64,000 bases of DNA from Athalassotoga saccharophila (lineage in GTDB: Bacteria > Thermotogota > Thermotogae > Mesoaciditogales > Mesoaciditogaceae): positions 837,501 to 901,500 of the forward strand of contig NZ_AP019551.1 in assembly GCF_009936215.1 (NCBI RefSeq), written 5' to 3'. The notes under the pieces are model-generated. The model did no database searches and was not told the origin of the DNA. It saw nothing but the letters and a program-made list of their open reading frames with translations. This document shows, one piece after another, positions 1-64,000 of the stretch (positions within the stretch are counted from its first letter, which is position 1; the number at the start of each line of letters is the position of its first letter). The position numbers were made by a program, and so were the translations under genes.

Positions 1-389
1 TGTGGTTCCCACACTCTTTCGGCAAGCCACATTCCACGTGGTTTTGTGCCAAAAAGTTCCTCAATTCTTTCGGAAAGTTTTTTTATCTGTCCTACTCTGT
101 CTTCTTCGGGAATAACTGGAATTATAGGTTCGTAAAATCCACCAGTGAATATCTCAAGTTGACCTTTCTCAACGAGACCTTTTACCTTTTTTATGTAATC
201 TGGATATCTTTTTGCAAGTTCATCTAAAAGCCATCCGGTAAAATGAATTGCCATTTTAACGTTCGGGAATTTTTCAAGAGTTTCTATGAAAGGTTTATAA
301 GATCTTTCGTAAGCCTCCTCGATCACAAAACCAAAATTTCCAACCGGCTGGTGGTTATGAATGCCAAATAAAAAGTTAACTTTGTTCAA
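1..389 (-). CDS. GH57 4-alpha-glucanotransferase/alpha-amylase (3' end outside window)
   Basis: This is the N-terminal part (about 129 codons) of a glycoside hydrolase family 57 enzyme that transfers or hydrolyses alpha-1,4-glucans. The translation opens with VNFLFGIHNHQPVGNFGF, the GH57 HxHQP signature, and continues with FYEPIIPVIPEEDR and GMWLAERVWEP, both typical of Thermococcus-type 4-alpha-glucanotransferases and related amylases. The start is a TTG at 387-389, chosen because a perfect GGAGGT (396-401) lies six bases upstream. That site overlaps the end of the RNase G gene, so the gene is probably translated from the same message. The catalytic nucleophile region lies beyond the window edge, so transferase versus hydrolase activity cannot be decided here. 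Confidence 0.85.
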   Translation of the reverse strand, partial: MNKVNFLFGIHNHQPVGNFGFVIEEAYERSYKPFIETLEKFPNVKMAIHFTGWLLDELAKRYPDYIKKVKGLVEKGQLEIFTGGFYEPIIPVIPEEDRVGQIKKLSERIEELFGTKPRGMWLAERVWEP

Positions 390-400
390 AATAGCACCTC

Positions 401-1867
401 CTAAATTTTGCCTCTTTTTTTGTATTTTATATCGTATTTGTTATTTGTTTGACCATCGAAGATCAATCTTATCTTTAGATTTTTCGATCTTTCAATCGAT
501 TTTACTGCATCATCTTGAAAATACGTCTTCATGGATGGATGAAGATGTACCTCTACCTCTCCTATGTCCTTTGAGTCCATAGTCTGAATTTCCTTTAAAA
601 CACTTCCTGCAATTCTCCTCGGAGAGACAACCGTTCCATCGCCGAGGCACACGGGACATTTGACTTTGTAAAACTCTCTTAAAGGCGGTGAGACTCTCTT
701 TCTCGTCATTTCAAGCAATCCAAAATGGGTAAAACCTCCTATTGTTGTTTTGACCTTGTCCTTTTTCAATTCTTCTTCGAGTACATGAATTACCAATTGG
801 CGCTCCGATTCACTTTTCATGTCTATGAAATCTATGACTATAACACCGCTTTCATTCCTAAGCCTTAACTGTCGTGGGATTTCTTTTGCGCTTTCTATGT
901 TTGTTTTTAAAATCAAATCTTCCGAATCTACCCCCGACGTGTTAGATCCGGTATTCACATCTATTACAAGCAATGCCTCGGCCGGATCAAAGTAAAGTAC
1001 TCCACCGCTTGGCAGTCTCACAGTTCTCGAAAGAGAGTCTAAGATCTGCTTTTCTATATTTAACTCTTTGAAAATGTCGATTTTCGAAAGTCTTATCATT
1101 GGTTGACGCTTTAAATTCAGAGATTTTATCATTCCTAAAAGTTCATTGTAAACTCTTTCATCGTCTATTATTATCTCATCGACCGAATCGTCAATCTTTT
1201 CTCTGAGAATATATTCAAGAAGCCCGTGATCTTCGTAAATTAACTGCGGCTTTCTTGCCCTTCTGAACTTTTTTTGAATTTCTTCCCATGTCTTTTTTAA
1301 ATGTTGCAATTCTTCACTTATCTTTTGTGCGTCCACGCCTTCTGCAGCCGTTCTCACGACAAGACCATATCCCTTTGAGATCGATTTTGCTATCTCGAAT
1401 AACCTCTTTCTTTCACTTTGATCTGTGATCTTTCTCGAAATGCCTATATTCGCAACGTAAGGCATCAAAACAAGATACCTCCCGGGTATGCTTATGTAAG
1501 AGGTTACCTGCGGTCCTTTAAGTCCTATCGCGTCTTTTTTTACCTGAACGAGTATCTTCTGCTTTGGCTTTAACATCTCAACCTTCAAAGTCTTTCCATT
1601 CCTTGGCTTTGAAAGACATACGTCCTTTTCTCTCAAAAAGGCATTCTTTCCTTCACCTATATTCACGAATGCCGCCTGAAGGTTCGGGACTATATTCTCC
1701 ACCCTTCCAAGGTATATACTACTTGCGATCGATTCCTCATCTGCAGATTCAAAATAAACCTCAACAAGTTGTTCATCTTCAAGCAGGGCTATTTTCAATC
1801 CGTCTATTTCATCTTTACTTACAACAACACGTTTGAGCGATGTTTTGCTTGTTACTATAAATACCAC
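401..1867 (-). CDS. rng: Ribonuclease G/E family endoribonuclease
   Basis: Single-strand endoribonuclease of the RNase E/G family, acting in rRNA maturation and mRNA decay; 488 residues, the length of RNase G rather than RNase E. Visible parts: an N-terminal S1-like RNA-binding region with YLGRVENIVPNLQAAFVNIG, the DNase I-like catalytic region with the metal-binding aspartates in LVIDVNTGSN and VIDFIDM, and the Zn-link CPVCLGDG near the C-terminus. It follows fliP with four bases between them. The start is odd: the GTG at 1867 overlaps the only AGAGG ribosome site (1867-1871), which would be well spaced for an ATA codon at 1858. The assignment to the family is firm; the exact start is not. 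Confidence 0.93.
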   Translation of the reverse strand: MVFIVTSKTSLKRVVVSKDEIDGLKIALLEDEQLVEVYFESADEESIASSIYLGRVENIVPNLQAAFVNIGEGKNAFLREKDVCLSKPRNGKTLKVEMLKPKQKILVQVKKDAIGLKGPQVTSYISIPGRYLVLMPYVANIGISRKITDQSERKRLFEIAKSISKGYGLVVRTAAEGVDAQKISEELQHLKKTWEEIQKKFRRARKPQLIYEDHGLLEYILREKIDDSVDEIIIDDERVYNELLGMIKSLNLKRQPMIRLSKIDIFKELNIEKQILDSLSRTVRLPSGGVLYFDPAEALLVIDVNTGSNTSGVDSEDLILKTNIESAKEIPRQLRLRNESGVIVIDFIDMKSESERQLVIHVLEEELKKDKVKTTIGGFTHFGLLEMTRKRVSPPLREFYKVKCPVCLGDGTVVSPRRIAGSVLKEIQTMDSKDIGEVEVHLHPSMKTYFQDDAVKSIERSKNLKIRLIFDGQTNNKYDIKYKKRGKI

Positions 1868-1871
1868 CTCT

Positions 1872-2636
1872 TTAGAAACTATGTAAAATACCCGATACGA
1901 CCAAATTCCATCCGTCTACAAGTACAAAAAGCAAAAGTTTAAATGGCAACGAAATCATGACAGGCGGTATCATTATCATACCTAAAGAGAGCAAAATAGA
2001 CGCAACTATCATGTCTATCAATATGAAAGGTATGTAAAGCAAAACGCCTATCTTAAAGGCTATTTTAAGTTCACTCAAAACAAAGGCCGGTATAAGTATA
2101 CTTGTAGGTACATCACTTAAACTCTTGGGTGCCGGCATATTTCTGTAACTCGTAAAGATCAAAATCGAACTTTGATCTTTGTGCTTTACTATTTCCGAAT
2201 ACATGAATTCTCTAAACGGTTCCAGACCATCTTTAATGGCCTGCTGATATCCTATTTTACCATTCATGTAAGGTACAAGTCCATCTTCGTATGCCTTTGT
2301 GAAGGTTGGCTGCATTATGAAAAATGTCATGAATAAGGCTAAACCAACGAGAATTTGATTCGGAGGAGATTGCTGGGTTGCCATCGCGCTTCTTAGAAGC
2401 GAGAAGACAACGATTATCCTTGTGAATGAAGTCATGAGGATCAATATAGAGGGTGCCAAAGATATAACCGTGATTATGAGCAATACGATAAGAGTTGTCG
2501 AAAGTTGTGAGGATGTTGGAGTTCCTCCTATCGTTATCGTCAGAGAAGGCAAAGACGGCGGTGTTGGAGCCGTTTGAGCAAAAATGGCAGAAGATAATAA
2601 AAAAAGAAAAAAAATCAAAAGTATGATCTTTTTCAT
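1872..2636 (-). CDS. fliP: Flagellar type III export apparatus protein FliP
   Basis: Core membrane component of the flagellar type III export gate, which forms the FliPQR ring through which flagellar subunits pass. 254 residues, with a cleavable signal sequence (residues 1-20, ending FAQ), as is usual for FliP, then four membrane segments. Family motifs include MTSFTRIIVVFSLLR, the QSPPNQILVGLALF stretch and the C-terminal IDMIVASILLSLGMIM and LPFKLLLFVLVDGW. The gene abuts fliO directly, stop base next to start base, so the two are translationally coupled, as in other flagellar operons. Confidence 0.97.
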   Translation of the reverse strand: MKKIILLIFFLFLLSSAIFAQTAPTPPSLPSLTITIGGTPTSSQLSTTLIVLLIITVISLAPSILILMTSFTRIIVVFSLLRSAMATQQSPPNQILVGLALFMTFFIMQPTFTKAYEDGLVPYMNGKIGYQQAIKDGLEPFREFMYSEIVKHKDQSSILIFTSYRNMPAPKSLSDVPTSILIPAFVLSELKIAFKIGVLLYIPFILIDMIVASILLSLGMIMIPPVMISLPFKLLLFVLVDGWNLVVSGILHSF

Positions 2637-3026
2637 CTACATCCGATCCAGACGATCTATCTGACTTTTGAGGAAATTCTTCCCCATCTTGGAAAAGAAG
2701 ATCTTTGAAAAACTCTGAGATTCCGATATTTCTATCTCTTTTATGTCTTCTTCATCTTCTATCTTTCCAATAATTTCGGTACTCGAAGGAGTACAGGCCA
2801 AAAACACGTATTTGTTATTCAACTTCAAAAGATAAATCGTTGTATTCCTGCCAAGCGACATTGAATCTATAACCCTTATGTATTTCGATTTGCTCTGACG
2901 GTTTCCGATTCTCCTTACAATGTAGAGTACGAAAAGCAGAAAAGCGATTATGAGTATCGTTGAGATCAAAAAAGTTATCATCGAAGAATTGAAAACGGAA
3001 ACCGTCGTTTGTGTCGCTTGGTTCAT
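2637..3026 (-). CDS. fliO: FliO-like flagellar biosynthesis protein
   Basis: Small bitopic membrane protein of 129 residues with one membrane segment (about residues 17-40, FLISTILIIAFLLFVLYIV) followed by a basic patch and a soluble domain. The soluble part contains the FliO/FliZ-type strand pattern (YIRVIDSMSLGRNTTIYLLKL, then KYVFLACTPSSTEIIGKI). FliO helps FliP assemble into the export gate. Position immediately before fliP and after cheY supports the call, because FliO sequences diverge strongly and context matters as much as similarity. The C-terminal tail is rich in charged residues and unremarkable. Confidence 0.85.
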   Translation of the reverse strand: MNQATQTTVSVFNSSMITFLISTILIIAFLLFVLYIVRRIGNRQSKSKYIRVIDSMSLGRNTTIYLLKLNNKYVFLACTPSSTEIIGKIEDEEDIKEIEISESQSFSKIFFSKMGKNFLKSQIDRLDRM

Positions 3027-3030
3027 AAAA

Positions 3031-3393
3031 TCACTTCGCCACTTTAGATAAGGCTTCTACCACCCTGCTTTGCTGGAAGGGCTTTACTATGAAATCCTTC
3101 GCCCCTGCCTGTATGGCTTCAACTACCATCATTTGCTGTCCCATCGCGCTGCACATTATTATCTTTGCGTTTGGATCCATCTTCATTATCTCTTTTGTTG
3201 CCTCTATGCCTGTCATTTCAGGCATCGTTATGTCCATCGTCACGATATCCGGGTTCAATTCTTTGTACTTTTCGATTGCTTCCTTCCCGTTCGAGGCTTC
3301 TCCCGCCACTTCGTAACCTGCCTTTGTGACTATATCTTTTAAAAGCATTCTCATAAAAGCGGCATCATCGACGATTAAAACTCTCTTGCCCAT
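3031..3393 (-). CDS. cheY: Chemotaxis response regulator CheY
   Basis: Single-domain receiver of 120 residues that carries the phosphoryl group from CheA to the flagellar switch. All key residues are visible: the acidic pair D9-D10, the phosphoacceptor D54 in VTMDITMPEM, the switch Ser82 in IMCSAM (serine in place of the more common threonine) and Lys104 in FIVKPF. There is no output domain. It sits in the order cheA-cheW-cheY-fliO-fliP with gaps of about 4-10 bases, so it is almost certainly the motility CheY of this organism. Confidence 0.97.
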   Translation of the reverse strand: MGKRVLIVDDAAFMRMLLKDIVTKAGYEVAGEASNGKEAIEKYKELNPDIVTMDITMPEMTGIEATKEIMKMDPNAKIIMCSAMGQQMMVVEAIQAGAKDFIVKPFQQSRVVEALSKVAK

Positions 3394-3403
3394 TCTTTAC
3401 CTC

Positions 3404-3838
3404 CTACGAACTGATTTGATCTCTTACGAAATTTTGCAGATCAAGCATCGAAATAAGCCTATTTCCTTTCATTATAACACCTTTTACGTAATTTGAATTG
3501 TCTATCTTGATCGTTGAATCAAACTCGGACGGTTGAACCCACATGACTTCAGTTACACCATCGACTAAGAAGCCAACTTCATTTTCATCTATTTGGGTCA
3601 CAACCACATTCGCGCCCGCACTCTCTTTAGCAGAGGAAGAGGTTATTCTCTTTGTGTCTATGACAGGCACTATTCTGCCTCTTAGGTTCATTACGCCCTT
3701 TAAAAAACTCTTCGAATTCGGTACCCTCGCTATTTCGGAAGTTTCGACTATTATACCTATAACCCCTATGTCTATTGCGTATTCTTTGTCTCCAATCCTG
3801 ACTCCCAAAACTTCAAATGGTTTATCGAATGTTTTCAT
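3404..3838 (-). CDS. cheW: Chemotaxis coupling protein CheW
   Basis: Adaptor of 144 residues that joins CheA to chemoreceptors. It is a single CheW (SH3-like) domain with the conserved NLRGRIVPVIDTKR stretch and the VGFLVDGVTEV strand pair. The start ATG at 3838 is preceded by a GAGGTGAGA ribosome site in the ten-base gap after cheA. Neighbouring cheA and cheY supply the other members of the signalling complex; no receptor, cheB, cheR or phosphatase gene lies in this window. Confidence 0.96.
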   Translation of the reverse strand: MKTFDKPFEVLGVRIGDKEYAIDIGVIGIIVETSEIARVPNSKSFLKGVMNLRGRIVPVIDTKRITSSSAKESAGANVVVTQIDENEVGFLVDGVTEVMWVQPSEFDSTIKIDNSNYVKGVIMKGNRLISMLDLQNFVRDQISS

Positions 3839-3847
3839 TATCTCACC

Positions 3848-5836
3848 TCATATCGTAAGGGCCGTTTTCGAACCTTGCGAGGCCTTTTCCACAAGAGATG
3901 GCACATCTATTATAAGGGCTATCGAACCATTACCAAGAATCGCACCGCCGCTAAACTCCCTTGTGTCCTTGAAGAATTTCCCAAGGGCCTTTATGACTAT
4001 ATCCTGCTGTCTTATCAGTCTGTCGACTATAAGACCGTATTTCTTTCCCTTGTATTTCGCTACCACCAATTCGGCACGAGAATTAGAAACTATTTCTCCT
4101 CCGAAGTATTCTCTCATGTCTATCAAAGGAACGAGTTCATTCCTGACTATGGCCGTTTTCATCCCTTCGAGATCTTTTAATTCCTCTGACTTAATAGAGA
4201 GCGTGCTGTCTATCACAGAAATCGGTATCGCGTATATCTGTTTGCATATTTCTACGAGCAAAACCTGAATTATCGAAAGAGTTAGCGGCAATCTTATCGT
4301 TACTTTTGATCCTTTTTTCTCCACACTTTCAAGGTATACCGAACCATTCAACGATTCGACAACATTCTTGACTACATCCATCCCTACTCCACGGCCGGAG
4401 ACTTCAGTTGAAACGTCATTCGTTGAAAAGCCCGGTAAGAATGTGATGTTTAGTATTTCTTCGGTTGTCATTTTGGCGGCTTCGTATTCCTGAACTATGC
4501 CTTTCTCTATGGCCTTCTTTAATATCTTGTCTTTGTCAAATCCTCTTCCATCGTCCGAAACTTCGATTATGACGCTGTCTCCCTCCTGATGGGCAGAAAG
4601 TTTGATAGTCCCAACCGGAGGTTTTCCGAGATTTATCCTTTCTTCTTCGCTTTCTATTCCGTGATCTATCGCGTTTCTTATAAGATGCGTTAAAGGCTCG
4701 CCTATTTCGTCAGCGACAGTCCTGTCGAGTTCTGTCTCCTCTCCTTCTATTATTAATTCGACCTTTTTGTTCATCGATTTGGATAGATCTCTGACTGTCC
4801 TTGGAAATCTCTCGAATACAAAAGAGACCGGTATCATTCTTATCTTCATCACCGTGCTTTGAAGGTCGAGGGTTATTCTCGAAAGTTGTGAAAGGCTCTC
4901 ATCCATTTCTTTTATTCTGTACTGTTTGAGAGTTTCTTCTATTCTGCTTCTCGATATCACCAATTCAGCCATTAAATTCATCAAAGAGTCGAGCTTTTCA
5001 ACGTCAACCCTTACACTTTTCGCCAGTTTCGCCCTTCTTTTTTCATTTTCATTTTGTATCTGAGTATCGCTTTTCTCTGGCTCTATCTTGGACGTAGGAA
5101 CTTCTTTCTTTTCTTCCTTTTTCATCTGGAATTTCTCTATGGAAACATTCTCTATCTCCGAGACATTCGATATACTCTCTCTCATCTCGGCAAGAGATCT
5201 TTTCGTTATTACCACGAGTTTAACCCTTCTGTCAAAGTTTTCTTTCTCTATGTCCTCAACAGATGGATCTGAATATATTATCTGACTTCCGTCTTCCTCT
5301 ATTCTTTTGAAGACTATGTACATCCTTGCAGATTTCATAGTCGCATCTTTTATCAAATCTATCGTTATTTGCTGCACATCGAATCCATTTTGAATCGCGT
5401 TTTTTGCGACATCAAAGACGGAATCCGGAATCACTGCCTCTGATTTTGGATTTTCGACAGGTTGCGCGTTATCGATTACCTTCCCATCTTTTTCGACGGG
5501 CGAATCGTCTCCGCCCTTTTCTATGTTTTCTATGGCCTCGTTAAGCCTGTCAAGGCCGCTTAAAAGTTCGTCTATCAAAGATTCGTCGACGCGTTTTTTC
5601 CCGGATCTTACCTCGTCAAGTTTGCTCTCGAGAGTATGACAAAGTTTTGACATCCTTTGAAATCCCATGGTCGCGGAAGTCCCTTTGAGCGTGTGCATAA
5701 GCCTGAAGATCTCGTCAATCGCATTTTTTGATTCTGGATTTGATTCAAGTTCGAGAATCGAGTCATTGAGAGATTGAATATTCTCCTTTGATTCCTCGAC
5801 AAATATACCGAGATACTGACTCATGTCTATGGCCAT
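3848..5836 (-). CDS. cheA: Chemotaxis histidine kinase CheA
   Basis: Dimeric class II histidine kinase of 662 residues that phosphorylates CheY. Domain order is complete: P1 Hpt domain with the phosphorylated His48 in [15 protein letters not shown], a P2 region after an acidic linker (about 140-250), the P3 dimerisation helices (about 275-340), the P4 ATPase with N box [19 protein letters not shown] and GRGVGMDVV, and a CheW-like P5 domain at the C-terminus. It is the first gene of the chemotaxis/flagellar run and begins only 28 bases after the 3' end of the tmRNA gene, so its promoter must lie inside or upstream of ssrA. Confidence 0.97.
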
Positions 5837-5864
5837 CTATCTCCCTCTTTTCAGAGTAAAATTC

Positions 5865-6218
5865 TGGTGGAGGCGATGGGAATCGAACCCACGTCCGAAA
5901 TACTTGCCCTGCGAGCATCTCCGAGCGCAGCCTGTGTTTGCTCTCACCGAATGGACCGCACAGGCACGGATCATCCGGCAAAGTTCTCTAAATCTACCCG
6001 CACGGGCGAGAACGAACCCGTACAGGGAAGCCCGGATCTTTGACGCCCTTCTGTGTCCCTCCGGACGAAAGACACAGGGGCGGCTGCTTATCTATTAAGC
6101 AGCGAGTGCGTATTCAGGATTGACGTTTATTGTCATTTCCCGCCTTTTTCACGGGAAGGCAGGCACTCCCGGCTCGCTTCTCGCAAAACAAATATCCCGT
6201 CGAAACCATTTCGCCCCC
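5865..6218 (-). ncRNA. ssrA: tmRNA (transfer-messenger RNA)
   Basis: Trans-translation RNA that rescues stalled ribosomes. The 5' end begins GGGGGCGAAATGGTTTCGAC at 6218 and pairs (7 bp, one G-U) with the 3' acceptor arm ending CGCCTCC plus ACCA, with CCA encoded at 5865-5867. The T arm (GGGTTCGATTCCC) is visible. The tag reading frame ends in NPEYALAA (AAT at 6121 down to GCT at 6098), followed by tandem stops TAA TAG at 6097-6092; the resume codon is probably the AAT after ACGTC, by analogy with other tmRNAs. Standard one-piece architecture, about 354 nt. Confidence 0.95.
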
Positions 6219-6231
6219 TTATTCCTTTATG

Positions 6232-6237
6232 ATTATA
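6232..6237 (-). promoter_or_regulatory. -10 element of the ssrA promoter
   Basis: A consensus TATAAT on the minus strand lies 13 bases upstream of the mature 5' end of tmRNA. That implies a short precursor removed by RNase P. I see no convincing -35 box at normal spacing. Confidence 0.6.
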
Positions 6238-6357
6238 CCAAATAAATTTCAAAAACTATACATTTGTATAAAATAAGTGGATAGCATGACGTGGCAGGTA
6301 GAATAAAATTGAGAATTAAAAATGGACAATCGAAAATCTTTACTCTCAACTTTCACT

Positions 6358-6384
6358 AAAAAAACAAAGGGCAATTTGCCCTTT
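6358..6384 (-). terminator. Rho-independent terminator of the tRNA cluster
   Basis: On the minus strand a perfect stem (AAAGGGCAA / TTGCCCTTT, 6366-6384) is followed by seven T residues at 6364-6358. It lies just after the 3' end of tRNA-Thr and closes the tRNA transcript before the tmRNA gene. Confidence 0.85.
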
Positions 6385-6390
6385 ACATTT

Positions 6391-6467
6391 TGGAGCAGGT
6401 GATGGGACTTGAACCCATGACCTCCGCCTTACCAAGGCGGCGCTCTACCGGTTGAAGCTACACCTGC
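6391..6467 (-). tRNA. tRNA-Thr (anticodon GGT)
   Basis: Cloverleaf read on the minus strand: acceptor GCAGGTG pairs with CACCTGC, anticodon stem CCGCC/GGCGG, loop TTGGTAA giving anticodon GGT, T arm TGGGTTCAAGTCCCA, encoded 3' CCA. Last gene of the four-tRNA cluster. Confidence 0.95.
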
Positions 6468-6475
6468 CATTCTTC

Positions 6476-6550
6476 TGGAGCGGGAAACGGGGATTGAACC
6501 CGCGACCTTCTGCTTGGCAAGCAGGCGCTCTACCACTGAGCTATTCCCGC
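6476..6550 (-). tRNA. tRNA-Gly (anticodon GCC)
   Basis: Acceptor GCGGGAA pairs with TTCCCGC, anticodon loop TTGCCAA gives anticodon GCC, T arm GCGGGTTCAATCCCCGT, encoded CCA. Minus strand, eight bases from tRNA-Thr. Confidence 0.95.
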
Positions 6551-6562
6551 ATAACTGTTTGT

Positions 6563-6647
6563 TGGTGCGAGAGGTGGGACTTGAACCCACACGGTTTTAC
6601 CCACTGGATCCTAAGTCCAGCGCGTCTGCCAGTTCCGCCACCCTCGC
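6563..6647 (-). tRNA. tRNA-Leu (anticodon TAG)
   Basis: Class II tRNA of about 85 nt with a long variable arm (TGGGTAAAACCGT region), acceptor GCGAGGG pairing with CTCTCGC (one G-U), anticodon loop CTTAGGA giving anticodon TAG, encoded CCA. Minus strand. Confidence 0.95.
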
Positions 6648-6656
6648 CCTTCATAC

Positions 6657-6729
6657 TGACCCGTGCGGGATTCGAACCCGCGGCCCCTTGATTAAAAGTC
6701 AAGTGCTCTACCGGCTGAGCTAACAGGTC
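6657..6729 (-). tRNA. tRNA-Lys (anticodon TTT)
   Basis: Acceptor GACCTGT pairs with ACGGGTC (one G-U), anticodon loop CTTTTAA gives anticodon TTT, T arm GCGGGTTCGAATCCCGC. It is the first gene of the cluster. Unlike its three neighbours it has no encoded CCA: the discriminator A at 6657 is followed by GTA, so it depends on a CCA-adding enzyme. Confidence 0.95.
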
Positions 6730-6749
6730 TTTATCAAAGACACAAAGAA

Positions 6750-6778
6750 ATTTTATCATACAACGATATCAATGTCAA
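6750..6778 (-). promoter_or_regulatory. Promoter of the tRNA cluster
   Basis: Minus strand: -35 TTGACA at 6778-6773, 17-base spacer, extended -10 TGATAAAAT with hexamer TAAAAT at 6755-6750. The -35 box overlaps the stop codon of the isoaspartyl peptidase gene. Predicted start is about 15 bases before tRNA-Lys. Confidence 0.8.
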
Positions 6779-7695
6779 GTATTGCCGCTTTCTATCTCAT
6801 CCATTCCATCCCTTATATATGCCCATGTCATATTTGGCGTATTGTGATATATCCCAACATTCCCATTTCTATCGACAACTATTATCCCCGCATCCGTTCC
6901 TATGACGTTATCAAGGCAATTTATCGCGGCCTCTGCCGCATGCTGAGCATCGAGACCATCGCGTATAAAATCAAGTGCTGTTTTCGTAAGAAGAATTCTC
7001 ATCATGCCCTCTCCGAGTCCAGTCGAAGAGGCGGCCCCATAAGGAGTGGCATAGGTACCGGCACCCGGAATAGGTGTATCTCCGACTCTTCCTAAGAGTT
7101 TCAAAAAGACCCCGCCCGTTGATGTGGCGGCTGCAGTTTCTCCGTGAGAATCAATTGCGACGGCACCAACGGTACCATGCAGAAATTCAGGATGTTCTTT
7201 GAAAAGTTCTCTCAATTTTGGCCAGTCCCTGTAATTTCCATTTATAAAGTCCTTTCTGTATTTTTCCCATTGCGATCTTCTCTGTTCAGTTATCGGATCG
7301 TGAAATTCAAATCCCATCAACTTTGCGAAATCATTTGCGCCCTGTCCTGCCAAAAGCACATGATCTGTTTTTTCCATGACAAGTCTTGCGAGACTTATAG
7401 GATGACGGATATTTTTCACCCCGGCAACGGCTCCGAAATCGAGATTGGGACCATAGGCTATGGCTGCGTCCATTTCAACCTCGCCTTCAAATGTCAAAAC
7501 AGCACCTGTGCCCGCGTTGAAGATCGGGTTATCTTCCATCACCTTTACTGCCGCCTCAACGGCATCCATCGCACTTCCACCACTTTTAAGAATTTCCACA
7601 CCCGCTTTTACCGCTTCTTTGGCTCCGCGGGTATGCTCATCAAAGGTATTCTCCTGAATCTTTCCAGCACCGCCATGAACGAGTAATGTGTACAA
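6775..7695 (-). CDS. Isoaspartyl peptidase / L-asparaginase (Ntn hydrolase, type 2)
   Basis: Autocleaving N-terminal-nucleophile hydrolase of 306 residues that removes isoaspartyl residues from damaged peptides and usually hydrolyses L-asparagine. The processing site is visible: HGTVGAVAID with the predicted nucleophile Thr175, which becomes the N-terminus of the beta subunit. The N-terminal VHGGAG and the NAGTGAVLT and TSTGG loops are family hallmarks. The start is TTG, six bases after GGAGGGA. It is the last gene of the pheST-suhB-fliJ run. Confidence 0.92.
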   Translation of the reverse strand: MYTLLVHGGAGKIQENTFDEHTRGAKEAVKAGVEILKSGGSAMDAVEAAVKVMEDNPIFNAGTGAVLTFEGEVEMDAAIAYGPNLDFGAVAGVKNIRHPISLARLVMEKTDHVLLAGQGANDFAKLMGFEFHDPITEQRRSQWEKYRKDFINGNYRDWPKLRELFKEHPEFLHGTVGAVAIDSHGETAAATSTGGVFLKLLGRVGDTPIPGAGTYATPYGAASSTGLGEGMMRILLTKTALDFIRDGLDAQHAAEAAINCLDNVIGTDAGIIVVDRNGNVGIYHNTPNMTWAYIRDGMDEIESGNT

Positions 7696-7707
7696 ATTGC
7701 TCCCTCC

Positions 7708-8127
7708 TTATATTTTTCTTTGAGCGAACTCGTCTATTGAATTTTGCATTTCTCTTAACTCTTCGAGGTCGTGTTCTGACTTTTTTATCTTTTTCAAATT
7801 TTCAAGAGATTTTTTCTCCATGTAGATTTTGACATATTCTTTTCTCATTTCAATGAGTTTGTCCTCTGTTTTGGCAATTTCTAAGGTAAGATTCTTTCTC
7901 TTTACGTAGAGCGATTGGATATAATTTATCCATTGCTTAAGATCGCTTATTGTCATACCCTTTTCCATCGAATCCTGAGAGGATTTAATCTCGTTATCGA
8001 GAGAGGCCATCTCTTTTTTCAAGGCATTTATCTTGTTTGAAATCTTTAGGATCTCGATCTTCAAAATTTCGATCTCGGAGATCTTCAAATCGAGCAACTT
8101 TTGCAATGAGAAATAAAACGCTTTCAC
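7708..8127 (-). CDS. fliJ: FliJ-like flagellar export chaperone (coiled coil)
   Basis: A 139-residue, almost wholly helical protein with heptad-like leucine/isoleucine spacing throughout, predicted to form an antiparallel coiled coil. The start FYFSLQKLLDLKISE fits the FliJ pattern F-x-F-x-L-x-x-L-L-x-L. FliJ is the stalk-like partner of the flagellar export ATPase FliI. It overlaps suhB by four bases (ATGA). Other flagellar export genes in the window (fliO, fliP, flgN) show the organism needs such a protein, but fliI and fliH are not adjacent, so the call rests on length, fold and the N-terminal motif. Confidence 0.65.
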   Translation of the reverse strand: MKAFYFSLQKLLDLKISEIEILKIEILKISNKINALKKEMASLDNEIKSSQDSMEKGMTISDLKQWINYIQSLYVKRKNLTLEIAKTEDKLIEMRKEYVKIYMEKKSLENLKKIKKSEHDLEELREMQNSIDEFAQRKI

Positions 8128-8909
8128 GATTTTATTACCTCTAATATCTTTGAAATAAGATTAGGATTGGCCACAACGATTGTCTTTCCGTATATGGAAA
8201 ATTCCTCTCCTATACCAATGACAGATGCGCCCGCTTCTTTTGCTATGAGTGAACCTGCCGCGACGTCCCATGGCTTGAGACAGTACTCCCAAAAGCCATC
8301 TATTCTTCCATTTGCGACGTAACATTGATCGAGAACGGCGCTTCCGAAAACCCTTATTGCTCTAACTTTTCCAAAAAAAGCACTGTAATTCCTAAGTACT
8401 ACATCCCTGTATTCTGTCGCACTGTACTGGTAGCCTGTGTTAAGGATTGCATCTGTGAGTTCCGAAGTTTCATTTACCTTTATCTTTTCGCCATTCATAA
8501 AAGCGCCATTTCCTTTCACCGCTTCGTAAAGTTCATCCATATACGGATCGTACACAACGCCTATCAGAGGATCATCGTTAACAACGTAGGATATGGAAAC
8601 GCAAAAATGAGGTATACCTTTCGAAAAATTTGTGGTTCCATCGATTGGATCTACTATCCATATCTTTCCATTCTTTCCTTTTTTATCCTCGCCGGTTTCT
8701 TCACCCAGCACCGTTTCATCATCAAAAGCCTTTTCTATTTCGTATTTCACTATTTTTTCGACGGCCACATCGGCATCGGTAACAACATCGTAAAATCCAC
8801 TCTTCAAATGAGTCCATCCTAAATTTCCAATCTTTTTCTTTGCAACAAGTCCAGCCTCTCGCGCAAGCCCTTTTGCAAAGTCGAGTTTAATAAGCGTTTC
8901 TTTGTCCAT
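8124..8909 (-). CDS. suhB: Inositol monophosphatase family protein
   Basis: Mg-dependent phosphatase of the IMPase/FBPase superfamily, 261 residues. Metal-binding motifs are present in order: the Glu of LGEETGED, the WIVDPIDGTTNF signature and the C-terminal PWDVAAGSLIAKEAGA. Substrates in the family include inositol-1-phosphate, fructose-1,6-bisphosphate and NADP; the sequence alone does not decide. In thermophiles such enzymes may serve di-myo-inositol phosphate synthesis, which is inference here. It begins one base after the pheT stop, so it is co-transcribed with pheST. Confidence 0.9.
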   Translation of the reverse strand: MDKETLIKLDFAKGLAREAGLVAKKKIGNLGWTHLKSGFYDVVTDADVAVEKIVKYEIEKAFDDETVLGEETGEDKKGKNGKIWIVDPIDGTTNFSKGIPHFCVSISYVVNDDPLIGVVYDPYMDELYEAVKGNGAFMNGEKIKVNETSELTDAILNTGYQYSATEYRDVVLRNYSAFFGKVRAIRVFGSAVLDQCYVANGRIDGFWEYCLKPWDVAAGSLIAKEAGASVIGIGEEFSIYGKTIVVANPNLISKILEVIKS

Positions 8910-11255
8910 TTATCTTACCTTCCTTAAGGTTATTCCCTTCATTGATTCGAGCAATTCCATTAATCTTGAAAATGCGCTGTCTATTTCCTGATCGGAAAGA
9001 GTCTTTTTGACTGAATTGTATGTAACTCTTATAGTTATACTGTAAGAGTCCTGAGGTACACCCTTGCCCGTGTAAAGGTCTACAACCCTTACATCTTGAA
9101 CATACTCTGAAGAATTGCGCGCCGTTTTAAATATCTCTGCGGCTCTGATCTCACCTTTTTTGACGAACATGGAAAGGTCCTTGAATGAAGATGGATATTG
9201 TGAATAACTTTCGTACCTGAAAGGTCTTAGATTTTTGAATATCTCTTCAATCTTCAATTCTGCCACATAAATTGGCGTGTCCACATCGAAAAATTCATTT
9301 ACCTTCTCACTTATCTGCCCGATGATGCCTATCTTTTTGCCATTTAGAAGTATTCTTCCACATCTCCCATTTTCGAATCCCGCCATATCTTCATTTGAAA
9401 ATTCAAAATCGATGTGCATATTTTTGAATATGGACTCTATTTCACCTTTAAAAATGAGAAGATCCTCATATCTTTTATCGGTGTAATCAAAAGTACTTAC
9501 GGCGCCAGTCGCCGCAAAACTTATTCTCTCCTCTTCTTTTTCTTCAAATGCTTTTCCTATCTCAAAGAACTTCACGTTGTTTTCTTGATGCTTTACGTTG
9601 TAAGAAAGAGAATCTATGAGATTGAAGATCAAAGAAGATCTCATCAAAGACATCTCAGGCGAGACGGGATTTAAAAGTTTAGGCCCTCTTTTGAAGGTAT
9701 CTCCGAAGAGTTCCTCAACCTTTGGATCTGAAAATGAATAATTCACATTTTCAAAATACCCGCATGAAGTAGAGAGAGTTCTCAATTTGTTTTTGAATTC
9801 CCACCATGAATTGGATTCACCCTTTACAAATGGCATTGACATCACAGAAGGAATGGCATCAAGGCCGTGAATCCTTGCGAATTCTTCAACAAGGTCGACA
9901 TCTTGATTTATGTCCGGTCTGAATGTTGGCACAATGCATTCCCATCCATTGCCATTTTGGGAGACTTTAATTCCGAGATAATCGAAGATCTCTTCCACTT
10001 CATTTTCATTGGGGGTAAAGGACATGTAGGATGATAATTTTTCTCTTGAGATAAAGACCTTTTTTGACTTTACTTCGGTCGGGTATACATCGACTATGCC
10101 ATCTATCTTTCCGCCGCTTATTGAAATAACCATCTGCGCAATTCTCTTTGCGACATCAAATGTATCATTTGGATCAACACCTCTTTCAAATCTGTATGAG
10201 GCGTCCGTTGAAAGGTTTATCTTTCTCGATGTTTTTCTTGTGTTAACCGGATCAAAGGTTGCGATCTCGATGAGGATATCCTTTGTCTGCAGAGAAATTC
10301 CAGAGTATTTCCCCCCCATAACTCCGCCAAGGGCGAGTATATTTTCACCATCGGTTATAAGGGTCTCTCCACCATTCAGCGTGTACTCCTTTGAATTGAG
10401 TGCGACGAACTTTTCGCCGCCCTTTGCGTCTTTTACCACTATGCGCGAATTTACTTTCTCAAGGTCAAACGCGTGAACGGGATGTCCGAATTCCATCATT
10501 ACATAATTCGTTATATCTGTTACGTTGTTTATCGATCTCAATCCAACAGATGAAAGCCTTCTTTTAAGCCACAAAGGAGAATCTTTTACCGTAACTCCCT
10601 TTATCGTTAAGGCTACATACCTCAGACATTTATCCGTTTCTATCAAGACTGGAAAATCGCCCTGTTGAAAATCTACAGAAGGCTTCGGAATTTTAAATTT
10701 GGTTCTTCTTACGGCAGAGAGTTCCCTCGCAATCCCTATGTGGGAAAGACAGTCAGGTCTATTTGGGGTTATCTCGAGTTCGAAAACCGTCTGTTCGAGA
10801 TCGAGAAGTTTTTTGATATCAACTCCTACTTCGACTGGCTTTTCAAATTTGAAGATGCCTTCCGAATGGGCTTCGAGTCCAAGTTCTTGCAAAGAAAAAG
10901 CCATCCCGTCTGTTTTAACGCCTCTTATTTCCAGCGGTTCGACAACATGGCCATTTACGTCAGATGCTTTTTGGCAACTTCCAAAGGCTATAAAATCTCC
11001 TTCCGATACGGTTTTATCCGAAGTTATTATCGTGTGCAATCCATTTCCATCATCTACCCTGCAGACGATCAAATTATCGGCATTTGGATGGGCTTTTCTT
11101 TCGACAACCTTTGCGGAAAAGACGGCATTTATTCTTTCGAAAGGCCTTTCTATTTCCTCCACCTCGCTACCAGAGAGCGTCAAATCTTCGGCAAGACGTT
11201 CGATATCCTTACCGGTATCAATGTAATCGTTAAGCCATTCTATCGATATTTTCAA
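8910..11255 (-). CDS. pheT: Phenylalanine--tRNA ligase beta subunit
   Basis: Beta subunit of the (alpha-beta)2 PheRS, 781 residues, a normal length. It has an N-terminal EMAP/Myf-type tRNA-binding domain (residues about 40-150, with HPNADNLIVCRVDDG), the B3/B4 editing core with ELEITPNRPDCLSH, the B5 domain, and a C-terminal ferredoxin-fold anticodon-binding domain with YPSSFKDLSMFV. Overlap and spacing place it in an operon with pheS upstream and suhB downstream. Confidence 0.97.
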   Translation of the reverse strand: MKISIEWLNDYIDTGKDIERLAEDLTLSGSEVEEIERPFERINAVFSAKVVERKAHPNADNLIVCRVDDGNGLHTIITSDKTVSEGDFIAFGSCQKASDVNGHVVEPLEIRGVKTDGMAFSLQELGLEAHSEGIFKFEKPVEVGVDIKKLLDLEQTVFELEITPNRPDCLSHIGIARELSAVRRTKFKIPKPSVDFQQGDFPVLIETDKCLRYVALTIKGVTVKDSPLWLKRRLSSVGLRSINNVTDITNYVMMEFGHPVHAFDLEKVNSRIVVKDAKGGEKFVALNSKEYTLNGGETLITDGENILALGGVMGGKYSGISLQTKDILIEIATFDPVNTRKTSRKINLSTDASYRFERGVDPNDTFDVAKRIAQMVISISGGKIDGIVDVYPTEVKSKKVFISREKLSSYMSFTPNENEVEEIFDYLGIKVSQNGNGWECIVPTFRPDINQDVDLVEEFARIHGLDAIPSVMSMPFVKGESNSWWEFKNKLRTLSTSCGYFENVNYSFSDPKVEELFGDTFKRGPKLLNPVSPEMSLMRSSLIFNLIDSLSYNVKHQENNVKFFEIGKAFEEKEEERISFAATGAVSTFDYTDKRYEDLLIFKGEIESIFKNMHIDFEFSNEDMAGFENGRCGRILLNGKKIGIIGQISEKVNEFFDVDTPIYVAELKIEEIFKNLRPFRYESYSQYPSSFKDLSMFVKKGEIRAAEIFKTARNSSEYVQDVRVVDLYTGKGVPQDSYSITIRVTYNSVKKTLSDQEIDSAFSRLMELLESMKGITLRKVR

Positions 11256-11270
11256 GATTTATCACCTTTT

Positions 11271-12254
11271 TCAAAATAGCCTTAAAAACTTAAGTGAGTT
11301 GCGCGGAAATTCTCTTATATCATTTATTCCATACTTGAGCATTGCGATTCTCTCTATTCCCATTCCGAAGGCAAAGCCCTGCCATTTGTCTGGATCTATC
11401 CCGACATTTCTTAAAACATTTGGATGGACCATGCCGGCGCCGAGTATCTCAAGCCATTCCTTTTTCCCTCCAAAAGAAACATCGACCTCGACGCTTGGTT
11501 CTGTGAATGGAAAATAATGTGGCCTAAATCTTATTTTTTTGTCCTCTCCAAGAAGAGACTTTATTGCATTCTCGAGGGTTCCCTTTAGATCTGCCATTGA
11601 AATCTTTTGGTCTATTGCAAGGCCCTCTATCTGGAAAAAGGATGGAAGATGAGTGGCATCGTAATCATTTCTATAAACTCTACCGGCCGAAACGATTCTG
11701 AGAGGAGGTTTCCTTCTCTCCATCGTTCTGACCTGAACTGGTGAGGTATGTGTTCTAAGAAGTATCGAATCGGTTATGTAAAATGTATCGTGAAGATCCC
11801 TTGCAGGGTGCCACTCGGGAGTATTTAAGGCTTCAAAATTGTAGTAAACATTTTCCATTTCAGGTCCTTCGACAACGTCAAATCCCATCTTTGAAAACAC
11901 GCTTACACATTCATTTATAACCTGATTTATAACGTGTATCTTTCCATTTTCCCTCAATGGGCCGGGAATTGTCAGATCGATGTATTTTTGAAATGCCTTC
12001 GATCTTTCTTCTATTTCTCTTAGGAGAATCATTCTTTCGGAAAGAAACTTGTTTGCTTTTTCCTTAAGATCGTTCACATCCTTTCCGAACTTTGATCGTT
12101 CTTCGATAGGCATTTCGGGGATTTTTTTCATTAAAGAAGTTATAATCCCATTTCTTCCCATGATCTCTACTCTTATCTTTTCAAGTTCATCGATACTTTT
12201 GGCATTTTCAATCTTACTTTTGATTTGATCGAAAAGAGTTTTGAATTCTTCCAT
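11271..12254 (-). CDS. pheS: Phenylalanine--tRNA ligase alpha subunit
   Basis: Catalytic alpha subunit of PheRS, 327 residues. An N-terminal coiled coil (residues 1-90) is followed by the class II aminoacyl-tRNA synthetase core with motif 2 (RIVSAGRVYRND) and motif 3 (GFAFGMGIERIAMLKYGI). The signature HPARDLHDTFY and LLRTHTSPVQVR are present. The start ATG at 12254 follows GGGAGGT. A -10-like TGATAAAAT (12278-12283 hexamer) lies about 25 bases upstream; I see no leader peptide or T-box. Confidence 0.97.
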   Translation of the reverse strand: MEEFKTLFDQIKSKIENAKSIDELEKIRVEIMGRNGIITSLMKKIPEMPIEERSKFGKDVNDLKEKANKFLSERMILLREIEERSKAFQKYIDLTIPGPLRENGKIHVINQVINECVSVFSKMGFDVVEGPEMENVYYNFEALNTPEWHPARDLHDTFYITDSILLRTHTSPVQVRTMERRKPPLRIVSAGRVYRNDYDATHLPSFFQIEGLAIDQKISMADLKGTLENAIKSLLGEDKKIRFRPHYFPFTEPSVEVDVSFGGKKEWLEILGAGMVHPNVLRNVGIDPDKWQGFAFGMGIERIAMLKYGINDIREFPRNSLKFLRLF

Positions 12255-12277
12255 TTTCTACCTCCCAAACATATTCA

Positions 12278-12283
12278 ATTTTA
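12278..12283 (-). promoter_or_regulatory. -10 element upstream of pheS
   Basis: Minus-strand TAAAAT preceded by TGA (extended -10). No good -35 hexamer is visible at 16-18 bases. It is the best candidate start for the pheS-pheT-suhB-fliJ-isoaspartyl peptidase transcript. Confidence 0.5.
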
Positions 12284-12407
12284 TCACAATCGATTTTTGT
12301 TTGTACACGTGCGTGTAAAGTTATGGGGTCAAAATATGCCAAAAAAATTCAAGTTCCGTACTCGATCCGGCATGCGATTTTGTACATAGCGCATAGCATG
12401 TAGCATT

Positions 12408-12436
12408 TTGTTTTCGTATACCCTATAGGGTATAAT
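12408..12436 (+). promoter_or_regulatory. Promoter with overlapping CsoR/CstR-type operator
   Basis: Plus strand: -35 TTGTTT at 12408-12413, 17-base spacer, -10 TATAAT at 12431-12436. A perfect 18-base palindrome, TATACCCTATAGGGTATA, occupies 12417-12434 and so covers the spacer and the first four bases of the -10 box. ATACCC-n-GGGTAT is the form of operators bound by the CsoR/RcnR/CstR (DUF156) repressor family. Binding there would block RNA polymerase. No DUF156 gene is present in this window, so the regulator is inferred. Confidence 0.75.
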
Positions 12437-12461
12437 TTAAAAAACGAAAGGAGGCCATCTT

Positions 12462-13133
12462 TTGACCCCTATAGTTGTGAATACGCAAATATCTTACTGG
12501 TCTGCCTTTGTCGGCGGGTTATTGGGTTTCTTTTCTCCGTGCATCTTCCCGATCCTGCCGGGTTTTCTGGCTTTTCTTGTCTCATCGCAGAAAAGAGGAG
12601 GGGCCATTTCCAAGGCAGTCGCATTTTCAATAGGACTTTCGATAATCTTCGTTATTCTTGGACTCGCAACCGGTACATTTGGAACTTTTCTGACGACTTA
12701 CAAAAGATATGTCGAGATCATAGGCGGAATAATCGTCATAATATTCGGCATCAGTTATACAGGTCTTTTTACCCTTCCTTTTTTTGAAAAGGGAATTTAC
12801 ATACCATTCAAAAGAGATGTCGATAGTTTCTGGAACGCTTTACTTTTTGGAATCGTTACGGCCTTTGCGTGGACACCTTGCATCGGTCCCGCCCTTGGAA
12901 CGATCTTGACCATAGCGGCAACAGGTAACACACTCTCTGGCGGGATTCTGCTTGCGATATTCTCTGCGGGCCTTGTTATACCTTTGATCCTTTCTTCCAT
13001 CTTGATAGAAATCGTGAACAAAATTGTCGGATTTATCGTCAAATATCAAAAAGCGATAAATGTAATTGGAGGTATAGTACTTGTCCTGTTCGGCATTTTG
13101 ATGATCTGGGGAAAGTTAACGATCTTCAGTTAA
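12462..13133 (+). CDS. ccdA: CcdA-type thiol:disulfide transmembrane electron carrier
   Basis: Polytopic membrane protein of 223 residues with six hydrophobic segments that passes reducing equivalents from cytoplasmic thioredoxin to periplasmic partners. The two redox cysteines are in the family contexts GFFSPCIFPILPGFL (first helix) and FAWTPCIGPALG (fourth helix). The start is TTG at 12462, seven bases after AAAGGAGG. Its immediate downstream partner is an exported thioredoxin-fold protein, the expected electron acceptor. Expression is probably controlled by the palindrome in its promoter. Confidence 0.92.
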   Translation: MTPIVVNTQISYWSAFVGGLLGFFSPCIFPILPGFLAFLVSSQKRGGAISKAVAFSIGLSIIFVILGLATGTFGTFLTTYKRYVEIIGGIIVIIFGISYTGLFTLPFFEKGIYIPFKRDVDSFWNALLFGIVTAFAWTPCIGPALGTILTIAATGNTLSGGILLAIFSAGLVIPLILSSILIEIVNKIVGFIVKYQKAINVIGGIVLVLFGILMIWGKLTIFS

Positions 13134-13144
13134 AGGAGGAATTT

Positions 13145-13837
13145 ATGAAAAAAGTTTTAATTTTACCTCTTTTTGTATTTTTCTCATTCAGCGCTTTTGC
13201 CTACCCTCTGAACAGCGTCCTTTTAAAGAATTTCAACACGGTTATGACTCTTGCGCGTTATGAACAGAAAGATGCGATAATAGTCTTTTCAGATCCTTCA
13301 TGTTTCTATTGCAACAAATTGAAAAATGACACACTTTCAAATCTACAGGTCCAGCAATTTCTCTCCAACAATTTTTTAATAGGCGAGATATACGCGACAA
13401 ATGAGAAGGCCAATTTCGAGGGAAATGTCTACACCTATTCCGATCTCTTTCAGGGCTTTAGAGTTACAGGTACACCAACCCTTGTATTCTTTACCTCTGG
13501 AGGGACGCCTCTGACATATCTGCCTGGATATCTCGGACCTTCTGATTTCATAAAGGTCTTGCAATACGTAGCGCTTGGGGCATACGCAAAGAATGTCGAT
13601 TTCGGAACCTTTTCCAAAACCCCAAATAATTTCGTTGGAACGCCAACGGTTATTTCCATAACACAGGATGAGGCAAATTACATTTTGCAAAACGATCCAA
13701 TGGCAAAGCAGATCGATTCCTACCCCGGGAAAGACGCAGACCATTTTCTTAAATACGTCATATTCGGAAAAGATGCCACATCGATAGCGAATAAGATGTT
13801 AAATGATGGATTTTACAACATCTACGTTGTAGGATGA
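13145..13837 (+). CDS. Exported thioredoxin-fold protein with C-terminal rhodanese remnant
   Basis: Secreted protein of 230 residues: signal peptide 1-19, thioredoxin-like domain about 25-148 with active site CFYC (Cys53, Cys56) and the cis-proline loop GTPTLVFF (Pro111), typical of SoxW-type thioredoxins. Residues about 168-230 match the two ends of a rhodanese domain (ITQDEANYILQNDPMAKQID and [16 protein letters not shown]) but the middle is shortened by some 40 residues and no catalytic cysteine loop remains. So it looks like a thioredoxin carrying an inactive rhodanese-like module. It follows ccdA by 11 bases and is its likely partner. Confidence 0.8.
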   Translation: MKKVLILPLFVFFSFSAFAYPLNSVLLKNFNTVMTLARYEQKDAIIVFSDPSCFYCNKLKNDTLSNLQVQQFLSNNFLIGEIYATNEKANFEGNVYTYSDLFQGFRVTGTPTLVFFTSGGTPLTYLPGYLGPSDFIKVLQYVALGAYAKNVDFGTFSKTPNNFVGTPTVISITQDEANYILQNDPMAKQIDSYPGKDADHFLKYVIFGKDATSIANKMLNDGFYNIYVVG

Positions 13838-14676
13838 TAGGATATCTAAAACCTGATTTAGACGAGTTAAAAGTAAAGGAGTTGAAACTTTACAACTCTT
13901 ATTATTGTGGAATTTGCACATCCATATCAAAAAAATATGGTCCATTTTCCCGTTTGCTTTTAAGTTACGATGCCGTTTTCTTTTCCATTCTTTCAGACGT
14001 TAAAAATGGTAAGATCGAATTCGGCAATTCAAGATGCCCTCTTCCTCCATTTCAGAAAAAAAGAATCGTAAAGAGTGAGGGTGTGTCATTTGGAACTGAA
14101 ATATCTAAATTCTTCTCCGAGTTGAAAATAGAAGATTTCAAAAGAGATTCAAGGGGAATAAAACATTTTTTATCTTTTTTTCTTCTGAACTTGAAATCGA
14201 AGATTTTCAAAGAGATCGGAAGTCCGTACATTAAAGAGTTGTACTTTTATGAACTCACAAGAGAACCAAATCCCGAAAAGATGGCAGAAATTTTCGGAAA
14301 TTTTTCACGATCGCTATCTCAATCTATTGAGAATTTAAAAAATGCCTCCACGATGATATACCTTATCGGGAAATGGGTGTATCTTGCAGATGCACTCGAC
14401 GATCTTGAGAAAGACTTTAAGGGTGGAAATTACAATCCATTTCTTGAAAAGTACAAAGATATTTTTGAGATAACTGGATTTTTTGATAAAATAAGGGAGA
14501 GGGAAAGGACTTCTCTTGTTTTTCTCGTTTCGAGGATCCAAGAAGAGTACATGAAGTTGAATTTGGAAAATTTTGCCGGTAAACCTTTGATAGAAAATGT
14601 GATCTTCTACGGACTTCCGAAGGTAAATAAAAAGATCATAGAAAAGAAGGATGAAAAAATTGAAAGATCCATATGA
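13834..14676 (+). CDS. DUF5685 family protein
   Basis: A 280-residue protein of unknown function. The N-terminus ([20 protein letters not shown], then [14 protein letters not shown]) matches the DUF5685 family, which in clostridia is encoded next to a J-domain protein exactly as here. The Cys-x-x-Cys near residue 26 and a further cysteine in the SRCPLPPF segment suggest metal or thiol chemistry. The rest is helical, with no membrane segment. It overlaps the thioredoxin gene by four bases and the J-protein gene by 26. Confidence 0.7.
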
Positions 14677-15250
14677 AGTGCTTGGAGTTAGAAGAGACGC
14701 GACAAAAGAGGAGATACGGGAGGCTTACAGGGATCTCATAAAGAGATACCATCCCGATCAATTCCACAACAATCCAGACATGAAGGCTCTTGCCGAGGAA
14801 AAGATAAAAGAGGTAAATGAGGCGTATAAATATATCCTCGATCATTTCGATGATCCCAAAGAATCGTCTAATTCTTCCGGGGATGAGGAGATCTTTAAAA
14901 TGGCCCGTCAGAAGATAGACTCTGGCGATTATTACGGCGCACAGGATCTGCTCGTAAAGGTTGAAGACAAATCAAAGCCGGAATGGTATTTTTTGAGCGG
15001 CCTCATATATTTCAAACAAGGATGGTACGACAAGGCCGAAAGTTATTTGAAGTTTGCGCACGAGGCCGACCCATCTAACAAAGAATACGAAGAAGTTTAC
15101 AAGCAATGCCTTAGGGCCGGAAAGATGAATTACGATCCAACCGGTCCTGTCAATCAGGGCGGAATGAATGAAGAAACCGCGACATGTTTAAGTTGCTGTG
15201 CAACCCTTGCCTGTATGGATATATGTTGCCATTGCATGGGAGGCATATGA
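14651..15250 (+). CDS. J-domain (DnaJ-like) protein with cysteine-rich tail
   Basis: Hsp70 co-chaperone of 199 residues. The J domain (residues 5-65) carries the essential HPD at 34-36 and stimulates a DnaK ATPase. Residues about 85-160 form TPR-like helices (two repeats, the second [19 protein letters not shown]). The C-terminus holds a dense cysteine cluster, [20 protein letters not shown], with seven cysteines and no zinc-finger repeats of true DnaJ. This architecture matches small J proteins paired with DUF5685 in clostridia; the pair presumably acts together, perhaps in metal or thiol handling. Confidence 0.85.
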
Positions 15251-15720
15251 GATCAAAAGAAATAGCCTTTGGTTCCATTTATTCGGCGATATCTTTGATT
15301 TTGATCGTCATTTCATTTTTCTTTGCCAATGATCTTTTCTTTTTGATGGCTGCCTCTCTTCCTTTGATAATGCTTGTCGATCAATTCGGAAGAAAGATTG
15401 CGATTCTGGCCTACGCCGTCATATCTACAGTTGCCTTTTTGTTCTTCCCGCTCCAGATCTCATCAATGGCTTTCATAATCATCTTTGGACCATTCGCGAT
15501 TTTAAGATCTCTTTTTACAGGAAAAAAAGCCTTTTTTTTGAATTTTATCGTACTTATTGGATTGAGTCTGATCTTCTATCTTTTGATGGTAAATCTTATA
15601 AAAATAAACCTGAAATACACTATTCCTTACATGTTATTCGCCATTTTAATGCTTTTAATTTACGAGTTATTTTGTGAGTATTTTTTAAGATGGTTTAAAA
15701 ATTTGAAAAAGAGGTTTTGA
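15247..15720 (+). CDS. Hypothetical membrane protein
   Basis: A 157-residue protein I do not recognise. It starts at the ATG that overlaps the J-protein stop (ATGA, 15247-15250). It has five to six hydrophobic segments, a basic C-terminus ([10 protein letters not shown]) and no charged motifs inside the membrane that suggest transport. The size and topology recall MreD- or DUF2232-like envelope proteins, but I cannot support a family. It sits between the J protein and RqcH in one operon. Confidence 0.6.
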
Positions 15721-17352
15721 ATGCCTTATGATTCGTTTTTAGTCTCAAAACTTGTCAGAGAAATTGAGACTCCAGTTTATTTAACCGGTATATACGACGT
15801 TAACAGTCATTCCATCTTGATCTCTTTGCAAAAGCGGGATCTTCTTATAGATGCAGGAAACTGGCCACATTTCAGGTTCACAAAGATCGTCATAGAAAAG
15901 GACAGGAACCCTTCTGCCTTTGTCTCTTTCGCGAGATCTAAACTCAAAGGAGCCATCCTTTCGCGAGTCGATCAGATCGATTTTGACAGATTTGTGAAGT
16001 TCGATTTCGAGGTTAAAAATCTCATCGGAGAAATAGAAAGATTTGAAATGTATCACGAAGCAATGGGAAGTTTTGGAAATATCGTGCTTGTGAAGGATGG
16101 AAAGATTCTTATCTCCTTTAGAAATGTTTTGTCAGTCAAAAGAGTCGTAACTGCCGGAAAGGATTACCTTATCCCTGCCGATTCCCGGATTGATCCGTTA
16201 GATGTGAATGAAGATCTGTTCATCAATTCAAAGGGAAGGCTCGATCAAATCCTTGTTTCAAACGTTAAAGGATTTTCAAAAAAAACGGCCCTCGAACTTT
16301 GCAGAATCGCGAATTTGAGTTTCGATACTCCCGTTGAATCTTTGAAGATAGATGAGATAAAAAAAATCATTCTCGGTATAAAAGAGATGGTAAAGGCATT
16401 GGATGATAATCATTCGTATCTCTCGATCGAATCCGGCATTCCGAAGGATGTCTACGCATACAGACCTTACGGCAATTATGAAACATTCGAAAGTCCGTCA
16501 GAGGCGATAGAAAAATTACTTACCTTTCAAAGAGAAGAGAGCCCTTTACTCAAGAAAGATAGACTTTTAAAGACGGTAAGGGGACTTTTGGAAAAAAACG
16601 AAGAGATACTCAAGAAAATAAATGAAGAATTGAAAATAACCGAAAGTGCCGGTGAATTCAAAAAGTACGGTGAACTCATAATATACAATATGTATTCTCT
16701 TCCCAAAAAAGCCGATCAGATCAAGGTATTTGACTGGGAAAGTGGAAAAGAGATCCTGATAAGTTTGGATCCGAGAAAGGACCTTGCGGAGAATGCACAG
16801 CATTTCTTCTCGATTTACAACCGCTTAAAGGGAAAGGTGAGTGGGATTGAGGAAAGGAAAAGGTTAATAGAAAAAAGAATAGAAAATCTCGATCAGATAA
16901 AGTACGAGATAGAAAATGCGAATGACAAAGTAGAACTTGATGAGATAGAAAGGGAACTCTCACTTTTCAATTACATAAAAACACGGAAAAGCAAAATTTT
17001 GCAGGAATCAAAACCACTTGAATACGAAAAAGATGGATTTAAAATAGTCGTTGGCAAGAACAACATCCAAAATGACAGGATCACCCGCCAAGCCTCACCA
17101 GACGATATGTGGTTTCATGTCAGGGAAGCGCCCGGTGCCCATGTCATTCTATTGACTGGGAAAAGAACCCCTCCCGAGGACATGGTGAATTTTGCAGCAT
17201 CGCTTGCGGCCGGCCATTCGAAATACAGAAATGAAGCGTGGGTCGATGTCGATTATACCTACGTAAGGCACGTAAAAAAACCAAAAGGCGCAAAACCCGG
17301 ATTTGTTATTTACAAAAACTTCAAAACTATTCGCGTAAAACCAATCGTTTGA
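15721..17352 (+). CDS. rqcH: Rqc2/RqcH-type ribosome quality control factor (NFACT protein)
   Basis: NFACT-family protein of 543 residues, the bacterial Rqc2 homologue that binds stalled 50S-peptidyl-tRNA complexes and recruits tRNA-Ala to add alanine tails for degradation. Domains in order: NFACT-N (1-180, with the functional DR pair in DFDRFVKFDF), helix-hairpin-helix (about 200-230), coiled coil (about 270-420) and NFACT-R (about 435-543, with DDMWFHVREAPGAHV). One deviation: the usual MGRHSN loop reads MGSFGN. With tmRNA also in the window, the organism has two rescue routes. Confidence 0.9.
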   Translation: MPYDSFLVSKLVREIETPVYLTGIYDVNSHSILISLQKRDLLIDAGNWPHFRFTKIVIEKDRNPSAFVSFARSKLKGAILSRVDQIDFDRFVKFDFEVKNLIGEIERFEMYHEAMGSFGNIVLVKDGKILISFRNVLSVKRVVTAGKDYLIPADSRIDPLDVNEDLFINSKGRLDQILVSNVKGFSKKTALELCRIANLSFDTPVESLKIDEIKKIILGIKEMVKALDDNHSYLSIESGIPKDVYAYRPYGNYETFESPSEAIEKLLTFQREESPLLKKDRLLKTVRGLLEKNEEILKKINEELKITESAGEFKKYGELIIYNMYSLPKKADQIKVFDWESGKEILISLDPRKDLAENAQHFFSIYNRLKGKVSGIEERKRLIEKRIENLDQIKYEIENANDKVELDEIERELSLFNYIKTRKSKILQESKPLEYEKDGFKIVVGKNNIQNDRITRQASPDDMWFHVREAPGAHVILLTGKRTPPEDMVNFAASLAAGHSKYRNEAWVDVDYTYVRHVKKPKGAKPGFVIYKNFKTIRVKPIV

Positions 17353-17354
17353 TT

Positions 17355-18947
17355 CTAAATTTCAATCAAAAGCGCTTCAAATGGTCTTAGGTATGGAAGT
17401 TCTGCATTTCCGTAATTGTCGAGGATGACTTTCCCGCCATTCCAGTTTATCTTTACACTTTCGGAAGAGAAGTTCATTATAACGACGACTGGCTTTTCTC
17501 CGTTTCTTTTGTATGATAAAATTCTATCATCCAGATCGATTATTTCGAAAGTTCCGATTCTTAAAGAATCGTGATTTTTCCTTTCGAAGATCAATTTTTT
17601 GTAAAAGTTAAGCACCGAGTTTTTGTCTTTCATTTCGTCTTCAACATTTACTAAAGACTTATTTTCATTTACCGGTAGCCACGGCTCAACTTCAGAAAAT
17701 CCCCCGTATTTTGATGAATCCCACTGCATCGGCGTTCTTGCCGGATCACGTCCGGGCTTTGGCCACAATGCCTTTCCCCAAGGGTCCATGACTCGATCCT
17801 TTGGAATGTAGGTGTCTTCCATTCCCAATTCCTCTCCGTAATATATGAATGGAGTTCCGCGAAGTGTCAAAAGCAAAGTCGCAAAGAGTTTCGATATTCT
17901 CTTTTTGTCTTCGTAATTCACGTTAAGACCCTCTATCATTCTTGTCAGAATTCTTCTGTTATCGTGATTTCCCGTTACATAACTTGGCCATGCACGATTG
18001 CCAAAGAAGGTATCGAGTGTCTCCACGAGGGATCTTATGTTTTTAGCGTTCATCGAAAGTTTTTCGAGAAAGTCTATGTTGAAGGCTATGTTGAACCTTC
18101 CCTGAATTGTAAAAAGCAGGTAAAGGCACAACCCCATGTCAGAGGATATTTCTCCAACACTCGCGCGGTTATCGTATTTATTCATGAATTTGACTATATT
18201 TTCAACTTCCATCAAAGTTTCGGGCCTTGCGGTGAAAGGATCCCAGTAATACTCGTCTCGCGAACTTTGAAATAGACTTTTCTTTATCTGTGGCCCTTTT
18301 TTTGCATTTATGTCTAACGCTTTGTAAAAGTGGGAGGCCGCATCGAACCTAAAGCCATCAACGCCCATATCAAGCCAGAATTTCATCGAATCGTAAATGG
18401 CCTTTCTTACCTCCTCATTTCTCCAATTTAGATCTGGCTGTTCCTTTGCAAAAAGATGGAGATAATACTGTTTTCTGTTTTCATCCCATGTCCAGACGCT
18501 TTCTTCTCCGCTACCTGAGAAAAGCGAGACCCAGTTATTTGGCAATTCTCCATTGGGTTTTGGATCTCTCCATATGTACCAATCTGCTTTCGGATTGTCC
18601 CTTGATTTTCTGGACTCAACGAACCATGGATGTTTGTCAGATGTATGGTTGTAGACTTGATCTATTATTATCTTTATATTCCTCTTATGGGCCTGATCTA
18701 TCAAAGATTTGAAATCTTCTATATTTCCGAAGATAGGATCGACAGAGGTGTAATCACTTATGTCATATCCAAAATCGACCATTGGCGATTTGAAAAATGG
18801 ACATATCCATATCGCGTCTATTCCAAGATATTCAAAGTAATCCAACTTTTCTTTTATTCCATTTAGATCTCCTATTCCATCTCCATTTGAATCTTTAAAA
18901 CTTCTTGGATATATCTGGTAAAAGACTCCCTCTCTCCACCATTCCAT
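17355..18947 (-). CDS. GH13 alpha-glucosidase (oligo-1,6-glucosidase-like)
   Basis: Cytoplasmic glycoside hydrolase family 13 enzyme, 530 residues from the chosen start, cleaving alpha-glucosides from maltodextrin or isomaltose-type sugars. Conserved regions: DQVYNHTSDKHPWF (region I), GFRFDAASHF with the nucleophile Asp (II), VGEISSD with the acid Glu (III), and VTGNHDNRR (IV). The QPDLN motif places it in the oligo-1,6-glucosidase subgroup. The ATG at 18947 overlaps the lnt stop (TGATG) and has GGAGGAGA ahead of it; an ATG 15 bases earlier is in frame but lies inside that ribosome site. Convergent with rqcH, two bases apart. Confidence 0.9.
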   Translation of the reverse strand: MEWWREGVFYQIYPRSFKDSNGDGIGDLNGIKEKLDYFEYLGIDAIWICPFFKSPMVDFGYDISDYTSVDPIFGNIEDFKSLIDQAHKRNIKIIIDQVYNHTSDKHPWFVESRKSRDNPKADWYIWRDPKPNGELPNNWVSLFSGSGEESVWTWDENRKQYYLHLFAKEQPDLNWRNEEVRKAIYDSMKFWLDMGVDGFRFDAASHFYKALDINAKKGPQIKKSLFQSSRDEYYWDPFTARPETLMEVENIVKFMNKYDNRASVGEISSDMGLCLYLLFTIQGRFNIAFNIDFLEKLSMNAKNIRSLVETLDTFFGNRAWPSYVTGNHDNRRILTRMIEGLNVNYEDKKRISKLFATLLLTLRGTPFIYYGEELGMEDTYIPKDRVMDPWGKALWPKPGRDPARTPMQWDSSKYGGFSEVEPWLPVNENKSLVNVEDEMKDKNSVLNFYKKLIFERKNHDSLRIGTFEIIDLDDRILSYKRNGEKPVVVIMNFSSESVKINWNGGKVILDNYGNAELPYLRPFEALLIEI

Positions 18948-20467
18948 CAAGATCTCCTCCATAGGAAAATGATCTCAGATATCAAAAAGCCTATCGATAT
19001 CCATAATATCATATCTCCAAATTTATCGTAAAATGTTTTTACATCATTTGGATAAAGATCGAAGACGGCGGCAATTTTTTGGTGGGCCGGAAGTTCTTCG
19101 ATTATCTGACCGTAAGGGTTGATAAGGCCGGTGATTCCGGTGTCTGCAACCTGGACTACCCACTTTCTATTCTCGACTGCCCTCATGACGCTCTGGGCAA
19201 AATGCTGGATAAGGGCCGTCCTTTGATCGAACCAACTATCGTCCGTTATTGTAACGATGAATTGGGCTCCTTTATTCGTGAACTTTCTCGATAACCATCC
19301 GAAATAACTTTCAAAACAAATATCGGTCGAAAAATTCACACCGTTCACTTTAAAAATCGTGAAATTCTCTCCGGGAGTGAAGAAATTCGCCAATTTCAAA
19401 AAGCCAAATACGCCAAAGATCTGGGGATATGGAAGAGTTTCAGTAAAAGGAACAAGAATATGCTTTGAATAGATAGATTTCAAACCATCTTTATCGAATA
19501 GACCAGCGGAGTTGTAAATCTTTCCATCTTTCGATGATGGGTAGCCTATAACGGCACTGACATTTTTTTCAGCCATCAAATTTTTTAGATCCGAGTATAT
19601 CCAATTTCCGATCTCGCTTTCAAAGGTTCCCTCAGGGAAAAAGACGAGATTTGTCTTCGTGGAAATAGCGTCAATGCCCCATTCTACAACGTTGAAGATC
19701 TCATGAGGGCTCATTCGATACCTCTCAGAAACCGTTATATTTGGCTGGACAACCCCTACCGTTACGCCTTTTCCGGCAGGAGACTTTAACGTGTAGGGAT
19801 ATAAAAAGGATATAAAATATGTGGATCCAACGATAACGGATATCAACAGGACCATTTTGAAATCTTTTTTCCTCAAAAGGACGTAAAAAAGGTAATTTAC
19901 AACGAAGATTATAAATGTTAGACCGAAGGTGCCGGTTATCGATACCAACTGCAATGTCCCGATCTGATCGTAGAGCGCATCAGAAAGCCTCGATCCTGTG
20001 AATCCCAACTGGCCGTAACCTCTCAGAAATTCAATTAGCACAAAGATCGATGCCATCGAAAGAACGTGAAGGGCGATAGAAATTTTCTTCGATCTCTTTT
20101 CAAAGAATGTGTAAAAAAGTCCAAAGACACCGAAAAAGATGCCTTCTATGATCGTAAAAAGTATAAAGGCTATAAAGCCATACACGGGTGGAAAATCGTT
20201 GAAGAGCGCTATATTTTTGACAAGGGTTGGCAAAAGCCAGTATGTCGAAATTCCCATGTAAAATATGCCAAAGATCCATCCAACAAAGAAAGATTTAGCA
20301 GAATTGATATTTTCGAAGGCAAAGAATAGTGGAACTATGCCAAACCATACAAAAACAGAAGATGCCATCCCGGGCATTGAGATGGCCGTAAGAAAGGCTG
20401 AAAAAATCGCAAGAATCAGTCTTTTTCTAAATCTGATTCCTCGAACTCTTTCTTGCAAGTTGGACAA
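18947..20467 (-). CDS. lnt: Apolipoprotein N-acyltransferase
   Basis: Inner-membrane enzyme of 506 residues that adds the third acyl chain to lipoproteins, a diderm function. The N-terminal half has about six membrane helices; the C-terminal nitrilase-like domain carries the catalytic triad Glu (FFPEGTFES), Lys (YSKHILVPFTE) and Cys (TDICFESYFGWLSR). The upstream topA gene overlaps its start by 52 bases; a shorter start cannot be excluded, but no ATG lies in the first 30 codons. The lipoprotein with lipobox at 33157-33780 is a plausible substrate. Confidence 0.92.
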   Translation of the reverse strand: MSNLQERVRGIRFRKRLILAIFSAFLTAISMPGMASSVFVWFGIVPLFFAFENINSAKSFFVGWIFGIFYMGISTYWLLPTLVKNIALFNDFPPVYGFIAFILFTIIEGIFFGVFGLFYTFFEKRSKKISIALHVLSMASIFVLIEFLRGYGQLGFTGSRLSDALYDQIGTLQLVSITGTFGLTFIIFVVNYLFYVLLRKKDFKMVLLISVIVGSTYFISFLYPYTLKSPAGKGVTVGVVQPNITVSERYRMSPHEIFNVVEWGIDAISTKTNLVFFPEGTFESEIGNWIYSDLKNLMAEKNVSAVIGYPSSKDGKIYNSAGLFDKDGLKSIYSKHILVPFTETLPYPQIFGVFGFLKLANFFTPGENFTIFKVNGVNFSTDICFESYFGWLSRKFTNKGAQFIVTITDDSWFDQRTALIQHFAQSVMRAVENRKWVVQVADTGITGLINPYGQIIEELPAHQKIAAVFDLYPNDVKTFYDKFGDMILWISIGFLISEIIFLWRRS

Positions 20468-22641
20468 AATAAGACCTCTGATCCCTTTTTCTTTTTGTAA
20501 TAGAGCGTCTCGCCGTCATCGGGACACTTGTAATTTGAAGGCTCATACCAACTTATAAAATCACATGTTTTCGGATTATTCTCACATATAAAAAATGTTT
20601 TACCTTTCTTGCTTTTTCTTTCTAATACCTTTCCACCGCATTTCGGACATTTTCCACGCGCGTATTTGGGAATCGTTCTTGTGTAATCACATTCGGGATA
20701 TCTGCTGCAAGATATGAATTCTCCGTACTTTCCAACTCTTTTTACAAGCGGAGCGCCGCACTTGGGACATTTTTCGTCAAGAAGTTCTGGCGTTGCCATT
20801 TCTATGTGAACCTTTTCTCCATTGTATTCTATCTTCGATCCAGACGGTATATTCATCTTGTGCGTACCTTCCTTTGATTCAAGGTATGGGCCATATCTGC
20901 CATATTTTAGGTACATGTACTCTCCATCCGGTCCTTTGATATCTGTTTCTATTGAAATGAAAGATTCCTTTAAATTGGATTTGACGGATTTCAAATTTTT
21001 TTCGAAATCTTCGTTGAATTCTTTCAGTATTTTTTGCCAGTCAGCCTTGCCGCTTTCTATGAGATCTAATTCTTCCTCCATTGAAGCCGTGAATTTGAGA
21101 TCGACTATCTTTGGGAATTCTTTCGATAAAAATTCGCTCACAATTATGCCCAAAAATGTGGGAACGAGATTTTTTTTCTCCCTCTCGACGTACTTTCTGT
21201 CTATCAAAGTCTGGATTATCGTCGCGTACGTACTCGGCCTTCCTATTCCGACCGTTTCGAGTTTTTTAACAAGCGTCGCCTCTGTATACCTCGGAGGAGG
21301 TGATGTCATTTCCTCCGAAATCGATAAAGGATTTACCTCTATCCTTTGATCTATCTTTACATCTGGAAAATATTTTGTCTGTGCTTTTGTGTCTTCGACC
21401 TTTTCAAAACCATCGAAGATTCTCTTTTTGAACTCGACTACGAAGATTCCGCGATTTTTTTCATCGGATACGGTAACCGTTCTTTTTTTGTAGATCGAGT
21501 CTGCCATCTGTGAGGCTACAAACCTTTTCCAGATCATAGAATAAAGTGCAAAAAGATCCTTTGAGAGTTTTCCCTTTAAACTTTCCGGAGAGACTTCCAC
21601 ATACGTAGGCCTTATCGCCTCGTGAGCGTCCTGAGCATTATGAACGTTTTTGACGGATTTGCTTTCTCCGCAAAATTCCTTTCCCCAATTTTTTTGAATG
21701 TAATCTCTTGCGCTTTTCTTCGCGACGTCGGATATTCTGTACGAGTCCGTTCTCATATAGGTTATGAGTGCCACCGTTTCTCCGTCTATCTCAACCCCTT
21801 CGTAGAGTTGCTGGGCAAGTTTCATCGTTTTTGAAACGGGGAAATTTAGAATAGAAGAAGCACTTTGCTGAAGAGTGCTTGTCTTGAAAGGAAGAGGCGA
21901 TTTTGTCTTTATCTCTTCTTCCTTAACATTTAAGACTTTGAATTTCGATCTTTTTAGATATTCAAAGGCTTCTTTTGCCTCTTTTTCATCTTTGAAAGGC
22001 TTTTTTTCAAGGTCTTGACCGTCGAAGGATTCAAGTTTTGTCTTTTCGTTGAAGATCTCCGCCTTTATTTCGTAATATTTTTGAGGCTTGAAGGCGATGA
22101 TCTTCTTTTCCTGATCCACGAGTATTCTCAATGCGGCAGATTGTACACGGCCCGCGCTTAACTTTCCCTTGAATACTCTCCAAAGTAATGGGCTTATTTC
22201 GTATCCGACGATTCTATCGAGGATCCTTCTTGTAAGTTGGGAATTTACCATCTTTATGTCCACATTTCGTGGCTTTTTAACCGCTTCTTTTATGACATTT
22301 TCGGTAATTTCGTTGAATACTATTCTGTTTTTTTCATTCAAGGAAAGATCGAGAATGGATGCAAGATGCCATGCTATGGCTTCCCCTTCTCTATCGTTAT
22401 CCGTTGCGAGTAAAACCTCTTTACCCTTTGAAAGAGATTTGAGTTCTTTGACGATCTTTTCCTTTCCCTCTATGATTTCGAATTCAGGTTCTATCTTTCC
22501 GTTTATCTTCACTCCGAATTTTGATTCTGGCAAATCTCTGACATGGCCTTGAGAAGAGGAAACTTCGTAATCTTTGCCCAAATATTTTTGAATCGTTTTG
22601 GCCTTCGCCGGAGATTCAACTATGACGAGTTTTTTTGTCAT
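20416..22641 (-). CDS. topA: DNA topoisomerase I
   Basis: Type IA topoisomerase of 741 residues that relaxes negative supercoils. It has the TOPRIM domain (VIVESPAKAKTIQKYLG and the acidic DNDREGEAIAWH), the active-site tyrosine region (ITYMRTDSYRIS) and three C-terminal zinc-ribbon modules: CPKCGAPL...CSRYPEC, CPKCGGKV...CENNPKTC and a third beginning CPDDGE and ending CPTC. Length and zinc modules are normal for bacterial TopA; there is no helicase part, so it is not reverse gyrase. Confidence 0.97.
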   Translation of the reverse strand: MTKKLVIVESPAKAKTIQKYLGKDYEVSSSQGHVRDLPESKFGVKINGKIEPEFEIIEGKEKIVKELKSLSKGKEVLLATDNDREGEAIAWHLASILDLSLNEKNRIVFNEITENVIKEAVKKPRNVDIKMVNSQLTRRILDRIVGYEISPLLWRVFKGKLSAGRVQSAALRILVDQEKKIIAFKPQKYYEIKAEIFNEKTKLESFDGQDLEKKPFKDEKEAKEAFEYLKRSKFKVLNVKEEEIKTKSPLPFKTSTLQQSASSILNFPVSKTMKLAQQLYEGVEIDGETVALITYMRTDSYRISDVAKKSARDYIQKNWGKEFCGESKSVKNVHNAQDAHEAIRPTYVEVSPESLKGKLSKDLFALYSMIWKRFVASQMADSIYKKRTVTVSDEKNRGIFVVEFKKRIFDGFEKVEDTKAQTKYFPDVKIDQRIEVNPLSISEEMTSPPPRYTEATLVKKLETVGIGRPSTYATIIQTLIDRKYVEREKKNLVPTFLGIIVSEFLSKEFPKIVDLKFTASMEEELDLIESGKADWQKILKEFNEDFEKNLKSVKSNLKESFISIETDIKGPDGEYMYLKYGRYGPYLESKEGTHKMNIPSGSKIEYNGEKVHIEMATPELLDEKCPKCGAPLVKRVGKYGEFISCSRYPECDYTRTIPKYARGKCPKCGGKVLERKSKKGKTFFICENNPKTCDFISWYEPSNYKCPDDGETLYYKKKKGSEVLFCPTCKKEFEESDLEKD

Positions 22642-22661
22642 TTATTCTTAACTTTTCCTCC

Positions 22662-23747
22662 TTATTCTTCGTCCCAGTTCAATTTTATTTTTCTTCCGAG
22701 GAATCTATCGAAATCGCTCCAATCTCCTTCCGATCCCTTTTCCTTTAGCGCGTTTATCTGGCCCATCTTCGAGTCGAGATCATCGGCGCTGTGAAGTATT
22801 ATTGCCTCTGCCGTCTTTGGAACGGTTGGAGATCCAAGTTCAAGTTCCCCGTGATGAGAAAGAATGAGATGTTCGATGTGAAGAAGCGTGTTCGAAGACA
22901 AAGCGGGTACATTCTTTGCCCAGTCATGGACCATCTGCACACCGAGCACAATGTGACCTATAAGTTCTCCATCTCCGGTTCTTTCAATTCCGTAAGATCT
23001 TATTTCGTATTCTTTTATCTTTCCAAGATCGTGAAAAACGGCACCGGAGACCAAAATATCTTGATTGACATTTGAATAAAGTTTGGATATCTCAATGCAA
23101 AGTTTCATGACTCCCAAAGTGTGCTCGAGAAGGCCTCCCTTGTAGGCGTGGTGAACAACTATCGCGGCAGGCGCGACGATGAATGATTCAACGAATTTTT
23201 CATCTTGGAATGGCAAAGAGGTAAGTGTTCTTATCTCTTTGTCTGAGATAGATGAGATTATGCGCTGGAATTCTTCGTACATCTTGGTGACATCTTTTTT
23301 TGTGGTCGAGATGAAAAGGTTCGGATCGTACTCTCCTTCCCTTAAAACCATCAGAGCATCTTTGTCCTTGTCTATCGCTATTTGGAGTTTGTCCGAATAC
23401 ATATTCGCCCTTCCGCGTATCCTTACGATCGAATTGATCTTGACCTTTGAGTCATTTTCGCTCGCATTGTACCAGTCGATGGCCCTCAGTTCTCCGGTTT
23501 TGTCTGAAAGGGTAAGAAGCAAGAATTTCTTTCCATCCTTCGATTCTTGCAATCTTTTACTTACCACCTTCAAATCGATCACGACATTATCATTCTCCAT
23601 TATCTCAGAGACCATCTTGCCGCCACTTACATTTTTGTTTGAAAAGCCTAATTTTTCAAGATATTCATCGCTGAAAAGATCTCCTAATTTCACATGCACA
23701 CCACTTTTCAAATGTATATTCGTGGAACTCTTTTTGATATTCCACAC
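22662..23747 (-). CDS. yhaM: 3'-5' exoribonuclease YhaM-like (OB-fold plus HD domain)
   Basis: RNA/DNA 3'-5' exonuclease of the YhaM family, up to 361 residues. An OB-fold nucleic-acid-binding domain (about 45-135) is followed by a metal-dependent HD domain (about 180-340) with HHAYKGGLLEHTLGVM, AVFHDLGKIKEY and HLILSHHGELELGSP. The GTG start at 23747 overlaps alr by 40 bases and has no clear ribosome site; GTG codons at 23699 or 23693, just after the alr stop, would give a 343-345 residue protein matching the usual YhaM N-terminus better. Confidence 0.88.
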   Translation of the reverse strand: MWNIKKSSTNIHLKSGVHVKLGDLFSDEYLEKLGFSNKNVSGGKMVSEIMENDNVVIDLKVVSKRLQESKDGKKFLLLTLSDKTGELRAIDWYNASENDSKVKINSIVRIRGRANMYSDKLQIAIDKDKDALMVLREGEYDPNLFISTTKKDVTKMYEEFQRIISSISDKEIRTLTSLPFQDEKFVESFIVAPAAIVVHHAYKGGLLEHTLGVMKLCIEISKLYSNVNQDILVSGAVFHDLGKIKEYEIRSYGIERTGDGELIGHIVLGVQMVHDWAKNVPALSSNTLLHIEHLILSHHGELELGSPTVPKTAEAIILHSADDLDSKMGQINALKEKGSEGDWSDFDRFLGRKIKLNWDEE

Positions 23748-24796
23748 ACGATTTCATAATTTATTGTACCATCTAACCTTGCTATTTCTTCAACGGTAAT
23801 CTCTTCATCACCGCTTTTTCCTATTATAACAACATCGTCTCCGATATTCACATTTTCTATTTTTGAAACATCGACCACTATTTGATCCATGCTAACTCTT
23901 CCGAGTATTTTAGATCTTTTACCCTTTACAAGGACCTCTCCCCTGTTCGAAAGCGATCGAGGTAGACCGTCTGCGTATCCAAAAGGGATCGTTGCAACTG
24001 TCATTGGTTCCTCCGCCACAAAGGTATGGCCATATCCTATGGTTCTACCTTTCGATATGCGCTTCACAAATGCTATGGTTGAATGGACACTCATTACGGG
24101 TTTCAAATAATCTAATCTTTGCTTTTCAGAAGGTTGAAGTCCGTAGGCGGCAATTCCGACCCTTGAAAAATTCCCTATAGAAGGGTTTATCAAAGTCGCG
24201 GCCGCGCTGTTTGATATATGGATGTATCTTGGCTTTTTTACGCTTTCTGTGAATCTTTGAAATGCCTTTATCTGATCTGAATTCATAGGATCTTCGGGGT
24301 CGTCCGCAGAAGAGAAGTGTGTGTACAACCCTTCGAGTAGGTATTTCGGATTTTTAGAGATATCTTCGTACAATTCGAAGGCCTCATCAACAGAAGGACC
24401 GAGACGGCCCATACCTGTGTCCACCTTCAGATGAACTTTTAATCTTTCTTCACCGATAAATTCATCTATGGCCTTCATCTGGTCCTTCGAAAAGATCGTA
24501 ACACTTATCTCTCTAAGTATGGCTTCCTTCACATATTTGGGCTCGAAATAATTGAGCACAAGTATAGGAATTACTATACCGCTATCGCGTAACTCAATCG
24601 CTTCTTCGAGAAAAGCCACCACCAAAAAGCCAATACCGTTATCCTGGCAGATATGGGCCATCCTAACGGCACCATGGCCGTAAGCGTCTGCTTTAAGGAC
24701 TGGAGCGACGTGTTTGTGCGATCTTTTCGATATTTCAAAAATATTGCGGAGGAAATTTTGAGTATTCACCTCCGCATAGGTATTTCTTGTATTCAT
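23708..24796 (-). CDS. alr: Alanine racemase
   Basis: PLP-dependent racemase of 362 residues providing D-alanine for peptidoglycan. PLP-binding Lys35 is in PVLKADAYGHGA, the phosphate-binding region is HISNSAAATL, and the second catalytic base (Tyr) lies in the C-terminal beta domain (TIGYGHTFVAEE). The gene sits nine bases after rpmB and overlaps yhaM, in a run rpmB-alr-yhaM-topA-lnt. Confidence 0.96.
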   Translation of the reverse strand: MNTRNTYAEVNTQNFLRNIFEISKRSHKHVAPVLKADAYGHGAVRMAHICQDNGIGFLVVAFLEEAIELRDSGIVIPILVLNYFEPKYVKEAILREISVTIFSKDQMKAIDEFIGEERLKVHLKVDTGMGRLGPSVDEAFELYEDISKNPKYLLEGLYTHFSSADDPEDPMNSDQIKAFQRFTESVKKPRYIHISNSAAATLINPSIGNFSRVGIAAYGLQPSEKQRLDYLKPVMSVHSTIAFVKRISKGRTIGYGHTFVAEEPMTVATIPFGYADGLPRSLSNRGEVLVKGKRSKILGRVSMDQIVVDVSKIENVNIGDDVVIIGKSGDEEITVEEIARLDGTINYEIVCGISKRVPRIYI

Positions 24797-24804
24797 ACCT
24801 TAGT

Positions 24805-24996
24805 TCAAACACGCTGAACTTTTCCAGCCTTTAGACAGCGCGTGCATACCATCAAACGCTTAACCTTCCCGTCTTTGTCCTTCACATTTACAGGTTGAAG
24901 ATTGGGCTTAAAAGTTCTCAAAGTTTTCCTGTGAGAATGACTTATCCTATGACCGGTTTCGACATCTTTGCCGCAAATGTCACACTTTCTCGACAT
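24805..24996 (-). CDS. rpmB: 50S ribosomal protein L28
   Basis: Small basic ribosomal protein of 63 residues. CDICGKD at the N-terminus and CTRCLKAG at the C-terminus form the four-cysteine zinc site present in the zinc-binding form of L28; [18 protein letters not shown] is the conserved core. First gene of the run towards GH13, with AAAGGGGA as ribosome site and a strong promoter 35-60 bases upstream. Confidence 0.97.
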
Positions 24997-25030
24997 CTTT
25001 ATTCCCCTTTCGTCTTTTAAATCATTAGGA

Positions 25031-25058
25031 ATTATATCATCATCTTTGAAAAAATCAA
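25031..25058 (-). promoter_or_regulatory. Promoter of rpmB-alr-yhaM-topA-lnt
   Basis: Minus strand: -35 TTGATT at 25058-25053, 16-base spacer, extended -10 TGATATAAT with TATAAT at 25036-25031. Confidence 0.75.
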
Positions 25059-25063
25059 AACAT

Positions 25064-26251
25064 CTAAATCTTTTTAGGAATCAATGGTAGCATTATCGAT
25101 GATACAATCCCGAAAAGAAAGATTATCCAAAAATCGATTTGAATTCCAATACCTGATCCAATTAACAATGTCATCACGCCAACGCCCGCCGCCCCGCCTA
25201 TCATGTTAGATATTCCCCATATGTAAGCGCTCGCAGTCGCGGTGTATCTCGGTGGAAAGATCTGCGTTACGTATCCAAGAAGAACCGGGAAGCCACTTAA
25301 GGCGAAAAATGTCTCCAAAAAGTACATCGAAACTGAAAAAGCGAAATTGTTCCACAGTAAAAAGACGAAGAAGATCGCCGTTGAGACTATCGTTGTCAGA
25401 AAAACTGTGTACCTTCCACCTTTCTTTGTTGTCAGCCATCCAAAAAACGGTTGGCCGAAGACGGCACCGATGAATGAGATCGTCAAAAACAGACCAACAA
25501 GCGTTTTTGAGTTGTAAATTTTGTAAATGTACTCTCCGAGAAAGGTCGTCGTTCCCGAGATGAACATTGCCCTTATGAAGATTATCGTTCCGAGTATGAA
25601 GAGAAATTTCACGTATTTTGGATCTAATTTTTCTTTGACCTTTGACTGTTCCTGATTACGTTCCTCATAAGCAGATCTTTTGAATTGTGAAAGTCCAAAA
25701 TAAACTATTAGAGTACCTATCAACATTATAAGTGCTTCAAAAAACATGCCCGTACTTTCTCCGAAGGCGATTATGAGCAATGTTATTATAGAAGGCATGA
25801 CAGATCTTCCGATACTTCCGAGGGATCCGTTTATTCCAAGCGCTGTCGGAGAGTTTTTGCCAAAAGTGTACGAAAGAATGGCACTTCCGAGAGGATGGTA
25901 AAATGCCTGAGCAAAGCCAAGTAAAATTGCACCTATAGTTATCAATATGTAGATTTCAGATGTAAAGGCAAAGGCAAGTCCGAAAAGCGCTATCGAAACG
26001 CTTTCGAGTGCAAGTCCAAAGGTTATGAAAGGCACGTCCAAGTCCCTTCTGTCGGCGAAGTGAGAAATAAAGGGCGATACTAATCCAGACAAAAGGCCGT
26101 AAGATGCCGCTATTATTCCAAGAAAGGCTATGTTAACATGGTAAAATTCAGAGTAATAGACTATAAGCAATGAAAACAAAAGCAATGTCCCATCATTTAG
26201 AAAATGTGCAAGCGATGTAAAGACAAGAAATTTAGTTTTACCTTTTTCCAC
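25064..26251 (-). CDS. Major facilitator superfamily transporter
   Basis: Twelve-helix membrane carrier of 395 residues with a central cytoplasmic loop ([18 protein letters not shown]). The segment [13 protein letters not shown] fits the loop 2-3 motif A of MFS carriers and [19 protein letters not shown] matches fosmidomycin-resistance (Fsr)-type exporters. Substrate cannot be told; drug or sugar efflux is typical of the group. The start is a GTG six bases after AAGGAGGA. It lies alone between the rpmB run and the cobalamin operon. Confidence 0.85.
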
Positions 26252-26321
26252 AAAATGTCCTCCTTATAGAAAATCATTTTCTATTTTACACCGATTTTGT
26301 TTCCATTGCCTATCATCTTTT

Positions 26322-26792
26322 TTAAGAAGAGATCTTCCTTCTTGAAAGTATTTCGAATATTATTGCAGAAAGCACAAGGTTTAGAAGGCTCGCAAGCGTA
26401 AGCGATGGAATAAGGGCAAGGTAGAGACCATATCCTCCCACCGGTAAAACGATCAATGGAGAGATGATTCCGTTTAGCGCTGTGGCGATCGCTATGCCAA
26501 TGATTTTGTTTATTTTGAAGAAAAATCTGTAAGCAATTGCTACAAAAAACATCTCGAGTGCGACGGGCAATGTTAAGATTCCAAGAGGGAAGCCTGCGCT
26601 CATTGTTATGACGAGATATCCGAGAGATGTGACTATCGCACCCGGGATGTATCCAAGGTAAAGGGCGGCGGTAAATCCTGCAGTTGAATCAAATCCTACG
26701 TCTCCGATAGGACTCGGGATTTTGATCAAAGATCCGACGAATGAAAGCGCTATAAAAATGGCGATTAAGGTTATTTTTTTCGTTTTATTCAT
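26322..26792 (-). CDS. cblT: ECF transporter S component, probable alpha-ribazole transporter CblT
   Basis: Substrate-binding membrane subunit of an energy-coupling-factor transporter, 156 residues with five to six helices. The stretches SFVGSLIKIPSPIGDVGFDS and AGFPLGILTLPVALEMFF follow the CblT pattern seen in Firmicutes, where the protein imports alpha-ribazole, the lower-ligand nucleoside of cobalamin. It overlaps the cblS gene by eight bases and ends the cobalamin operon. The shared ECF ATPases and T component are not in the window. Naming rests on context plus pattern; a generic S component for another corrinoid precursor is possible. Confidence 0.78.
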   Translation of the reverse strand: MNKTKKITLIAIFIALSFVGSLIKIPSPIGDVGFDSTAGFTAALYLGYIPGAIVTSLGYLVITMSAGFPLGILTLPVALEMFFVAIAYRFFFKINKIIGIAIATALNGIISPLIVLPVGGYGLYLALIPSLTLASLLNLVLSAIIFEILSRRKISS

Positions 26793-27468
26793 TTTCGAGT
26801 ACTCCTATTCTTATCGCTTTATCAATAATCTTATTTGCCCAAAAAACGATGGAGGTAGACGGGCCTCCGCTTTTGTAAAGCCATTCCTCATCGACTTCGA
26901 GTTTCAAGTTAAGTCCGCTGTTTGACGCTAACAATTTTGCCTCTTCATACACACCATTCGATCCAACCGGAACGATCTCGCCGACATAAGGAGAGGATCT
27001 TATTTTTAAGAATTCCTCAAAAGTCAATACCTTATCTTCATTTTTTAAAAGTTCCTCTCCCACAAGCGGGACACCAGCAACAAAGACGGCAGTACCCGCT
27101 AAAGCCCTTCCGATGATTGGATTTTTGGTAAATCCCACAACGGAAACTCCAATGCCACTTTGAGAAGTCTTAAAATTCTTTTCCGTTGATACAACGTAAG
27201 GCAACGAAAACTTTTCGAGAATATCCTTTACGCCGTTTAAAGCCATTTGGGCATATTCGGGGGCATTGGCAAATTCAAAACTTGTACTCAACGCCTCTCC
27301 TCCCAAAGATATGACCTCCATGAGAGCCGTCCTTAGGGTGTATTTTACCGTCATCTCGACTGGCACGTTCAACAGATCATTTTCAAGACTTCCTATTCCG
27401 CCGGCCGAATCACAGGCGTGGATCAAAAATCCATCCTTGAATCTTATCAGGTTCGCATCCCTTCTCAT
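26785..27468 (-). CDS. cblS: Probable alpha-ribazole kinase CblS
   Basis: A 227-residue member of the AIR synthase/PurM-like fold. IHACDSAGGIG near residue 17, the conserved RTALMEVISLGGEALSTSF helix region and GIGVSVVGF match the CblS family, which phosphorylates alpha-ribazole to alpha-ribazole phosphate. That product is the substrate of CobS, encoded just upstream (3-base gap). Together with cblT this provides a salvage route that bypasses CobT. Confidence is good because of the linked transporter and riboswitch, though no biochemical residue is diagnostic by eye. Confidence 0.78.
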   Translation of the reverse strand: MRRDANLIRFKDGFLIHACDSAGGIGSLENDLLNVPVEMTVKYTLRTALMEVISLGGEALSTSFEFANAPEYAQMALNGVKDILEKFSLPYVVSTEKNFKTSQSGIGVSVVGFTKNPIIGRALAGTAVFVAGVPLVGEELLKNEDKVLTFEEFLKIRSSPYVGEIVPVGSNGVYEEAKLLASNSGLNLKLEVDEEWLYKSGGPSTSIVFWANKIIDKAIRIGVLENE

Positions 27469-27471
27469 AAT

Positions 27472-28155
27472 TCACCCCATAAAAAATCTTCCAGCCATTA
27501 CAGCGATTACGCCTATCTCTTCCGTCGCACCGAGAGTGTCTCCGGTAAATCCTCCGATCAGACGATCGGAAAGAAATTTCATCCCCACAACGCACACAAG
27601 GCCTATGATAAGAGAAAGTACTATCCTTGGGAAAAAGCAAAATGGAATCAAATAAATGCTCGATCTTATCAAACTCGAAAGTTTTACCGGAAAGATCGAG
27701 GCGCCAAGTCCTTCATTTCTTGCCGGTTTTGAAATGTAGGCGACAAATACCATGGCGTATCGCCCGAATACCGAAGCGGCAAGAATTGTCATGAATGAAG
27801 ATTTTTCCAAGACAAAGGCAAAGATCATCATGTAAAGCACTCCTATCAATATGGCCATAGGACCTGAATTGCCCATCTTCATTATTTCCATCTTTTTTGA
27901 TCTATTCTTTTGTGAAAGAAATGCATCGGCCGTGTCGAGAAGGCCATCGAAGTGAAAAGCATTGAAGATCATGTAGTTTATCAAAATTCCGAGTATTGTC
28001 ACAGGCCAGGATCTTCCGGCAAGATAGAATATCAAAATGTAAAGGCCTCCTGAAAGGTACCCTACCGCCGGAAAATCTCCGACAACTTTTGAAGGTTCGA
28101 TATTCACCCTTACGGGAATTTTAGATAAAAATCCTATGGCTCCGAGTATTCTCAT
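27472..28155 (-). CDS. cobS: Adenosylcobinamide-GDP ribazoletransferase
   Basis: Membrane enzyme of 227 residues that joins AdoCbi-GDP and alpha-ribazole (phosphate) to form adenosylcobalamin (phosphate). The family signature NAFHFDGLLDTADAFLS with acidic metal ligands is present, followed by SGPMAILIGVLYMM; about six membrane helices. Start overlaps cobU by four bases. Its acceptor nucleotide is probably provided by CblS. Confidence 0.93.
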   Translation of the reverse strand: MRILGAIGFLSKIPVRVNIEPSKVVGDFPAVGYLSGGLYILIFYLAGRSWPVTILGILINYMIFNAFHFDGLLDTADAFLSQKNRSKKMEIMKMGNSGPMAILIGVLYMMIFAFVLEKSSFMTILAASVFGRYAMVFVAYISKPARNEGLGASIFPVKLSSLIRSSIYLIPFCFFPRIVLSLIIGLVCVVGMKFLSDRLIGGFTGDTLGATEEIGVIAVMAGRFFMG

Positions 28156-28637
28156 TTTACCTTCAGAGGTATTCCCGCAACCATGAGATATACCTCGTCT
28201 GCCACCTTTGCGAGATTTTGATTGAGCCTTCCAAGCATTTCAACGTAGGCACGCGTTGTTTTTTCTGCCGGTATTATTCCCATTCCAACCTCATTTGAGA
28301 TTACGATCTCATTTCCATTCAGGGCATTCATAAATTTTCTTATCCTTTCTTCGATATTTGCGTTGTGAAAAAGAAGATTTCCAAGCCATGTAGTCATGCA
28401 ATCAATAACACAAACATCGTAATTTTTCGTTAGATCAAGTATTCTGTCTATTTCGATTGCTTCCTCAAATGTATCGAAAAGATCACCGCGTTCTCTTTTG
28501 TGCCTTTCAATTCTTTCTCTCATTTCATCGTCGAAACCCTCTCCCGTCGCCAAAAATGCCCTCTTTTCTTTTTTCATTGCAATTTTAAGGGCGAAATCAC
28601 TCTTTCCAGATCTTTCTCCTCCCGTTATTAAGATCAT
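28152..28637 (-). CDS. cobU: Adenosylcobinamide kinase / guanylyltransferase
   Basis: Bifunctional CobU/CobP of 161 residues. The P-loop is GGERSGKSDFAL at the N-terminus; VIDCMTTWLGNLLF and VISNEVGMGIIPAEKTTR are the other family motifs. It activates adenosylcobinamide (phosphate) to the GDP form used by CobS. Four-base overlaps link it to the genes on both sides. Confidence 0.94.
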   Translation of the reverse strand: MILITGGERSGKSDFALKIAMKKEKRAFLATGEGFDDEMRERIERHKRERGDLFDTFEEAIEIDRILDLTKNYDVCVIDCMTTWLGNLLFHNANIEERIRKFMNALNGNEIVISNEVGMGIIPAEKTTRAYVEMLGRLNQNLAKVADEVYLMVAGIPLKVK

Positions 28638-29593
28638 TTGATCACCCTCTTTATCGCATCGAAAAGTCTATCATTCTCTTCTTTTTTTCTGACGGCCACG
28701 CGTATCCATTCGGGCAATCCGAAACTTTCGCAATTTCTTACGTGTATTCCAATCCCATCGAGGATTTTTTGCGCCTCATTTGCATTTCCCACCTTTAACA
28801 TTCCAAAGTTTGCATCGGTCTGAATGCCTATTTCTTTGAATCTAACCGCTTCCTGTCTTATCATTTTGATGCTTTCTTTTAGAAATCTTTCGTCGTCTTT
28901 TAAGAGAAACTCGATGAACGCGTATCCACAACTTCCAATGGCCCAAGGCAAACGATTAGATTCGAAAAAACTCATCATATTTTTGTTTTTAACGTATCCG
29001 ACCCTTATTCCGGGCATACCGTAAGATTTGGTGAATGTACGAACAATGATAACGTTGGGATGATCGATCTTCCATCTTTTTTCTTCTTCGACAAAGTCTA
29101 TAAAGGCTTCATCGAGAACGAATAAGATTCCTTTATCGGCGAGAGATTCCACGTCTTTTTCAACGCGAAAATACTCTCCCGTCGGATTATTTGGATTTCC
29201 CAAAAAGATCACTGTGCGATGAACTTTGGAAAGAGCCATGGCTATCTCAAAAGTGCTATCGAGATCGATTCTTGAATCCCTTGGAGGAATTTTCACGATG
29301 TCCATACCGGAGACTCTTTCATACTCTCCGTAAGATGGACAAGGAATTATAACCTTTCTCCCTTGGATCATACGGCCAATAATCGAAAATGCCTCAGTCG
29401 CGCCGGCAGTTACAACGGTATCCCATCCAAATTTTTGGCGAAATCTTTCTTCTATCCATTCAATGTATGTATATCTGTTCGAAATCTCCTCGCACCTTTT
29501 AAAAAGTGCCTCTTTCCATTTCGGTGTGTATGGATTTACGGAGATCGAAAAGTCTATTGAATTTTCATTCATTGTACCGCCATGCTTTTCCAA
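28634..29593 (-). CDS. cobD: Threonine-phosphate decarboxylase CobD-like aminotransferase
   Basis: Fold-type I PLP enzyme of 319 residues. The start MEKHGG followed by IDFSISVNPYTP matches the CobD/CobC entry sequence; PLP-binding features are FLGNPNNPTGEY, LDEAFIDF and the Schiff-base lysine in TFTKSYGMPGIRVGY. CobD makes (R)-1-amino-2-propanol phosphate for the nucleotide loop, used by CbiB next to it. A histidinol-phosphate aminotransferase is the main alternative, but the operon context and the N-terminal HGG favour CobD. Confidence 0.85.
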   Translation of the reverse strand: MEKHGGTMNENSIDFSISVNPYTPKWKEALFKRCEEISNRYTYIEWIEERFRQKFGWDTVVTAGATEAFSIIGRMIQGRKVIIPCPSYGEYERVSGMDIVKIPPRDSRIDLDSTFEIAMALSKVHRTVIFLGNPNNPTGEYFRVEKDVESLADKGILFVLDEAFIDFVEEEKRWKIDHPNVIIVRTFTKSYGMPGIRVGYVKNKNMMSFFESNRLPWAIGSCGYAFIEFLLKDDERFLKESIKMIRQEAVRFKEIGIQTDANFGMLKVGNANEAQKILDGIGIHVRNCESFGLPEWIRVAVRKKEENDRLFDAIKRVIK

Positions 29594-30463
29594 TTATCTC
29601 ACCACCATGATTATTGTAAAGAAAGAGATTATAATCAAAACTGACATTGCGTAAAATTTAAGTCCCCTTTTTATGTCTTCGATAACCGGAATTCTGCCAT
29701 CGAATCTGTAAACTCCGATCTTCTCAAAACTAACTCCGAGTAATCCTGCAAAGGCGCTCATGGGATAGGTTCCATTTATCTTAATGGGGCCATATTTGAA
29801 AATGTACTCAAAAGCCCTTCTTGGATTGAAGATTGCAAAAAAGGTTGCGGTCAGCCTTGATGGAATGAAATTCATCGCATCGTCAAGTCTTGCCGCAGGT
29901 TTTCCAAACCATTCAAATCTTGGAGTATGATATCCGACCATTGCGTCCATGGTATTTATGACCCTGTAGAGTAGAGCACCGGGCATTCCAAACAGAGTGT
30001 AATAGAAGAGGGGACCGGTTATGGAATCGGAGGTGTTTTCTGAAAGACTCTCGAGAGAGGCGGATATAAGATGCCACCTGTCGAGTTTTGAAGTGTCCCT
30101 GCTCACTATCATTGAGACGGCCTTCCTCATTTTTTCTTCATCTTCGACATCACATCTTTTTACGTGTTCGTAAAGACCGCGGATCGAAAAGGTCGATTTA
30201 AGAATGAAGGCTTGAACTATAATTCCCGCGATCCCGGGCACCATCATTGTAAGGATGCCGACCGTAAACCATATCGTGCAATTGGTTACAAGCATGAATA
30301 GTCCGTACATGAATTGCGATCTTGGAGTCTTTCCATTTTCAAAGTATTTGACGATCTTTCCCATCCATACGACCGGATGGACGACATTTGGGTATTCACC
30401 AATTAGAAGATCTATTCCAATCGCGATCAAAAAAGCATAGATGTTAGGCGTAAAAAAGTTCAT
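29594..30463 (-). CDS. cbiB: Adenosylcobinamide-phosphate synthase
   Basis: Integral membrane protein of 289 residues (CbiB/CobD of the aerobic naming) that attaches aminopropanol phosphate to adenosylcobyric acid. Motifs: DLLIGEYPNVVHPVVWMGK at the N-terminus, RDTSKLDRWHLISASLESLS and SDSITGPLFYYTLFGMPGAL in the middle, and DDAMNFIPSRLTA. Starts inside the last codons of cbiP (four-base overlap). Confidence 0.94.
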   Translation of the reverse strand: MNFFTPNIYAFLIAIGIDLLIGEYPNVVHPVVWMGKIVKYFENGKTPRSQFMYGLFMLVTNCTIWFTVGILTMMVPGIAGIIVQAFILKSTFSIRGLYEHVKRCDVEDEEKMRKAVSMIVSRDTSKLDRWHLISASLESLSENTSDSITGPLFYYTLFGMPGALLYRVINTMDAMVGYHTPRFEWFGKPAARLDDAMNFIPSRLTATFFAIFNPRRAFEYIFKYGPIKINGTYPMSAFAGLLGVSFEKIGVYRFDGRIPVIEDIKRGLKFYAMSVLIIISFFTIIMVVR

Positions 30464-31890
30464 ATCAATTCCTCTATGCGTTTAACGTCTATATTTGATT
30501 CGAATACATCTGTGAATTTGTCTATCTCTTCGATAATCGAGAAGGCTTTCAATGTTTTGGGCTCAAGTTTTTTTGAAGCGCGAAGGATATTCAAAAACTC
30601 TTGGGTAAAATCGAAATTCCTAAAAAGGCCATGAAAGTAAGTGCCAAAGATCCTTCCTTCTATGTATCCATCTTCGTAATCTGTCTCTTTACCGTTGACA
30701 CGTTTAACCTGAGCGAAAGGATGACTGTCTCGGGTAATGGATATGCCGTGGTGGATCTCGTATCCTTCTATTTTTATGGATTTTCCGGTCAAATTTTCGA
30801 TACCCTCAAGATTGGATGTTACCTTTTCGGGACGAAATTCAGTTATAACTGGCAATAAGCCAAATCCTTTCACACATTTTTTCGCATCGCGAAGTTCCTC
30901 TCCGAGCATCTGGTATCCTCCACATATTCCAACGATGTATGAACCTCTTTTTGCGGCATTTTTAATCTCGATATCTAATTTTGAATTTTTCACCCATTCA
31001 AGATCCTCGATGGTCATCTTCGTTCCGGGTATGATTATTATGTCCCCGTTTAGAGGACCGGATTGAACGAACCGCAAATTGGTATTCCATATCAATGGAT
31101 CGAAATCGTCGAAATTGGATATATGTGGAAGGCGGATAATATCCACATTCAGATCTTTTCCACTCGAAGATCTCCATTCGATCATCGAATCTTCTTCTGG
31201 AAGTTTGTGATTTACATATGGCATAACTCCAAAAAAATCTATTCCGTACCTTTTGGCGATAATTTCCGGATAATTTCCAAGCAGGGATTTGTCTCCCATG
31301 AATTTGTTGAAAAGGTATCCTCTCACAAGGGATCTTTCATCTTTTTCGAGCAATTCCATGGTACCCACTATTTGTGCAAAGGATCCTCCTCTTTCTATGT
31401 CCGTCACAAGGATGACAGGAATGTTGAAGGCCTTCGCAATACTCATGTTCACTATGTCTCTTGATTTCAGATTTATTTCAACAGGACTTCCCGCCCCTTC
31501 GACGATGACGATATCATGGGTTTTGATTAGATCGCCTAAAGATTCGAGAGAACGTGACAAAAATTCTTCTTTTTTCGAATACATATAATCGCGCGCATTT
31601 ATATGTCCGTAAGGTTTGCCCAAAAAGATGATCTGGGATCCATCGATTTCTGGCTTTAAAAGAATTGGATTCATTTTAACGGAAGGAGGCTCTTCGCATG
31701 CTATAGATTGAAGGTACTGCGATCGTGACATCTCTCCTCCCTCGACGCTGACGGCAGAATTCAAAGACATATTCTGGGATTTAAAAGGTGCAACGCTTAA
31801 ACCTTTTCTTTTGAAGTGCCTGCACAATGCCATTGTGATAAGAGATTTTCCAGCGCCAGATGACGTCCCCTGAACCATCAGAGTTTTCAT
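30460..31890 (-). CDS. cbiP: Cobyric acid synthase
   Basis: Glutamine-dependent amidase of 476 residues (CbiP/CobQ) that converts adenosylcobyrinic a,c-diamide to adenosylcobyric acid. The N-terminal dethiobiotin-synthetase-like ATPase has VQGTSSGAGKSLIT and VAPFKSQNMSLNS; the C-terminal class I glutamine amidotransferase has the catalytic Cys in IVGICGGYQMLGE and the His in GTYFHGLF. It is the only amidation step encoded here; no corrin-ring synthesis genes are in the window, so it may act on salvaged cobyrinic-type corrinoids or on ring precursors made elsewhere. Confidence 0.95.
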   Translation of the reverse strand: MKTLMVQGTSSGAGKSLITMALCRHFKRKGLSVAPFKSQNMSLNSAVSVEGGEMSRSQYLQSIACEEPPSVKMNPILLKPEIDGSQIIFLGKPYGHINARDYMYSKKEEFLSRSLESLGDLIKTHDIVIVEGAGSPVEINLKSRDIVNMSIAKAFNIPVILVTDIERGGSFAQIVGTMELLEKDERSLVRGYLFNKFMGDKSLLGNYPEIIAKRYGIDFFGVMPYVNHKLPEEDSMIEWRSSSGKDLNVDIIRLPHISNFDDFDPLIWNTNLRFVQSGPLNGDIIIIPGTKMTIEDLEWVKNSKLDIEIKNAAKRGSYIVGICGGYQMLGEELRDAKKCVKGFGLLPVITEFRPEKVTSNLEGIENLTGKSIKIEGYEIHHGISITRDSHPFAQVKRVNGKETDYEDGYIEGRIFGTYFHGLFRNFDFTQEFLNILRASKKLEPKTLKAFSIIEEIDKFTDVFESNIDVKRIEELI

Positions 31891-31892
31891 AT

Positions 31893-32396
31893 CTACACCT
31901 CTATGCCTATCCTTTGTTGGACTCCCTTAGTGTAATAATGCTTTATCTCTTTCATTTCGGTAACAAGATCTGCAATCTCGATGATTCTATCTGTTGCGTA
32001 TCTGCCCGTCAAAACGATTTCAGTTCTTTCAGATCTTGAATTTACCAGATCGATGACATCACTTTCTGACAAAAGTTTAAGGTACACGGCAATGTTTATC
32101 TCGTCGAGAACAACGAGATCGTATTTGCCGCAAGAAACTTTTTCTTTAGCATGATTGAGAGTATTCAAGGCCGCCTCAACATCTTCTTCTGAGGGCTTAC
32201 CTATTATGAATTCTGGCCTTCCTCCCTGAAAAAATTCTATTCCAAGTTTTTCAAAACTTTTCATCTCGCTTGTGTACCTTCCCTTCACAAATTGAATGAA
32301 TGAGACATTTAACCCGGCACCAAAGGCCCTCATTGCAAGTCCTATTGCGGCAGTCGTTTTCCCTTTTCCATTTCCCGTGTAGACATGAACGTACAT
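31893..32396 (-). CDS. cobA: Corrinoid adenosyltransferase (CobA/BtuR type)
   Basis: ATP:cob(I)alamin adenosyltransferase of 167 residues. The modified P-loop is VYTGNGKGKTTAAIGLAMRA; VLDEINIAVYL carries the Walker B-like acidic pair, and VLTGRYA is conserved. The ATG at 32396 is preferred because AAGGTG lies six to seven bases before it; the in-frame GTG at 32405 sits inside that site. First gene of the operon, directly after the riboswitch and its terminator. Confidence 0.93.
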   Translation of the reverse strand: MYVHVYTGNGKGKTTAAIGLAMRAFGAGLNVSFIQFVKGRYTSEMKSFEKLGIEFFQGGRPEFIIGKPSEEDVEAALNTLNHAKEKVSCGKYDLVVLDEINIAVYLKLLSESDVIDLVNSRSERTEIVLTGRYATDRIIEIADLVTEMKEIKHYYTKGVQQRIGIEV

Positions 32397-32410
32397 TTCG
32401 ATCACCTTCT

Positions 32411-32442
32411 ATCAAAAATTAAAGGCCGACAAAATGTCGGCC
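32411..32442 (-). terminator. Riboswitch expression platform: intrinsic terminator
   Basis: Minus strand hairpin GGCCGAC-ATTTT-GTCGGCC (32442-32424) followed by TTTAATTTTT. It lies between the cobalamin aptamer and cobA, so high cobalamin would stop transcription before the operon. Confidence 0.82.
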
Positions 32443-32479
32443 GATCTCCCTTTTCATCGTGCCAATGCCACGAATTTTT

Positions 32480-32619
32480 TAACAGGCAGGTCTTCTGGCT
32501 TCCGGCTCAAATCTGCGCCTTCCCGTTTCCAGTGGCATATGCAGATCCTATCTCCGGTTACAGCGGCGGGCCCGCGTCGGTCTTTCACCGAACTTCCCTT
32601 TTAAACAATGTACCTGTTA
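32480..32619 (-). promoter_or_regulatory. Cobalamin (adenosylcobalamin) riboswitch
   Basis: Minus-strand aptamer bounded by P1 halves TAACAGG (32619-32613, reading as given on the RNA) and CCTGTTA (32486-32480). Inside are the class hallmarks: GGGAAGTTCGGTGAAAGACCG, GCCGCTGTAACCGG, the B12 box TATGCCACTGG, and AGCCAGAAGACCTGCC at the 3' side. It controls the operon cobA-cbiP-cbiB-cobD-cobU-cobS-cblS-cblT. Confidence 0.95.
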
Positions 32620-32626
32620 TAAATCG

Positions 32627-32632
32627 ATTATA
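32627..32632 (-). promoter_or_regulatory. -10 element of the cobalamin operon
   Basis: Consensus TATAAT on the minus strand, seven bases upstream of the riboswitch P1 stem. No clear -35 hexamer. Confidence 0.6.
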
Positions 32633-32660
32633 CAACAAAGTCTAAATTACAAAACCCTTT

Positions 32661-33143
32661 TTAGAACGCAAGTCCAAGTCCTCCTTCAACACCGAATTTC
32701 TTTGAAGGCGTGAATCCCTGAATGAAGATCAGTTCTGAAGCACCGGCAAAGATCTGGATTCCTCCAAGAGAGAATTGCACACCTCCTCTGGCATAGAAAG
32801 AGTCCTGCTTTATATTTATCGAAGTGCCTAAAATCGAGATCACAGGAGCAACACCTGCGTATATTGACAAATTTCCCATTGGAATGCAAAGGTACACGGA
32901 TGGCATTATCTGAAACGATGTGAAATTTCCCGCAAACAGCGCATCATTTTCGATCATGGCCGCGATCTCAAAACCTATCAAACTTTCGCCTATCGATCGA
33001 ATCGTCGCACCAATCCACACAGTGGAGGATGTTGGCATCTCTATTGCTCCAAAAATCCCCACGCTTGTTTTAGAAAAGCCTGTCGTTGATATACCAAGGA
33101 TCAAAATTGAGACCAAAATGGTAAAAAGGATATACTTTTTCAT
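32661..33143 (-). CDS. Hypothetical exported beta-barrel-like protein
   Basis: A 160-residue exported protein with a signal peptide (about 1-24, ending GFSK). The rest alternates hydrophobic and polar residues with many glycines in short strands (SIYAGVAPVISILG, FYARGGVQFSLGGIQIFAGA) and ends in GGLGLAF, a terminal phenylalanine as is usual for outer-membrane barrels. I do not recognise a family. The ATG at 33143 follows AAGGTGGTGA; the in-frame GTG 12 bases earlier lies within that site. Co-transcribed with the VWA lipoprotein. Confidence 0.65.
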   Translation of the reverse strand: MKKYILFTILVSILILGISTTGFSKTSVGIFGAIEMPTSSTVWIGATIRSIGESLIGFEIAAMIENDALFAGNFTSFQIMPSVYLCIPMGNLSIYAGVAPVISILGTSINIKQDSFYARGGVQFSLGGIQIFAGASELIFIQGFTPSKKFGVEGGLGLAF

Positions 33144-33156
33144 CTCTATCACCACC

Positions 33157-33780
33157 TTAATAAAGGTATATCCTGCCAGTTACGGTTTTTATCAGCGAGT
33201 TGTATATTGCAAGAAGATCGGAAGAACTCGGAGCGTAGTAATACTTTCCTCCGGTCTGAGTCGCTATATTTTGGAGTACAGTCGAATTTATACTTGATCC
33301 AAGTCCAATTGTGAAGATCGGTATCTTTAAACTTTTTGCGTAACCTATCACATCACTTGACGTGTGCGTCGAAGCGTTGTCCCCACCATCTGTCATGACT
33401 ATCAAGGCCTTGACGTTGCCCGCCGGCTGGCCGCTTAAATCCGAAAGGCCCTGATAGATCGCGTCATATAGAGCCGTTCCCGAAGGATTTACGCCGGCTC
33501 CACCGACCTTTGTCAAGAGCACAGGAGGACTTACAAAACCGTTGGATTCGTTGATTACATTTTCACCGAAGGCTATGTACTCTCCTCTATCCATCGATTG
33601 CATGTACCCTATAAAGGTTTTGACGGCAGTTTCCATGTTGCTTATCGCCGTAGTTGGCATACTTCCACTGTAGTCGTTGACAAAAGAGACACTTAGCATG
33701 CTTTGCGTCAGATTAACGCACCCCGAAAGCAGAAATGTCACACCCGCAATTGCGAAGATCAAAATGAGGTACTTCTTCAT
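33157..33780 (-). CDS. VWA-domain lipoprotein
   Basis: Predicted lipoprotein of 207 residues: signal peptide with lipobox LLSGC (Cys21), then a von Willebrand A domain filling the rest. The metal-binding MIDAS residues are present as DYSGS (Asp36, Ser38, Ser40), Thr in PSGTALYDAI and Asp in MTDGGDN. So it should bind a divalent metal and an unknown protein ligand at the cell envelope. It is followed by a barrel-like protein gene 13 bases downstream. Its maturation would use Lnt. Confidence 0.88.
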   Translation of the reverse strand: MKKYLILIFAIAGVTFLLSGCVNLTQSMLSVSFVNDYSGSMPTTAISNMETAVKTFIGYMQSMDRGEYIAFGENVINESNGFVSPPVLLTKVGGAGVNPSGTALYDAIYQGLSDLSGQPAGNVKALIVMTDGGDNASTHTSSDVIGYAKSLKIPIFTIGLGSSINSTVLQNIATQTGGKYYYAPSSSDLLAIYNSLIKTVTGRIYLY

Positions 33781-33880
33781 TGTACCATCCCCCTTACTTA
33801 TTAGTTCGTCTTTTTCCCCCCGAAGGATTTTTGATTTACAGAACTGTGCGTGGGATTAAAAATCAATTAAATCAACATTA

Positions 33881-33908
33881 ATTATATATTCTAAAAACAT
33901 TATAACAA
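33881..33908 (-). promoter_or_regulatory. Promoter of the VWA lipoprotein gene
   Basis: Minus strand: -35 TTGTTA (33908-33903), 16-base spacer, -10 TATAAT (33886-33881). The leader of about 95 bases is AT-rich. The region 33781-33947 holds no gene. Confidence 0.55.
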
Positions 33909-33947
33909 TGTAAAATTAATAAAAAATTACAATTTATTTATGATCGA

Positions 33948-34589
33948 TCAAACTTCTTCTTTCGCCACGTATTTAAGAAATATCCTCGATACGGCAAAAC
34001 TCAACGCGATCCCGATCACTAAATCGGCTATGTAATGCTGCTTGACAAGTACCGTTGAAGCCACGATCAAGACAGTCCATACGACCACGGGAATACCTAT
34101 AACCTTACTAACACGAATCCAGTGAAATGCCATCAGAGCGGACAGAGAGGTGTGGAGGCTGGGAAAATCGTTGTAAGGATTGTCCACTGAATAAACATTG
34201 ATTATCATCTTTGTGAAAATATCTTCTCCAGTCAGATGTGGCCTTAGAACGAATGACTGGGCAAAAAAGTAGAAGGTGTAGCTTACAAACCACACAACTA
34301 TCATTGAAAGCGCAACAGATTTAAAGATACGTATTCTGAAGCACAAAAAGGCAATGAGAGATGCGTAAATGAAATAATTCAAAGACACGTAGGGAATCAC
34401 GAATGGAGGAATGATGGGTATGAGATCATCAATGTAGGACTTCATGAAGATCAAATTTGGACCGTGGTTAAGTACTTCGTAGATTTGATTTGTTAAGTAA
34501 AGTGCAATTATAAGGATCAAAGAAAACAAGATATTTTTCCATCCCGAATAAACGACACCATGCCTTACCTGATTTTTTAACCATCCCAT
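33948..34589 (-). CDS. PAP2-superfamily membrane phosphatase/transferase
   Basis: Integral membrane protein of 213 residues with about six helices and the PAP2 acid-phosphatase motifs: a divergent first motif, then DFPSLHTSLSALMAFHW and KQHYIADLVIGIALS with the catalytic histidines. The arrangement resembles the AUR1/inositolphosphoceramide-synthase or PAP2_3 branch, so it may be a phosphatidic acid phosphatase or a lipid phosphotransferase. The ATG at 34589 follows GGGGGG; an in-frame ATG 45 bases upstream has no ribosome site. Confidence 0.8.
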   Translation of the reverse strand: MGWLKNQVRHGVVYSGWKNILFSLILIIALYLTNQIYEVLNHGPNLIFMKSYIDDLIPIIPPFVIPYVSLNYFIYASLIAFLCFRIRIFKSVALSMIVVWFVSYTFYFFAQSFVLRPHLTGEDIFTKMIINVYSVDNPYNDFPSLHTSLSALMAFHWIRVSKVIGIPVVVWTVLIVASTVLVKQHYIADLVIGIALSFAVSRIFLKYVAKEEV

Positions 34590-34674
34590 TTTATTTCCCC
34601 CCTTAATCATTTTCTTTATTATATACTCAATCAACCTTAAGAATCATCCATTCTTCAAGCACGTAACATGCCAC

Positions 34675-34719
34675 GCGCTTGTTTTTGCTGTTCACCAATC
34701 TTGGCACGCATCTTGCTAA
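34675..34719 (+). repeat. 45-bp intergenic repeat, copy 1
   Basis: Identical over 45 bases to 35932-35976. Begins GCGCTTGTTTTTGCTGTTCA and ends CGCATCTTGCTAA. Each copy lies upstream of a small secreted-protein gene of the same locus (34755 and 36045). Contains TTGGCA and TTGCTA but no matching -10, so a promoter role is unproven. Confidence 0.9.
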
Positions 34720-34754
34720 ATTAATTGGGGATAAAAAGAAAGGGGTGAGAAAAT

Positions 34755-35315
34755 GTGAAAGGCATTTTTTGGATTATGTTTTTTTGCCTGCCAGTACTTA
34801 TTTTTGGCGAGACCATTTCGATATACAAATACGATGAAACAAGTGCAACATGGATTTTGGTAAATCAAATTTCAATTGCAAGTGCCCAGGCAAGCGGGAT
34901 TTTCACAACGACCATGATCTCGGGCAATGTCGGAGGATTTATACCGATAAGTCTATGGCAATCTCGGTATGGAAGGATAGAGATGAAAGTGGAAATAACG
35001 CAATCTTTGACTGCAAGGATTTCTTTCAGCCCATACACTGATATAAGCGCGAAGGTGAACGGTGGATGGATAACTGACGATCTTTACGTAAGTCTTAAAT
35101 CCAACGACTCGCTTAATTTCGATTATGCGGTCTCGAGAAATGATGTATCTCACCATCTTACGGCTACTTCACCCGTTCAGCAAAGTTTTTCCGGTAAATT
35201 CGAAAGAATAAGAATGACAACGGGCAACCATGAATTGTACCTGTATCTTGGTTATCAAGAATCTGTCTTTGTCGGTCCGATTATAGTCGACACTTACGTG
35301 GTGCCGGACATATAG
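34755..35315 (+). CDS. Small secreted protein, paralogue family member 1
   Basis: Exported protein of 186 residues: signal peptide about 1-18 (cleavage near FGE), then beta-rich sequence without cysteines. Family unknown to me. It shares a layout with the proteins at 35329 and 36045: a SIYKYDETSATWILVNQ opening like IFTWNTTQNSWVQV of the third, a central V-x-(I/V)-(T/S)-Q pattern leading to a strand pair, and a C-terminal strand. GTG start at 34755 after AGGGGTGAG; the ATG one frame off is followed at once by a stop. First gene of the envelope locus. Confidence 0.65.
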   Translation: MKGIFWIMFFCLPVLIFGETISIYKYDETSATWILVNQISIASAQASGIFTTTMISGNVGGFIPISLWQSRYGRIEMKVEITQSLTARISFSPYTDISAKVNGGWITDDLYVSLKSNDSLNFDYAVSRNDVSHHLTATSPVQQSFSGKFERIRMTTGNHELYLYLGYQESVFVGPIIVDTYVVPDI

Positions 35316-35328
35316 GGGGGATGGAAAG

Positions 35329-35784
35329 ATGATCAAATACATGATTCTGATTTCTTTGATCCTGTCGTCGATCGCCTTTGCCAACAATGCAACTTCAACA
35401 GTTTACGTCTCGATTCAGTACACGTCGATAAATATTCACGTTAACATGCCTGGTCAGTGGATGATTGGAGATATGCAAATACAAATGGATGTAGATCATG
35501 CACCGATAGATATCGAATTTGCCGCAAGTGGAAATCTTACTTCTGGCACAAACTCAATACCTACTTATTACCATATTTACGATGGGAACAACACATCTTA
35601 CGTTCCAAGTCAGCCTCTTAATTCAAACGCTTGGCAAACTCCTTCCGAGTTAAACTCATTCAGCATGACGCGCGGAATTGGAAATCATATCTTCAAGATA
35701 TGGTTTGCGATGGACGTTTCACGATCTGTGCCTAAAGGGATATATACCTGCTGGATTCAAATGAGCATAGCGCCCCATCCATAA
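35329..35784 (+). CDS. Small secreted protein, paralogue family member 2
   Basis: Exported protein of 151 residues with signal peptide about 1-18 (ending IAFA). Mature part begins near TSTVYVSIQYTSINIHVNMP, the best conserved stretch of the family (compare IYISIQYLNYIMHVDIPG at 36045), then a Gly/Asn/Ser-rich middle and a C-terminal strand ending KGIYTCWIQMSIAPHP. It lacks the N-terminal module of the other two, so it is a short form. SD AGGGGGG upstream of ATG 35329. The ending (kGxY, strand, P) recalls WxL-type surface domains, but that is only a hint. Confidence 0.65.
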   Translation: MIKYMILISLILSSIAFANNATSTVYVSIQYTSINIHVNMPGQWMIGDMQIQMDVDHAPIDIEFAASGNLTSGTNSIPTYYHIYDGNNTSYVPSQPLNSNAWQTPSELNSFSMTRGIGNHIFKIWFAMDVSRSVPKGIYTCWIQMSIAPHP

Positions 35785-35787
35785 TTT

Positions 35788-35847
35788 TGGAAAGGACTTT
35801 CCAAAAATGGAAAATGCTTTCCAGAAATGGAAAGGACTTTCCACGTG
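35788..35847 (+). repeat. Three tandem 20-bp palindromic units
   Basis: Units at 35788, 35808 and 35828, each with an inverted repeat of the form TGGAAA-n-TTTCCA: TGGAAAGGACTTTCCAAAAA, TGGAAAATGCTTTCCAGAAA, TGGAAAGGACTTTCCACGTG. They start three bases after the stop codon of the preceding gene. Could form small hairpins in the mRNA or bind a dimeric protein; no T-run, so not a classic terminator. Confidence 0.9.
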
Positions 35848-36044
35848 CTACCGGCCACCCGCCACGTGCTATTTTGCTGATTACCGATCACGCTTTACTG
35901 TTTTTTCTACATGCTACCGGCTACAAGCCATGCGCTTGTTTTTGCTGTTCACCAATCTTGGCACGCATCTTGCTAAGTACAATTGAGAAGTCTTTTTGGT
36001 GGCCACCGAAAGATAGATCAAAGATCGATAAGGGGTGATAGGAA
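35848..36044 (+). other. Non-coding intergenic mosaic
   Basis: No gene seen. It holds repeated short words (CCACGTGCTA twice, CATGCTACC, TGATTACCGATCACGCTTTAC) and copy 2 of the 45-bp repeat. The 21-base word at 35878-35898 recurs with two mismatches at 45860-45880. Confidence 0.6.
35932..35976 (+). repeat. 45-bp intergenic repeat, copy 2
   Basis: Exact second copy of 34675-34719, again upstream (about 70 bases) of a small secreted-protein gene. Confidence 0.9.
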
Positions 36045-36755
36045 ATGAAAAAAGTTATACTGTTGGGTATGCTTGCGCTGCTCGTTGTCGGGGTAATAGG
36101 CATTGCACAAACTAATATCCCAATCTTTACATGGAATACAACCCAGAATTCTTGGGTACAGGTTACTAACACCGTATTCGCATCTGCAACCGGAGAAAAT
36201 ACCTGGTCGACCGGCGGACTTGCGACATCTGTTCAGGTTCCAAACGTAGGTTACTTCATCGTACTTCCAGCAACTCCGACATGGTTCGAACTTCCAAGGA
36301 TAAACTGGACACTCAACGTCAGCCAGTGGATATACATAAGCATTCAATATCTTAATTACATCATGCATGTTGATATACCGGGAGATTACACCCTCGACAG
36401 TTTCACAATTCATGTAATGACAAACGGTGGAGTTTTTGCCTACTTCCGGACGGGAGGAAATCTCAGCGGTGGACCTTCTGGGGCCGGATCTATTCCGACA
36501 TGGCTTGGATACAAAGTTGATGACGCAAGTGTGCCAGGAGTTGGGCTTCCGGCAAATGGTGCAAACAACAGTTTCTGGTATGATATGGCATACATAAATG
36601 CGAATTACGGATCCCCAGCGCAAAAGATAACACTTTATGGTCCCAACTATTGGGAACATACATTCTACGGATGGCTTGGCTTCAGGGTAAATTACCAACA
36701 GCCAAAAGGTCAATATTCGACATATCTTGACATATTCATTCAATCCGATCCATAA
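36045..36755 (+). CDS. Small secreted protein, paralogue family member 3
   Basis: Exported protein of 236 residues; signal peptide about 1-21 (ending IAQ). It carries IFTWNTTQNSWVQV, then INWTLNVSQWIYISIQYLNY and MHVDIPGDYTLDSFTIHVM, a Gly/Ser-rich loop GGNLSGGPSGAGS, and the C-terminal strand after PKGQYSTYLDIFIQSDP. Aromatic residues are abundant and there are no cysteines. No catalytic motif seen; a structural or adhesive surface role is likely. Ends in a strong hairpin terminator, so it may be made in larger amounts than the downstream genes. Confidence 0.7.
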   Translation: MKKVILLGMLALLVVGVIGIAQTNIPIFTWNTTQNSWVQVTNTVFASATGENTWSTGGLATSVQVPNVGYFIVLPATPTWFELPRINWTLNVSQWIYISIQYLNYIMHVDIPGDYTLDSFTIHVMTNGGVFAYFRTGGNLSGGPSGAGSIPTWLGYKVDDASVPGVGLPANGANNSFWYDMAYINANYGSPAQKITLYGPNYWEHTFYGWLGFRVNYQQPKGQYSTYLDIFIQSDP

Positions 36756-36770
36756 CATCTAAGTCTTTTC

Positions 36771-36795
36771 GAGGCCCCTTCGGGGGCCTCTTTGA
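36771..36795 (+). terminator. Hairpin terminator after the third secreted-protein gene
   Basis: Stem GAGGCCCC-TTCG-GGGGCCTC (36771-36790) with a TTCG tetraloop, followed by TTTG. The flanking CTTTTC/GAAAAG can extend the stem. The T-run is short, so it may be a partial terminator or an mRNA-stabilising hairpin. Confidence 0.7.
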
Positions 36796-36811
36796 AAAGA
36801 GGATGGAGGAT

Positions 36812-37144
36812 ATGAGAAAAGAGATTTTGACAATTTTAATCCTTACGATTTTGGCGTCCGTTGTTATTTCTCAGAGTATATCGATATACAGACGGACAAA
36901 CAACACATGAATCGAAGAGACAAATTCAAACATAGCATAAGCTCAGGGCTATAACCCATGGAATACAAATTGATACATAACCTTGGATAATTCATATATT
37001 TTGCCAAAGATATATCTAAGCACCGAAATAGTTCAATGGATCTTCGTCTCAATTCAATATCTTAACTATTACATCCATGCCAGCATGCCGGGGGATTACA
37101 CGACGGGATTGACCATAATATCGGTAATCAATCTCAGAAAATAA
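36812..37144 (+). pseudogene. Decayed fourth paralogue of the small secreted-protein family
   Basis: A 110-codon frame from ATG 36812 (signal peptide ILTILILTILASVVIS) to TAA 37142-37144, interrupted by in-frame stops TGA 36908, TAA 36938 and TGA 36971. Without shifting frame it continues into WIFVSIQYLNYYIHASMPGD, clearly matching IYISIQYLNYIMHVDIPGD of the intact gene at 36045. The frame is thus intact apart from stops, but it ends early, without the C-terminal half. Three stops of two kinds argue for decay rather than recoding. Confidence 0.85.
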
Positions 37145-37190
37145 CGAATGGCAAATAGAGTTTTAAAGAAAGGAAAGGGGTGAGAGAAGG

Positions 37191-38831
37191 ATGAAAAAGT
37201 TATCGATATTTGCAATCTTAACCTGCCTTGCGATAAGCGCTTTTTCTGTTACCTACAATCTTGGACTGAGTCCTCTTAAGACAGAAGTCGAGATGTACCC
37301 CGGAGACATTCAGACCTTTGAATTAAATCTTGTCAATGGCACACTTGCAGATGTGAATTATCAACTTGAGATCGGCGCATTCATGCTTGACAAAAATGGT
37401 GCCTATATATATCTTACGAAAGATTCTACTTACACTTTCTCCTGCGCAAAATGGATAAAATTTCCCAACAACGAAACTAACGTTAACGTTCGCGCATTGC
37501 AAACGTCCAAAATTCAGGTTAGCATTGAAGTCCCGCGATCTGTAAGATATGGCGGTGATTATTACGCCATGATATGGGCAAATTTCATACCAAAGGAGAA
37601 CACGCCCACATCTTCAAATGCGACGGGTACCGGAATTTCGATAGAAAGACGCTTTAGGTTCGGAAGCATAGTCCACGTTACGGTCAAAGGAAGGCCTGCG
37701 AATTCAAAATTGACGTTAGACAAGATAGAAATCGTGAATTTGGATGTAATGGCAACTTCAACGCAAAGAGGCTTAAGAAAAAGAGGCTTAAGAATAAGTG
37801 CGATCGTCAAAAATTCTGGCGATACCTCATTTAGACCGACGGGCGATTATCTTATCATTTCTTCCGACAACAAAGTCTGGGGCAGAGGAGATCTTATGAT
37901 GGATCGTACAGATCTTGTCATGCCTCAAATAGAAAGAGAGATGTACGCGCTTTACGATAGGTCTTTGCCGGCCGGCGAGTACACGGTCAAGATAAATTTA
38001 AAATCTGGAGAAAGATTCTTAAATCATAAAGAGGAAACCTTTTCTATAGTAGAGTCTACATCTTCATCTAAACCTTTAGACGTCAATGTTTTGCTCTCAC
38101 CTTCTGAAATAACGGGCGATGTTAAGGCAGGCAGAAATCAAATGGGAAAGTTCGAACTTTCAAACAGGGAATTTTCGACGATATCAGCCACGATCGACGC
38201 GGTTACGCTTTCTATGGACGAAAATGGCTACTGGATCTTTGGATCTCGAATCGATGACGTTAAATTGTATCCCGATAACTTTACCCTAAGAGAGGATCAA
38301 AAAAGAGTCATTCCTTTCTCATACAAAGTGTCGCAAGACGCGACAGGTCTTTACGCGTTCGCCTTAAGAATAAAAACATCGGCCGAAAATTCTTCAAACC
38401 TTTCTACCTTTTATATTCCCGTTATGATGAGAATAATCGGAACGACACGATACGGCTTTGAAATAACGAATGTGGAAAAGATAATGCCTTCAACGCCAAC
38501 GGACAAAGCATTTTTGAGAGTGTGGATAAAAAATACCGGAAATACCTTCACCAATTTCAACATAATTTACGACATCGTAGATCCGCAGATGAATTATCTG
38601 ACACTTCAGGCACAGTATCTTTCGGAATCTGGATTTTCGATCTTCCCATCTATCGAGAGATATGTCGATATTCCCATAGGAAATTACAAAATATCCAAAG
38701 CCGGCGAATACCGTATTCCGATGATGATAACTTACAAAGGTGACAAGAATTCAAATCAGCAGATAAAGACCGAGATCACATTTGAGATAACCCAGGACGA
38801 TCTTGTCAGGATGGGAAGTGTTCAATCATGA
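37191..38831 (+). CDS. Exported Ig-like protein with internal duplication (WxLIP/DUF916-like)
   Basis: Exported protein of 546 residues, signal peptide about 1-19. Residues about 25-130 (LSPLKTEVEMYPGD, LDKNGAYIYLT, EVPRSVRYGGDYYAMIWA) resemble the peptidoglycan-binding Ig-like domain of WxL-interacting proteins. A second copy lies at about 300-400 (LLSPSEITGDVKAGRN, MDENGYWIFGS, KVSQDATGLYAFALRI), each followed by a further beta-sandwich region. No membrane anchor at the C-terminus, unlike Gram-positive DUF916 proteins, so it should be periplasmic or surface-bound. It overlaps the next gene by four bases; a chaperone or scaffold for the small secreted proteins is possible but unproven. Confidence 0.65.
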   Translation: MKKLSIFAILTCLAISAFSVTYNLGLSPLKTEVEMYPGDIQTFELNLVNGTLADVNYQLEIGAFMLDKNGAYIYLTKDSTYTFSCAKWIKFPNNETNVNVRALQTSKIQVSIEVPRSVRYGGDYYAMIWANFIPKENTPTSSNATGTGISIERRFRFGSIVHVTVKGRPANSKLTLDKIEIVNLDVMATSTQRGLRKRGLRISAIVKNSGDTSFRPTGDYLIISSDNKVWGRGDLMMDRTDLVMPQIEREMYALYDRSLPAGEYTVKINLKSGERFLNHKEETFSIVESTSSSKPLDVNVLLSPSEITGDVKAGRNQMGKFELSNREFSTISATIDAVTLSMDENGYWIFGSRIDDVKLYPDNFTLREDQKRVIPFSYKVSQDATGLYAFALRIKTSAENSSNLSTFYIPVMMRIIGTTRYGFEITNVEKIMPSTPTDKAFLRVWIKNTGNTFTNFNIIYDIVDPQMNYLTLQAQYLSESGFSIFPSIERYVDIPIGNYKISKAGEYRIPMMITYKGDKNSNQQIKTEITFEITQDDLVRMGSVQS

Positions 38832-39958
38832 AAAAGATTATCATTTTGTCTATTTTTTTGATAATTTCAATTTCCATTTTTGGAAAACTTATAAATGAAT
38901 CCTTTTTTGAAATGGATCTCAGACAGGCGCTAAGCCAGATCTCTTACGATACGGGCGAGACCATAATAGCAGATGATTCCGTTGGAGGGTACGTGACAAT
39001 AGATCTAAAAAATGTAACCATCGATCAGGCGCTCAACCTTTTGCTTTTGGCCGGGGGATATTCGTGGACAAAGATAAATGGAGTATATTTTGTTTCTTTG
39101 GCGACCCCATCGAGCGATAAATTCATGTACTTTTCAACGACAACAAAGTACAAAAGCCTAAATTATAAAGCATCCGATATAGTGTCTCTGCTTCCTGCCT
39201 ACATGAGAAAGTACGTAAACACATCGGGCGATCCTTATGTCCTGACGGTAACCGCTCCAAAGGATATGTCGGATAAGATAATTTCTTTGATAAAGACTTT
39301 AGATCTTCCGAAAAGGGAAGTGGAACTTGAGATAACCGTTGTCGAAACTGACGAGAATACATTTAGAAAATGGGAAAGAAACTGGGTATATAACTCAACA
39401 TCAACGGGTACGGCAAGTTACTTTTCGATATCCAACGAATGGTTCACAACAAACATTTTAACTCCTCTCGGACTTTTCTCTGGTAGTTTCAATCTAAACA
39501 AGTCAAGTGAAGATCTCAAACTTCTTTCTCAATCAAATGTAAAGGCTATAAACGGAATGCAGTCCAAGATCTTTTCCAAAACGATAAGATCTTACCAGTA
39601 CGTGCTTAACGGGAATACTTATTACAAAGAGATCCCGATAGGAATCGAGACGACTATTACACCAACCATAATGGGCGACAAAGTCGTACTTGATGTTTTG
39701 GAAGCGCTTTATTCGTCTGAAGATGTAGGTCAGGATATTCCCACCGCCGTTCAGCAGGGCATTCAAACGTCCATAGCGATCCCCGTCGGAGGAAGAATAT
39801 CCGTTGCGGCGATGAGTTTTACATCTCTTTCGTCCGTTGAATCGAAGATACCCGTGCTTGGAGACATACCGATAATCGGAAAATTTTTTACCCAGTTGGA
39901 TTACAAAGATGTTCTCAAGCGTGTGATCCTCTTTGTCTCGGTAAAGGCAGGTGAGTAA
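38828..39958 (+). CDS. Short secretin (type II/III secretion outer-membrane pore)
   Basis: Exported protein of 376 residues: signal peptide 1-19, secretin N0/STN domain (about 25-80, FFEMDLRQALSQIS and TIDQALNLLLL), an N1-type domain (about 105-165, ending IKTLDLPKREVELEITV) and a compact secretin domain with the hallmark VPVLGDIPIIGKFF near the C-terminus. It is much shorter than GspD or PilQ and lacks extra N domains. Its export partner genes (ATPase, inner-membrane platform, pilins) are absent nearby. It would make an outer-membrane channel, perhaps for the small secreted proteins upstream. Confidence 0.85.
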   Translation: MKKIIILSIFLIISISIFGKLINESFFEMDLRQALSQISYDTGETIIADDSVGGYVTIDLKNVTIDQALNLLLLAGGYSWTKINGVYFVSLATPSSDKFMYFSTTTKYKSLNYKASDIVSLLPAYMRKYVNTSGDPYVLTVTAPKDMSDKIISLIKTLDLPKREVELEITVVETDENTFRKWERNWVYNSTSTGTASYFSISNEWFTTNILTPLGLFSGSFNLNKSSEDLKLLSQSNVKAINGMQSKIFSKTIRSYQYVLNGNTYYKEIPIGIETTITPTIMGDKVVLDVLEALYSSEDVGQDIPTAVQQGIQTSIAIPVGGRISVAAMSFTSLSSVESKIPVLGDIPIIGKFFTQLDYKDVLKRVILFVSVKAGE

Positions 39959-39959
39959 G

Positions 39960-41345
39960 ATGAAAAGATTGACATATTTAGCGATAATTCTCATCTCGAC
40001 AATTGCCTTTGGAATTGATTTTTCCTTTTCAGGTGCCGATCTAAGAAATGCGATAAATGACATAGCGAGAACTTACAACATTCAGGTCATACTTGCAGAT
40101 GATGTGACGGGCACCGTCGATATGACCTTTCAATCTTCAAACTTTGAAGATGCCTTGCAGAAAGTGCTCATGTCTACCAATTACGCCTTTGCAAAGGTTG
40201 GAAATGTATATCTTGTCGGAAGCATGAATTCGCCCGACAAGGTTCGCGCAACGATTTACAAACCATCCATGATCTTTCTGAAATACGTTAGTGCCAAGGT
40301 TACCTATGACCTTTTGGGAGTACTTTCGAAATACGTACTTTACTCGCCCAATTCGAATATTTTACTCGTAGATGCGGATGATCAGACAAAGAATGAAATA
40401 GCAAGTATGATTTCTCAGATAGATCTTCCGAATGAAAATAGATTTTTCTATTACGAAATCCATGAGATGAATTCAGACGAATATCAAAGATTCAGACAGA
40501 TAGAACAGATAAACAAGTCGGGAATTTTAACATTTTCCGGCACTTCCTTTGAGATTTTCAGGGAGATAATGAAGATAAATGGTAAGAGCGATATATTCGG
40601 CAATATCACAATTCAAACAATCGGAGAAGGGACTGTGAATTTGGCAGATCCGAAATTTGCGATGAAAGTTAAATCGAACCAGAACACGGTAAATGTCTCT
40701 TTAATAACAAGCACTAATGCGATCCAGATCCCTTTGAGCGATCAGAACAGCCGTGCGGTGGCAAGTGCCCAGAGTGGAGGAAAGAATTTCCTTGTTTTCA
40801 TAGGCTTTGCCGACAACATAAAGTCTGATTTTGCACTTGAAAGTCAAAAAGCACAAAACAAACTTGGGTTGAATCTCTTTTACGATCAGACTAATTCCAA
40901 AATACTCAGCAGCGTAAGTTATGGATCGACAGAACTTTCTATAATTGGAGAGATTTACAACTTCCGTACTTCTCAGGGAACGACTGGAATCTTTGTCGGA
41001 GTTGAGGGTAATCTTATAGATCAGATGTACGGTAAAATCGTTTTAGGCCTTGAAAATATGACTCCAATGGTGAAATTCGGAATCAAAGATACAACATCGA
41101 TCGGATTTTTAATGCTAAGGGGAGAACTTTGGAACGAGATGACTTTAAATGGGATAAATCCGTTTAAAGTTTCTGCGGGTGTGGGAATGGATCTTTGGAA
41201 TATAGAGGTGTTCGGTGGGATAAGGGGGGAATTACAAACTGCCGGACCTTACATAGAGATAGGCCTGAACTACGAATGGATTCGGGCAAAAATTTTGTGG
41301 GCAAATGGTTATACCTTTGGAGGAGGCATAACCATGAGTTGGTGA
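39960..41345 (+). CDS. Secretin paralogue with N0-N1 domains and a non-secretin beta-rich C-terminus
   Basis: Exported protein of 461 residues: signal peptide about 1-18, N0-type domain (FSGADLRNAINDIARTYNIQ, FEDALQKVL) and N1-type domain (VDADDQTKNEIASMISQID) closely parallel to the preceding secretin. After residue about 290 there is no secretin signature; instead repeated amphipathic strands (LGLNLFYDQ, STELSIIGEIYNF, GIFVGVEGNL, YGKIVLGLENM) ending in GGGITMSW, as in an outer-membrane barrel with terminal aromatic residue. ATG at 39960 follows GGCAGGTGAG. Unusual architecture; function unknown. Confidence 0.7.
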   Translation: MKRLTYLAIILISTIAFGIDFSFSGADLRNAINDIARTYNIQVILADDVTGTVDMTFQSSNFEDALQKVLMSTNYAFAKVGNVYLVGSMNSPDKVRATIYKPSMIFLKYVSAKVTYDLLGVLSKYVLYSPNSNILLVDADDQTKNEIASMISQIDLPNENRFFYYEIHEMNSDEYQRFRQIEQINKSGILTFSGTSFEIFREIMKINGKSDIFGNITIQTIGEGTVNLADPKFAMKVKSNQNTVNVSLITSTNAIQIPLSDQNSRAVASAQSGGKNFLVFIGFADNIKSDFALESQKAQNKLGLNLFYDQTNSKILSSVSYGSTELSIIGEIYNFRTSQGTTGIFVGVEGNLIDQMYGKIVLGLENMTPMVKFGIKDTTSIGFLMLRGELWNEMTLNGINPFKVSAGVGMDLWNIEVFGGIRGELQTAGPYIEIGLNYEWIRAKILWANGYTFGGGITMSW

Positions 41346-41371
41346 GAAGTTCGTCTTTCTCTACCCCCACT

Positions 41372-41397
41372 GTGGCCGTGAAAACGGCCACTTTTTT
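41372..41397 (+). terminator. Terminator of the secretin locus
   Basis: Stem GTGGCCGT-GAAA-ACGGCCAC (41372-41391) followed by TTTTTT, a textbook Rho-independent terminator 27 bases after the last gene of the locus. Confidence 0.92.
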
Positions 41398-41451
41398 CGA
41401 CCACTTCACTTTTGAAAAAAATTGTTATATACTCTAAATCGATATTGACAT

Positions 41452-42372
41452 TTGAATTCTTATTTTGTGGGAGGATTGCGTATAGAAAAAAATTCTCAGT
41501 CTAAATTTTTACCTTTACTTTTGCTTTCATTGCTCGTTGTGGTGTGGGGAACCACCTTTCCAATAGAAAAGATAATGCTTGAGACACTTTCTCCTTTTTC
41601 TTTAAACCTCTTCAGATTTTTGATCGCCGATGCGGTAATGCTTATCATCTTTTTTCCATCCATAAAGCGCGATTTTCTTTCGGTGTGGCAATCTGGCCTT
41701 TTACTCGGCATTACGATGGGGGCTGGCTTTGTGTTTCAGACATGGGGCCTTGTCTATACAACGCCTGCCAAAAGTGGATTTATAACCTCGATGTACGTTG
41801 TATTTGCTCCAATTCTGTCATTCATATTCGAAAAGACAAAGGTGAGTGTGCACACAATCCTCGCCCTAATAATCGCGACTTCGGGAATATATTTGACAGA
41901 ACTTTCCGGAAGAATTTTTGAGATGAATTTCGGAGATTTTTTAACCTTTCTGTGTGCGGTAGCCTTTGCCTTTCAGGTACTTTTGATGACTGTTCTTACG
42001 AAAAAGCATGAGGGCAAAGAGATAACCCTGACATTTTACCAGTTTTTAGTGATAACTGTATTCAACCTTCCCTTTTACATTTTTTCAGGTCACAACGATA
42101 ATTGGAATCTTCCCGATGTGATCTTTATTCTCTATATGGCAATAGTTGCAAGCATAATTGGAATAATAATTCAGGCAAAGTATCAAAAACGCATAGGCAC
42201 GGTTTCCTCTTCGTTTATTTATGCCGGAGAGCCCGTTATGGCGACTGTATTTTCTGTCTTAATACTGAAATCAACTTTTTCTCAAACCGAGATCATTGGC
42301 TTTGCGATGATAACCTTTGCCGCGATATGGGCCCAGTTGTTCAATTTCTCCAGTTCAAGAAAGGAACTGTGA
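41452..42372 (+). CDS. EamA/DMT-family transporter
   Basis: Ten-helix drug/metabolite-type permease of up to 306 residues with two EamA repeats (VVVWGTTFPIEKIMLE and SFIYAGEPVMATVFSVLIL are typical helix 1 and helix 9 segments). Substrate unknown; the family exports amino acids, nucleosides or drugs. The start is unclear: TTG at 41452 lacks a ribosome site, the TTG at 41476 touches GGGAGGA, and the only codon at correct spacing from that site is ATA at 41482. Overlaps the convergent DUF6062 gene by 18 bases. Confidence 0.85.
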   Translation: MNSYFVGGLRIEKNSQSKFLPLLLLSLLVVVWGTTFPIEKIMLETLSPFSLNLFRFLIADAVMLIIFFPSIKRDFLSVWQSGLLLGITMGAGFVFQTWGLVYTTPAKSGFITSMYVVFAPILSFIFEKTKVSVHTILALIIATSGIYLTELSGRIFEMNFGDFLTFLCAVAFAFQVLLMTVLTKKHEGKEITLTFYQFLVITVFNLPFYIFSGHNDNWNLPDVIFILYMAIVASIIGIIIQAKYQKRIGTVSSSFIYAGEPVMATVFSVLILKSTFSQTEIIGFAMITFAAIWAQLFNFSSSRKEL

Positions 42373-42981
42373 AATTATTCTCCACGCCTCTCCTTCCATG
42401 ACAAAAATTGGCTCTTTGGAGTATCTGTAATCGTTTTTCCTTATGAATTCTTTTAAGGCATTTATAACTCTTTCCATCTTTGATATCTGAACTCTTTTGA
42501 AATTGGTATTTCTGTTTAACAATTCATTTGTGTGCGTGAGGCATACCATCGAGATCGAGTTCTCGTATCTTTTAAGTCTTTCTTCATTTGAGATGTACTG
42601 TGCAAAAAGGTCCAGATATCTTCTTTCTGCGCCTCTTTCTACCGCACACATCTGACAATTCTTCCCAAAATTTATCGATTCTCCATCCAAAGCGTGTATT
42701 ATTTCATCTGATATCGTCCCGTAAAGTACCGAGACGCCGAGTATGCCGAGTTCTGGATGGGCTCTCAGATGATCTTCGACCATTTTAAGATGCTTCGGAC
42801 AAAATCCGGGTCCGGATGAAAATTTTTTTCTCTCCGATGGATCGTTGACATTTTCGTAAAATAATGCATCTATGTTATCGTCCACACTCTCGACTGTTAA
42901 TTTGCATATTGGACATCCTACCTTATCGAGAAGTTCGTCTATCTTTCCAATCAGATATCCGGACTCTATTTCTTTTTTCAT
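42355..42981 (-). CDS. DUF6062-like cysteine-containing protein
   Basis: A 208-residue soluble protein of unknown function. It has paired CxxC-type motifs: GCPICKLT at the N-terminus, GPGFCPKHLKMVEDH and NCQMCAVERGAERRYLDLF, then MVCLTHTNELL. The Cys/His pattern (CPxC, FCxxH, CxxC, CxxH) suggests a metal- or redox-binding helical protein and matches the DUF6062 group. The gene stands alone, convergent with the DMT transporter and divergent in spacing from the ABC operon. Confidence 0.65.
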   Translation of the reverse strand: MKKEIESGYLIGKIDELLDKVGCPICKLTVESVDDNIDALFYENVNDPSERKKFSSGPGFCPKHLKMVEDHLRAHPELGILGVSVLYGTISDEIIHALDGESINFGKNCQMCAVERGAERRYLDLFAQYISNEERLKRYENSISMVCLTHTNELLNRNTNFKRVQISKMERVINALKEFIRKNDYRYSKEPIFVMEGEAWRIISQFLS

Positions 42982-43089
42982 ACTTCACCTCACTATAATT
43001 AAATTTTAAGCGCATGGCAGAATGCCGGCAAGACGACTTCGAAAATGGGCACTGGATCTTTACAAGAAGATATTTTCAGAGACTGTGGT

Positions 43090-43121
43090 TAATTAAAAAG
43101 TCCGGCATATAGCCGGACTTT
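43090..43121 (-). terminator. Terminator of the ABC exporter operon
   Basis: Minus strand: 10-bp stem AAAGTCCGGC / GCCGGACTTT (43121-43097) followed by TTAATT, directly after the permease stop. Confidence 0.9.
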
Positions 43122-43124
43122 GAT

Positions 43125-44219
43125 TCAATCTTGGATCAATTTTTGGAATGTGAATGTTGCCGCTAAAGATGTTACGATCGCAAAACCCGCGAGTATGGCA
43201 ACGTCAAACCATATGAAATTCCATCCCACGTTCAAAGTTATGACATTTCTTAGCGCATCTGCCGCATAGGTTAACGGGAAGATGTAGGCTATGTACTGCA
43301 TGAATTTTGGCATTTGCTGGATCGGGAAAAAGACGCCCGAGAAGAACATCATCGGGAAGGTTATGGTCGTCATCGTTATCATCGCCGTTTCCTGCTCTTT
43401 CATCGCCGCAGTTACCATGACACCAACTCCGATAAAACTGAACGTTCCCAAAAGCAACAAAAAGATGGTCCAAAGTAGAGAGGTGGCCGAAAATTGCACT
43501 CCAAAAAATAGCCATGAAATGACGAGAATTATCATCGCGGTGACAAATCCCCTTATTGTCTGGGCGAGTATTTTACCGACAACTATGCTCCCACGGCTTA
43601 TAGGCGTGACCATAACACCGTCCATTGTTCCAAGTTCCCTCTCGCGTGTTATTGCAGAAGCAAGGCCGGTCATTACACTCATTATCGCTATCATGGCCAT
43701 TAAACCCGGGACTGTGAAATCGTAATAGTTAAAATTAGTTCCATCGGCGTTTATCAAATTTGACTGAACTATATTCTGCTTTATATTTTGTGAGCCTGCC
43801 TGTCCAAACATATCGGAAAGCATTTGAGCCATCATTATTCCTGCCTGAGGATTCGCAGGACTTGGTATTACATCCATTGTGACAGGTCTGTTCAAGGCTA
43901 TTGAAAGAGAGAAATCTTTTGGAATTATTGCCCCGACCATTATCTTACCGCTCGCAAGGGCATCTATGAGATCCTGCTTCGAGTTGTAAAAGATCATTTT
44001 GTTCGTCTGAGATGCGGGAAGAGATTTTTCAACCTTTGAGTTGAAGATGAGATCCTGAGAATATATCCCTATATTTCCAGAATAGGATCCTCCCGTTTTT
44101 GGGAAGATAAAGCCCAACATTAACATCATTATGATTGGCATTAAAATCGAAAATACAACTCTTGTGCGTCCCCTTAAAAAGACCTTTAGGTCTTTCCATG
44201 CTATGTCCCATATTCGCAT
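43125..44219 (-). CDS. ABC-2 type transporter permease
   Basis: Membrane subunit of an ABC exporter, 364 residues: one N-terminal helix (about 22-42), a large extracytoplasmic domain (about 45-170), then five helices. The stretch ITRERELGTMDGVMVTPISRG is the conserved coupling region of ABC-2 permeases of the YhhJ/NatB kind. Works with the ATPase encoded five bases upstream. Substrate unknown; drug or lipid export under PadR control is common. Confidence 0.92.
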   Translation of the reverse strand: MRIWDIAWKDLKVFLRGRTRVVFSILMPIIMMLMLGFIFPKTGGSYSGNIGIYSQDLIFNSKVEKSLPASQTNKMIFYNSKQDLIDALASGKIMVGAIIPKDFSLSIALNRPVTMDVIPSPANPQAGIMMAQMLSDMFGQAGSQNIKQNIVQSNLINADGTNFNYYDFTVPGLMAMIAIMSVMTGLASAITRERELGTMDGVMVTPISRGSIVVGKILAQTIRGFVTAMIILVISWLFFGVQFSATSLLWTIFLLLLGTFSFIGVGVMVTAAMKEQETAMITMTTITFPMMFFSGVFFPIQQMPKFMQYIAYIFPLTYAADALRNVITLNVGWNFIWFDVAILAGFAIVTSLAATFTFQKLIQD

Positions 44220-44223
44220 ATTG

Positions 44224-45159
44224 TCACTCCTTTACAGTTTCCATTTCGGTGTCTAATTTTCCTTCAGATATCTCGACGTAAATATCTTCCAAAGAAGGTT
44301 CGAGAGATTTAAAACTTCTGACTTTTATGTTCATTTTTGTAAGATAATTCATGAATTGATTGAGATCCTCAACCTCTACCTTTGCGTAGCCGTCTTCCTG
44401 CTCGAGAATCTTTATCTTCGGATCGTTAAAAGACAAAGTTTTGTCCGTTTCTATCTCGACGATCTCGGCCTTTTTGAAATGTTTCCTTATCTCATTCAAA
44501 GTGCCCATGGCAACGATCTTTCCCTTTCTCATTATTGCCACCTTGTCAACGTTCATCAATTCAACGTCGTGAAGTACATGGGTCGTATAAACTATGGTCC
44601 TTCCCTCTTCTCTCAGTTGAACTATGAAATCCCTTATGTGTTTTGTCGAGACCGGATCGAGACCGAGCGTTGGTTCATCGAGAAAGATTATCTTTGGATC
44701 CGGAACAAGTGCCCTTGCAAGGTTTATCTTTTGCTTCATACCCGTGCTCATCTTTGATATGAGCATATCTTTAAAGTCCCATATATCGAAAAGTTTCAAG
44801 AACTTCTCAGCCCTATCGTATATCTCTGAATCTTTCATGCCGTATAACCTTCCAAAAAATTTTATATTTTCCATTGCCGTCAGATCGTTGTAAAGAATTA
44901 CCTTTTCGGCGACAAGACCTATATTTTTTCTTACCTCTGTTGGATTTTTCACGACATTGTATCCAGCGACTTCAACGTATCCGCTCGTTGGCACAGCCAA
45001 ATTCGTCAAAATTCTTATAGTCGTACTCTTTCCCGCTCCATTTTGTCCGAGAAGGGCAAACAACTGACCATAACCAACCTCAAAAGAGATATCGTCAACG
45101 GCTTTAACATCTTTGAAATATTTCTTAAGATTTTTTACAACTATTGCTTTATCTTCCAT
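44224..45159 (-). CDS. ABC transporter ATP-binding protein
   Basis: ATPase subunit of 311 residues: Walker A GQNGAGKSTT, signature MSTGMKQKINLARAL, Walker B IIFLDEPTLGLDP, H-loop in VYTTHVLHD, and a C-terminal extension of about 90 residues as in NodI/DrrA-type exporters. The ATG at 45159 is seven bases after GGAGG; an in-frame TTG two codons earlier is too close to it. It overlaps the PadR gene by 11 bases and drives the ABC-2 permease. Confidence 0.94.
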   Translation of the reverse strand: MEDKAIVVKNLKKYFKDVKAVDDISFEVGYGQLFALLGQNGAGKSTTIRILTNLAVPTSGYVEVAGYNVVKNPTEVRKNIGLVAEKVILYNDLTAMENIKFFGRLYGMKDSEIYDRAEKFLKLFDIWDFKDMLISKMSTGMKQKINLARALVPDPKIIFLDEPTLGLDPVSTKHIRDFIVQLREEGRTIVYTTHVLHDVELMNVDKVAIMRKGKIVAMGTLNEIRKHFKKAEIVEIETDKTLSFNDPKIKILEQEDGYAKVEVEDLNQFMNYLTKMNIKVRSFKSLEPSLEDIYVEISEGKLDTEMETVKE

Positions 45160-45616
45160 CTTCAAACCTCCTTAGAATCTCTTCCGATTCAATTATCAAT
45201 TTCAAACTTTCTTTGAGAGAAAAATTTGAATTGAAATTTTTACTCGAAATATCGTAAAGTACGTAAAGCAAATTCTTCACGACTTTTTTCATTTCTTCGG
45301 GCATCGCAGGGTTTTTTTCACCAACAACGATACCAATCTTTTTCATCATCATCTTAAGTGTGTCTGTATTTTCTCTCAACTGATTCACGAACTTTAGACC
45401 CTCTTCTGTGAGTTTGTATATCTTCTTCCTTCCCTCTATTTTCTGATCTATTAAGCCTTTATCTAACAGATCACTCAATTGTGGATAGACAGTTCCTGCA
45501 GATGCCGGAACGCCTTTTGACTTTGCGTATTTTAGAAAATCATATCCCGTTATCTCTTTTTTTTCAGACAAAAAATTCAAAAGCATCATCTTCAACATAG
45601 GATAAGAAGTCTTCAA
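45149..45616 (-). CDS. PadR-family transcriptional regulator
   Basis: Winged-helix regulator of 155 residues. The PadR core is KEITGYDFLKYAKSKGVPAS, AGTVYPQLSDLLDKGLI and GRKKIYKLTEEGLKFV; a helical C-terminal dimerisation region follows. TTG start after GGAGGTAAG. First gene of the exporter operon, with two operator-like palindromes just upstream, so autoregulation and drug-induced relief are likely (family knowledge plus site position). Confidence 0.92.
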   Translation of the reverse strand: MKTSYPMLKMMLLNFLSEKKEITGYDFLKYAKSKGVPASAGTVYPQLSDLLDKGLIDQKIEGRKKIYKLTEEGLKFVNQLRENTDTLKMMMKKIGIVVGEKNPAMPEEMKKVVKNLLYVLYDISSKNFNSNFSLKESLKLIIESEEILRRFEDGR

Positions 45617-45633
45617 AATCTTACCTCCATTTT

Positions 45634-45664
45634 ATATCTAAACAGATATATCTAAATAGATTAT
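45634..45664 (-). promoter_or_regulatory. Tandem operator sites for the PadR regulator
   Basis: Two overlapping inverted repeats with a period of 14 bases: ATATCT-AAAC-AGATAT at 45634-45649 and ATATCT-AAAT-AGATTAT at 45648-45664. They lie 18-48 bases upstream of the PadR start codon, in promoter position. Confidence 0.7.
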
Positions 45665-45980
45665 ATGCCCTTCGATTTAAAATTTTAAGAATTATTCTTT
45701 AACACTCCTTTAAGTCTTGTCTCGTGTTATATTGCCTTCTATTTATTCACGTCTACGCATGTGCGTAAAGCCGTTGGAACACAATGTGAGGGCAGGATGA
45801 CTTGGCCGGTGAATAGTGACGAGTGAAATAAAGGATGAAAGAAAAGTAAAAGACTTTGTTGATTACGGATCGCGCTTTACGCGTCACGAATTTCTCTAAT
45901 CTCTCTTTTTTCTAAGTGCCATCCGCCACATGCTACGATTTCGGCACCTGAATCGATACGGTAAAAATGGTTCAGTATAT
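45665..45980 (+). other. Non-coding intergenic region
   Basis: About 315 bases without a credible gene between two divergent transcripts. It contains short words shared with other gaps of the window: GCATGTGCGTAAAG (45757-45770), TGATTACGGATCGCGCTTTAC (45860-45880) and CCGCCACATGCTACG (near 45928). No RNA gene recognised. Confidence 0.6.
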
Positions 45981-45981
45981 G

Positions 45982-45990
45982 TGATATAAT
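45982..45990 (+). promoter_or_regulatory. Extended -10 promoter of the patatin gene
   Basis: TGATATAAT with TATAAT at 45985-45990, no -35. The start codon at 46000 is only nine bases downstream, so the mRNA leader would be about three bases long. Confidence 0.6.
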
Positions 45991-45999
45991 CTTAAAGAG

Positions 46000-47211
46000 A
46001 TGGTTAAATTGAGGTTGTTTGTCTTTGTTATATTTCTTGCAGGGAGTGCTGTAATGGTCTTTTCTTCTTCATGGGCACTTGTTCTAACGGGCGGAGGGGC
46101 GCGTGGAGCCTACGAAGCAGGCGCTCTTAAGGCTATTGTTCAGTTGAACTTAGATGTAAAGGGTGTCTATGGCACGTCTGTGGGCGCTTTGAACGGCGTC
46201 TTTTACTGTCAGGGAGAGACTGAAAAACTTTACAAAATGTGGCAAGACCTTTCTTATTCCGACGTCATGTCTGTCAAATCAACCTCTACCTCTCCCATAT
46301 ACTTAAGAGTTGCCCGTGAACTTTTGACATTTCATCTTATCGATATAAAGCCTTTGCGTGAGATGGTCGAGGAAAATATCGATGAAGAAAAGATAAGAAA
46401 GAGCGGTATAGACTTTGGACTTGTAACTTACGATCTTTCAAAATTTTCACCGATGGAACTTTACATCTCCCAAATTCCCGAGGGACAACTTGCCGACTAC
46501 GTACTTGCCAGTGCGAATTATCCGGTCTTTCAAAGGCAAAAGATAAATGGCCAGATCTACATAGATGGAGGCGTTTACAACAATGCGCCCGTTGACATGG
46601 CCCTCAAAAAAGGATTCAAAAAGATACTTCTTATCAACGTTTCAGATATACCAATAACTATCCCACCCATACCACCGGATGTTGAACTAAAGGTTATAGA
46701 TCCTTCGGGTGCGCTCGGAACGGCTCTCGATTTCAACCCTTCAGACGAGCAAAGATGGGAGATGATGGGTTATTTAGACACACTTAAGGCCTTTGGCAAA
46801 TTCGTTGGAGACAGATATTACATATATCCTCCGAAATCTCCTATAATTTTGGATGCCCTGCTTTCTATGAATGCGAAGGAACTTTCGAAGGTGGCAGACA
46901 TACTCGGTGTTGATATAAACGGATATTCCCGCGATTTCGCAGTCTATACCGTCATTCTTTCGAAGATATATCAAACGGTTAAGGCCACTTCTTTCGATAC
47001 TTTGAATATAAAGTTGTTAGAAATGGCTGCAAACACTCTCGGAATAGAAAGGCTCGTTCCTTACACCCAGCATGAATTGGTGAAAGCGATTGCCGATAAC
47101 GATCAAAAGATCAAAACGGGCTTTCTTTTCTTTCAAAATAATGAGAATACGATAGTGGAGTTTGTAAGAGAGATTTGCAAGTACATCGTGTCAACGAATA
47201 TGAAATGTTAA
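46000..47211 (+). CDS. Patatin-like phospholipase
   Basis: Serine acyl hydrolase of 403 residues with the Ser-Asp dyad: oxyanion loop LTGGGARGAYEAG, nucleophile Ser60 in YGTSVGALNG and the aspartate in YIDGGVYNNAP. An N-terminal hydrophobic stretch (about 4-24) is a signal peptide or anchor, so it probably acts at the envelope on phospholipids. The patatin domain ends near residue 215; the rest is helical and unassigned. No Shine-Dalgarno site before the ATG; see the promoter entry. Confidence 0.92.
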   Translation: MVKLRLFVFVIFLAGSAVMVFSSSWALVLTGGGARGAYEAGALKAIVQLNLDVKGVYGTSVGALNGVFYCQGETEKLYKMWQDLSYSDVMSVKSTSTSPIYLRVARELLTFHLIDIKPLREMVEENIDEEKIRKSGIDFGLVTYDLSKFSPMELYISQIPEGQLADYVLASANYPVFQRQKINGQIYIDGGVYNNAPVDMALKKGFKKILLINVSDIPITIPPIPPDVELKVIDPSGALGTALDFNPSDEQRWEMMGYLDTLKAFGKFVGDRYYIYPPKSPIILDALLSMNAKELSKVADILGVDINGYSRDFAVYTVILSKIYQTVKATSFDTLNIKLLEMAANTLGIERLVPYTQHELVKAIADNDQKIKTGFLFFQNNENTIVEFVREICKYIVSTNMKC

Positions 47212-47226
47212 AGGAGAGCGATGCGG

Positions 47227-47769
47227 ATGAAAATATACATGGGTTCCATCCTCTCGTCTACTGAGTTCACCAAATTCGATCTGGGTATAACCTTTGGTAC
47301 CGAGGTTTCCTCTTTTGGAAAATGGATTCGATCGACAGATGGCGGGATCCTTTTTGAAGATTCGGGATTTGGAATTTACCAGAGAAAGTGGAGAATACCA
47401 ATAACCCTCGATGAGATCGTGTTTCAGACTGATTTAAGAATCGCAACCCTTTACAATGAAGAATTGAGAATGCGAGATTTGCTTTTGAAAATCCCGAGCC
47501 TTAAGATAGATCTTGTGGTTGGATATTTGAGAAATCAAAATTACAATCCTTACGAGTTGATAGCAAGCGGATGGGGATGCGCTCAAACTACTGGAATTCC
47601 AACGATTCTCGTGAATGTGGCCGGAGAAAATGTTAATTACTCTTTCTTTACGAAGATGAATGAATTCAACGATGGCATGATAGTACTTTCGGACAGATAC
47701 ACGATGATAAACTTCCAATTTGAAAAGAAAGAGTATACCCAAAACAACAAAGAGGCTCAAGAGAAATGA
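47227..47769 (+). CDS. Hypothetical protein
   Basis: A 180-residue soluble protein that I do not recognise. No signal peptide, membrane segment or catalytic motif is evident; predicted alternating beta and loop structure with several aromatic residues (FGKWIRSTDGG, ELIASGWGCAQTTG). The ATG at 47227 is eight bases after AAGGAGAG; an ATG six bases earlier is too close to it. Overlaps the nitrilase-like gene by four bases, and follows patatin by 15, so the three are one unit. It contains an NVAGENVNYSFF segment that could be read as a nitrilase fragment, but I cannot support this. Confidence 0.55.
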   Translation: MKIYMGSILSSTEFTKFDLGITFGTEVSSFGKWIRSTDGGILFEDSGFGIYQRKWRIPITLDEIVFQTDLRIATLYNEELRMRDLLLKIPSLKIDLVVGYLRNQNYNPYELIASGWGCAQTTGIPTILVNVAGENVNYSFFTKMNEFNDGMIVLSDRYTMINFQFEKKEYTQNNKEAQEK

Positions 47770-48545
47770 AATTTTTCAATCTTCTCAATTTTTTCTTCAA
47801 AAGAAAGGTGAATTCATTCGTGGATAATCAGTCTTTTCAGGATACCGCCTCCGATTATTTCGGGGTGATCCAATTTCAGCACCAAAACTTTAAAAGTTGG
47901 AAGGAATTTCATGCGAAGATACTTTCAAATGTCAAAAGCGCAAAAGGGCAAGGAGCGAAGTTCATTCTCTTCCCAGCCGGCATGAATATAGAACTTTACA
48001 CGAGCGATGAAGGTACGCTCTCCGATGGTCAAATATCGAAGGCGGCCGATGAAGTTTTAAAGATCTTTTGTGCCGTTGCATCTTCTGAGAATGTTTACAT
48101 AGCATACGCCGATCTTGTAAGGGGACAAAGAGTCTTTCACATGATAGGAAATACCGGTAAGGAGATGAAGGGAAAGATCTTCGAAATTTACGGATCGATT
48201 GTATCTTTCATGGATGAGGATATTCCAGATGACGTGAAAGTCGTTCTTAACCCTTTACTTCTCAAAAAATGGACGGGAGATTATGAATCATTTGGCCATG
48301 CATGGCTTTTTTCACAGCAGAAGTACGTTTATTCTCTCGAAAGTTATATCGTTGGAGATCATTTCATAGGCCAGAGCGGGATTTATTCGCCCATTGAAGC
48401 GACCGAGTCGATGAGCGGTATAATAAAACAGGCGCAAAGCAAAATTTTAGAAGAGATTCTTGTCTCCCATCTTGACTTTAACCTTATAGATGAGATAAGA
48501 ATGAAGAAAGATTTGAAATCCTATGCGAGATTGCTGAACAAATAA
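47766..48545 (+). CDS. Catalytically dead nitrilase-superfamily (C-N hydrolase) protein
   Basis: A 259-residue protein with the fold pattern of carbon-nitrogen hydrolases: GVIQFQHQNFKSWKEF, AKFILFPAGMN, SGIYSPIEATESM and a final SHLDFNLIDEIR. But the catalytic glutamate position reads Ala71 (FPAG instead of FPEG), the region where the nucleophile cysteine should sit (VVLNPLLLKKWTGDYE) has none, and the lysine is not evident. It therefore looks like a pseudo-enzyme kept as a binding or regulatory partner, perhaps of the neighbouring patatin. Confidence 0.7.
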   Translation: MKFFNLLNFFFKRKVNSFVDNQSFQDTASDYFGVIQFQHQNFKSWKEFHAKILSNVKSAKGQGAKFILFPAGMNIELYTSDEGTLSDGQISKAADEVLKIFCAVASSENVYIAYADLVRGQRVFHMIGNTGKEMKGKIFEIYGSIVSFMDEDIPDDVKVVLNPLLLKKWTGDYESFGHAWLFSQQKYVYSLESYIVGDHFIGQSGIYSPIEATESMSGIIKQAQSKILEEILVSHLDFNLIDEIRMKKDLKSYARLLNK

Positions 48546-48561
48546 ACGGAGGTGTTTTTGG

Positions 48562-50478
48562 ATGAAGAAAAGATTTTCTTACGAAAAACTACCCGAAGAG
48601 GAAATAAAAAGACTCAAAGAACTTGGAAGGCGCTGCAGGGGCGATATCATAAAGATGACGACTGTCGCCGATTCTGGCCACCCGGGAGGTTCGATGAGTT
48701 CGATAGACATATACCTTACTGTCTTTTCGAATGCGAATATAGATCCTAAGGATCCATGGAATTCATCGAGGGACAGAATAATCGTAAGTCATGGCCACAC
48801 ATCGCCAGGTGTTTACGCGACGCTTGGAGAACTCGGATTTTTCAAAGTAGAAGATGCGATAGCGGGCTTTAGATATTACGATTCTCCATTTGAGGGACAC
48901 ATAACGCGCGGTATACCAGGCGTTGAATGGACGACGGGAAATCTCGGTCAGGGATTGAGCGCGGCATGTGGAATGGCACTTGCGGCAAAGATTCAGGGGC
49001 TCGATTACCATGTTTTCGCCTTGATGAGCGATGCCGAACAGGCAAAGGGACAGGTTGCAGAGGCAAGAAGGTTCGCCAAAAAATTCGGCCTTTCGAATGT
49101 AACTGTCGTCATAGATTACAATGATGCCCAAATAAGCGGCCATGCAAGAAATGTAATGTTCGTTGATATAAAGGCAGGTTATGAGTCTGACGGATGGAGG
49201 ACGATAGAGGTAGACGGCCACGACTACGTCCAACTTTACGATGCGATAAAGTACGCGATAGAGAATCAGGATAAACCCACGGCCATAATAGCAAGAACGA
49301 TTATGGGTAAGGGCGTTTCGTTCATGGAGGATGATGTCGCCTACCACGGCAAGGCCCTTTCTTTGGAAGAGGCAGATAAGGCCTTAAAAGAACTTGGCAT
49401 TGAAAATGACATACAAAAGTATTTGGAGAGACGAAAGAGTTTCTCGATGCCGCACTTTGAAATAAAGCCATACGAGGTAAGGGTAGAGGTCGGGAAAGCC
49501 CGTTTTTACAAAGCAGATCAGCAAGTTGCGAATCGTGATGCCTTTGGCCATGCGCTTGCGGACATAGCGGTCGAAAATGCAAAATCAAATGGGACGCCAA
49601 TTGCCGTCATAGATTGCGATCTTAAGCCTTCCACAAAGACAGATCTATTCGAGAGAGTAAGTCCGGATCTTTTCTTTCAGGCAGGAGTTCAGGAACATAA
49701 CGCCGCGACAGTTGCCGGGGCACTTTCGAGCCAAGGAGTTGTCACGTTCTTTGCCGATTTTGGAGTCTTTGGAATAGATGAGACGTACAATCAGCAAAGG
49801 CTAAACGATATAAACCACACCAATTTAAAACTCGTTGTTACCCACGTGGGAACCGATGTAGGCGAAGACGGAAAGACCCATCATTGTATCGATTACATAG
49901 GGGCACTCAGAAATATATACAATTTCAAACTCATAGTTCCCCAGGATGGGAATCAAACAGACAGGGCCGTCAGATTTATGGCCAGATCATGGGGAAATTA
50001 CGCGCTTGCGGTGGGGAGGTCAAAAATTCCAGTCATAACAAAAGAGGATGGCAATGTATTCTTCGATGAGAATTACAAATTCGTCTACGGTGAGTGCGAT
50101 CTTTTCAGAAAAGGAGAAAAAGTTACGATCTTCTCGACGGGTCAGACCTCTCACATAGCAGTGAAGGCCGCAGACGAACTTTTGAAGGAAGGCATAAAGG
50201 TTACAGTCATAGGAGTTCCAACTCCGTTTGAACTGCCAAAATGGATAGGAGAGTACATCTCTTCGAAATACGTCATAACATTTGAAGACCACAACGCAAA
50301 TACCGGATTGGGAAGCATTATACCTCAATTCGCAGTTGAGAATGGAGTCTATCCAAAGAAGTTCGTAAAGTTAGGTCTTTTAGACTACACGAGATCTGGT
50401 GCTGTCAAGGATCTTTACAGAATAGAAGGTCTTGATGCCGAATCTCTTAAGAAAAAGGTGAGGGAGATAGTAAAGTGA
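48562..50478 (+). CDS. tkt: Transketolase
   Basis: Thiamine-diphosphate enzyme of 638 residues of the pentose phosphate pathway. N-terminal DSGHPGGSMSSIDIY, SHGHTSPGVYATL and TTGNLGQGLSAACGMALA are standard; the pyrimidine domain has QEHNAATVAGALS and FADFGVFG. The ThDP motif normally GDGE reads SDAEQAKGQV, followed 25 residues on by the asparagine of VIDYNDAQISG, a variant of the motif. The last part is the C-terminal transketolase domain (TIFSTGQTSHIAVKAADELL). ATG at 48562 follows GGAGGTG. Confidence 0.92.
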   Translation: MKKRFSYEKLPEEEIKRLKELGRRCRGDIIKMTTVADSGHPGGSMSSIDIYLTVFSNANIDPKDPWNSSRDRIIVSHGHTSPGVYATLGELGFFKVEDAIAGFRYYDSPFEGHITRGIPGVEWTTGNLGQGLSAACGMALAAKIQGLDYHVFALMSDAEQAKGQVAEARRFAKKFGLSNVTVVIDYNDAQISGHARNVMFVDIKAGYESDGWRTIEVDGHDYVQLYDAIKYAIENQDKPTAIIARTIMGKGVSFMEDDVAYHGKALSLEEADKALKELGIENDIQKYLERRKSFSMPHFEIKPYEVRVEVGKARFYKADQQVANRDAFGHALADIAVENAKSNGTPIAVIDCDLKPSTKTDLFERVSPDLFFQAGVQEHNAATVAGALSSQGVVTFFADFGVFGIDETYNQQRLNDINHTNLKLVVTHVGTDVGEDGKTHHCIDYIGALRNIYNFKLIVPQDGNQTDRAVRFMARSWGNYALAVGRSKIPVITKEDGNVFFDENYKFVYGECDLFRKGEKVTIFSTGQTSHIAVKAADELLKEGIKVTVIGVPTPFELPKWIGEYISSKYVITFEDHNANTGLGSIIPQFAVENGVYPKKFVKLGLLDYTRSGAVKDLYRIEGLDAESLKKKVREIVK

Positions 50479-51014
50479 AAATTTTGCTTCACATCTGCTG
50501 CGCGCCGGACGCGACAACGGCTTACAAAAGGCTTTCCGAATCAAATGAAGTTGTGGGATATTTTTTCAATCCCAACGTTCAACCCGAGGAAGAATACCTA
50601 AGGCGGCGCGCCGCCCTTGAAAAACTCGCCAAGATATGGAATTTCGATGTTATATATCCCGAATATGATCCTCAAAGATGGTTTAAAAGCGTCAAAGGTC
50701 TTGAAGATCTTCCGGAAGGATCTAAAAGATGTCAGGCATGTATCGCGATGAGGTTAAGACAGAGCGCTATCTTTGCGAAGGAGAATGGTTTTGATGCCTT
50801 TGCGACATCTCTTACCACAAGTCCCCATAAGGACGTGAAATTCATAAATGAGATCGGAATTAAACTTTCACAAAAGGTAGGGATTGGGTATATTCCGAGT
50901 GTTTTCAGAAAACAAAATGGTTTTTTAGAAAGCGTCAATTACTGCAAAGAACTCGGGATTTACAGGCAAAATTACTGTGGATGCGTTTTTAGCCTTCCGA
51001 AGGTTTTGATATAA
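50475..51014 (+). CDS. queH: Epoxyqueuosine reductase QueH
   Basis: Non-B12 epoxyqueuosine reductase (DUF208) of 179 residues performing the last step of queuosine synthesis in tRNA. Cysteine ligands for the iron-sulfur cluster and metal site are LLHICCAPD, RCQACIAMRL and YRQNYCGC. It uses no cobalamin, unlike QueG, although the organism has B12 salvage. Starts inside the last codons of transketolase (GTG, four-base overlap). Confidence 0.93.
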   Translation: MKILLHICCAPDATTAYKRLSESNEVVGYFFNPNVQPEEEYLRRRAALEKLAKIWNFDVIYPEYDPQRWFKSVKGLEDLPEGSKRCQACIAMRLRQSAIFAKENGFDAFATSLTTSPHKDVKFINEIGIKLSQKVGIGYIPSVFRKQNGFLESVNYCKELGIYRQNYCGCVFSLPKVLI

Positions 51015-51015
51015 G

Positions 51016-51927
51016 ATGGAGATCTGGAGCGATATAGGCGAGAAGTTGATCGATCTCTTCAACGGGGACGTTGTATGTACGGATCGAGAAGGGGTGCCGA
51101 AGTTTTCGACCGTCGAAATTTCAAAAGACCTTTCGGATGCCATTTCTATCGCGTTAAAGACAGGTATAAGAACGAGTATTTTTTACAACCAGCGCCACAC
51201 ACTTGTGGTACCGGTGAATTTCATAAATTTAAAAGGTGCAATAGCGCTTATTGGCTACGAGTTTTCCGAAGAAAGTCTTGAAGTATTCGTCCAACACATA
51301 CTCGAAGAGATTCTGAAGAATTCCGATGAAGAATTTGAAGAGAGTGTCCCCCAAGAGATAGTCAACGGCTTTAAAGATGTCGTAAGGCCTGTCTTGTGCG
51401 CCGTAAGTTCAAACCTTCCCTCTATTCAGTTAAGGGCCGAGATGGCAAGAAGGGGAGGAAAATTCTTAAAGCGCCTTGAATCTGGAGAGGAGTTCTTCAT
51501 TTTCGATGAAAAAAAGATAAATGATCTTCCAGCAGGTTGTAGGGCCGGTATTTCATTTGATCCATCTCCAGATGTCGCATACAAGCAGGCGATGATGGCC
51601 CTTTATTACGGATCGGATCCTTCTGGAATTTCAGTTTATGCGGATATATCGGCCTCCTTTTTGATCTCCGAAATGCTCAAGAAGAAAAAGAATATACTTG
51701 AAAAATTGGCAAAGTATCCAGAACTTATAGAAACATTGAAGATCTTTTTCGAAAATGACGCGAGCCCCGTAAAGACTGCGAAGGTTATGAAGATACACAG
51801 GAACACGATCCTTAACAGGCTTAACAGGGTAAGAGATATAACATACCTCGATCCAAAAAATTTCAAAGATGGTGTTATACTTTATTTGATTCTTGCCGAT
51901 TCGGAGGGAAAATACCTTGAGCAATGA
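51016..51927 (+). CDS. PucR/CdaR-type transcriptional regulator
   Basis: A 303-residue protein whose C-terminus (about 240-300) is the PucR-type helix-turn-helix: ETLKIFFENDASPVKTAKVM followed by KIHRNTILNRLNRVRDITYL. The N-terminal part (1-100) could be a small sensory domain resembling the CdaR/sugar-diacid N-terminus, and the middle matches the GGDEF-like region of CdaR regulators in length. The inducer is unknown. No operator could be picked out. Between queH and an anti-sigma-like gene. Confidence 0.8.
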   Translation: MEIWSDIGEKLIDLFNGDVVCTDREGVPKFSTVEISKDLSDAISIALKTGIRTSIFYNQRHTLVVPVNFINLKGAIALIGYEFSEESLEVFVQHILEEILKNSDEEFEESVPQEIVNGFKDVVRPVLCAVSSNLPSIQLRAEMARRGGKFLKRLESGEEFFIFDEKKINDLPAGCRAGISFDPSPDVAYKQAMMALYYGSDPSGISVYADISASFLISEMLKKKKNILEKLAKYPELIETLKIFFENDASPVKTAKVMKIHRNTILNRLNRVRDITYLDPKNFKDGVILYLILADSEGKYLEQ

Positions 51928-52327
51928 TAAAATCTTTTTGACACTGCCTTCGAAGTTGTGGTCTGCTTCCATTGTCAGACATGTGGCGCGTGATTTCTTG
52001 ATTTTGAGCGGGAAGGCAGATTGTGCAATGATAGATGACATAGAGGTTGCGATAGGAGAGGCTATCGCCAACGTTGTGAATCATACTTATCAAAGGGACG
52101 AGACGAAGATAATATCCGTATACATGAAGATAGAGGATGGTTTTTTCGAGATAGGCATAAGAGACTTTGGACCGAAAAATGTTATAGATTTCGAAAATTA
52201 TTCACCGCCTCCTCCGATGAGCGAGAGTGGACGGGGCGTTGGTTTGATAAATTCTCTCGTGGACGAGGTTAAATACGAAGAGACCTGCAGGGGAAACCTT
52301 CTTGTTCTCAGGAGGAAGATCGCGTGA
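51917..52327 (+). CDS. RsbW-like serine kinase / anti-sigma ATP-binding protein
   Basis: Small GHKL ATPase of 136 residues with the N box VAIGEAIANVVNHTY and G1/G2 boxes GIRDFGPKN and GRGVGLINSLVDEV, the HATPase_c_2 form found in RsbW and SpoIIAB. Such proteins bind and inhibit a sigma factor or phosphorylate an antagonist. No STAS antagonist or sigma gene is nearby. The TTG at 51917 is eight bases after GGAGGG and overlaps the previous gene by 11 bases. Confidence 0.88.
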   Translation: MSNDKIFLTLPSKLWSASIVRHVARDFLILSGKADCAMIDDIEVAIGEAIANVVNHTYQRDETKIISVYMKIEDGFFEIGIRDFGPKNVIDFENYSPPPPMSESGRGVGLINSLVDEVKYEETCRGNLLVLRRKIA

Positions 52328-53501
52328 TTCATGTCGTAGGGGGCGGTCTTGCGGGAAGCGAAGCGGCCTACCAAATAGCGCAGGCGGGGTACGATGTTAC
52401 AATCCATGAAATGAGGCCTTACGTTATGACTGGAGTCCACCGCACGGATAAAATGGCCGAACTCGTTTGCTCCAACTCTTTGAAATCAGTCGATCTTAAA
52501 AATGCCTCGGGCCTTTTGAAAAAAGAACTCAGGGATCTTGGATCATTCGTCTTAGATGTGGCCTACCGCCATGCCATCCCGGGAGGGAAGGCACTTGTAG
52601 TTGACAGGGAATCCTTTTCAGACGAGATAACATCGATTCTTAAATCCCACCCAAGAATAAAAATAGTAAGAGAAGAAATAACCAAAATACCCGATAACGA
52701 TATATGGATAATCGCAACAGGTCCTGCAACCTCAGACAGACTTTATGAATGGATCCTCTCGACATTCGGGGGTGGCGCCTACTTTTTCGATGCCGTCGCT
52801 CCGGTAATAGATGCCAATACAATAGACATGTCGAAGATTTTTTTTGGAAATAGATACGATGATGGGAAAGACTACATAAATTGTCCGATGAACAAAGAAG
52901 AATACCTTAGATTTCACGAGGCACTCGTTAAGGCAGAGGTCTTGCCGGTAGAGGAATTTGACAAAAAACTGCTTTTTTCAAGGTGTCAGCCCATCGAAGA
53001 GATAGCGAAATCCGGAGTCGATGCTATGAGATATGGCCCTTTAAGGCCCGTAGGACTTGGAAATTTTTATGCCGTCGTACAGTTAAGACGTGACAATTAC
53101 GCCGGCACACTTTTTAACATCGTGGGCTTCCAGACAAGATTGAAATGGCCCGAACAGGATAGAGTCTTTAGAATGATCCCGGGCCTTGAAAATGCTAAAA
53201 TCGTAAGGTATGGAGTTATGCACGCGAATGTTTACATCGAGCCATACCGTCTGACAGACGAATTCTTCAGGGCAAAAGGAAGGAATATATTTTTTGCCGG
53301 ACAGATAACTGGCGTTGAAGGGTACGTCGAATCGATAGCGACAGGACTTTACGTCGGAAGAAATGTTGTGAGAATGATCGAGGGACGTGAATTGGAGAAA
53401 TTTCCGATAAATACGATGATAGGTGCTTTGATAGATTACGTTACAAAAACGCCAAAATTGCAGCCAATGTACGCCAATTTCGGAATATTAAGGAGGAATT
53501 C

Positions 53502-53505
<4 letters not shown>
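52324..53505 (+). CDS. trmFO: Methylenetetrahydrofolate-tRNA-(uracil-54) methyltransferase TrmFO (short form)
   Basis: FAD- and folate-dependent enzyme making ribothymidine at position 54 of tRNA. FAD-binding VVGGGLAGSEAAYQIAQAG, the conserved VCSNSLKS with its cysteine, and FAGQITGVEGYVESIATGL are present. At 393 residues it is some 35-45 shorter than usual: it stops right after QPMYANFGILRR, where other TrmFO proteins continue with a C-terminal helix. GTG start, AGGAGGA ahead, overlapping the RsbW-like gene by four bases. Confidence 0.93.
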
Positions 53506-57986
<4,481 letters not shown>

Positions 57987-57996
57987 ATTTCCTCCT

Positions 57997-58458
57997 TCAT
58001 GCATTTCCGTTGAAAATCATTCCGCTCGGGATATGAGAGGTTTTATCGTAGGTCTTATCCTGAGATTTGAAAAGGTTCATTATAAGGTCAAATTCTTCAA
58101 GCCTGTAAGTTATCATTCTCTGAATTCCCAAATTTATAAGACTTACCTCATTTATAACGTTCGTCATCTTTGCAACGACAATGGCAAGATCGTGCCTTAA
58201 AGGCTCGTCGATCACGTTTATTATGGCCGAAATAGTAGGCTCTACTTTGAGATCATTCGTTATCTTGAGAGACAAATTCAACCTTTTTTGTTCGAGATCA
58301 TCGAGAACTCTAAGTTTATCTCTTTCTTTTTCCAAAACATTTTTCAACCTTTCAACATCGTTCTTTTCTATGGTATCTCTTTTTTCTTTGAGTATATCGG
58401 CAAGATCCAAGAATTGATCGTGCTCTTCTTCAAGTATCTTTATAAGTTCTTCAACCAT
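57997..58458 (-). CDS. flgN: FlgN-like flagellar chaperone
   Basis: Helical coiled-coil protein of 153 residues matching the FlgN pattern: N-terminal EELIKILEEEHDQFLDLADI, then KRDTIEKNDVERLKNVLEKE, and a C-terminal region for hook-associated proteins. FlgN escorts FlgK and FlgL to the export gate. It starts at the last base of the flgM stop, the classic flgM-flgN order, which supports the call. Confidence 0.82.
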   Translation of the reverse strand: MVEELIKILEEEHDQFLDLADILKEKRDTIEKNDVERLKNVLEKERDKLRVLDDLEQKRLNLSLKITNDLKVEPTISAIINVIDEPLRHDLAIVVAKMTNVINEVSLINLGIQRMITYRLEEFDLIMNLFKSQDKTYDKTSHIPSGMIFNGNA

Positions 58459-58742
58459 TAAAACTCACCCATCTCATTCATCATCTTTTTGACTATATTC
58501 TCGACATTCACGCTGTACTGTCCGGACTGGACAAGGGCCTTTATTTGATCGACCTTTTGTGACCTTTCCTTTTCTATATCGCTGACGCTCGATGCCATCG
58601 AAATGAAGGTTTTGAAATCTATCTTAGAATTGCCAACAAAAAGATCTTCATTTGATCTTTCTACCTTTTTAGACCTTTCTCCTTTTGGATCCTTTCCATT
58701 TTCCGGCTGGGGTATTCCGGATATCCCATCTATTCTCATCTT
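58458..58742 (-). CDS. flgM: Anti-sigma-28 factor FlgM
   Basis: Small 94-residue protein with an unstructured, polar N-terminus (starting MRIDGISGIP) and a C-terminal helical sigma-binding part, KVDQIKALVQSGQYSVNVENI, the FlgM signature. It holds back the flagellar sigma factor until the hook is complete. The ATG at 58742 follows GGAGGTGG; an in-frame ATG 15 bases earlier precedes that site. Confidence 0.88.
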   Translation of the reverse strand, partial: KMRIDGISGIPQPENGKDPKGERSKKVERSNEDLFVGNSKIDFKTFISMASSVSDIEKERSQKVDQIKALVQSGQYSVNVENIVKKMMNEMGEF

Positions 58743-58757
58743 ACCACCTCCGTACAT

Positions 58758-58786
58758 ATTATCGGCAGGATATTGCCAAAAGTCAA
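58758..58786 (-). promoter_or_regulatory. Promoter of flgM-flgN-osmC
   Basis: Minus strand: -35 TTGACT (58786-58781), 17-base spacer, -10 GATAAT (58763-58758). The spacer is inside an 11-bp inverted repeat (CGGCAGGATAT at 58763-58773 and 58792-58802). Confidence 0.65.
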
Positions 58787-58811
58787 GTGCGATATCCTGC
58801 CGTAGGGGTAA

Positions 58812-60086
58812 TTATTTTCCAACGTAAGAGTTAAGATCTAAAAGTCCATGACCGCTGAAGTTGAAAACTATGACCTTTTCTTCTCCACTTTTGGCGAACT
58901 CTTTTGCGTACCGCGCGACGCCTGCGATGGCATGACTTGTCTCTGGTGCCGGAATTATGCCTTCCGTTATCGCAAAAAGTTTTGCGTATTCAAAAGCCTC
59001 ATCCTGCGGAATGGCTATTGCCTTCATGTAATTTTCTTTGACAAGACGGCTTATTATAGGGGACGCACCGTGGTATCTCAATCCACCCGCGTAAATTGGA
59101 GGTGGAACGAATTCGGAACCGAGCGTGTACATCTTGAGCATCGGGGTAAGATGGGCCGTGTCTCCGTAATCGTATTTGTACTCTCCTTTCGTGAAGGACG
59201 GGCATTCAGTTGGCTCGCACGCCACTATTTCGAGGGATTTTTTCTTCATCTTTAAAGGAATAAATGGCAGTGTAAATCCTCCAAAGTTGGATCCGCCACC
59301 GAAACATCCTATCAAAACGTCTGGTTCCTCTCCGACAAGTTCGAGTTGCTTTTGCGTTTCCTGACCTATGACTGTCTGGTGCAAAAGCACGTGATCGAGC
59401 ACGCTTCCAAGGGAATAATGAGTTTTTTCTTTAGAGAGTGCGAATTCTATGGCCTCACTTATTGCCATTCCGAGAGAGCCTGTCGAGTCTGGTTTGATTT
59501 CGAGAATTTTCTTTCCGTAATTTGTGAAATCACTTGGACTGGGATGGATCTTTCCGTTAAAAAGGTTTACCATGTATTTTCTTGCCGGTTTCTGTTCAAA
59601 ACTTATCTTTACCATAAAGACATTCACGTCCAAGTTGAAATAGGCCCCTGCAAAGGCGAGAGCGCTTCCCCACTGACCGGCCCCCGTCTCAGTCGATATC
59701 TTCGTTGTCCCTTCAACGAGGTTGTAGTATGCTTGAGCAAGAGCCGTGTTGAGTTTGTGACTACCCGTAGGACTTACAGATTCGTTTTTGTAGTATATGC
59801 GGGCCGGGCTCTTTAGAGCCTTCTCAAATCCTATGGCCCTCACAAGCGGGGTAGGCCTGTAAAGCGCGTAAGCCTCTCTTACCTTCTGTGGAATTTCGAT
59901 GTACCTTTCTTTTGTGCCTTCCTGCATTACGAGAGCCTTTGGAAATAAGACTTCGAGTTTTTGCGGGTCCATTGGTTTCATATTCTGTGGATCGATCGGC
60001 GGATCGAGATCGAAAGGCAGATCTGCCTTGACATTGTACCAGTATTTCGGTATGTCCTCTTCTTTTAAATACACAAATCTCCTCAT
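58812..60086 (-). CDS. trpB2: Tryptophan synthase beta chain, TrpB2 type
   Basis: PLP enzyme of 424 residues of the TrpB2 subfamily, which makes tryptophan from indole and serine without TrpA activation. Schiff-base lysine in [14 protein letters not shown], glycine-rich phosphate loop [11 protein letters not shown], catalytic glutamate in [20 protein letters not shown]. The TrpB2 marks are the long N-terminal extension (residues 1-55) and the length. No trpA or other trp gene is near. Its transcription is controlled by the attenuator in front of it. Confidence 0.95.
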
Positions 60087-60112
60087 TTCAATTCCTCCCT
60101 TCTAAAATGAAA

Positions 60113-60141
60113 ATCGGGGATCTTTTTTCAAGATCCCCGAT
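60113..60141 (-). terminator. Attenuator terminator of trpB2
   Basis: Minus strand 12-bp perfect stem ATCGGGGATCTT / AAGATCCCCGAT (60141-60130 and 60124-60113) followed by TTTTCATTTT. It lies between the leader peptide and trpB2. Confidence 0.92.
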
Positions 60142-60183
60142 GCTGAATTATGGCAAAAGGCACCAATCCCTTCAGCACCAGGG
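60135..60183 (-). promoter_or_regulatory. Antiterminator of the trp attenuator
   Basis: Minus strand: CCCTGGTGCTGAA (60183-60171, the last codons of the leader peptide) pairs over 13 bases with TTCAGCATCGGGG (60147-60135), with two G-U pairs. Its 3' arm includes seven bases (60141-60135) of the terminator stem, so the two structures exclude each other. Confidence 0.85.
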
Positions 60184-60228
60184 ACGGTACCACCACCAAT
60201 TTTCGACTTTGAAATTCAAACCAATCAT
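60172..60228 (-). CDS. trpL: Tryptophan leader peptide
   Basis: A 57-base reading frame on the minus strand encoding the 18-residue peptide MIGLNFKVENWWWYRPWC, with three Trp codons in a row (60198-60190) and a fourth near the end, then TGA. It is preceded by AAAGGTGAT at the right distance and by a good promoter. Four Trp in 18 residues directly before a terminator and trpB2 marks it as a ribosome-sensing leader. The stop codon lies inside the antiterminator arm. Confidence 0.93.
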   Translation of the reverse strand: MIGLNFKVENWWWYRPWC

Positions 60229-60245
60229 AAGATCACCTTTGATAA

Positions 60246-60274
60246 AATATATCATAGATTTTCCAAAAAGTCAA
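60246..60274 (-). promoter_or_regulatory. Promoter of trpL-trpB2
   Basis: Minus strand: -35 TTGACT (60274-60269), 17-base spacer, -10 TATATT (60251-60246). The transcript would begin near 60239, just before the leader-peptide ribosome site. Confidence 0.8.
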
Positions 60275-60416
60275 TTAAATAATCATCGATCCGGCAAGTA
60301 CCCATAATGGCTCGTGCCATGTAAATTGAGAAAATTGAAAATGGAAAATTTGCAATTTTCAATATCTACTCACTCTTCACCAATCAGAGATCCACCCGCT
60401 ACGCATCAAATTATGA

Positions 60417-60422
60417 TATACT
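60417..60422 (+). promoter_or_regulatory. -10 element upstream of hutU
   Basis: Extended -10 TGATATACT with hexamer TATACT at 60417-60422, about 32 bases before the start. No -35 seen. The gap 60275-60416 has no gene; it contains the word TCGATCCGGCA, also found at 12362-12372. Confidence 0.5.
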
Positions 60423-60454
60423 CTTTTTGAATTTTCAAAAAGGAGGAAGCCTTT

Positions 60455-62104
60455 ATGGAGAGGATAATAAGATCACCCAGAGGGAATCAATTAACGTGTA
60501 AATCTTGGCAGACAGAGGCTCCGATGCGCATGATAATGAATAATCTCGATCCGGAGGTTGCAAGAGATCCCGCCCATCTTATAGTTTACGGCGGAACGGG
60601 AAAGGCCGCAAGAAACTGGGAATCTTTTGATGCCATAGTGAACACGCTAAAGAGACTCAACGATGATGAAACTTTGGTCGTTCAATCCGGAAAACCTGTC
60701 GCAGTCTTCAGAACACACGTGTGGGCTCCGAGAGTTCTGATCTCGAATGCCATGTTAGTACCGAAATGGGCAGACTGGGAATATTTCAGAGAACTCGAGT
60801 CGAGAGGCCTGACGATGTTTGGACAGATGACGGCCGGCAGTTGGATATACATAGGAACGCAGGGAATTCTCCAAGGCACCTACGAGGTATTTTACGCAGT
60901 CGCCGAAAAGTACTTTGGCGGGACTCTTTCTGGGAAGATAGCGGTCACGGCAGGCCTTGGAGAGATGGGAGGAGCCCAGCCTTTGGCCGTAACCTTTAAC
61001 GGTGGCGTTATGATAGCGGTAGAGGTTGACAGGCGTATGATAGAAAGAAGGCTTGAAAAGCATTATCTCGATACATGGACGGATTCTTACGAAAAGGCCA
61101 TAAAGATGGCCAAAGAAGCGGCAAGGGAAGGACGGCCACTTTCAATAGGCCTTCTTGGAAATATCGCGGATATCCTTCCCAAAATGGTAAAGGATGGTTT
61201 TACACCCGATATAGTTACGGATCAAACCTCGGCCCACGATCCGCTTAACGGATATATCCCTTCGGGCATGGACGTCGAGAGTGCTGCCAAAATGAGAGAG
61301 AAGGACAGAGATGGTTATTTGAATAAAGTCTTCGATTCTATGGTAAAGCACGTTGAGGCCATCGTTGAGATGAAAAAACGCGGTGCAAAGGTCTTCGAAT
61401 ATGGAAATAATTTGAGGCGTATGGCATACGATCACGGTGCGAAGGATGCATTCGAGATCGTCGGATATGTGCCCGAATACATAAGGCCACTTTTTGCCCA
61501 AGGCAAAGGACCATTCAGATGGGTAGCACTTTCGGGCGATCCTCAGGACATATACAAAACAGATGAGGTTGTTTTAAAACTCTTCCCCTACGATGATCAT
61601 TTGAAAAGATGGATAAAGATGGCCCACGAGAAGGTCAACTGGCAGGGATTGCCCGCGAGGATATGCTGGCTCGGTCAGGGAGAAAGGGAGGCCTTTGGGC
61701 TTGAGATAAACAAGATGGTAAGAGAGGGCAAACTCTCTCCGATCGTGATAGGGCGCGATCACCATGATACCGGTTCCGTCGCTTCCCCTTACAGGGAGAC
61801 TGAGGCAATGAAGGATGGATCTGATGCGATAGCGGACTGGCCAATACTTAACGCACTTTTGAATACGTCTTCTGGCGCGACGTGGGTCTCCGTCCACCAC
61901 GGTGGTGGCGTTGGAATAGGTTATTCGATACACGCCGGTTTTGTATGCGTTGCAGACGGGACAAAGTTGGAAGACGAAAAGATATCGAGAGTTTTAAACA
62001 ACGATCCCGGAATCGGAGTCGTCCGTCATGCCGACGCGGGATACGAAATAGCGGTTGAAACTGCCAAGAAACACAACATAGATATGCCGATGGGAGGTTT
62101 TTGA
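60455..62104 (+). CDS. hutU: Urocanate hydratase
   Basis: NAD-dependent urocanase of 549 residues, the second step of histidine breakdown. Recognisable regions: [65 protein letters not shown] and [16 protein letters not shown], plus the C-terminal [23 protein letters not shown] after AAGGAGG. No other hut genes are in the window, so it may be separated from hutH/hutI. It shares one base with the next gene. Confidence 0.96.
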
Positions 62105-64000
62105 TGCATCTTAGCCTTAGAGAATACAATTTCGAGGCAAGCACAAAGTATGCCCTGCTTTCTTTGATTTTTTTCGGTCTGCTCGTGCTTTTTGCGATCT
62201 CATTTCCACCGAAGATCTTGCCCCTTTACGAATTAATGCTTTTCACATGGACGGTCTTTCTCGTTATCCTCACCTTCGACCCTCTCGCGTGGATGCCATT
62301 TGCCGTGACCCACACGCAATTTGCAAATGGGATGGCACTTGCCCTTTCGATAACTGTTGCAAGATCTGTAATTGAAGGAGGCTTTTTTGTTCCAAATGAA
62401 ATTCTTCTTGTCCTCTTGGGATTGTGGTGGGCAAGCGTTCTATTTCATTTTATAACGAGCGAATCCTTTATCTTTTCCTACCTTGGCGGAATAGAAAGAC
62501 AGATGGGAATGACTTTTAGGTTCACAATACCTGTCATCCTCTTTGCCGGATGGCAGGTTTTTGAGACAATAGGATCGTTTGCCTTCTTTGCGATCGTAAT
62601 ATCGGCCGGGATTGTCGAGATGATAATCCTTACACTACAATTTTTGGACGAAGATCACAGAATAAAGTACGATTTTTCCTATCTCAAATCGATGGGATTC
62701 AGAAGGTACACCGGAACCATCTCCAATCCAATCCCGGTCGCGAACTTTTTACTCACGATCCTTCCTTTAACCTTTGCGTTTTATCTCGATTCCCCTCTGT
62801 TTTTATTCTTTGTGATCTCTTACCTTGCCATAACATGGGGGCTTTTTCTCTCGCACGGCCGCGGATCTTACATAGCCTCCATTATAGTGTCCATTCTCGA
62901 GATCGTATACGTTATCTTCACACCAAGACCACTTTACATGATCGTAATCGCCTTAGCCGTTATCATCCTTCCCCCAATCCTTTACCTTTTTACACCCCAA
63001 GGAAAGGAGAACTGGAACAGGGTAAAGATAGTCATCGACTTTGTAAAGAGAAAGATAAAAAGGACAAATTCGAATACAGGTGGACAGGGACAGCCAGAAT
63101 CCTCGGCAGTTAACAGGGCCTTTATATGGAATGAATCGAGACGTGCCTTTGTGAGAAGACCATGGCTTGGGTATGGCATCGAAAATATAGCGAGGGCAAT
63201 GAGGAGCAAATTTTCAAGGAAGTCATCTGCGTATTTCATGACACAGGTTGTGGACAGATCGCACAATCATTATCTCGATCTCTTGTTGGAGGGTGGAATA
63301 ACCCATCTTCTGATATACCTCGCACTTGTCGTATTTTCGATATATTCCTCGATCGTAACTGGAATGCCTTGGATAGGCATAGCGATAGTTGGATATTCTT
63401 TAGATCTCATCTTTTCCTTTCCACTTCAGCCCAATTATCTCACCCTTATGCTTATACTTTCCGTCTCGGCCGGCCTTCAATTCTCATCCTTCCATTACCT
63501 TGGGTATGTCTTTTTAGGACTTTTTATACTCTATCTTGTCAATTTGTACTTTGCCCACTCCAACAACGTCGGAATGAGATACGTCCAACTTGCCTTTTCT
63601 GCTCAAAACCTTGGAGACGCAAAGGTTGCCCTCGACGCGACGCTTTCGGCCCTTAAGGTCTCTCCTTACGAGCAAAGGTTTTTTACGGTCGCGTCAAATG
63701 TTCTTGAAGGCATATCATCTATTGGAAAATTGCAATTCGAAGATTTGCACACCTTTCGGGTATGGTTTGAGGCGTCAAAAGACTTTATTCTAAAGCATTC
63801 GGAGGCACCGGATGTGCCATTCGGAACAATGTCAATGGTTTACGCAGTCGTTTTCAGTGCCACGAAGGATGCGAATTACGCGAATGAATCGTGGAACCTT
63901 GCAAAGATTTCGCTCAAGGTCAATCCATTTTCTCTGGCGGCAAGGAGGGCGGTGGTGACGCTTTTGAATGCTCTCGGTACGCTTTACAGCGATCGGAAGA
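62104..64000 (+). CDS. O-antigen ligase (Wzy_C) family membrane protein (partial)
   Basis: A long frame of at least 632 codons still open at the window edge. About 12 hydrophobic helices up to residue about 490, with the Wzy_C loop: RPWLGYGIENIARAM and RSHNHYLDLLLEGGI, the latter carrying the conserved HN and leucine-rich motif of O-antigen ligases and polymerases. A TPR-like helical region starts near residue 510 (LAFSAQNLGDAKVALDATLS). It probably polymerises or ligates surface polysaccharide. Start ATG overlaps the hutU stop (TGATG). Confidence 0.8.
   Translation, partial: MHLSLREYNFEASTKYALLSLIFFGLLVLFAISFPPKILPLYELMLFTWTVFLVILTFDPLAWMPFAVTHTQFANGMALALSITVARSVIEGGFFVPNEILLVLLGLWWASVLFHFITSESFIFSYLGGIERQMGMTFRFTIPVILFAGWQVFETIGSFAFFAIVISAGIVEMIILTLQFLDEDHRIKYDFSYLKSMGFRRYTGTISNPIPVANFLLTILPLTFAFYLDSPLFLFFVISYLAITWGLFLSHGRGSYIASIIVSILEIVYVIFTPRPLYMIVIALAVIILPPILYLFTPQGKENWNRVKIVIDFVKRKIKRTNSNTGGQGQPESSAVNRAFIWNESRRAFVRRPWLGYGIENIARAMRSKFSRKSSAYFMTQVVDRSHNHYLDLLLEGGITHLLIYLALVVFSIYSSIVTGMPWIGIAIVGYSLDLIFSFPLQPNYLTLMLILSVSAGLQFSSFHYLGYVFLGLFILYLVNLYFAHSNNVGMRYVQLAFSAQNLGDAKVALDATLSALKVSPYEQRFFTVASNVLEGISSIGKLQFEDLHTFRVWFEASKDFILKHSEAPDVPFGTMSMVYAVVFSATKDANYANESWNLAKISLKVNPFSLAARRAVVTLLNALGTLYSDRK

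Follow-up and report, generated by a model that had tools for sequence, protein, structure and literature searches.

The window, by which we mean the whole stretch of 64,000 nucleotides that was analysed, belongs to a 2.04 Mb genome of a Thermotogota lineage (G000 in our survey) and carries on its plus strand a run of genes of which the hybrid gene, our main subject, is the last. Three small secreted proteins, all candidate substrates, are encoded at 34755–35315, 35329–35784 and 36045–36755 and match the subA profile at 5e-34, 1e-41 and 5e-58, respectively, all three being among its 10 seeds; for the second an iterative search without signal peptides gives 5.3e-36. They are followed by the gene for an exported Ig-like protein of 546 residues (37191–38831), the stop of which overlaps the start of a mini-secretin gene (38828–39958) encoding 376 residues with a signal peptide, N0, N1 and the secretin core (PF00263, E 7.2e-14). 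The hybrid gene itself (39960–41345) is an open frame for 461 residues with an ATG start, immediately preceded by AGGTGAG, which overlaps the end of the secretin gene; a longer alternative would start from an in-frame GTG at 39951. Directly after it, a terminator-like stem-loop followed by a T run (41372–41391, plus strand; consensus match only) likely marks the end of the operon. Promoter-like sites are no more frequent here than in shuffles. Two frames on the minus strand may also be mentioned: a 246-residue ORF (36018–36758) antisense to the third small secreted gene, probably spurious, and a 164-residue one (32661–33155) with a hydrophobic N-terminus and a GLGLAF end, possibly a small outer-membrane barrel.

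The hybrid protein appears to consist of a putative signal peptide, N0 and N1 domains, a diverged middle and a 12-stranded barrel, and this anatomy, modelled barrel fold included, is a well-supported prediction. The sequence-only reading had taken it for a paralogue of the upstream secretin that kept N0-N1, and here it was right. With the secretin as phmmer query the hybrid is found at E 1.5e-13, an N0-N1 profile matches it at 1e-22, and hhalign against the family profiles of the neighbouring secretin gives 99.9% over residues 1–187, a stretch that includes the DLP(K/N) junction, which the two proteins do share (LDLPKREVELEI in the secretin and IDLPNENRFFYYEI in the hybrid). The Pfam STN match of the hybrid (3.2e-6) lies a little below the curated cut-off, and STN is found in 19 of the 21 members of the hybrid family at E 0.1. 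Structural comparisons, here and below, were made with VIA on AF2 models. N0 (residues 19–87, 40014–40220) superimposes on XcpQ (4ec5) with a Z of 10.0 and 1.8 Å over 72 residues, and N1 (residues 101–155, 40260–40424) on GspD (5wq8) with a Z of 9.3 and 1.7 Å over 58 residues, Z being about 10 for N0 or N0-N1. Judged by these sequence comparisons, the resemblance of the two N0-N1 regions is far beyond chance, and the N-terminal half of the hybrid is a secretin base.

The pore domain was held to have been swapped for another beta-rich domain, and this part of the earlier reading stands only partly. PF00263 is undetectable in all 21 hybrid homologues (Pfam, E 0.1), and the (V/I)PxLGDIPxxGxLF segment, which reads IPVLGDIPIIGKFF in the neighbouring secretin, is missing, just as had been claimed. 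The exchange is not clean, however, since about 125 diverged residues remain between N1 and the barrel. This middle beta domain (residues 160–285, 40437–40814), with strands in the AF2 model, is possibly a diverged and reduced secretin core: its first strand aligns with the first secretin-core strand in hhalign, and its fold weakly resembles that of InvG (104 residues at an rmsd of 7.8 Å, Z 7.6). By sequence profile, residues 160–285 do not match the secretin core significantly (hhalign 1.0% vs 0.3% for reversed controls).

The barrel-like strands ending in W that had been noticed in the sequence, and placed about rightly within residues 280–461 of the 461, correspond to a 12-stranded beta barrel in the model (residues 301–460, 40860–41339). 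The AF2 model of the whole protein is of middling quality (mean pLDDT 75.9) and weak around the last strands, while the last 176 residues (286–461), folded alone, reach a pLDDT of 87.1 and a pTM of 0.76 with 12 strands. The best VIA match of this domain is the autotransporter BrkA (Z 18.8, 1.9 Å over 164 residues), followed by EspP (18.1), AIDA-I (17.7), Hbp (17.7) and NalP (17.4), with FapF (17.1), KdgM (15.9), the NanC porin and intimin further down the same list. These values are well above background, since models without a clear match usually give a best Z of 7–8. By Foldseek the domain resembles a designed 12-stranded barrel (TM 0.68/0.67). An even-stranded barrel has both its ends on the same side of the membrane and the model is therefore compatible with a periplasmic N0-N1. 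The hybrid ends in ...GGGITMSW, and an aromatic residue (F, W or Y) stands at the C-terminal end of 18 of the 21 aligned homologues, as against 0/19 secretins and 41/229 control ORFs of at least 200 residues, a control set that includes some hybrid homologues. Among non-seed, untruncated hybrids three of nine match the barrel profile at E 0.01 and all nine have the aromatic end. The strand amphipathicity of the barrel (2.92) was reached by none of 5000 shuffles; it does not discriminate the barrel, because the strands of N0-N1 (2.33) and of the middle (2.47) score nearly as high. An outer-membrane 12-stranded barrel is, from the modelling, a well-supported prediction for the C-terminal domain. 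Two outcomes had been named that would overturn the sequence-only reading, a C-terminal half modelling as an ordinary if divergent secretin domain and a model with no outer-membrane barrel, and neither arose; the former is ruled out by the lack of PF00263 in the family, the insignificant core profile match and the barrel model.

We surveyed 103 genomes of the heat-loving Thermotogota and, after dropping two short fragments, found 70 mini-secretin loci in 59 of them. At 68 of the 70 the next gene downstream, in the same orientation and separated by -1 to 152 nt, is a third gene that encodes either an N0-N1-barrel hybrid (35 loci) or a shorter type of protein (33 loci). The two exceptions are a locus of G084 (L110, 4073–5232), where the mini-secretin is broken into two frames and then followed by an intact hybrid, and one of G076 with a 286-residue ORF weakly matching the barrel. 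Hybrid places number 48 and hybrid frames occur in 38 genomes; full-length orthologues share 42–68% identity, and many positions, as far as the final W, are invariant. The genome of the window holds a second full set of Ig-like, secretin and hybrid genes (L005 8636–10222, 7467–8621 and 5954–7486, at about 1865954–1870222 of contig C1), flanked by small secreted proteins of another family. One scan of genome contigs gave 11 loci, all in records of Mesoaciditoga, Mesoaciditogaceae, Thermotogae or Thermotoga. The gene order of the module and its conservation across the phylum are computational observations. Elsewhere in the survey, canonical secretin domains were seen within unusually long frames of about 3900 residues (G055:C5:209283 and G057:C52:36651).

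The shorter third genes have kept another piece of the secretin. N0-N1 was absent from the members checked, and the secretin core is found in them by hhalign at 90.8% (1.2e-6; 0.1% for the reversed control), by the secretin-core profile in three members (2e-5 to 9e-4) and, weakly, by PF00263 in 5/16 proteins. Their last residue is aromatic in 15 of 16 cases; a PDB sequence search with this type gave no match. The barrel of the hybrid and the corresponding part of the short type are related only weakly by hhalign (15.8% vs 0.7% for the reversed control), and comparisons of whole profiles give 35.5% and 22.1%, so that homology of the two is at this level only suggestive. The third genes thus retain different secretin pieces before a C-terminus that is a predicted barrel in the hybrid and a putative one in the short type.

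The neighbouring secretin is likely of the kind from which the hybrid descends. In a tree of N0-N1 a single branch splits 28 secretins from 25 hybrids (support 71/95, present in 72% of bootstrap trees), and none of 500 label shuffles scored as low as the observed arrangement; this sequence tree fits, with moderate support, a single old duplication behind the hybrids and not repeated recent ones. The hybrid does not invariably accompany a neighbouring secretin gene, as at 13 of the 48 hybrid places no listed mini-secretin lies directly upstream: ten of these are in family f7, one is in G050, one is the broken-secretin locus of G084 and one is on a contig of G009. Nine of the ten f7 genomes with a separated hybrid have a mini-secretin elsewhere, accompanied by a short-type third gene. 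A genome search found no mini-secretin in G047, where the hybrid (L042 7655–9085) has no adjoining Ig-like gene. In G050 (C19, L048 7287–8851) a secretin remnant of 92 residues precedes an intact hybrid, and a complete set, its third gene of the short type, is found elsewhere in that genome (L047). The mixed or capped channel suggested by the sequence-only reading is thus hypothetical: the adjacency at 68 of the 70 loci favours a partnership, but, since hybrids occur away from mini-secretins, an obligate mixed pore of the two proteins is doubtful. At five f7 loci (L040, L042, L043, L050 and L051) genes that look by eye like response regulators and kinases follow the hybrid, which may be plain synteny.

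The Ig-like protein of the window has a weak WxLIP_PGBD match (PF06030, 4.8e-4, under the cut-off) and a Thermotoga-type homologue has it over the cut-off (8e-8); we regard the protein as a candidate periplasmic chaperone or cell-wall linker. The small secreted proteins, compared as mature parts with signal peptides removed, form three profile families that are only partially linked (hhalign 40.7% for subA-subB and 1–3% for the remaining pairs). An iterative search from the 36045–36755 protein, again with signal peptides removed, reaches families f4, f11 and f2. Of the 26 untruncated mini-secretin loci considered, 15 have small secreted relatives beside them at E 1e-4, most with seed members among them, and the other 11 show no family match; non-seed matches are those at L098 (8e-54), L100 (3e-25) and L109 (2e-6). 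Pfam gives them just weak, chance-like matches and no family name. A cognate inner-membrane platform does not lie near either copy of the set, and a distant one is conceivable: the only T2SSF gene of this genome (C1:1180071–1181036) is far from both and about 6 kb from a large secretin (1174306, a frame of 944 residues), and T2SSE is matched over the cut-off at two places, 981635 and 991680.

We propose, with confidence that is about evenly balanced, that the hybrid, anchored by its barrel, partners the mini-secretin in an export or assembly module specific to the Thermotogota, in which the anchoring or gating role and the small-protein substrates are hypothetical. In this scenario the hybrid would insert into the outer membrane through its barrel, and its N0-N1 would touch the N0-N1 ring that the mini-secretin of this operon forms, and would thereby anchor, guide or gate the ring, no lipoprotein pilotin being needed. 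The Ig-like protein would serve as periplasmic chaperone or wall linker, and the small secreted proteins of the adjacent genes would be what the secretin-hybrid pair exports or assembles, without a dedicated inner-membrane platform. We infer the physical pairing from gene order, because the third gene adjoins the mini-secretin at nearly all loci, and count in favour of the proposal also the N0-N1 homology and fold, the barrel model, the N0-N1 tree, the second full set in this genome, the small secreted relatives at other loci, the distance of the only T2SSF gene and the terminator-like site right after the hybrid. Against it weigh the mismatch in stoichiometry between a secretin ring of many subunits and a one-chain barrel, the f7 hybrids away from a mini-secretin gene, the partial linkage of the small-protein families and their lack at 11 loci, and the weak barrel homology of hybrid and short type.

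What else could such a protein do? Its nearest folds are autotransporter and FapF barrels, small secreted proteins are encoded nearby and some hybrids exist without an adjoining mini-secretin, all of which would suit a barrel that is itself the actual conduit, of the FapF or autotransporter type, with N0-N1 as a docking or substrate-receiving adaptor and the mini-secretin serving another step. A shared fold is, however, no proof of function, with KdgM, the NanC porin and intimin in the same list, and the near-constant pairing with a mini-secretin suggests that the secretin is the main pore; we consider the conduit role rather unlikely. Since N0 has the STN fold (with matches to FoxA, FecA and PupA), the hybrid might instead be a surface receptor or sensor, its N0-N1 taking the part that STN has in signalling by TonB-dependent transducers, and the response-regulator-like and kinase-like genes beside it in f7 would agree with this. 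In those loci, however, the gene order runs on into housekeeping-looking genes, Pfam shows no plug or TonB-receptor match and, to our knowledge, STN transducers do not retain N1 as the hybrid does, which makes such a role improbable. That the hybrid is a decaying secretin copy without function, as its unrecognisable pore domain might suggest, is hardly credible: full-length frames would not be expected to stay conserved in a decaying copy, and hybrid frames are found in 38 genomes, with invariant residues to the last W in full-length orthologues and a confident barrel model, while in G050 it is the secretin that is a remnant and the hybrid that is intact.

Taken further, the barrel-anchored partner that we prefer would be part of an undescribed secretion or surface-assembly system specific to Thermotogota, in which an Ig-like chaperone and a mini-secretin act together with a barrel-bearing partner derived from a duplicated secretin (lineages retaining either N0-N1 or the core, plus the C-terminal barrel), with no inner-membrane engine and with small phylum-specific surface proteins as substrates. 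This wider view is tentative, and we would not yet favour it as a whole. A 2016 survey gave Thermotogae as the sole diderm clade without any of the secretion systems searched for, and allowed that toga-adapted ones may exist (PMC4793230). The conserved module of secretin and barrel, which has small secreted proteins of its own beside it, offers a concrete candidate. TM1117 and TM0088 are given as pilQ in Thermotoga (PMC5637354), and we infer that TM1117 is the Thermotoga mini-secretin of the module; the main text of PMC3387000 mentions neither TM1116–TM1119 nor a secretin. Our literature search, which covered mostly non-subscription papers, found no description of the module and leaves such absence unproven. 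If the proposal is true, secretin base domains can also operate when attached to a separate barrel made by one chain, a point of relevance to the way in which secretins get to the outer membrane and seal it.

With the secretins (GspD, PilQ, InvG, HofQ) the hybrid has in common the signal peptide, N0 and N1, and it has one as gene neighbour; they carry the PF00263 pore domain and the LGDIP segment, while the hybrid is without both and has its own predicted 12-stranded barrel instead. Autotransporters such as BrkA, EspP and NalP have a 12-stranded C-terminal barrel like that of the model (Z 17.4–18.8 over 162–167 residues, at 12–13% sequence identity), but they carry a passenger domain where the hybrid has N0-N1, and no Pfam autotransporter domain was matched among the 21 hybrid members at E 0.1. 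FapF, a secretion barrel for functional amyloid with small surface subunits, may be comparable, its barrel fold resembling that of the model (Z 17.1), and we know of no N0-N1 or secretin partner in it. The TonB-dependent receptors FecA and FoxA also combine a periplasmic domain of the N0/STN kind with a barrel in the outer membrane, but their barrel has 22 strands as against 12 in our model, they have no N1 that we know of, and the hybrid family has no Pfam match to the TonB plug or receptor barrel. Omp85 differs in its 16-stranded barrel, and the hybrid family has no Pfam match to POTRA. In its way of working only, the module is reminiscent of chaperone-usher systems, with an Ig-like periplasmic protein, small secreted subunits, outer-membrane assembly proteins and no inner-membrane engine in the operon; in place of the usher, the outer-membrane parts here would be the secretin and the N0-N1-barrel protein.

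Follow-up and report, generated by a model that had tools for sequence, protein, structure and literature searches.

A gene for a 424-aa tryptophan synthase beta-like protein lies on the minus strand of the window (the whole 64,000-nt stretch of Athalassotoga saccharophila DNA analysed here). Profile comparison identified the product as TrpB2, with 630 bits to TIGR01415 (cut-off 519) and 676 bits to NF009057, whereas the TrpB1 model TIGR00263 failed (151 bits, cut-off 392). A separate trpB1 is present in the same genome, within the trp operon approximately 70 kb from trpB2, and the closest named relative is a Mesoaciditoga MAG, with a trpB2 identity of 97%. Read from 60274 to 58812 on the minus strand, the locus consists of a promoter, a Shine-Dalgarno sequence, an 18-codon ORF, an alternative RNA fold, a 12-bp terminator, and the stand-alone trpB2:

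60246..60274, minus strand: sigma-70-type promoter TTGACT-N17-TATATT, with TG ahead of the -10 element and 10 of 12 matches
60231..60240, minus strand: Shine-Dalgarno sequence AAAGGTGATC of the leader ORF, 2 nt 5' of the ATG, with the core GG about 7 nt away
60172..60228, minus strand: leader ORF MIGLNFKVENWWWYRPWC (18 codons; ATG at 60228, stop codon TGA at 60174-60172), with a Trp run kept in relatives
60190..60198, minus strand: three tandem Trp codons (WWW), the putative sensor, a run kept in 63 of 73 Thermotogota trpB2 leaders
60178..60180, minus strand: fourth Trp codon, unconserved, replaced by TGA in both same-genus relatives
60151..60195, minus strand: 1:2 hairpin (60195-60180 with 60171-60151), the protector, sequestering part of the antiterminator 5' arm, -21.7 kcal/mol
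60133..60185, minus strand: 2:3 antiterminator (60185-60171 with 60147-60133), -28.3 kcal/mol, with 0 of 200 shuffles as good
60113..60141, minus strand: 3:4 intrinsic terminator, 12 bp with a loop of 5, then a T-rich tract, -20.0 kcal/mol
60094..60100, minus strand: trpB2 Shine-Dalgarno sequence AGGGAGG, outside all three hairpins
58812..60086, minus strand: trpB2

An earlier note on this DNA had described most of these parts. The promoter and Shine-Dalgarno sequence that it placed ahead of the leader are both present; transcription is expected to start near 60231..60240 on the minus strand, and the sister locus L009 has a near-identical promoter. The terminator was recovered as described, except that its T-tract is imperfect (TTTTCATTTT). 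The antiterminator also exists and competes with the terminator, but its dimensions needed revision from 13 bp and 7 shared nt to 15 bp, including G-U pairs, and 9 nt in common with the terminator 5' arm. All four Trp codons claimed for the leader occur in the window, but the fourth is TGA in the same-genus genomes G001 (L009/L090) and G002 (L010/L091). The whole element showed a folding z of -5.1 against dinucleotide shuffles.

Two further features of the window were recorded. A perfect 11-nt inverted repeat (CGGCAGGATAT...ATATCCTGCCG) at 58802-58763 (minus strand), between trpB2 and the next small gene, flanks a promoter-like TTGACT-17-GATAAT and looks like either a candidate operator or a hairpin that closes trpB2. 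A cobalamin riboswitch (104 bits) was found at 32468-32632 (minus strand).

Constraint folding, in which the ribosome was drawn as occupying the 15 nt that follow the P-site start, revealed that the terminator and antiterminator are mutually exclusive. The earlier note had proposed folding the leader with a ribosome at WWW or at the stop codon. With the ribosome at W1 or W2, the antiterminator formed in the nascent RNA, and with the ribosome at codon 17 or at the stop, where it masks the antiterminator arm, 2:3 was blocked and the complete terminator formed. With no ribosome, the minimum was 1:2 plus the terminator. At equilibrium and with the ribosome at W1, the completed transcript, folded into a terminator shortened to 9 bp plus a shortened antiterminator (-36.2), was slightly more stable than the nascent RNA with the antiterminator alone (-32.6), so antitermination must rely on the order of folding during transcription. 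Folding also contradicted the earlier remark that the switch is simpler than that of E. coli and needs no separate pause hairpin, since a 1:2 hairpin that sequesters part of the antiterminator 5' arm is present. Comparison of the copies within the genus and before its trp operon showed compensatory changes, with four 1:2 pairs changed on both sides, and the hairpin was better than single-base shuffles in 51 of 62 relatives.

The leader ORF is short and translatable with tandem Trp codons, and its target is a gene for Trp supply (TIGR01415, with TrpB2 described as a Trp synthase in literature cited in PMC11917138). We infer ribosome stalling, termination, and a Trp response along the following lines. 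When Trp is low, the ribosome would stall at the first Trp codons and cover the RNA to about 60186, hiding the left arm of 1:2 and leaving 60185-60171 free, so that 2:3 would form before the terminator 3' arm exists and trpB2 would be transcribed. When Trp is high, the ribosome would reach the stop codon, located in the antiterminator 5' arm, and mask that arm; after ribosome release, or without translation, 1:2 would hold it. With the arm masked or held, the 3:4 terminator would end transcription about 26 nt before trpB2. Leader-peptide systems with translational control exist, and the hairpins might act on trpB2 translation in the same manner. We regard this as highly improbable, because a terminator-like hairpin with a T-tract precedes the gene at all 63 Thermotogota loci that carry the element, and the trpB2 Shine-Dalgarno sequence is clear of the three hairpins, which argues for control at transcription.

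Within the family, all nine genomes with trpB2 (one split over two contigs) carry the Trp run, the antiterminator, and the terminator. The leader comparison suggested in the earlier note came out in its favour: every one of the 9 family genomes that have trpB2 kept WWW, as did 63 of 73 in the phylum, and the peptide outside the Trp run drifts freely (MIGLNFKIENWWWYCP, MCDLRTSSLKIQNNWWWHKP). In G003, a fourth genome of the genus (L186/L104), trpB2 survives only as remnants, with the leader and the N-terminal part gone; this genome keeps its trp operon and the operon attenuator. Upstream of the leader ORF in the sister genera g2 and g3 (L092, L093, L094, L096, and L097), at a distance of no more than a few tens of bases, lies the end of a tRNA-Val (GAC) gene. 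The tRNA and the leader are apparently cotranscribed, in which case tRNA processing would determine where the attenuator RNA begins.

Across the phylum, trpB2 was present in 75 of 103 Thermotogota genomes; upstream DNA was obtained for all of these genes and was long enough to judge in 73. A leader was scored where a short ORF had three or more Trp within four codons and a terminator lay between this ORF and the gene. Both elements were found at 63 of the 73 genes, neither at 10, and just one at none, against control rates for the Trp-run ORF of 0.08% in shuffled sequence and 0.4% in other segments of the same loci. The same arrangement before so many trpB2 genes indicates that the element in the window is not due to chance, and the predicted switch is conserved across almost the whole phylum. 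The final terminator calling used a position limit, by which L180 was missed.

An antiterminator was located in all but one of the 63 leaders, and in 60 of these 62 it was better than shuffles (p<=0.05). L166 was borderline (p 0.06), and no convincing antiterminator was found in L171 (WYWW). The 5' arm begins a median of 3 nt past the last Trp codon (central 90%: 0-6), which is where the RNA emerges from a ribosome stalled at W1. Arm sequences differ strongly between families, indicating that geometry, not sequence, is what is kept. In L115 and L118 of family f8, the 1:2 hairpin has an unusual strength of about -27 to -28 kcal/mol and is followed by TTTT, resembling a possible second terminator or pause site.

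Alternative hairpins alone would equally suit a riboswitch, a T-box, or a Trp-binding protein that controls the terminator while the leader ORF is incidental. At this site, however, the Rfam Trp_leader model RF00513 gave no match at gathering score or at E<=10, and there was no covariance-model match to the T-box RF00230 or to any other Rfam leader or riboswitch. Moreover, the Trp-run ORF and the terminator occur strictly together (63/63 with, 10/10 without), and the Trp run stays fixed beside the antiterminator arm despite the divergence of the arm between families. A sensor of this kind has, in our estimate, next to no probability.

The genome's own trp operon begins with a leader (MSNLNLKSFLNNNWWWYRTRC) and the same terminator stem as the trpB2 switch. 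The earlier note's statement that the device controls one gene instead of a trp operon thus holds for the copy in the window but not for the genome, which has a second attenuator of the same design. A genome-wide search for ATG...TGGTGGTGG gave 15 pattern matches, of which one other starts a long ORF, and the shared terminator was found only at the trpB2 and trp-operon leaders. In gapped global alignments, in which about 60% is near background, the trpB2 switch of the genus showed 83% identity to its own trp-operon switch and 58-71% to the trpB2 switches of sister genera. This greater closeness to its own operon suggests that, within the window's genus, the trpB2 switch was copied from the trp operon. 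In the trp-operon attenuator of G001 (L187), a C-to-A difference in the terminator 3' arm (AAGATCACCGAT) breaks one pair. Several other Thermotogota trp operons have WWW, CWW, or WW leaders with terminators, and no such leader with a terminator was found at the Thermotoga-like trp operons examined.

A short Trp-containing leader with termination control downstream would also be expected of a TnaC-like arrest peptide, in which an abundance of free Trp makes the nascent WWW peptide stall the ribosome, leading to induction by Trp. Arrest peptides conserve spaced residues, whereas this peptide varies freely save for the Trp run. The arm geometry also favours stalling at W1 over the stop codon, the target is a biosynthetic enzyme, for which the logic would be inverted, and the same device stands before trp biosynthetic operons; we consider arrest of this type very unlikely. 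The core claim of the earlier note, that a ribosome-sensing Trp attenuator controls trpB2, has strong support from the leader, the correct spacing of the parts, the competing folds, and the phylum-wide conservation. Judged from sequence and modelled folding, the trpB2 leader is very probably a ribosome-mediated transcription attenuator of the E. coli trpL type, which would make trpB2 respond to tRNA-Trp charging.

A quick, midpoint-rooted TrpB2 tree placed 71 of 72 Thermotogota rows in one clade (SH-aLRT 100). The ten genes lacking the switch belong either to a single clade (genera g34 and g35) or to two g27 members, and G091, which is among the ten, was too broken for inclusion in the tree. 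Counted by eye on the tree, this distribution suggests one ancestral gain and about three losses as the simplest reading. One of these losses would fall in the lineage of g35, which we take to be Thermotoga from its sequences and gene neighbours, and this may explain why the switch has gone unnoticed.

For 54 of the 63 switched trpB2 genes, the genome had neither trpA nor trpC (IGPS) above Pfam cut-offs, and 32 of these genomes were at least 98% complete; TrpB2 there cannot be fed by its own pathway. According to papers cited in PMC11917138, TrpB2 acts as a Trp synthase that depends on phosphoserine (Busch 2014) and has a high indole affinity (Hettwer and Sterner 2002). The simplest reading points to Trp-controlled salvage of outside indole, with the use of free indole in vivo presumed: TrpB2 would join indole and (phospho)serine to give Trp, and the switch would activate this salvage during Trp starvation in the many species that lack trpA and trpC. 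Taken together, we consider it probable that trpB2 attenuation is ancestral to Thermotogota and marks TrpB2 in this phylum as an indole-salvage synthase induced by Trp starvation. On this reading, dozens of species would have retained the attenuation after losing the other pathway genes, the Thermotoga lineage, which is the most widely used model group, would have lost it, and in the window's genus a trp-operon copy would have replaced the trpB2 switch. The switch provides regulatory evidence on the debated role of TrpB2: cells appear to handle its gene as one that supplies tryptophan, also where neither trpA nor trpC exists. If true, Trp-regulated growth on indole is predicted.

Outside Thermotogota, the idea that trpB2 generally carries such leaders was rejected, as a WWW leader was found at only 4 of 78 loci, with the looser Trp clusters far upstream at L025 and L043 (WCWW and WRWW) left uncounted. 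The four loci belong to a deltaproteobacterial MAG (L011) and to Actinomycetota (Solincola-like; L016, L018, and L019), and their WWW leaders are followed by terminator-like hairpins.

The E. coli trpL attenuator (RF00513) has a leader with tandem Trp codons, 1:2, 2:3, and 3:4 hairpins, a stop codon in the switching region, an intrinsic terminator, and a Trp biosynthetic target. The element in the window shares all of these, including the shortness of the leader and the mutual exclusivity of the three hairpins. It differs in giving no covariance-model match, in controlling a single trpB2, in having three Trp codons rather than two, in placing the antiterminator 5' arm in the last leader codons, and in belonging to a different phylum. 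The actinobacterial trp attenuators of Corynebacterium and Streptomyces also combine leader peptides containing double or triple UGG runs with a terminator and antiterminator, but they are located before trp operons and not before a stand-alone TrpB2-family gene (PMC1262725); a Corynebacterium diphtheriae operon named trpB2A is reported there with an attenuator as well. The trpB motif (PMC11109978) is likewise a conserved RNA that includes a terminator and in some cases lies ahead of trpB, but it is a proposed riboswitch of Firmicutes and Fusobacteria, lies mostly before an ABC transporter, and is described there with no Thermotogota named.

A 2010 survey (PMC2965389) reported histidine leaders in Firmicutes and stated that, until then, leader-peptide attenuators had been demonstrated in Proteobacteria and Actinobacteria only. 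A 2013 survey of cis-regulatory RNAs (PMC3766115), which covered 11 Thermotogales, proposed a possible origin of amino acid attenuators in gamma-proteobacteria. Phylum-wide trpB2 attenuators would sit poorly with both views. No report of Trp attenuation in Thermotogota was found in the open-access literature searched, and as most subscription papers fell outside this scope, the absence is only suggestive. The mechanism itself is known from E. coli trpL and the actinobacterial attenuators; the comparison suggests that what is new is its occurrence across Thermotogota, as a full E. coli-type device predicted for nearly a whole phylum outside Proteobacteria and Actinobacteria.
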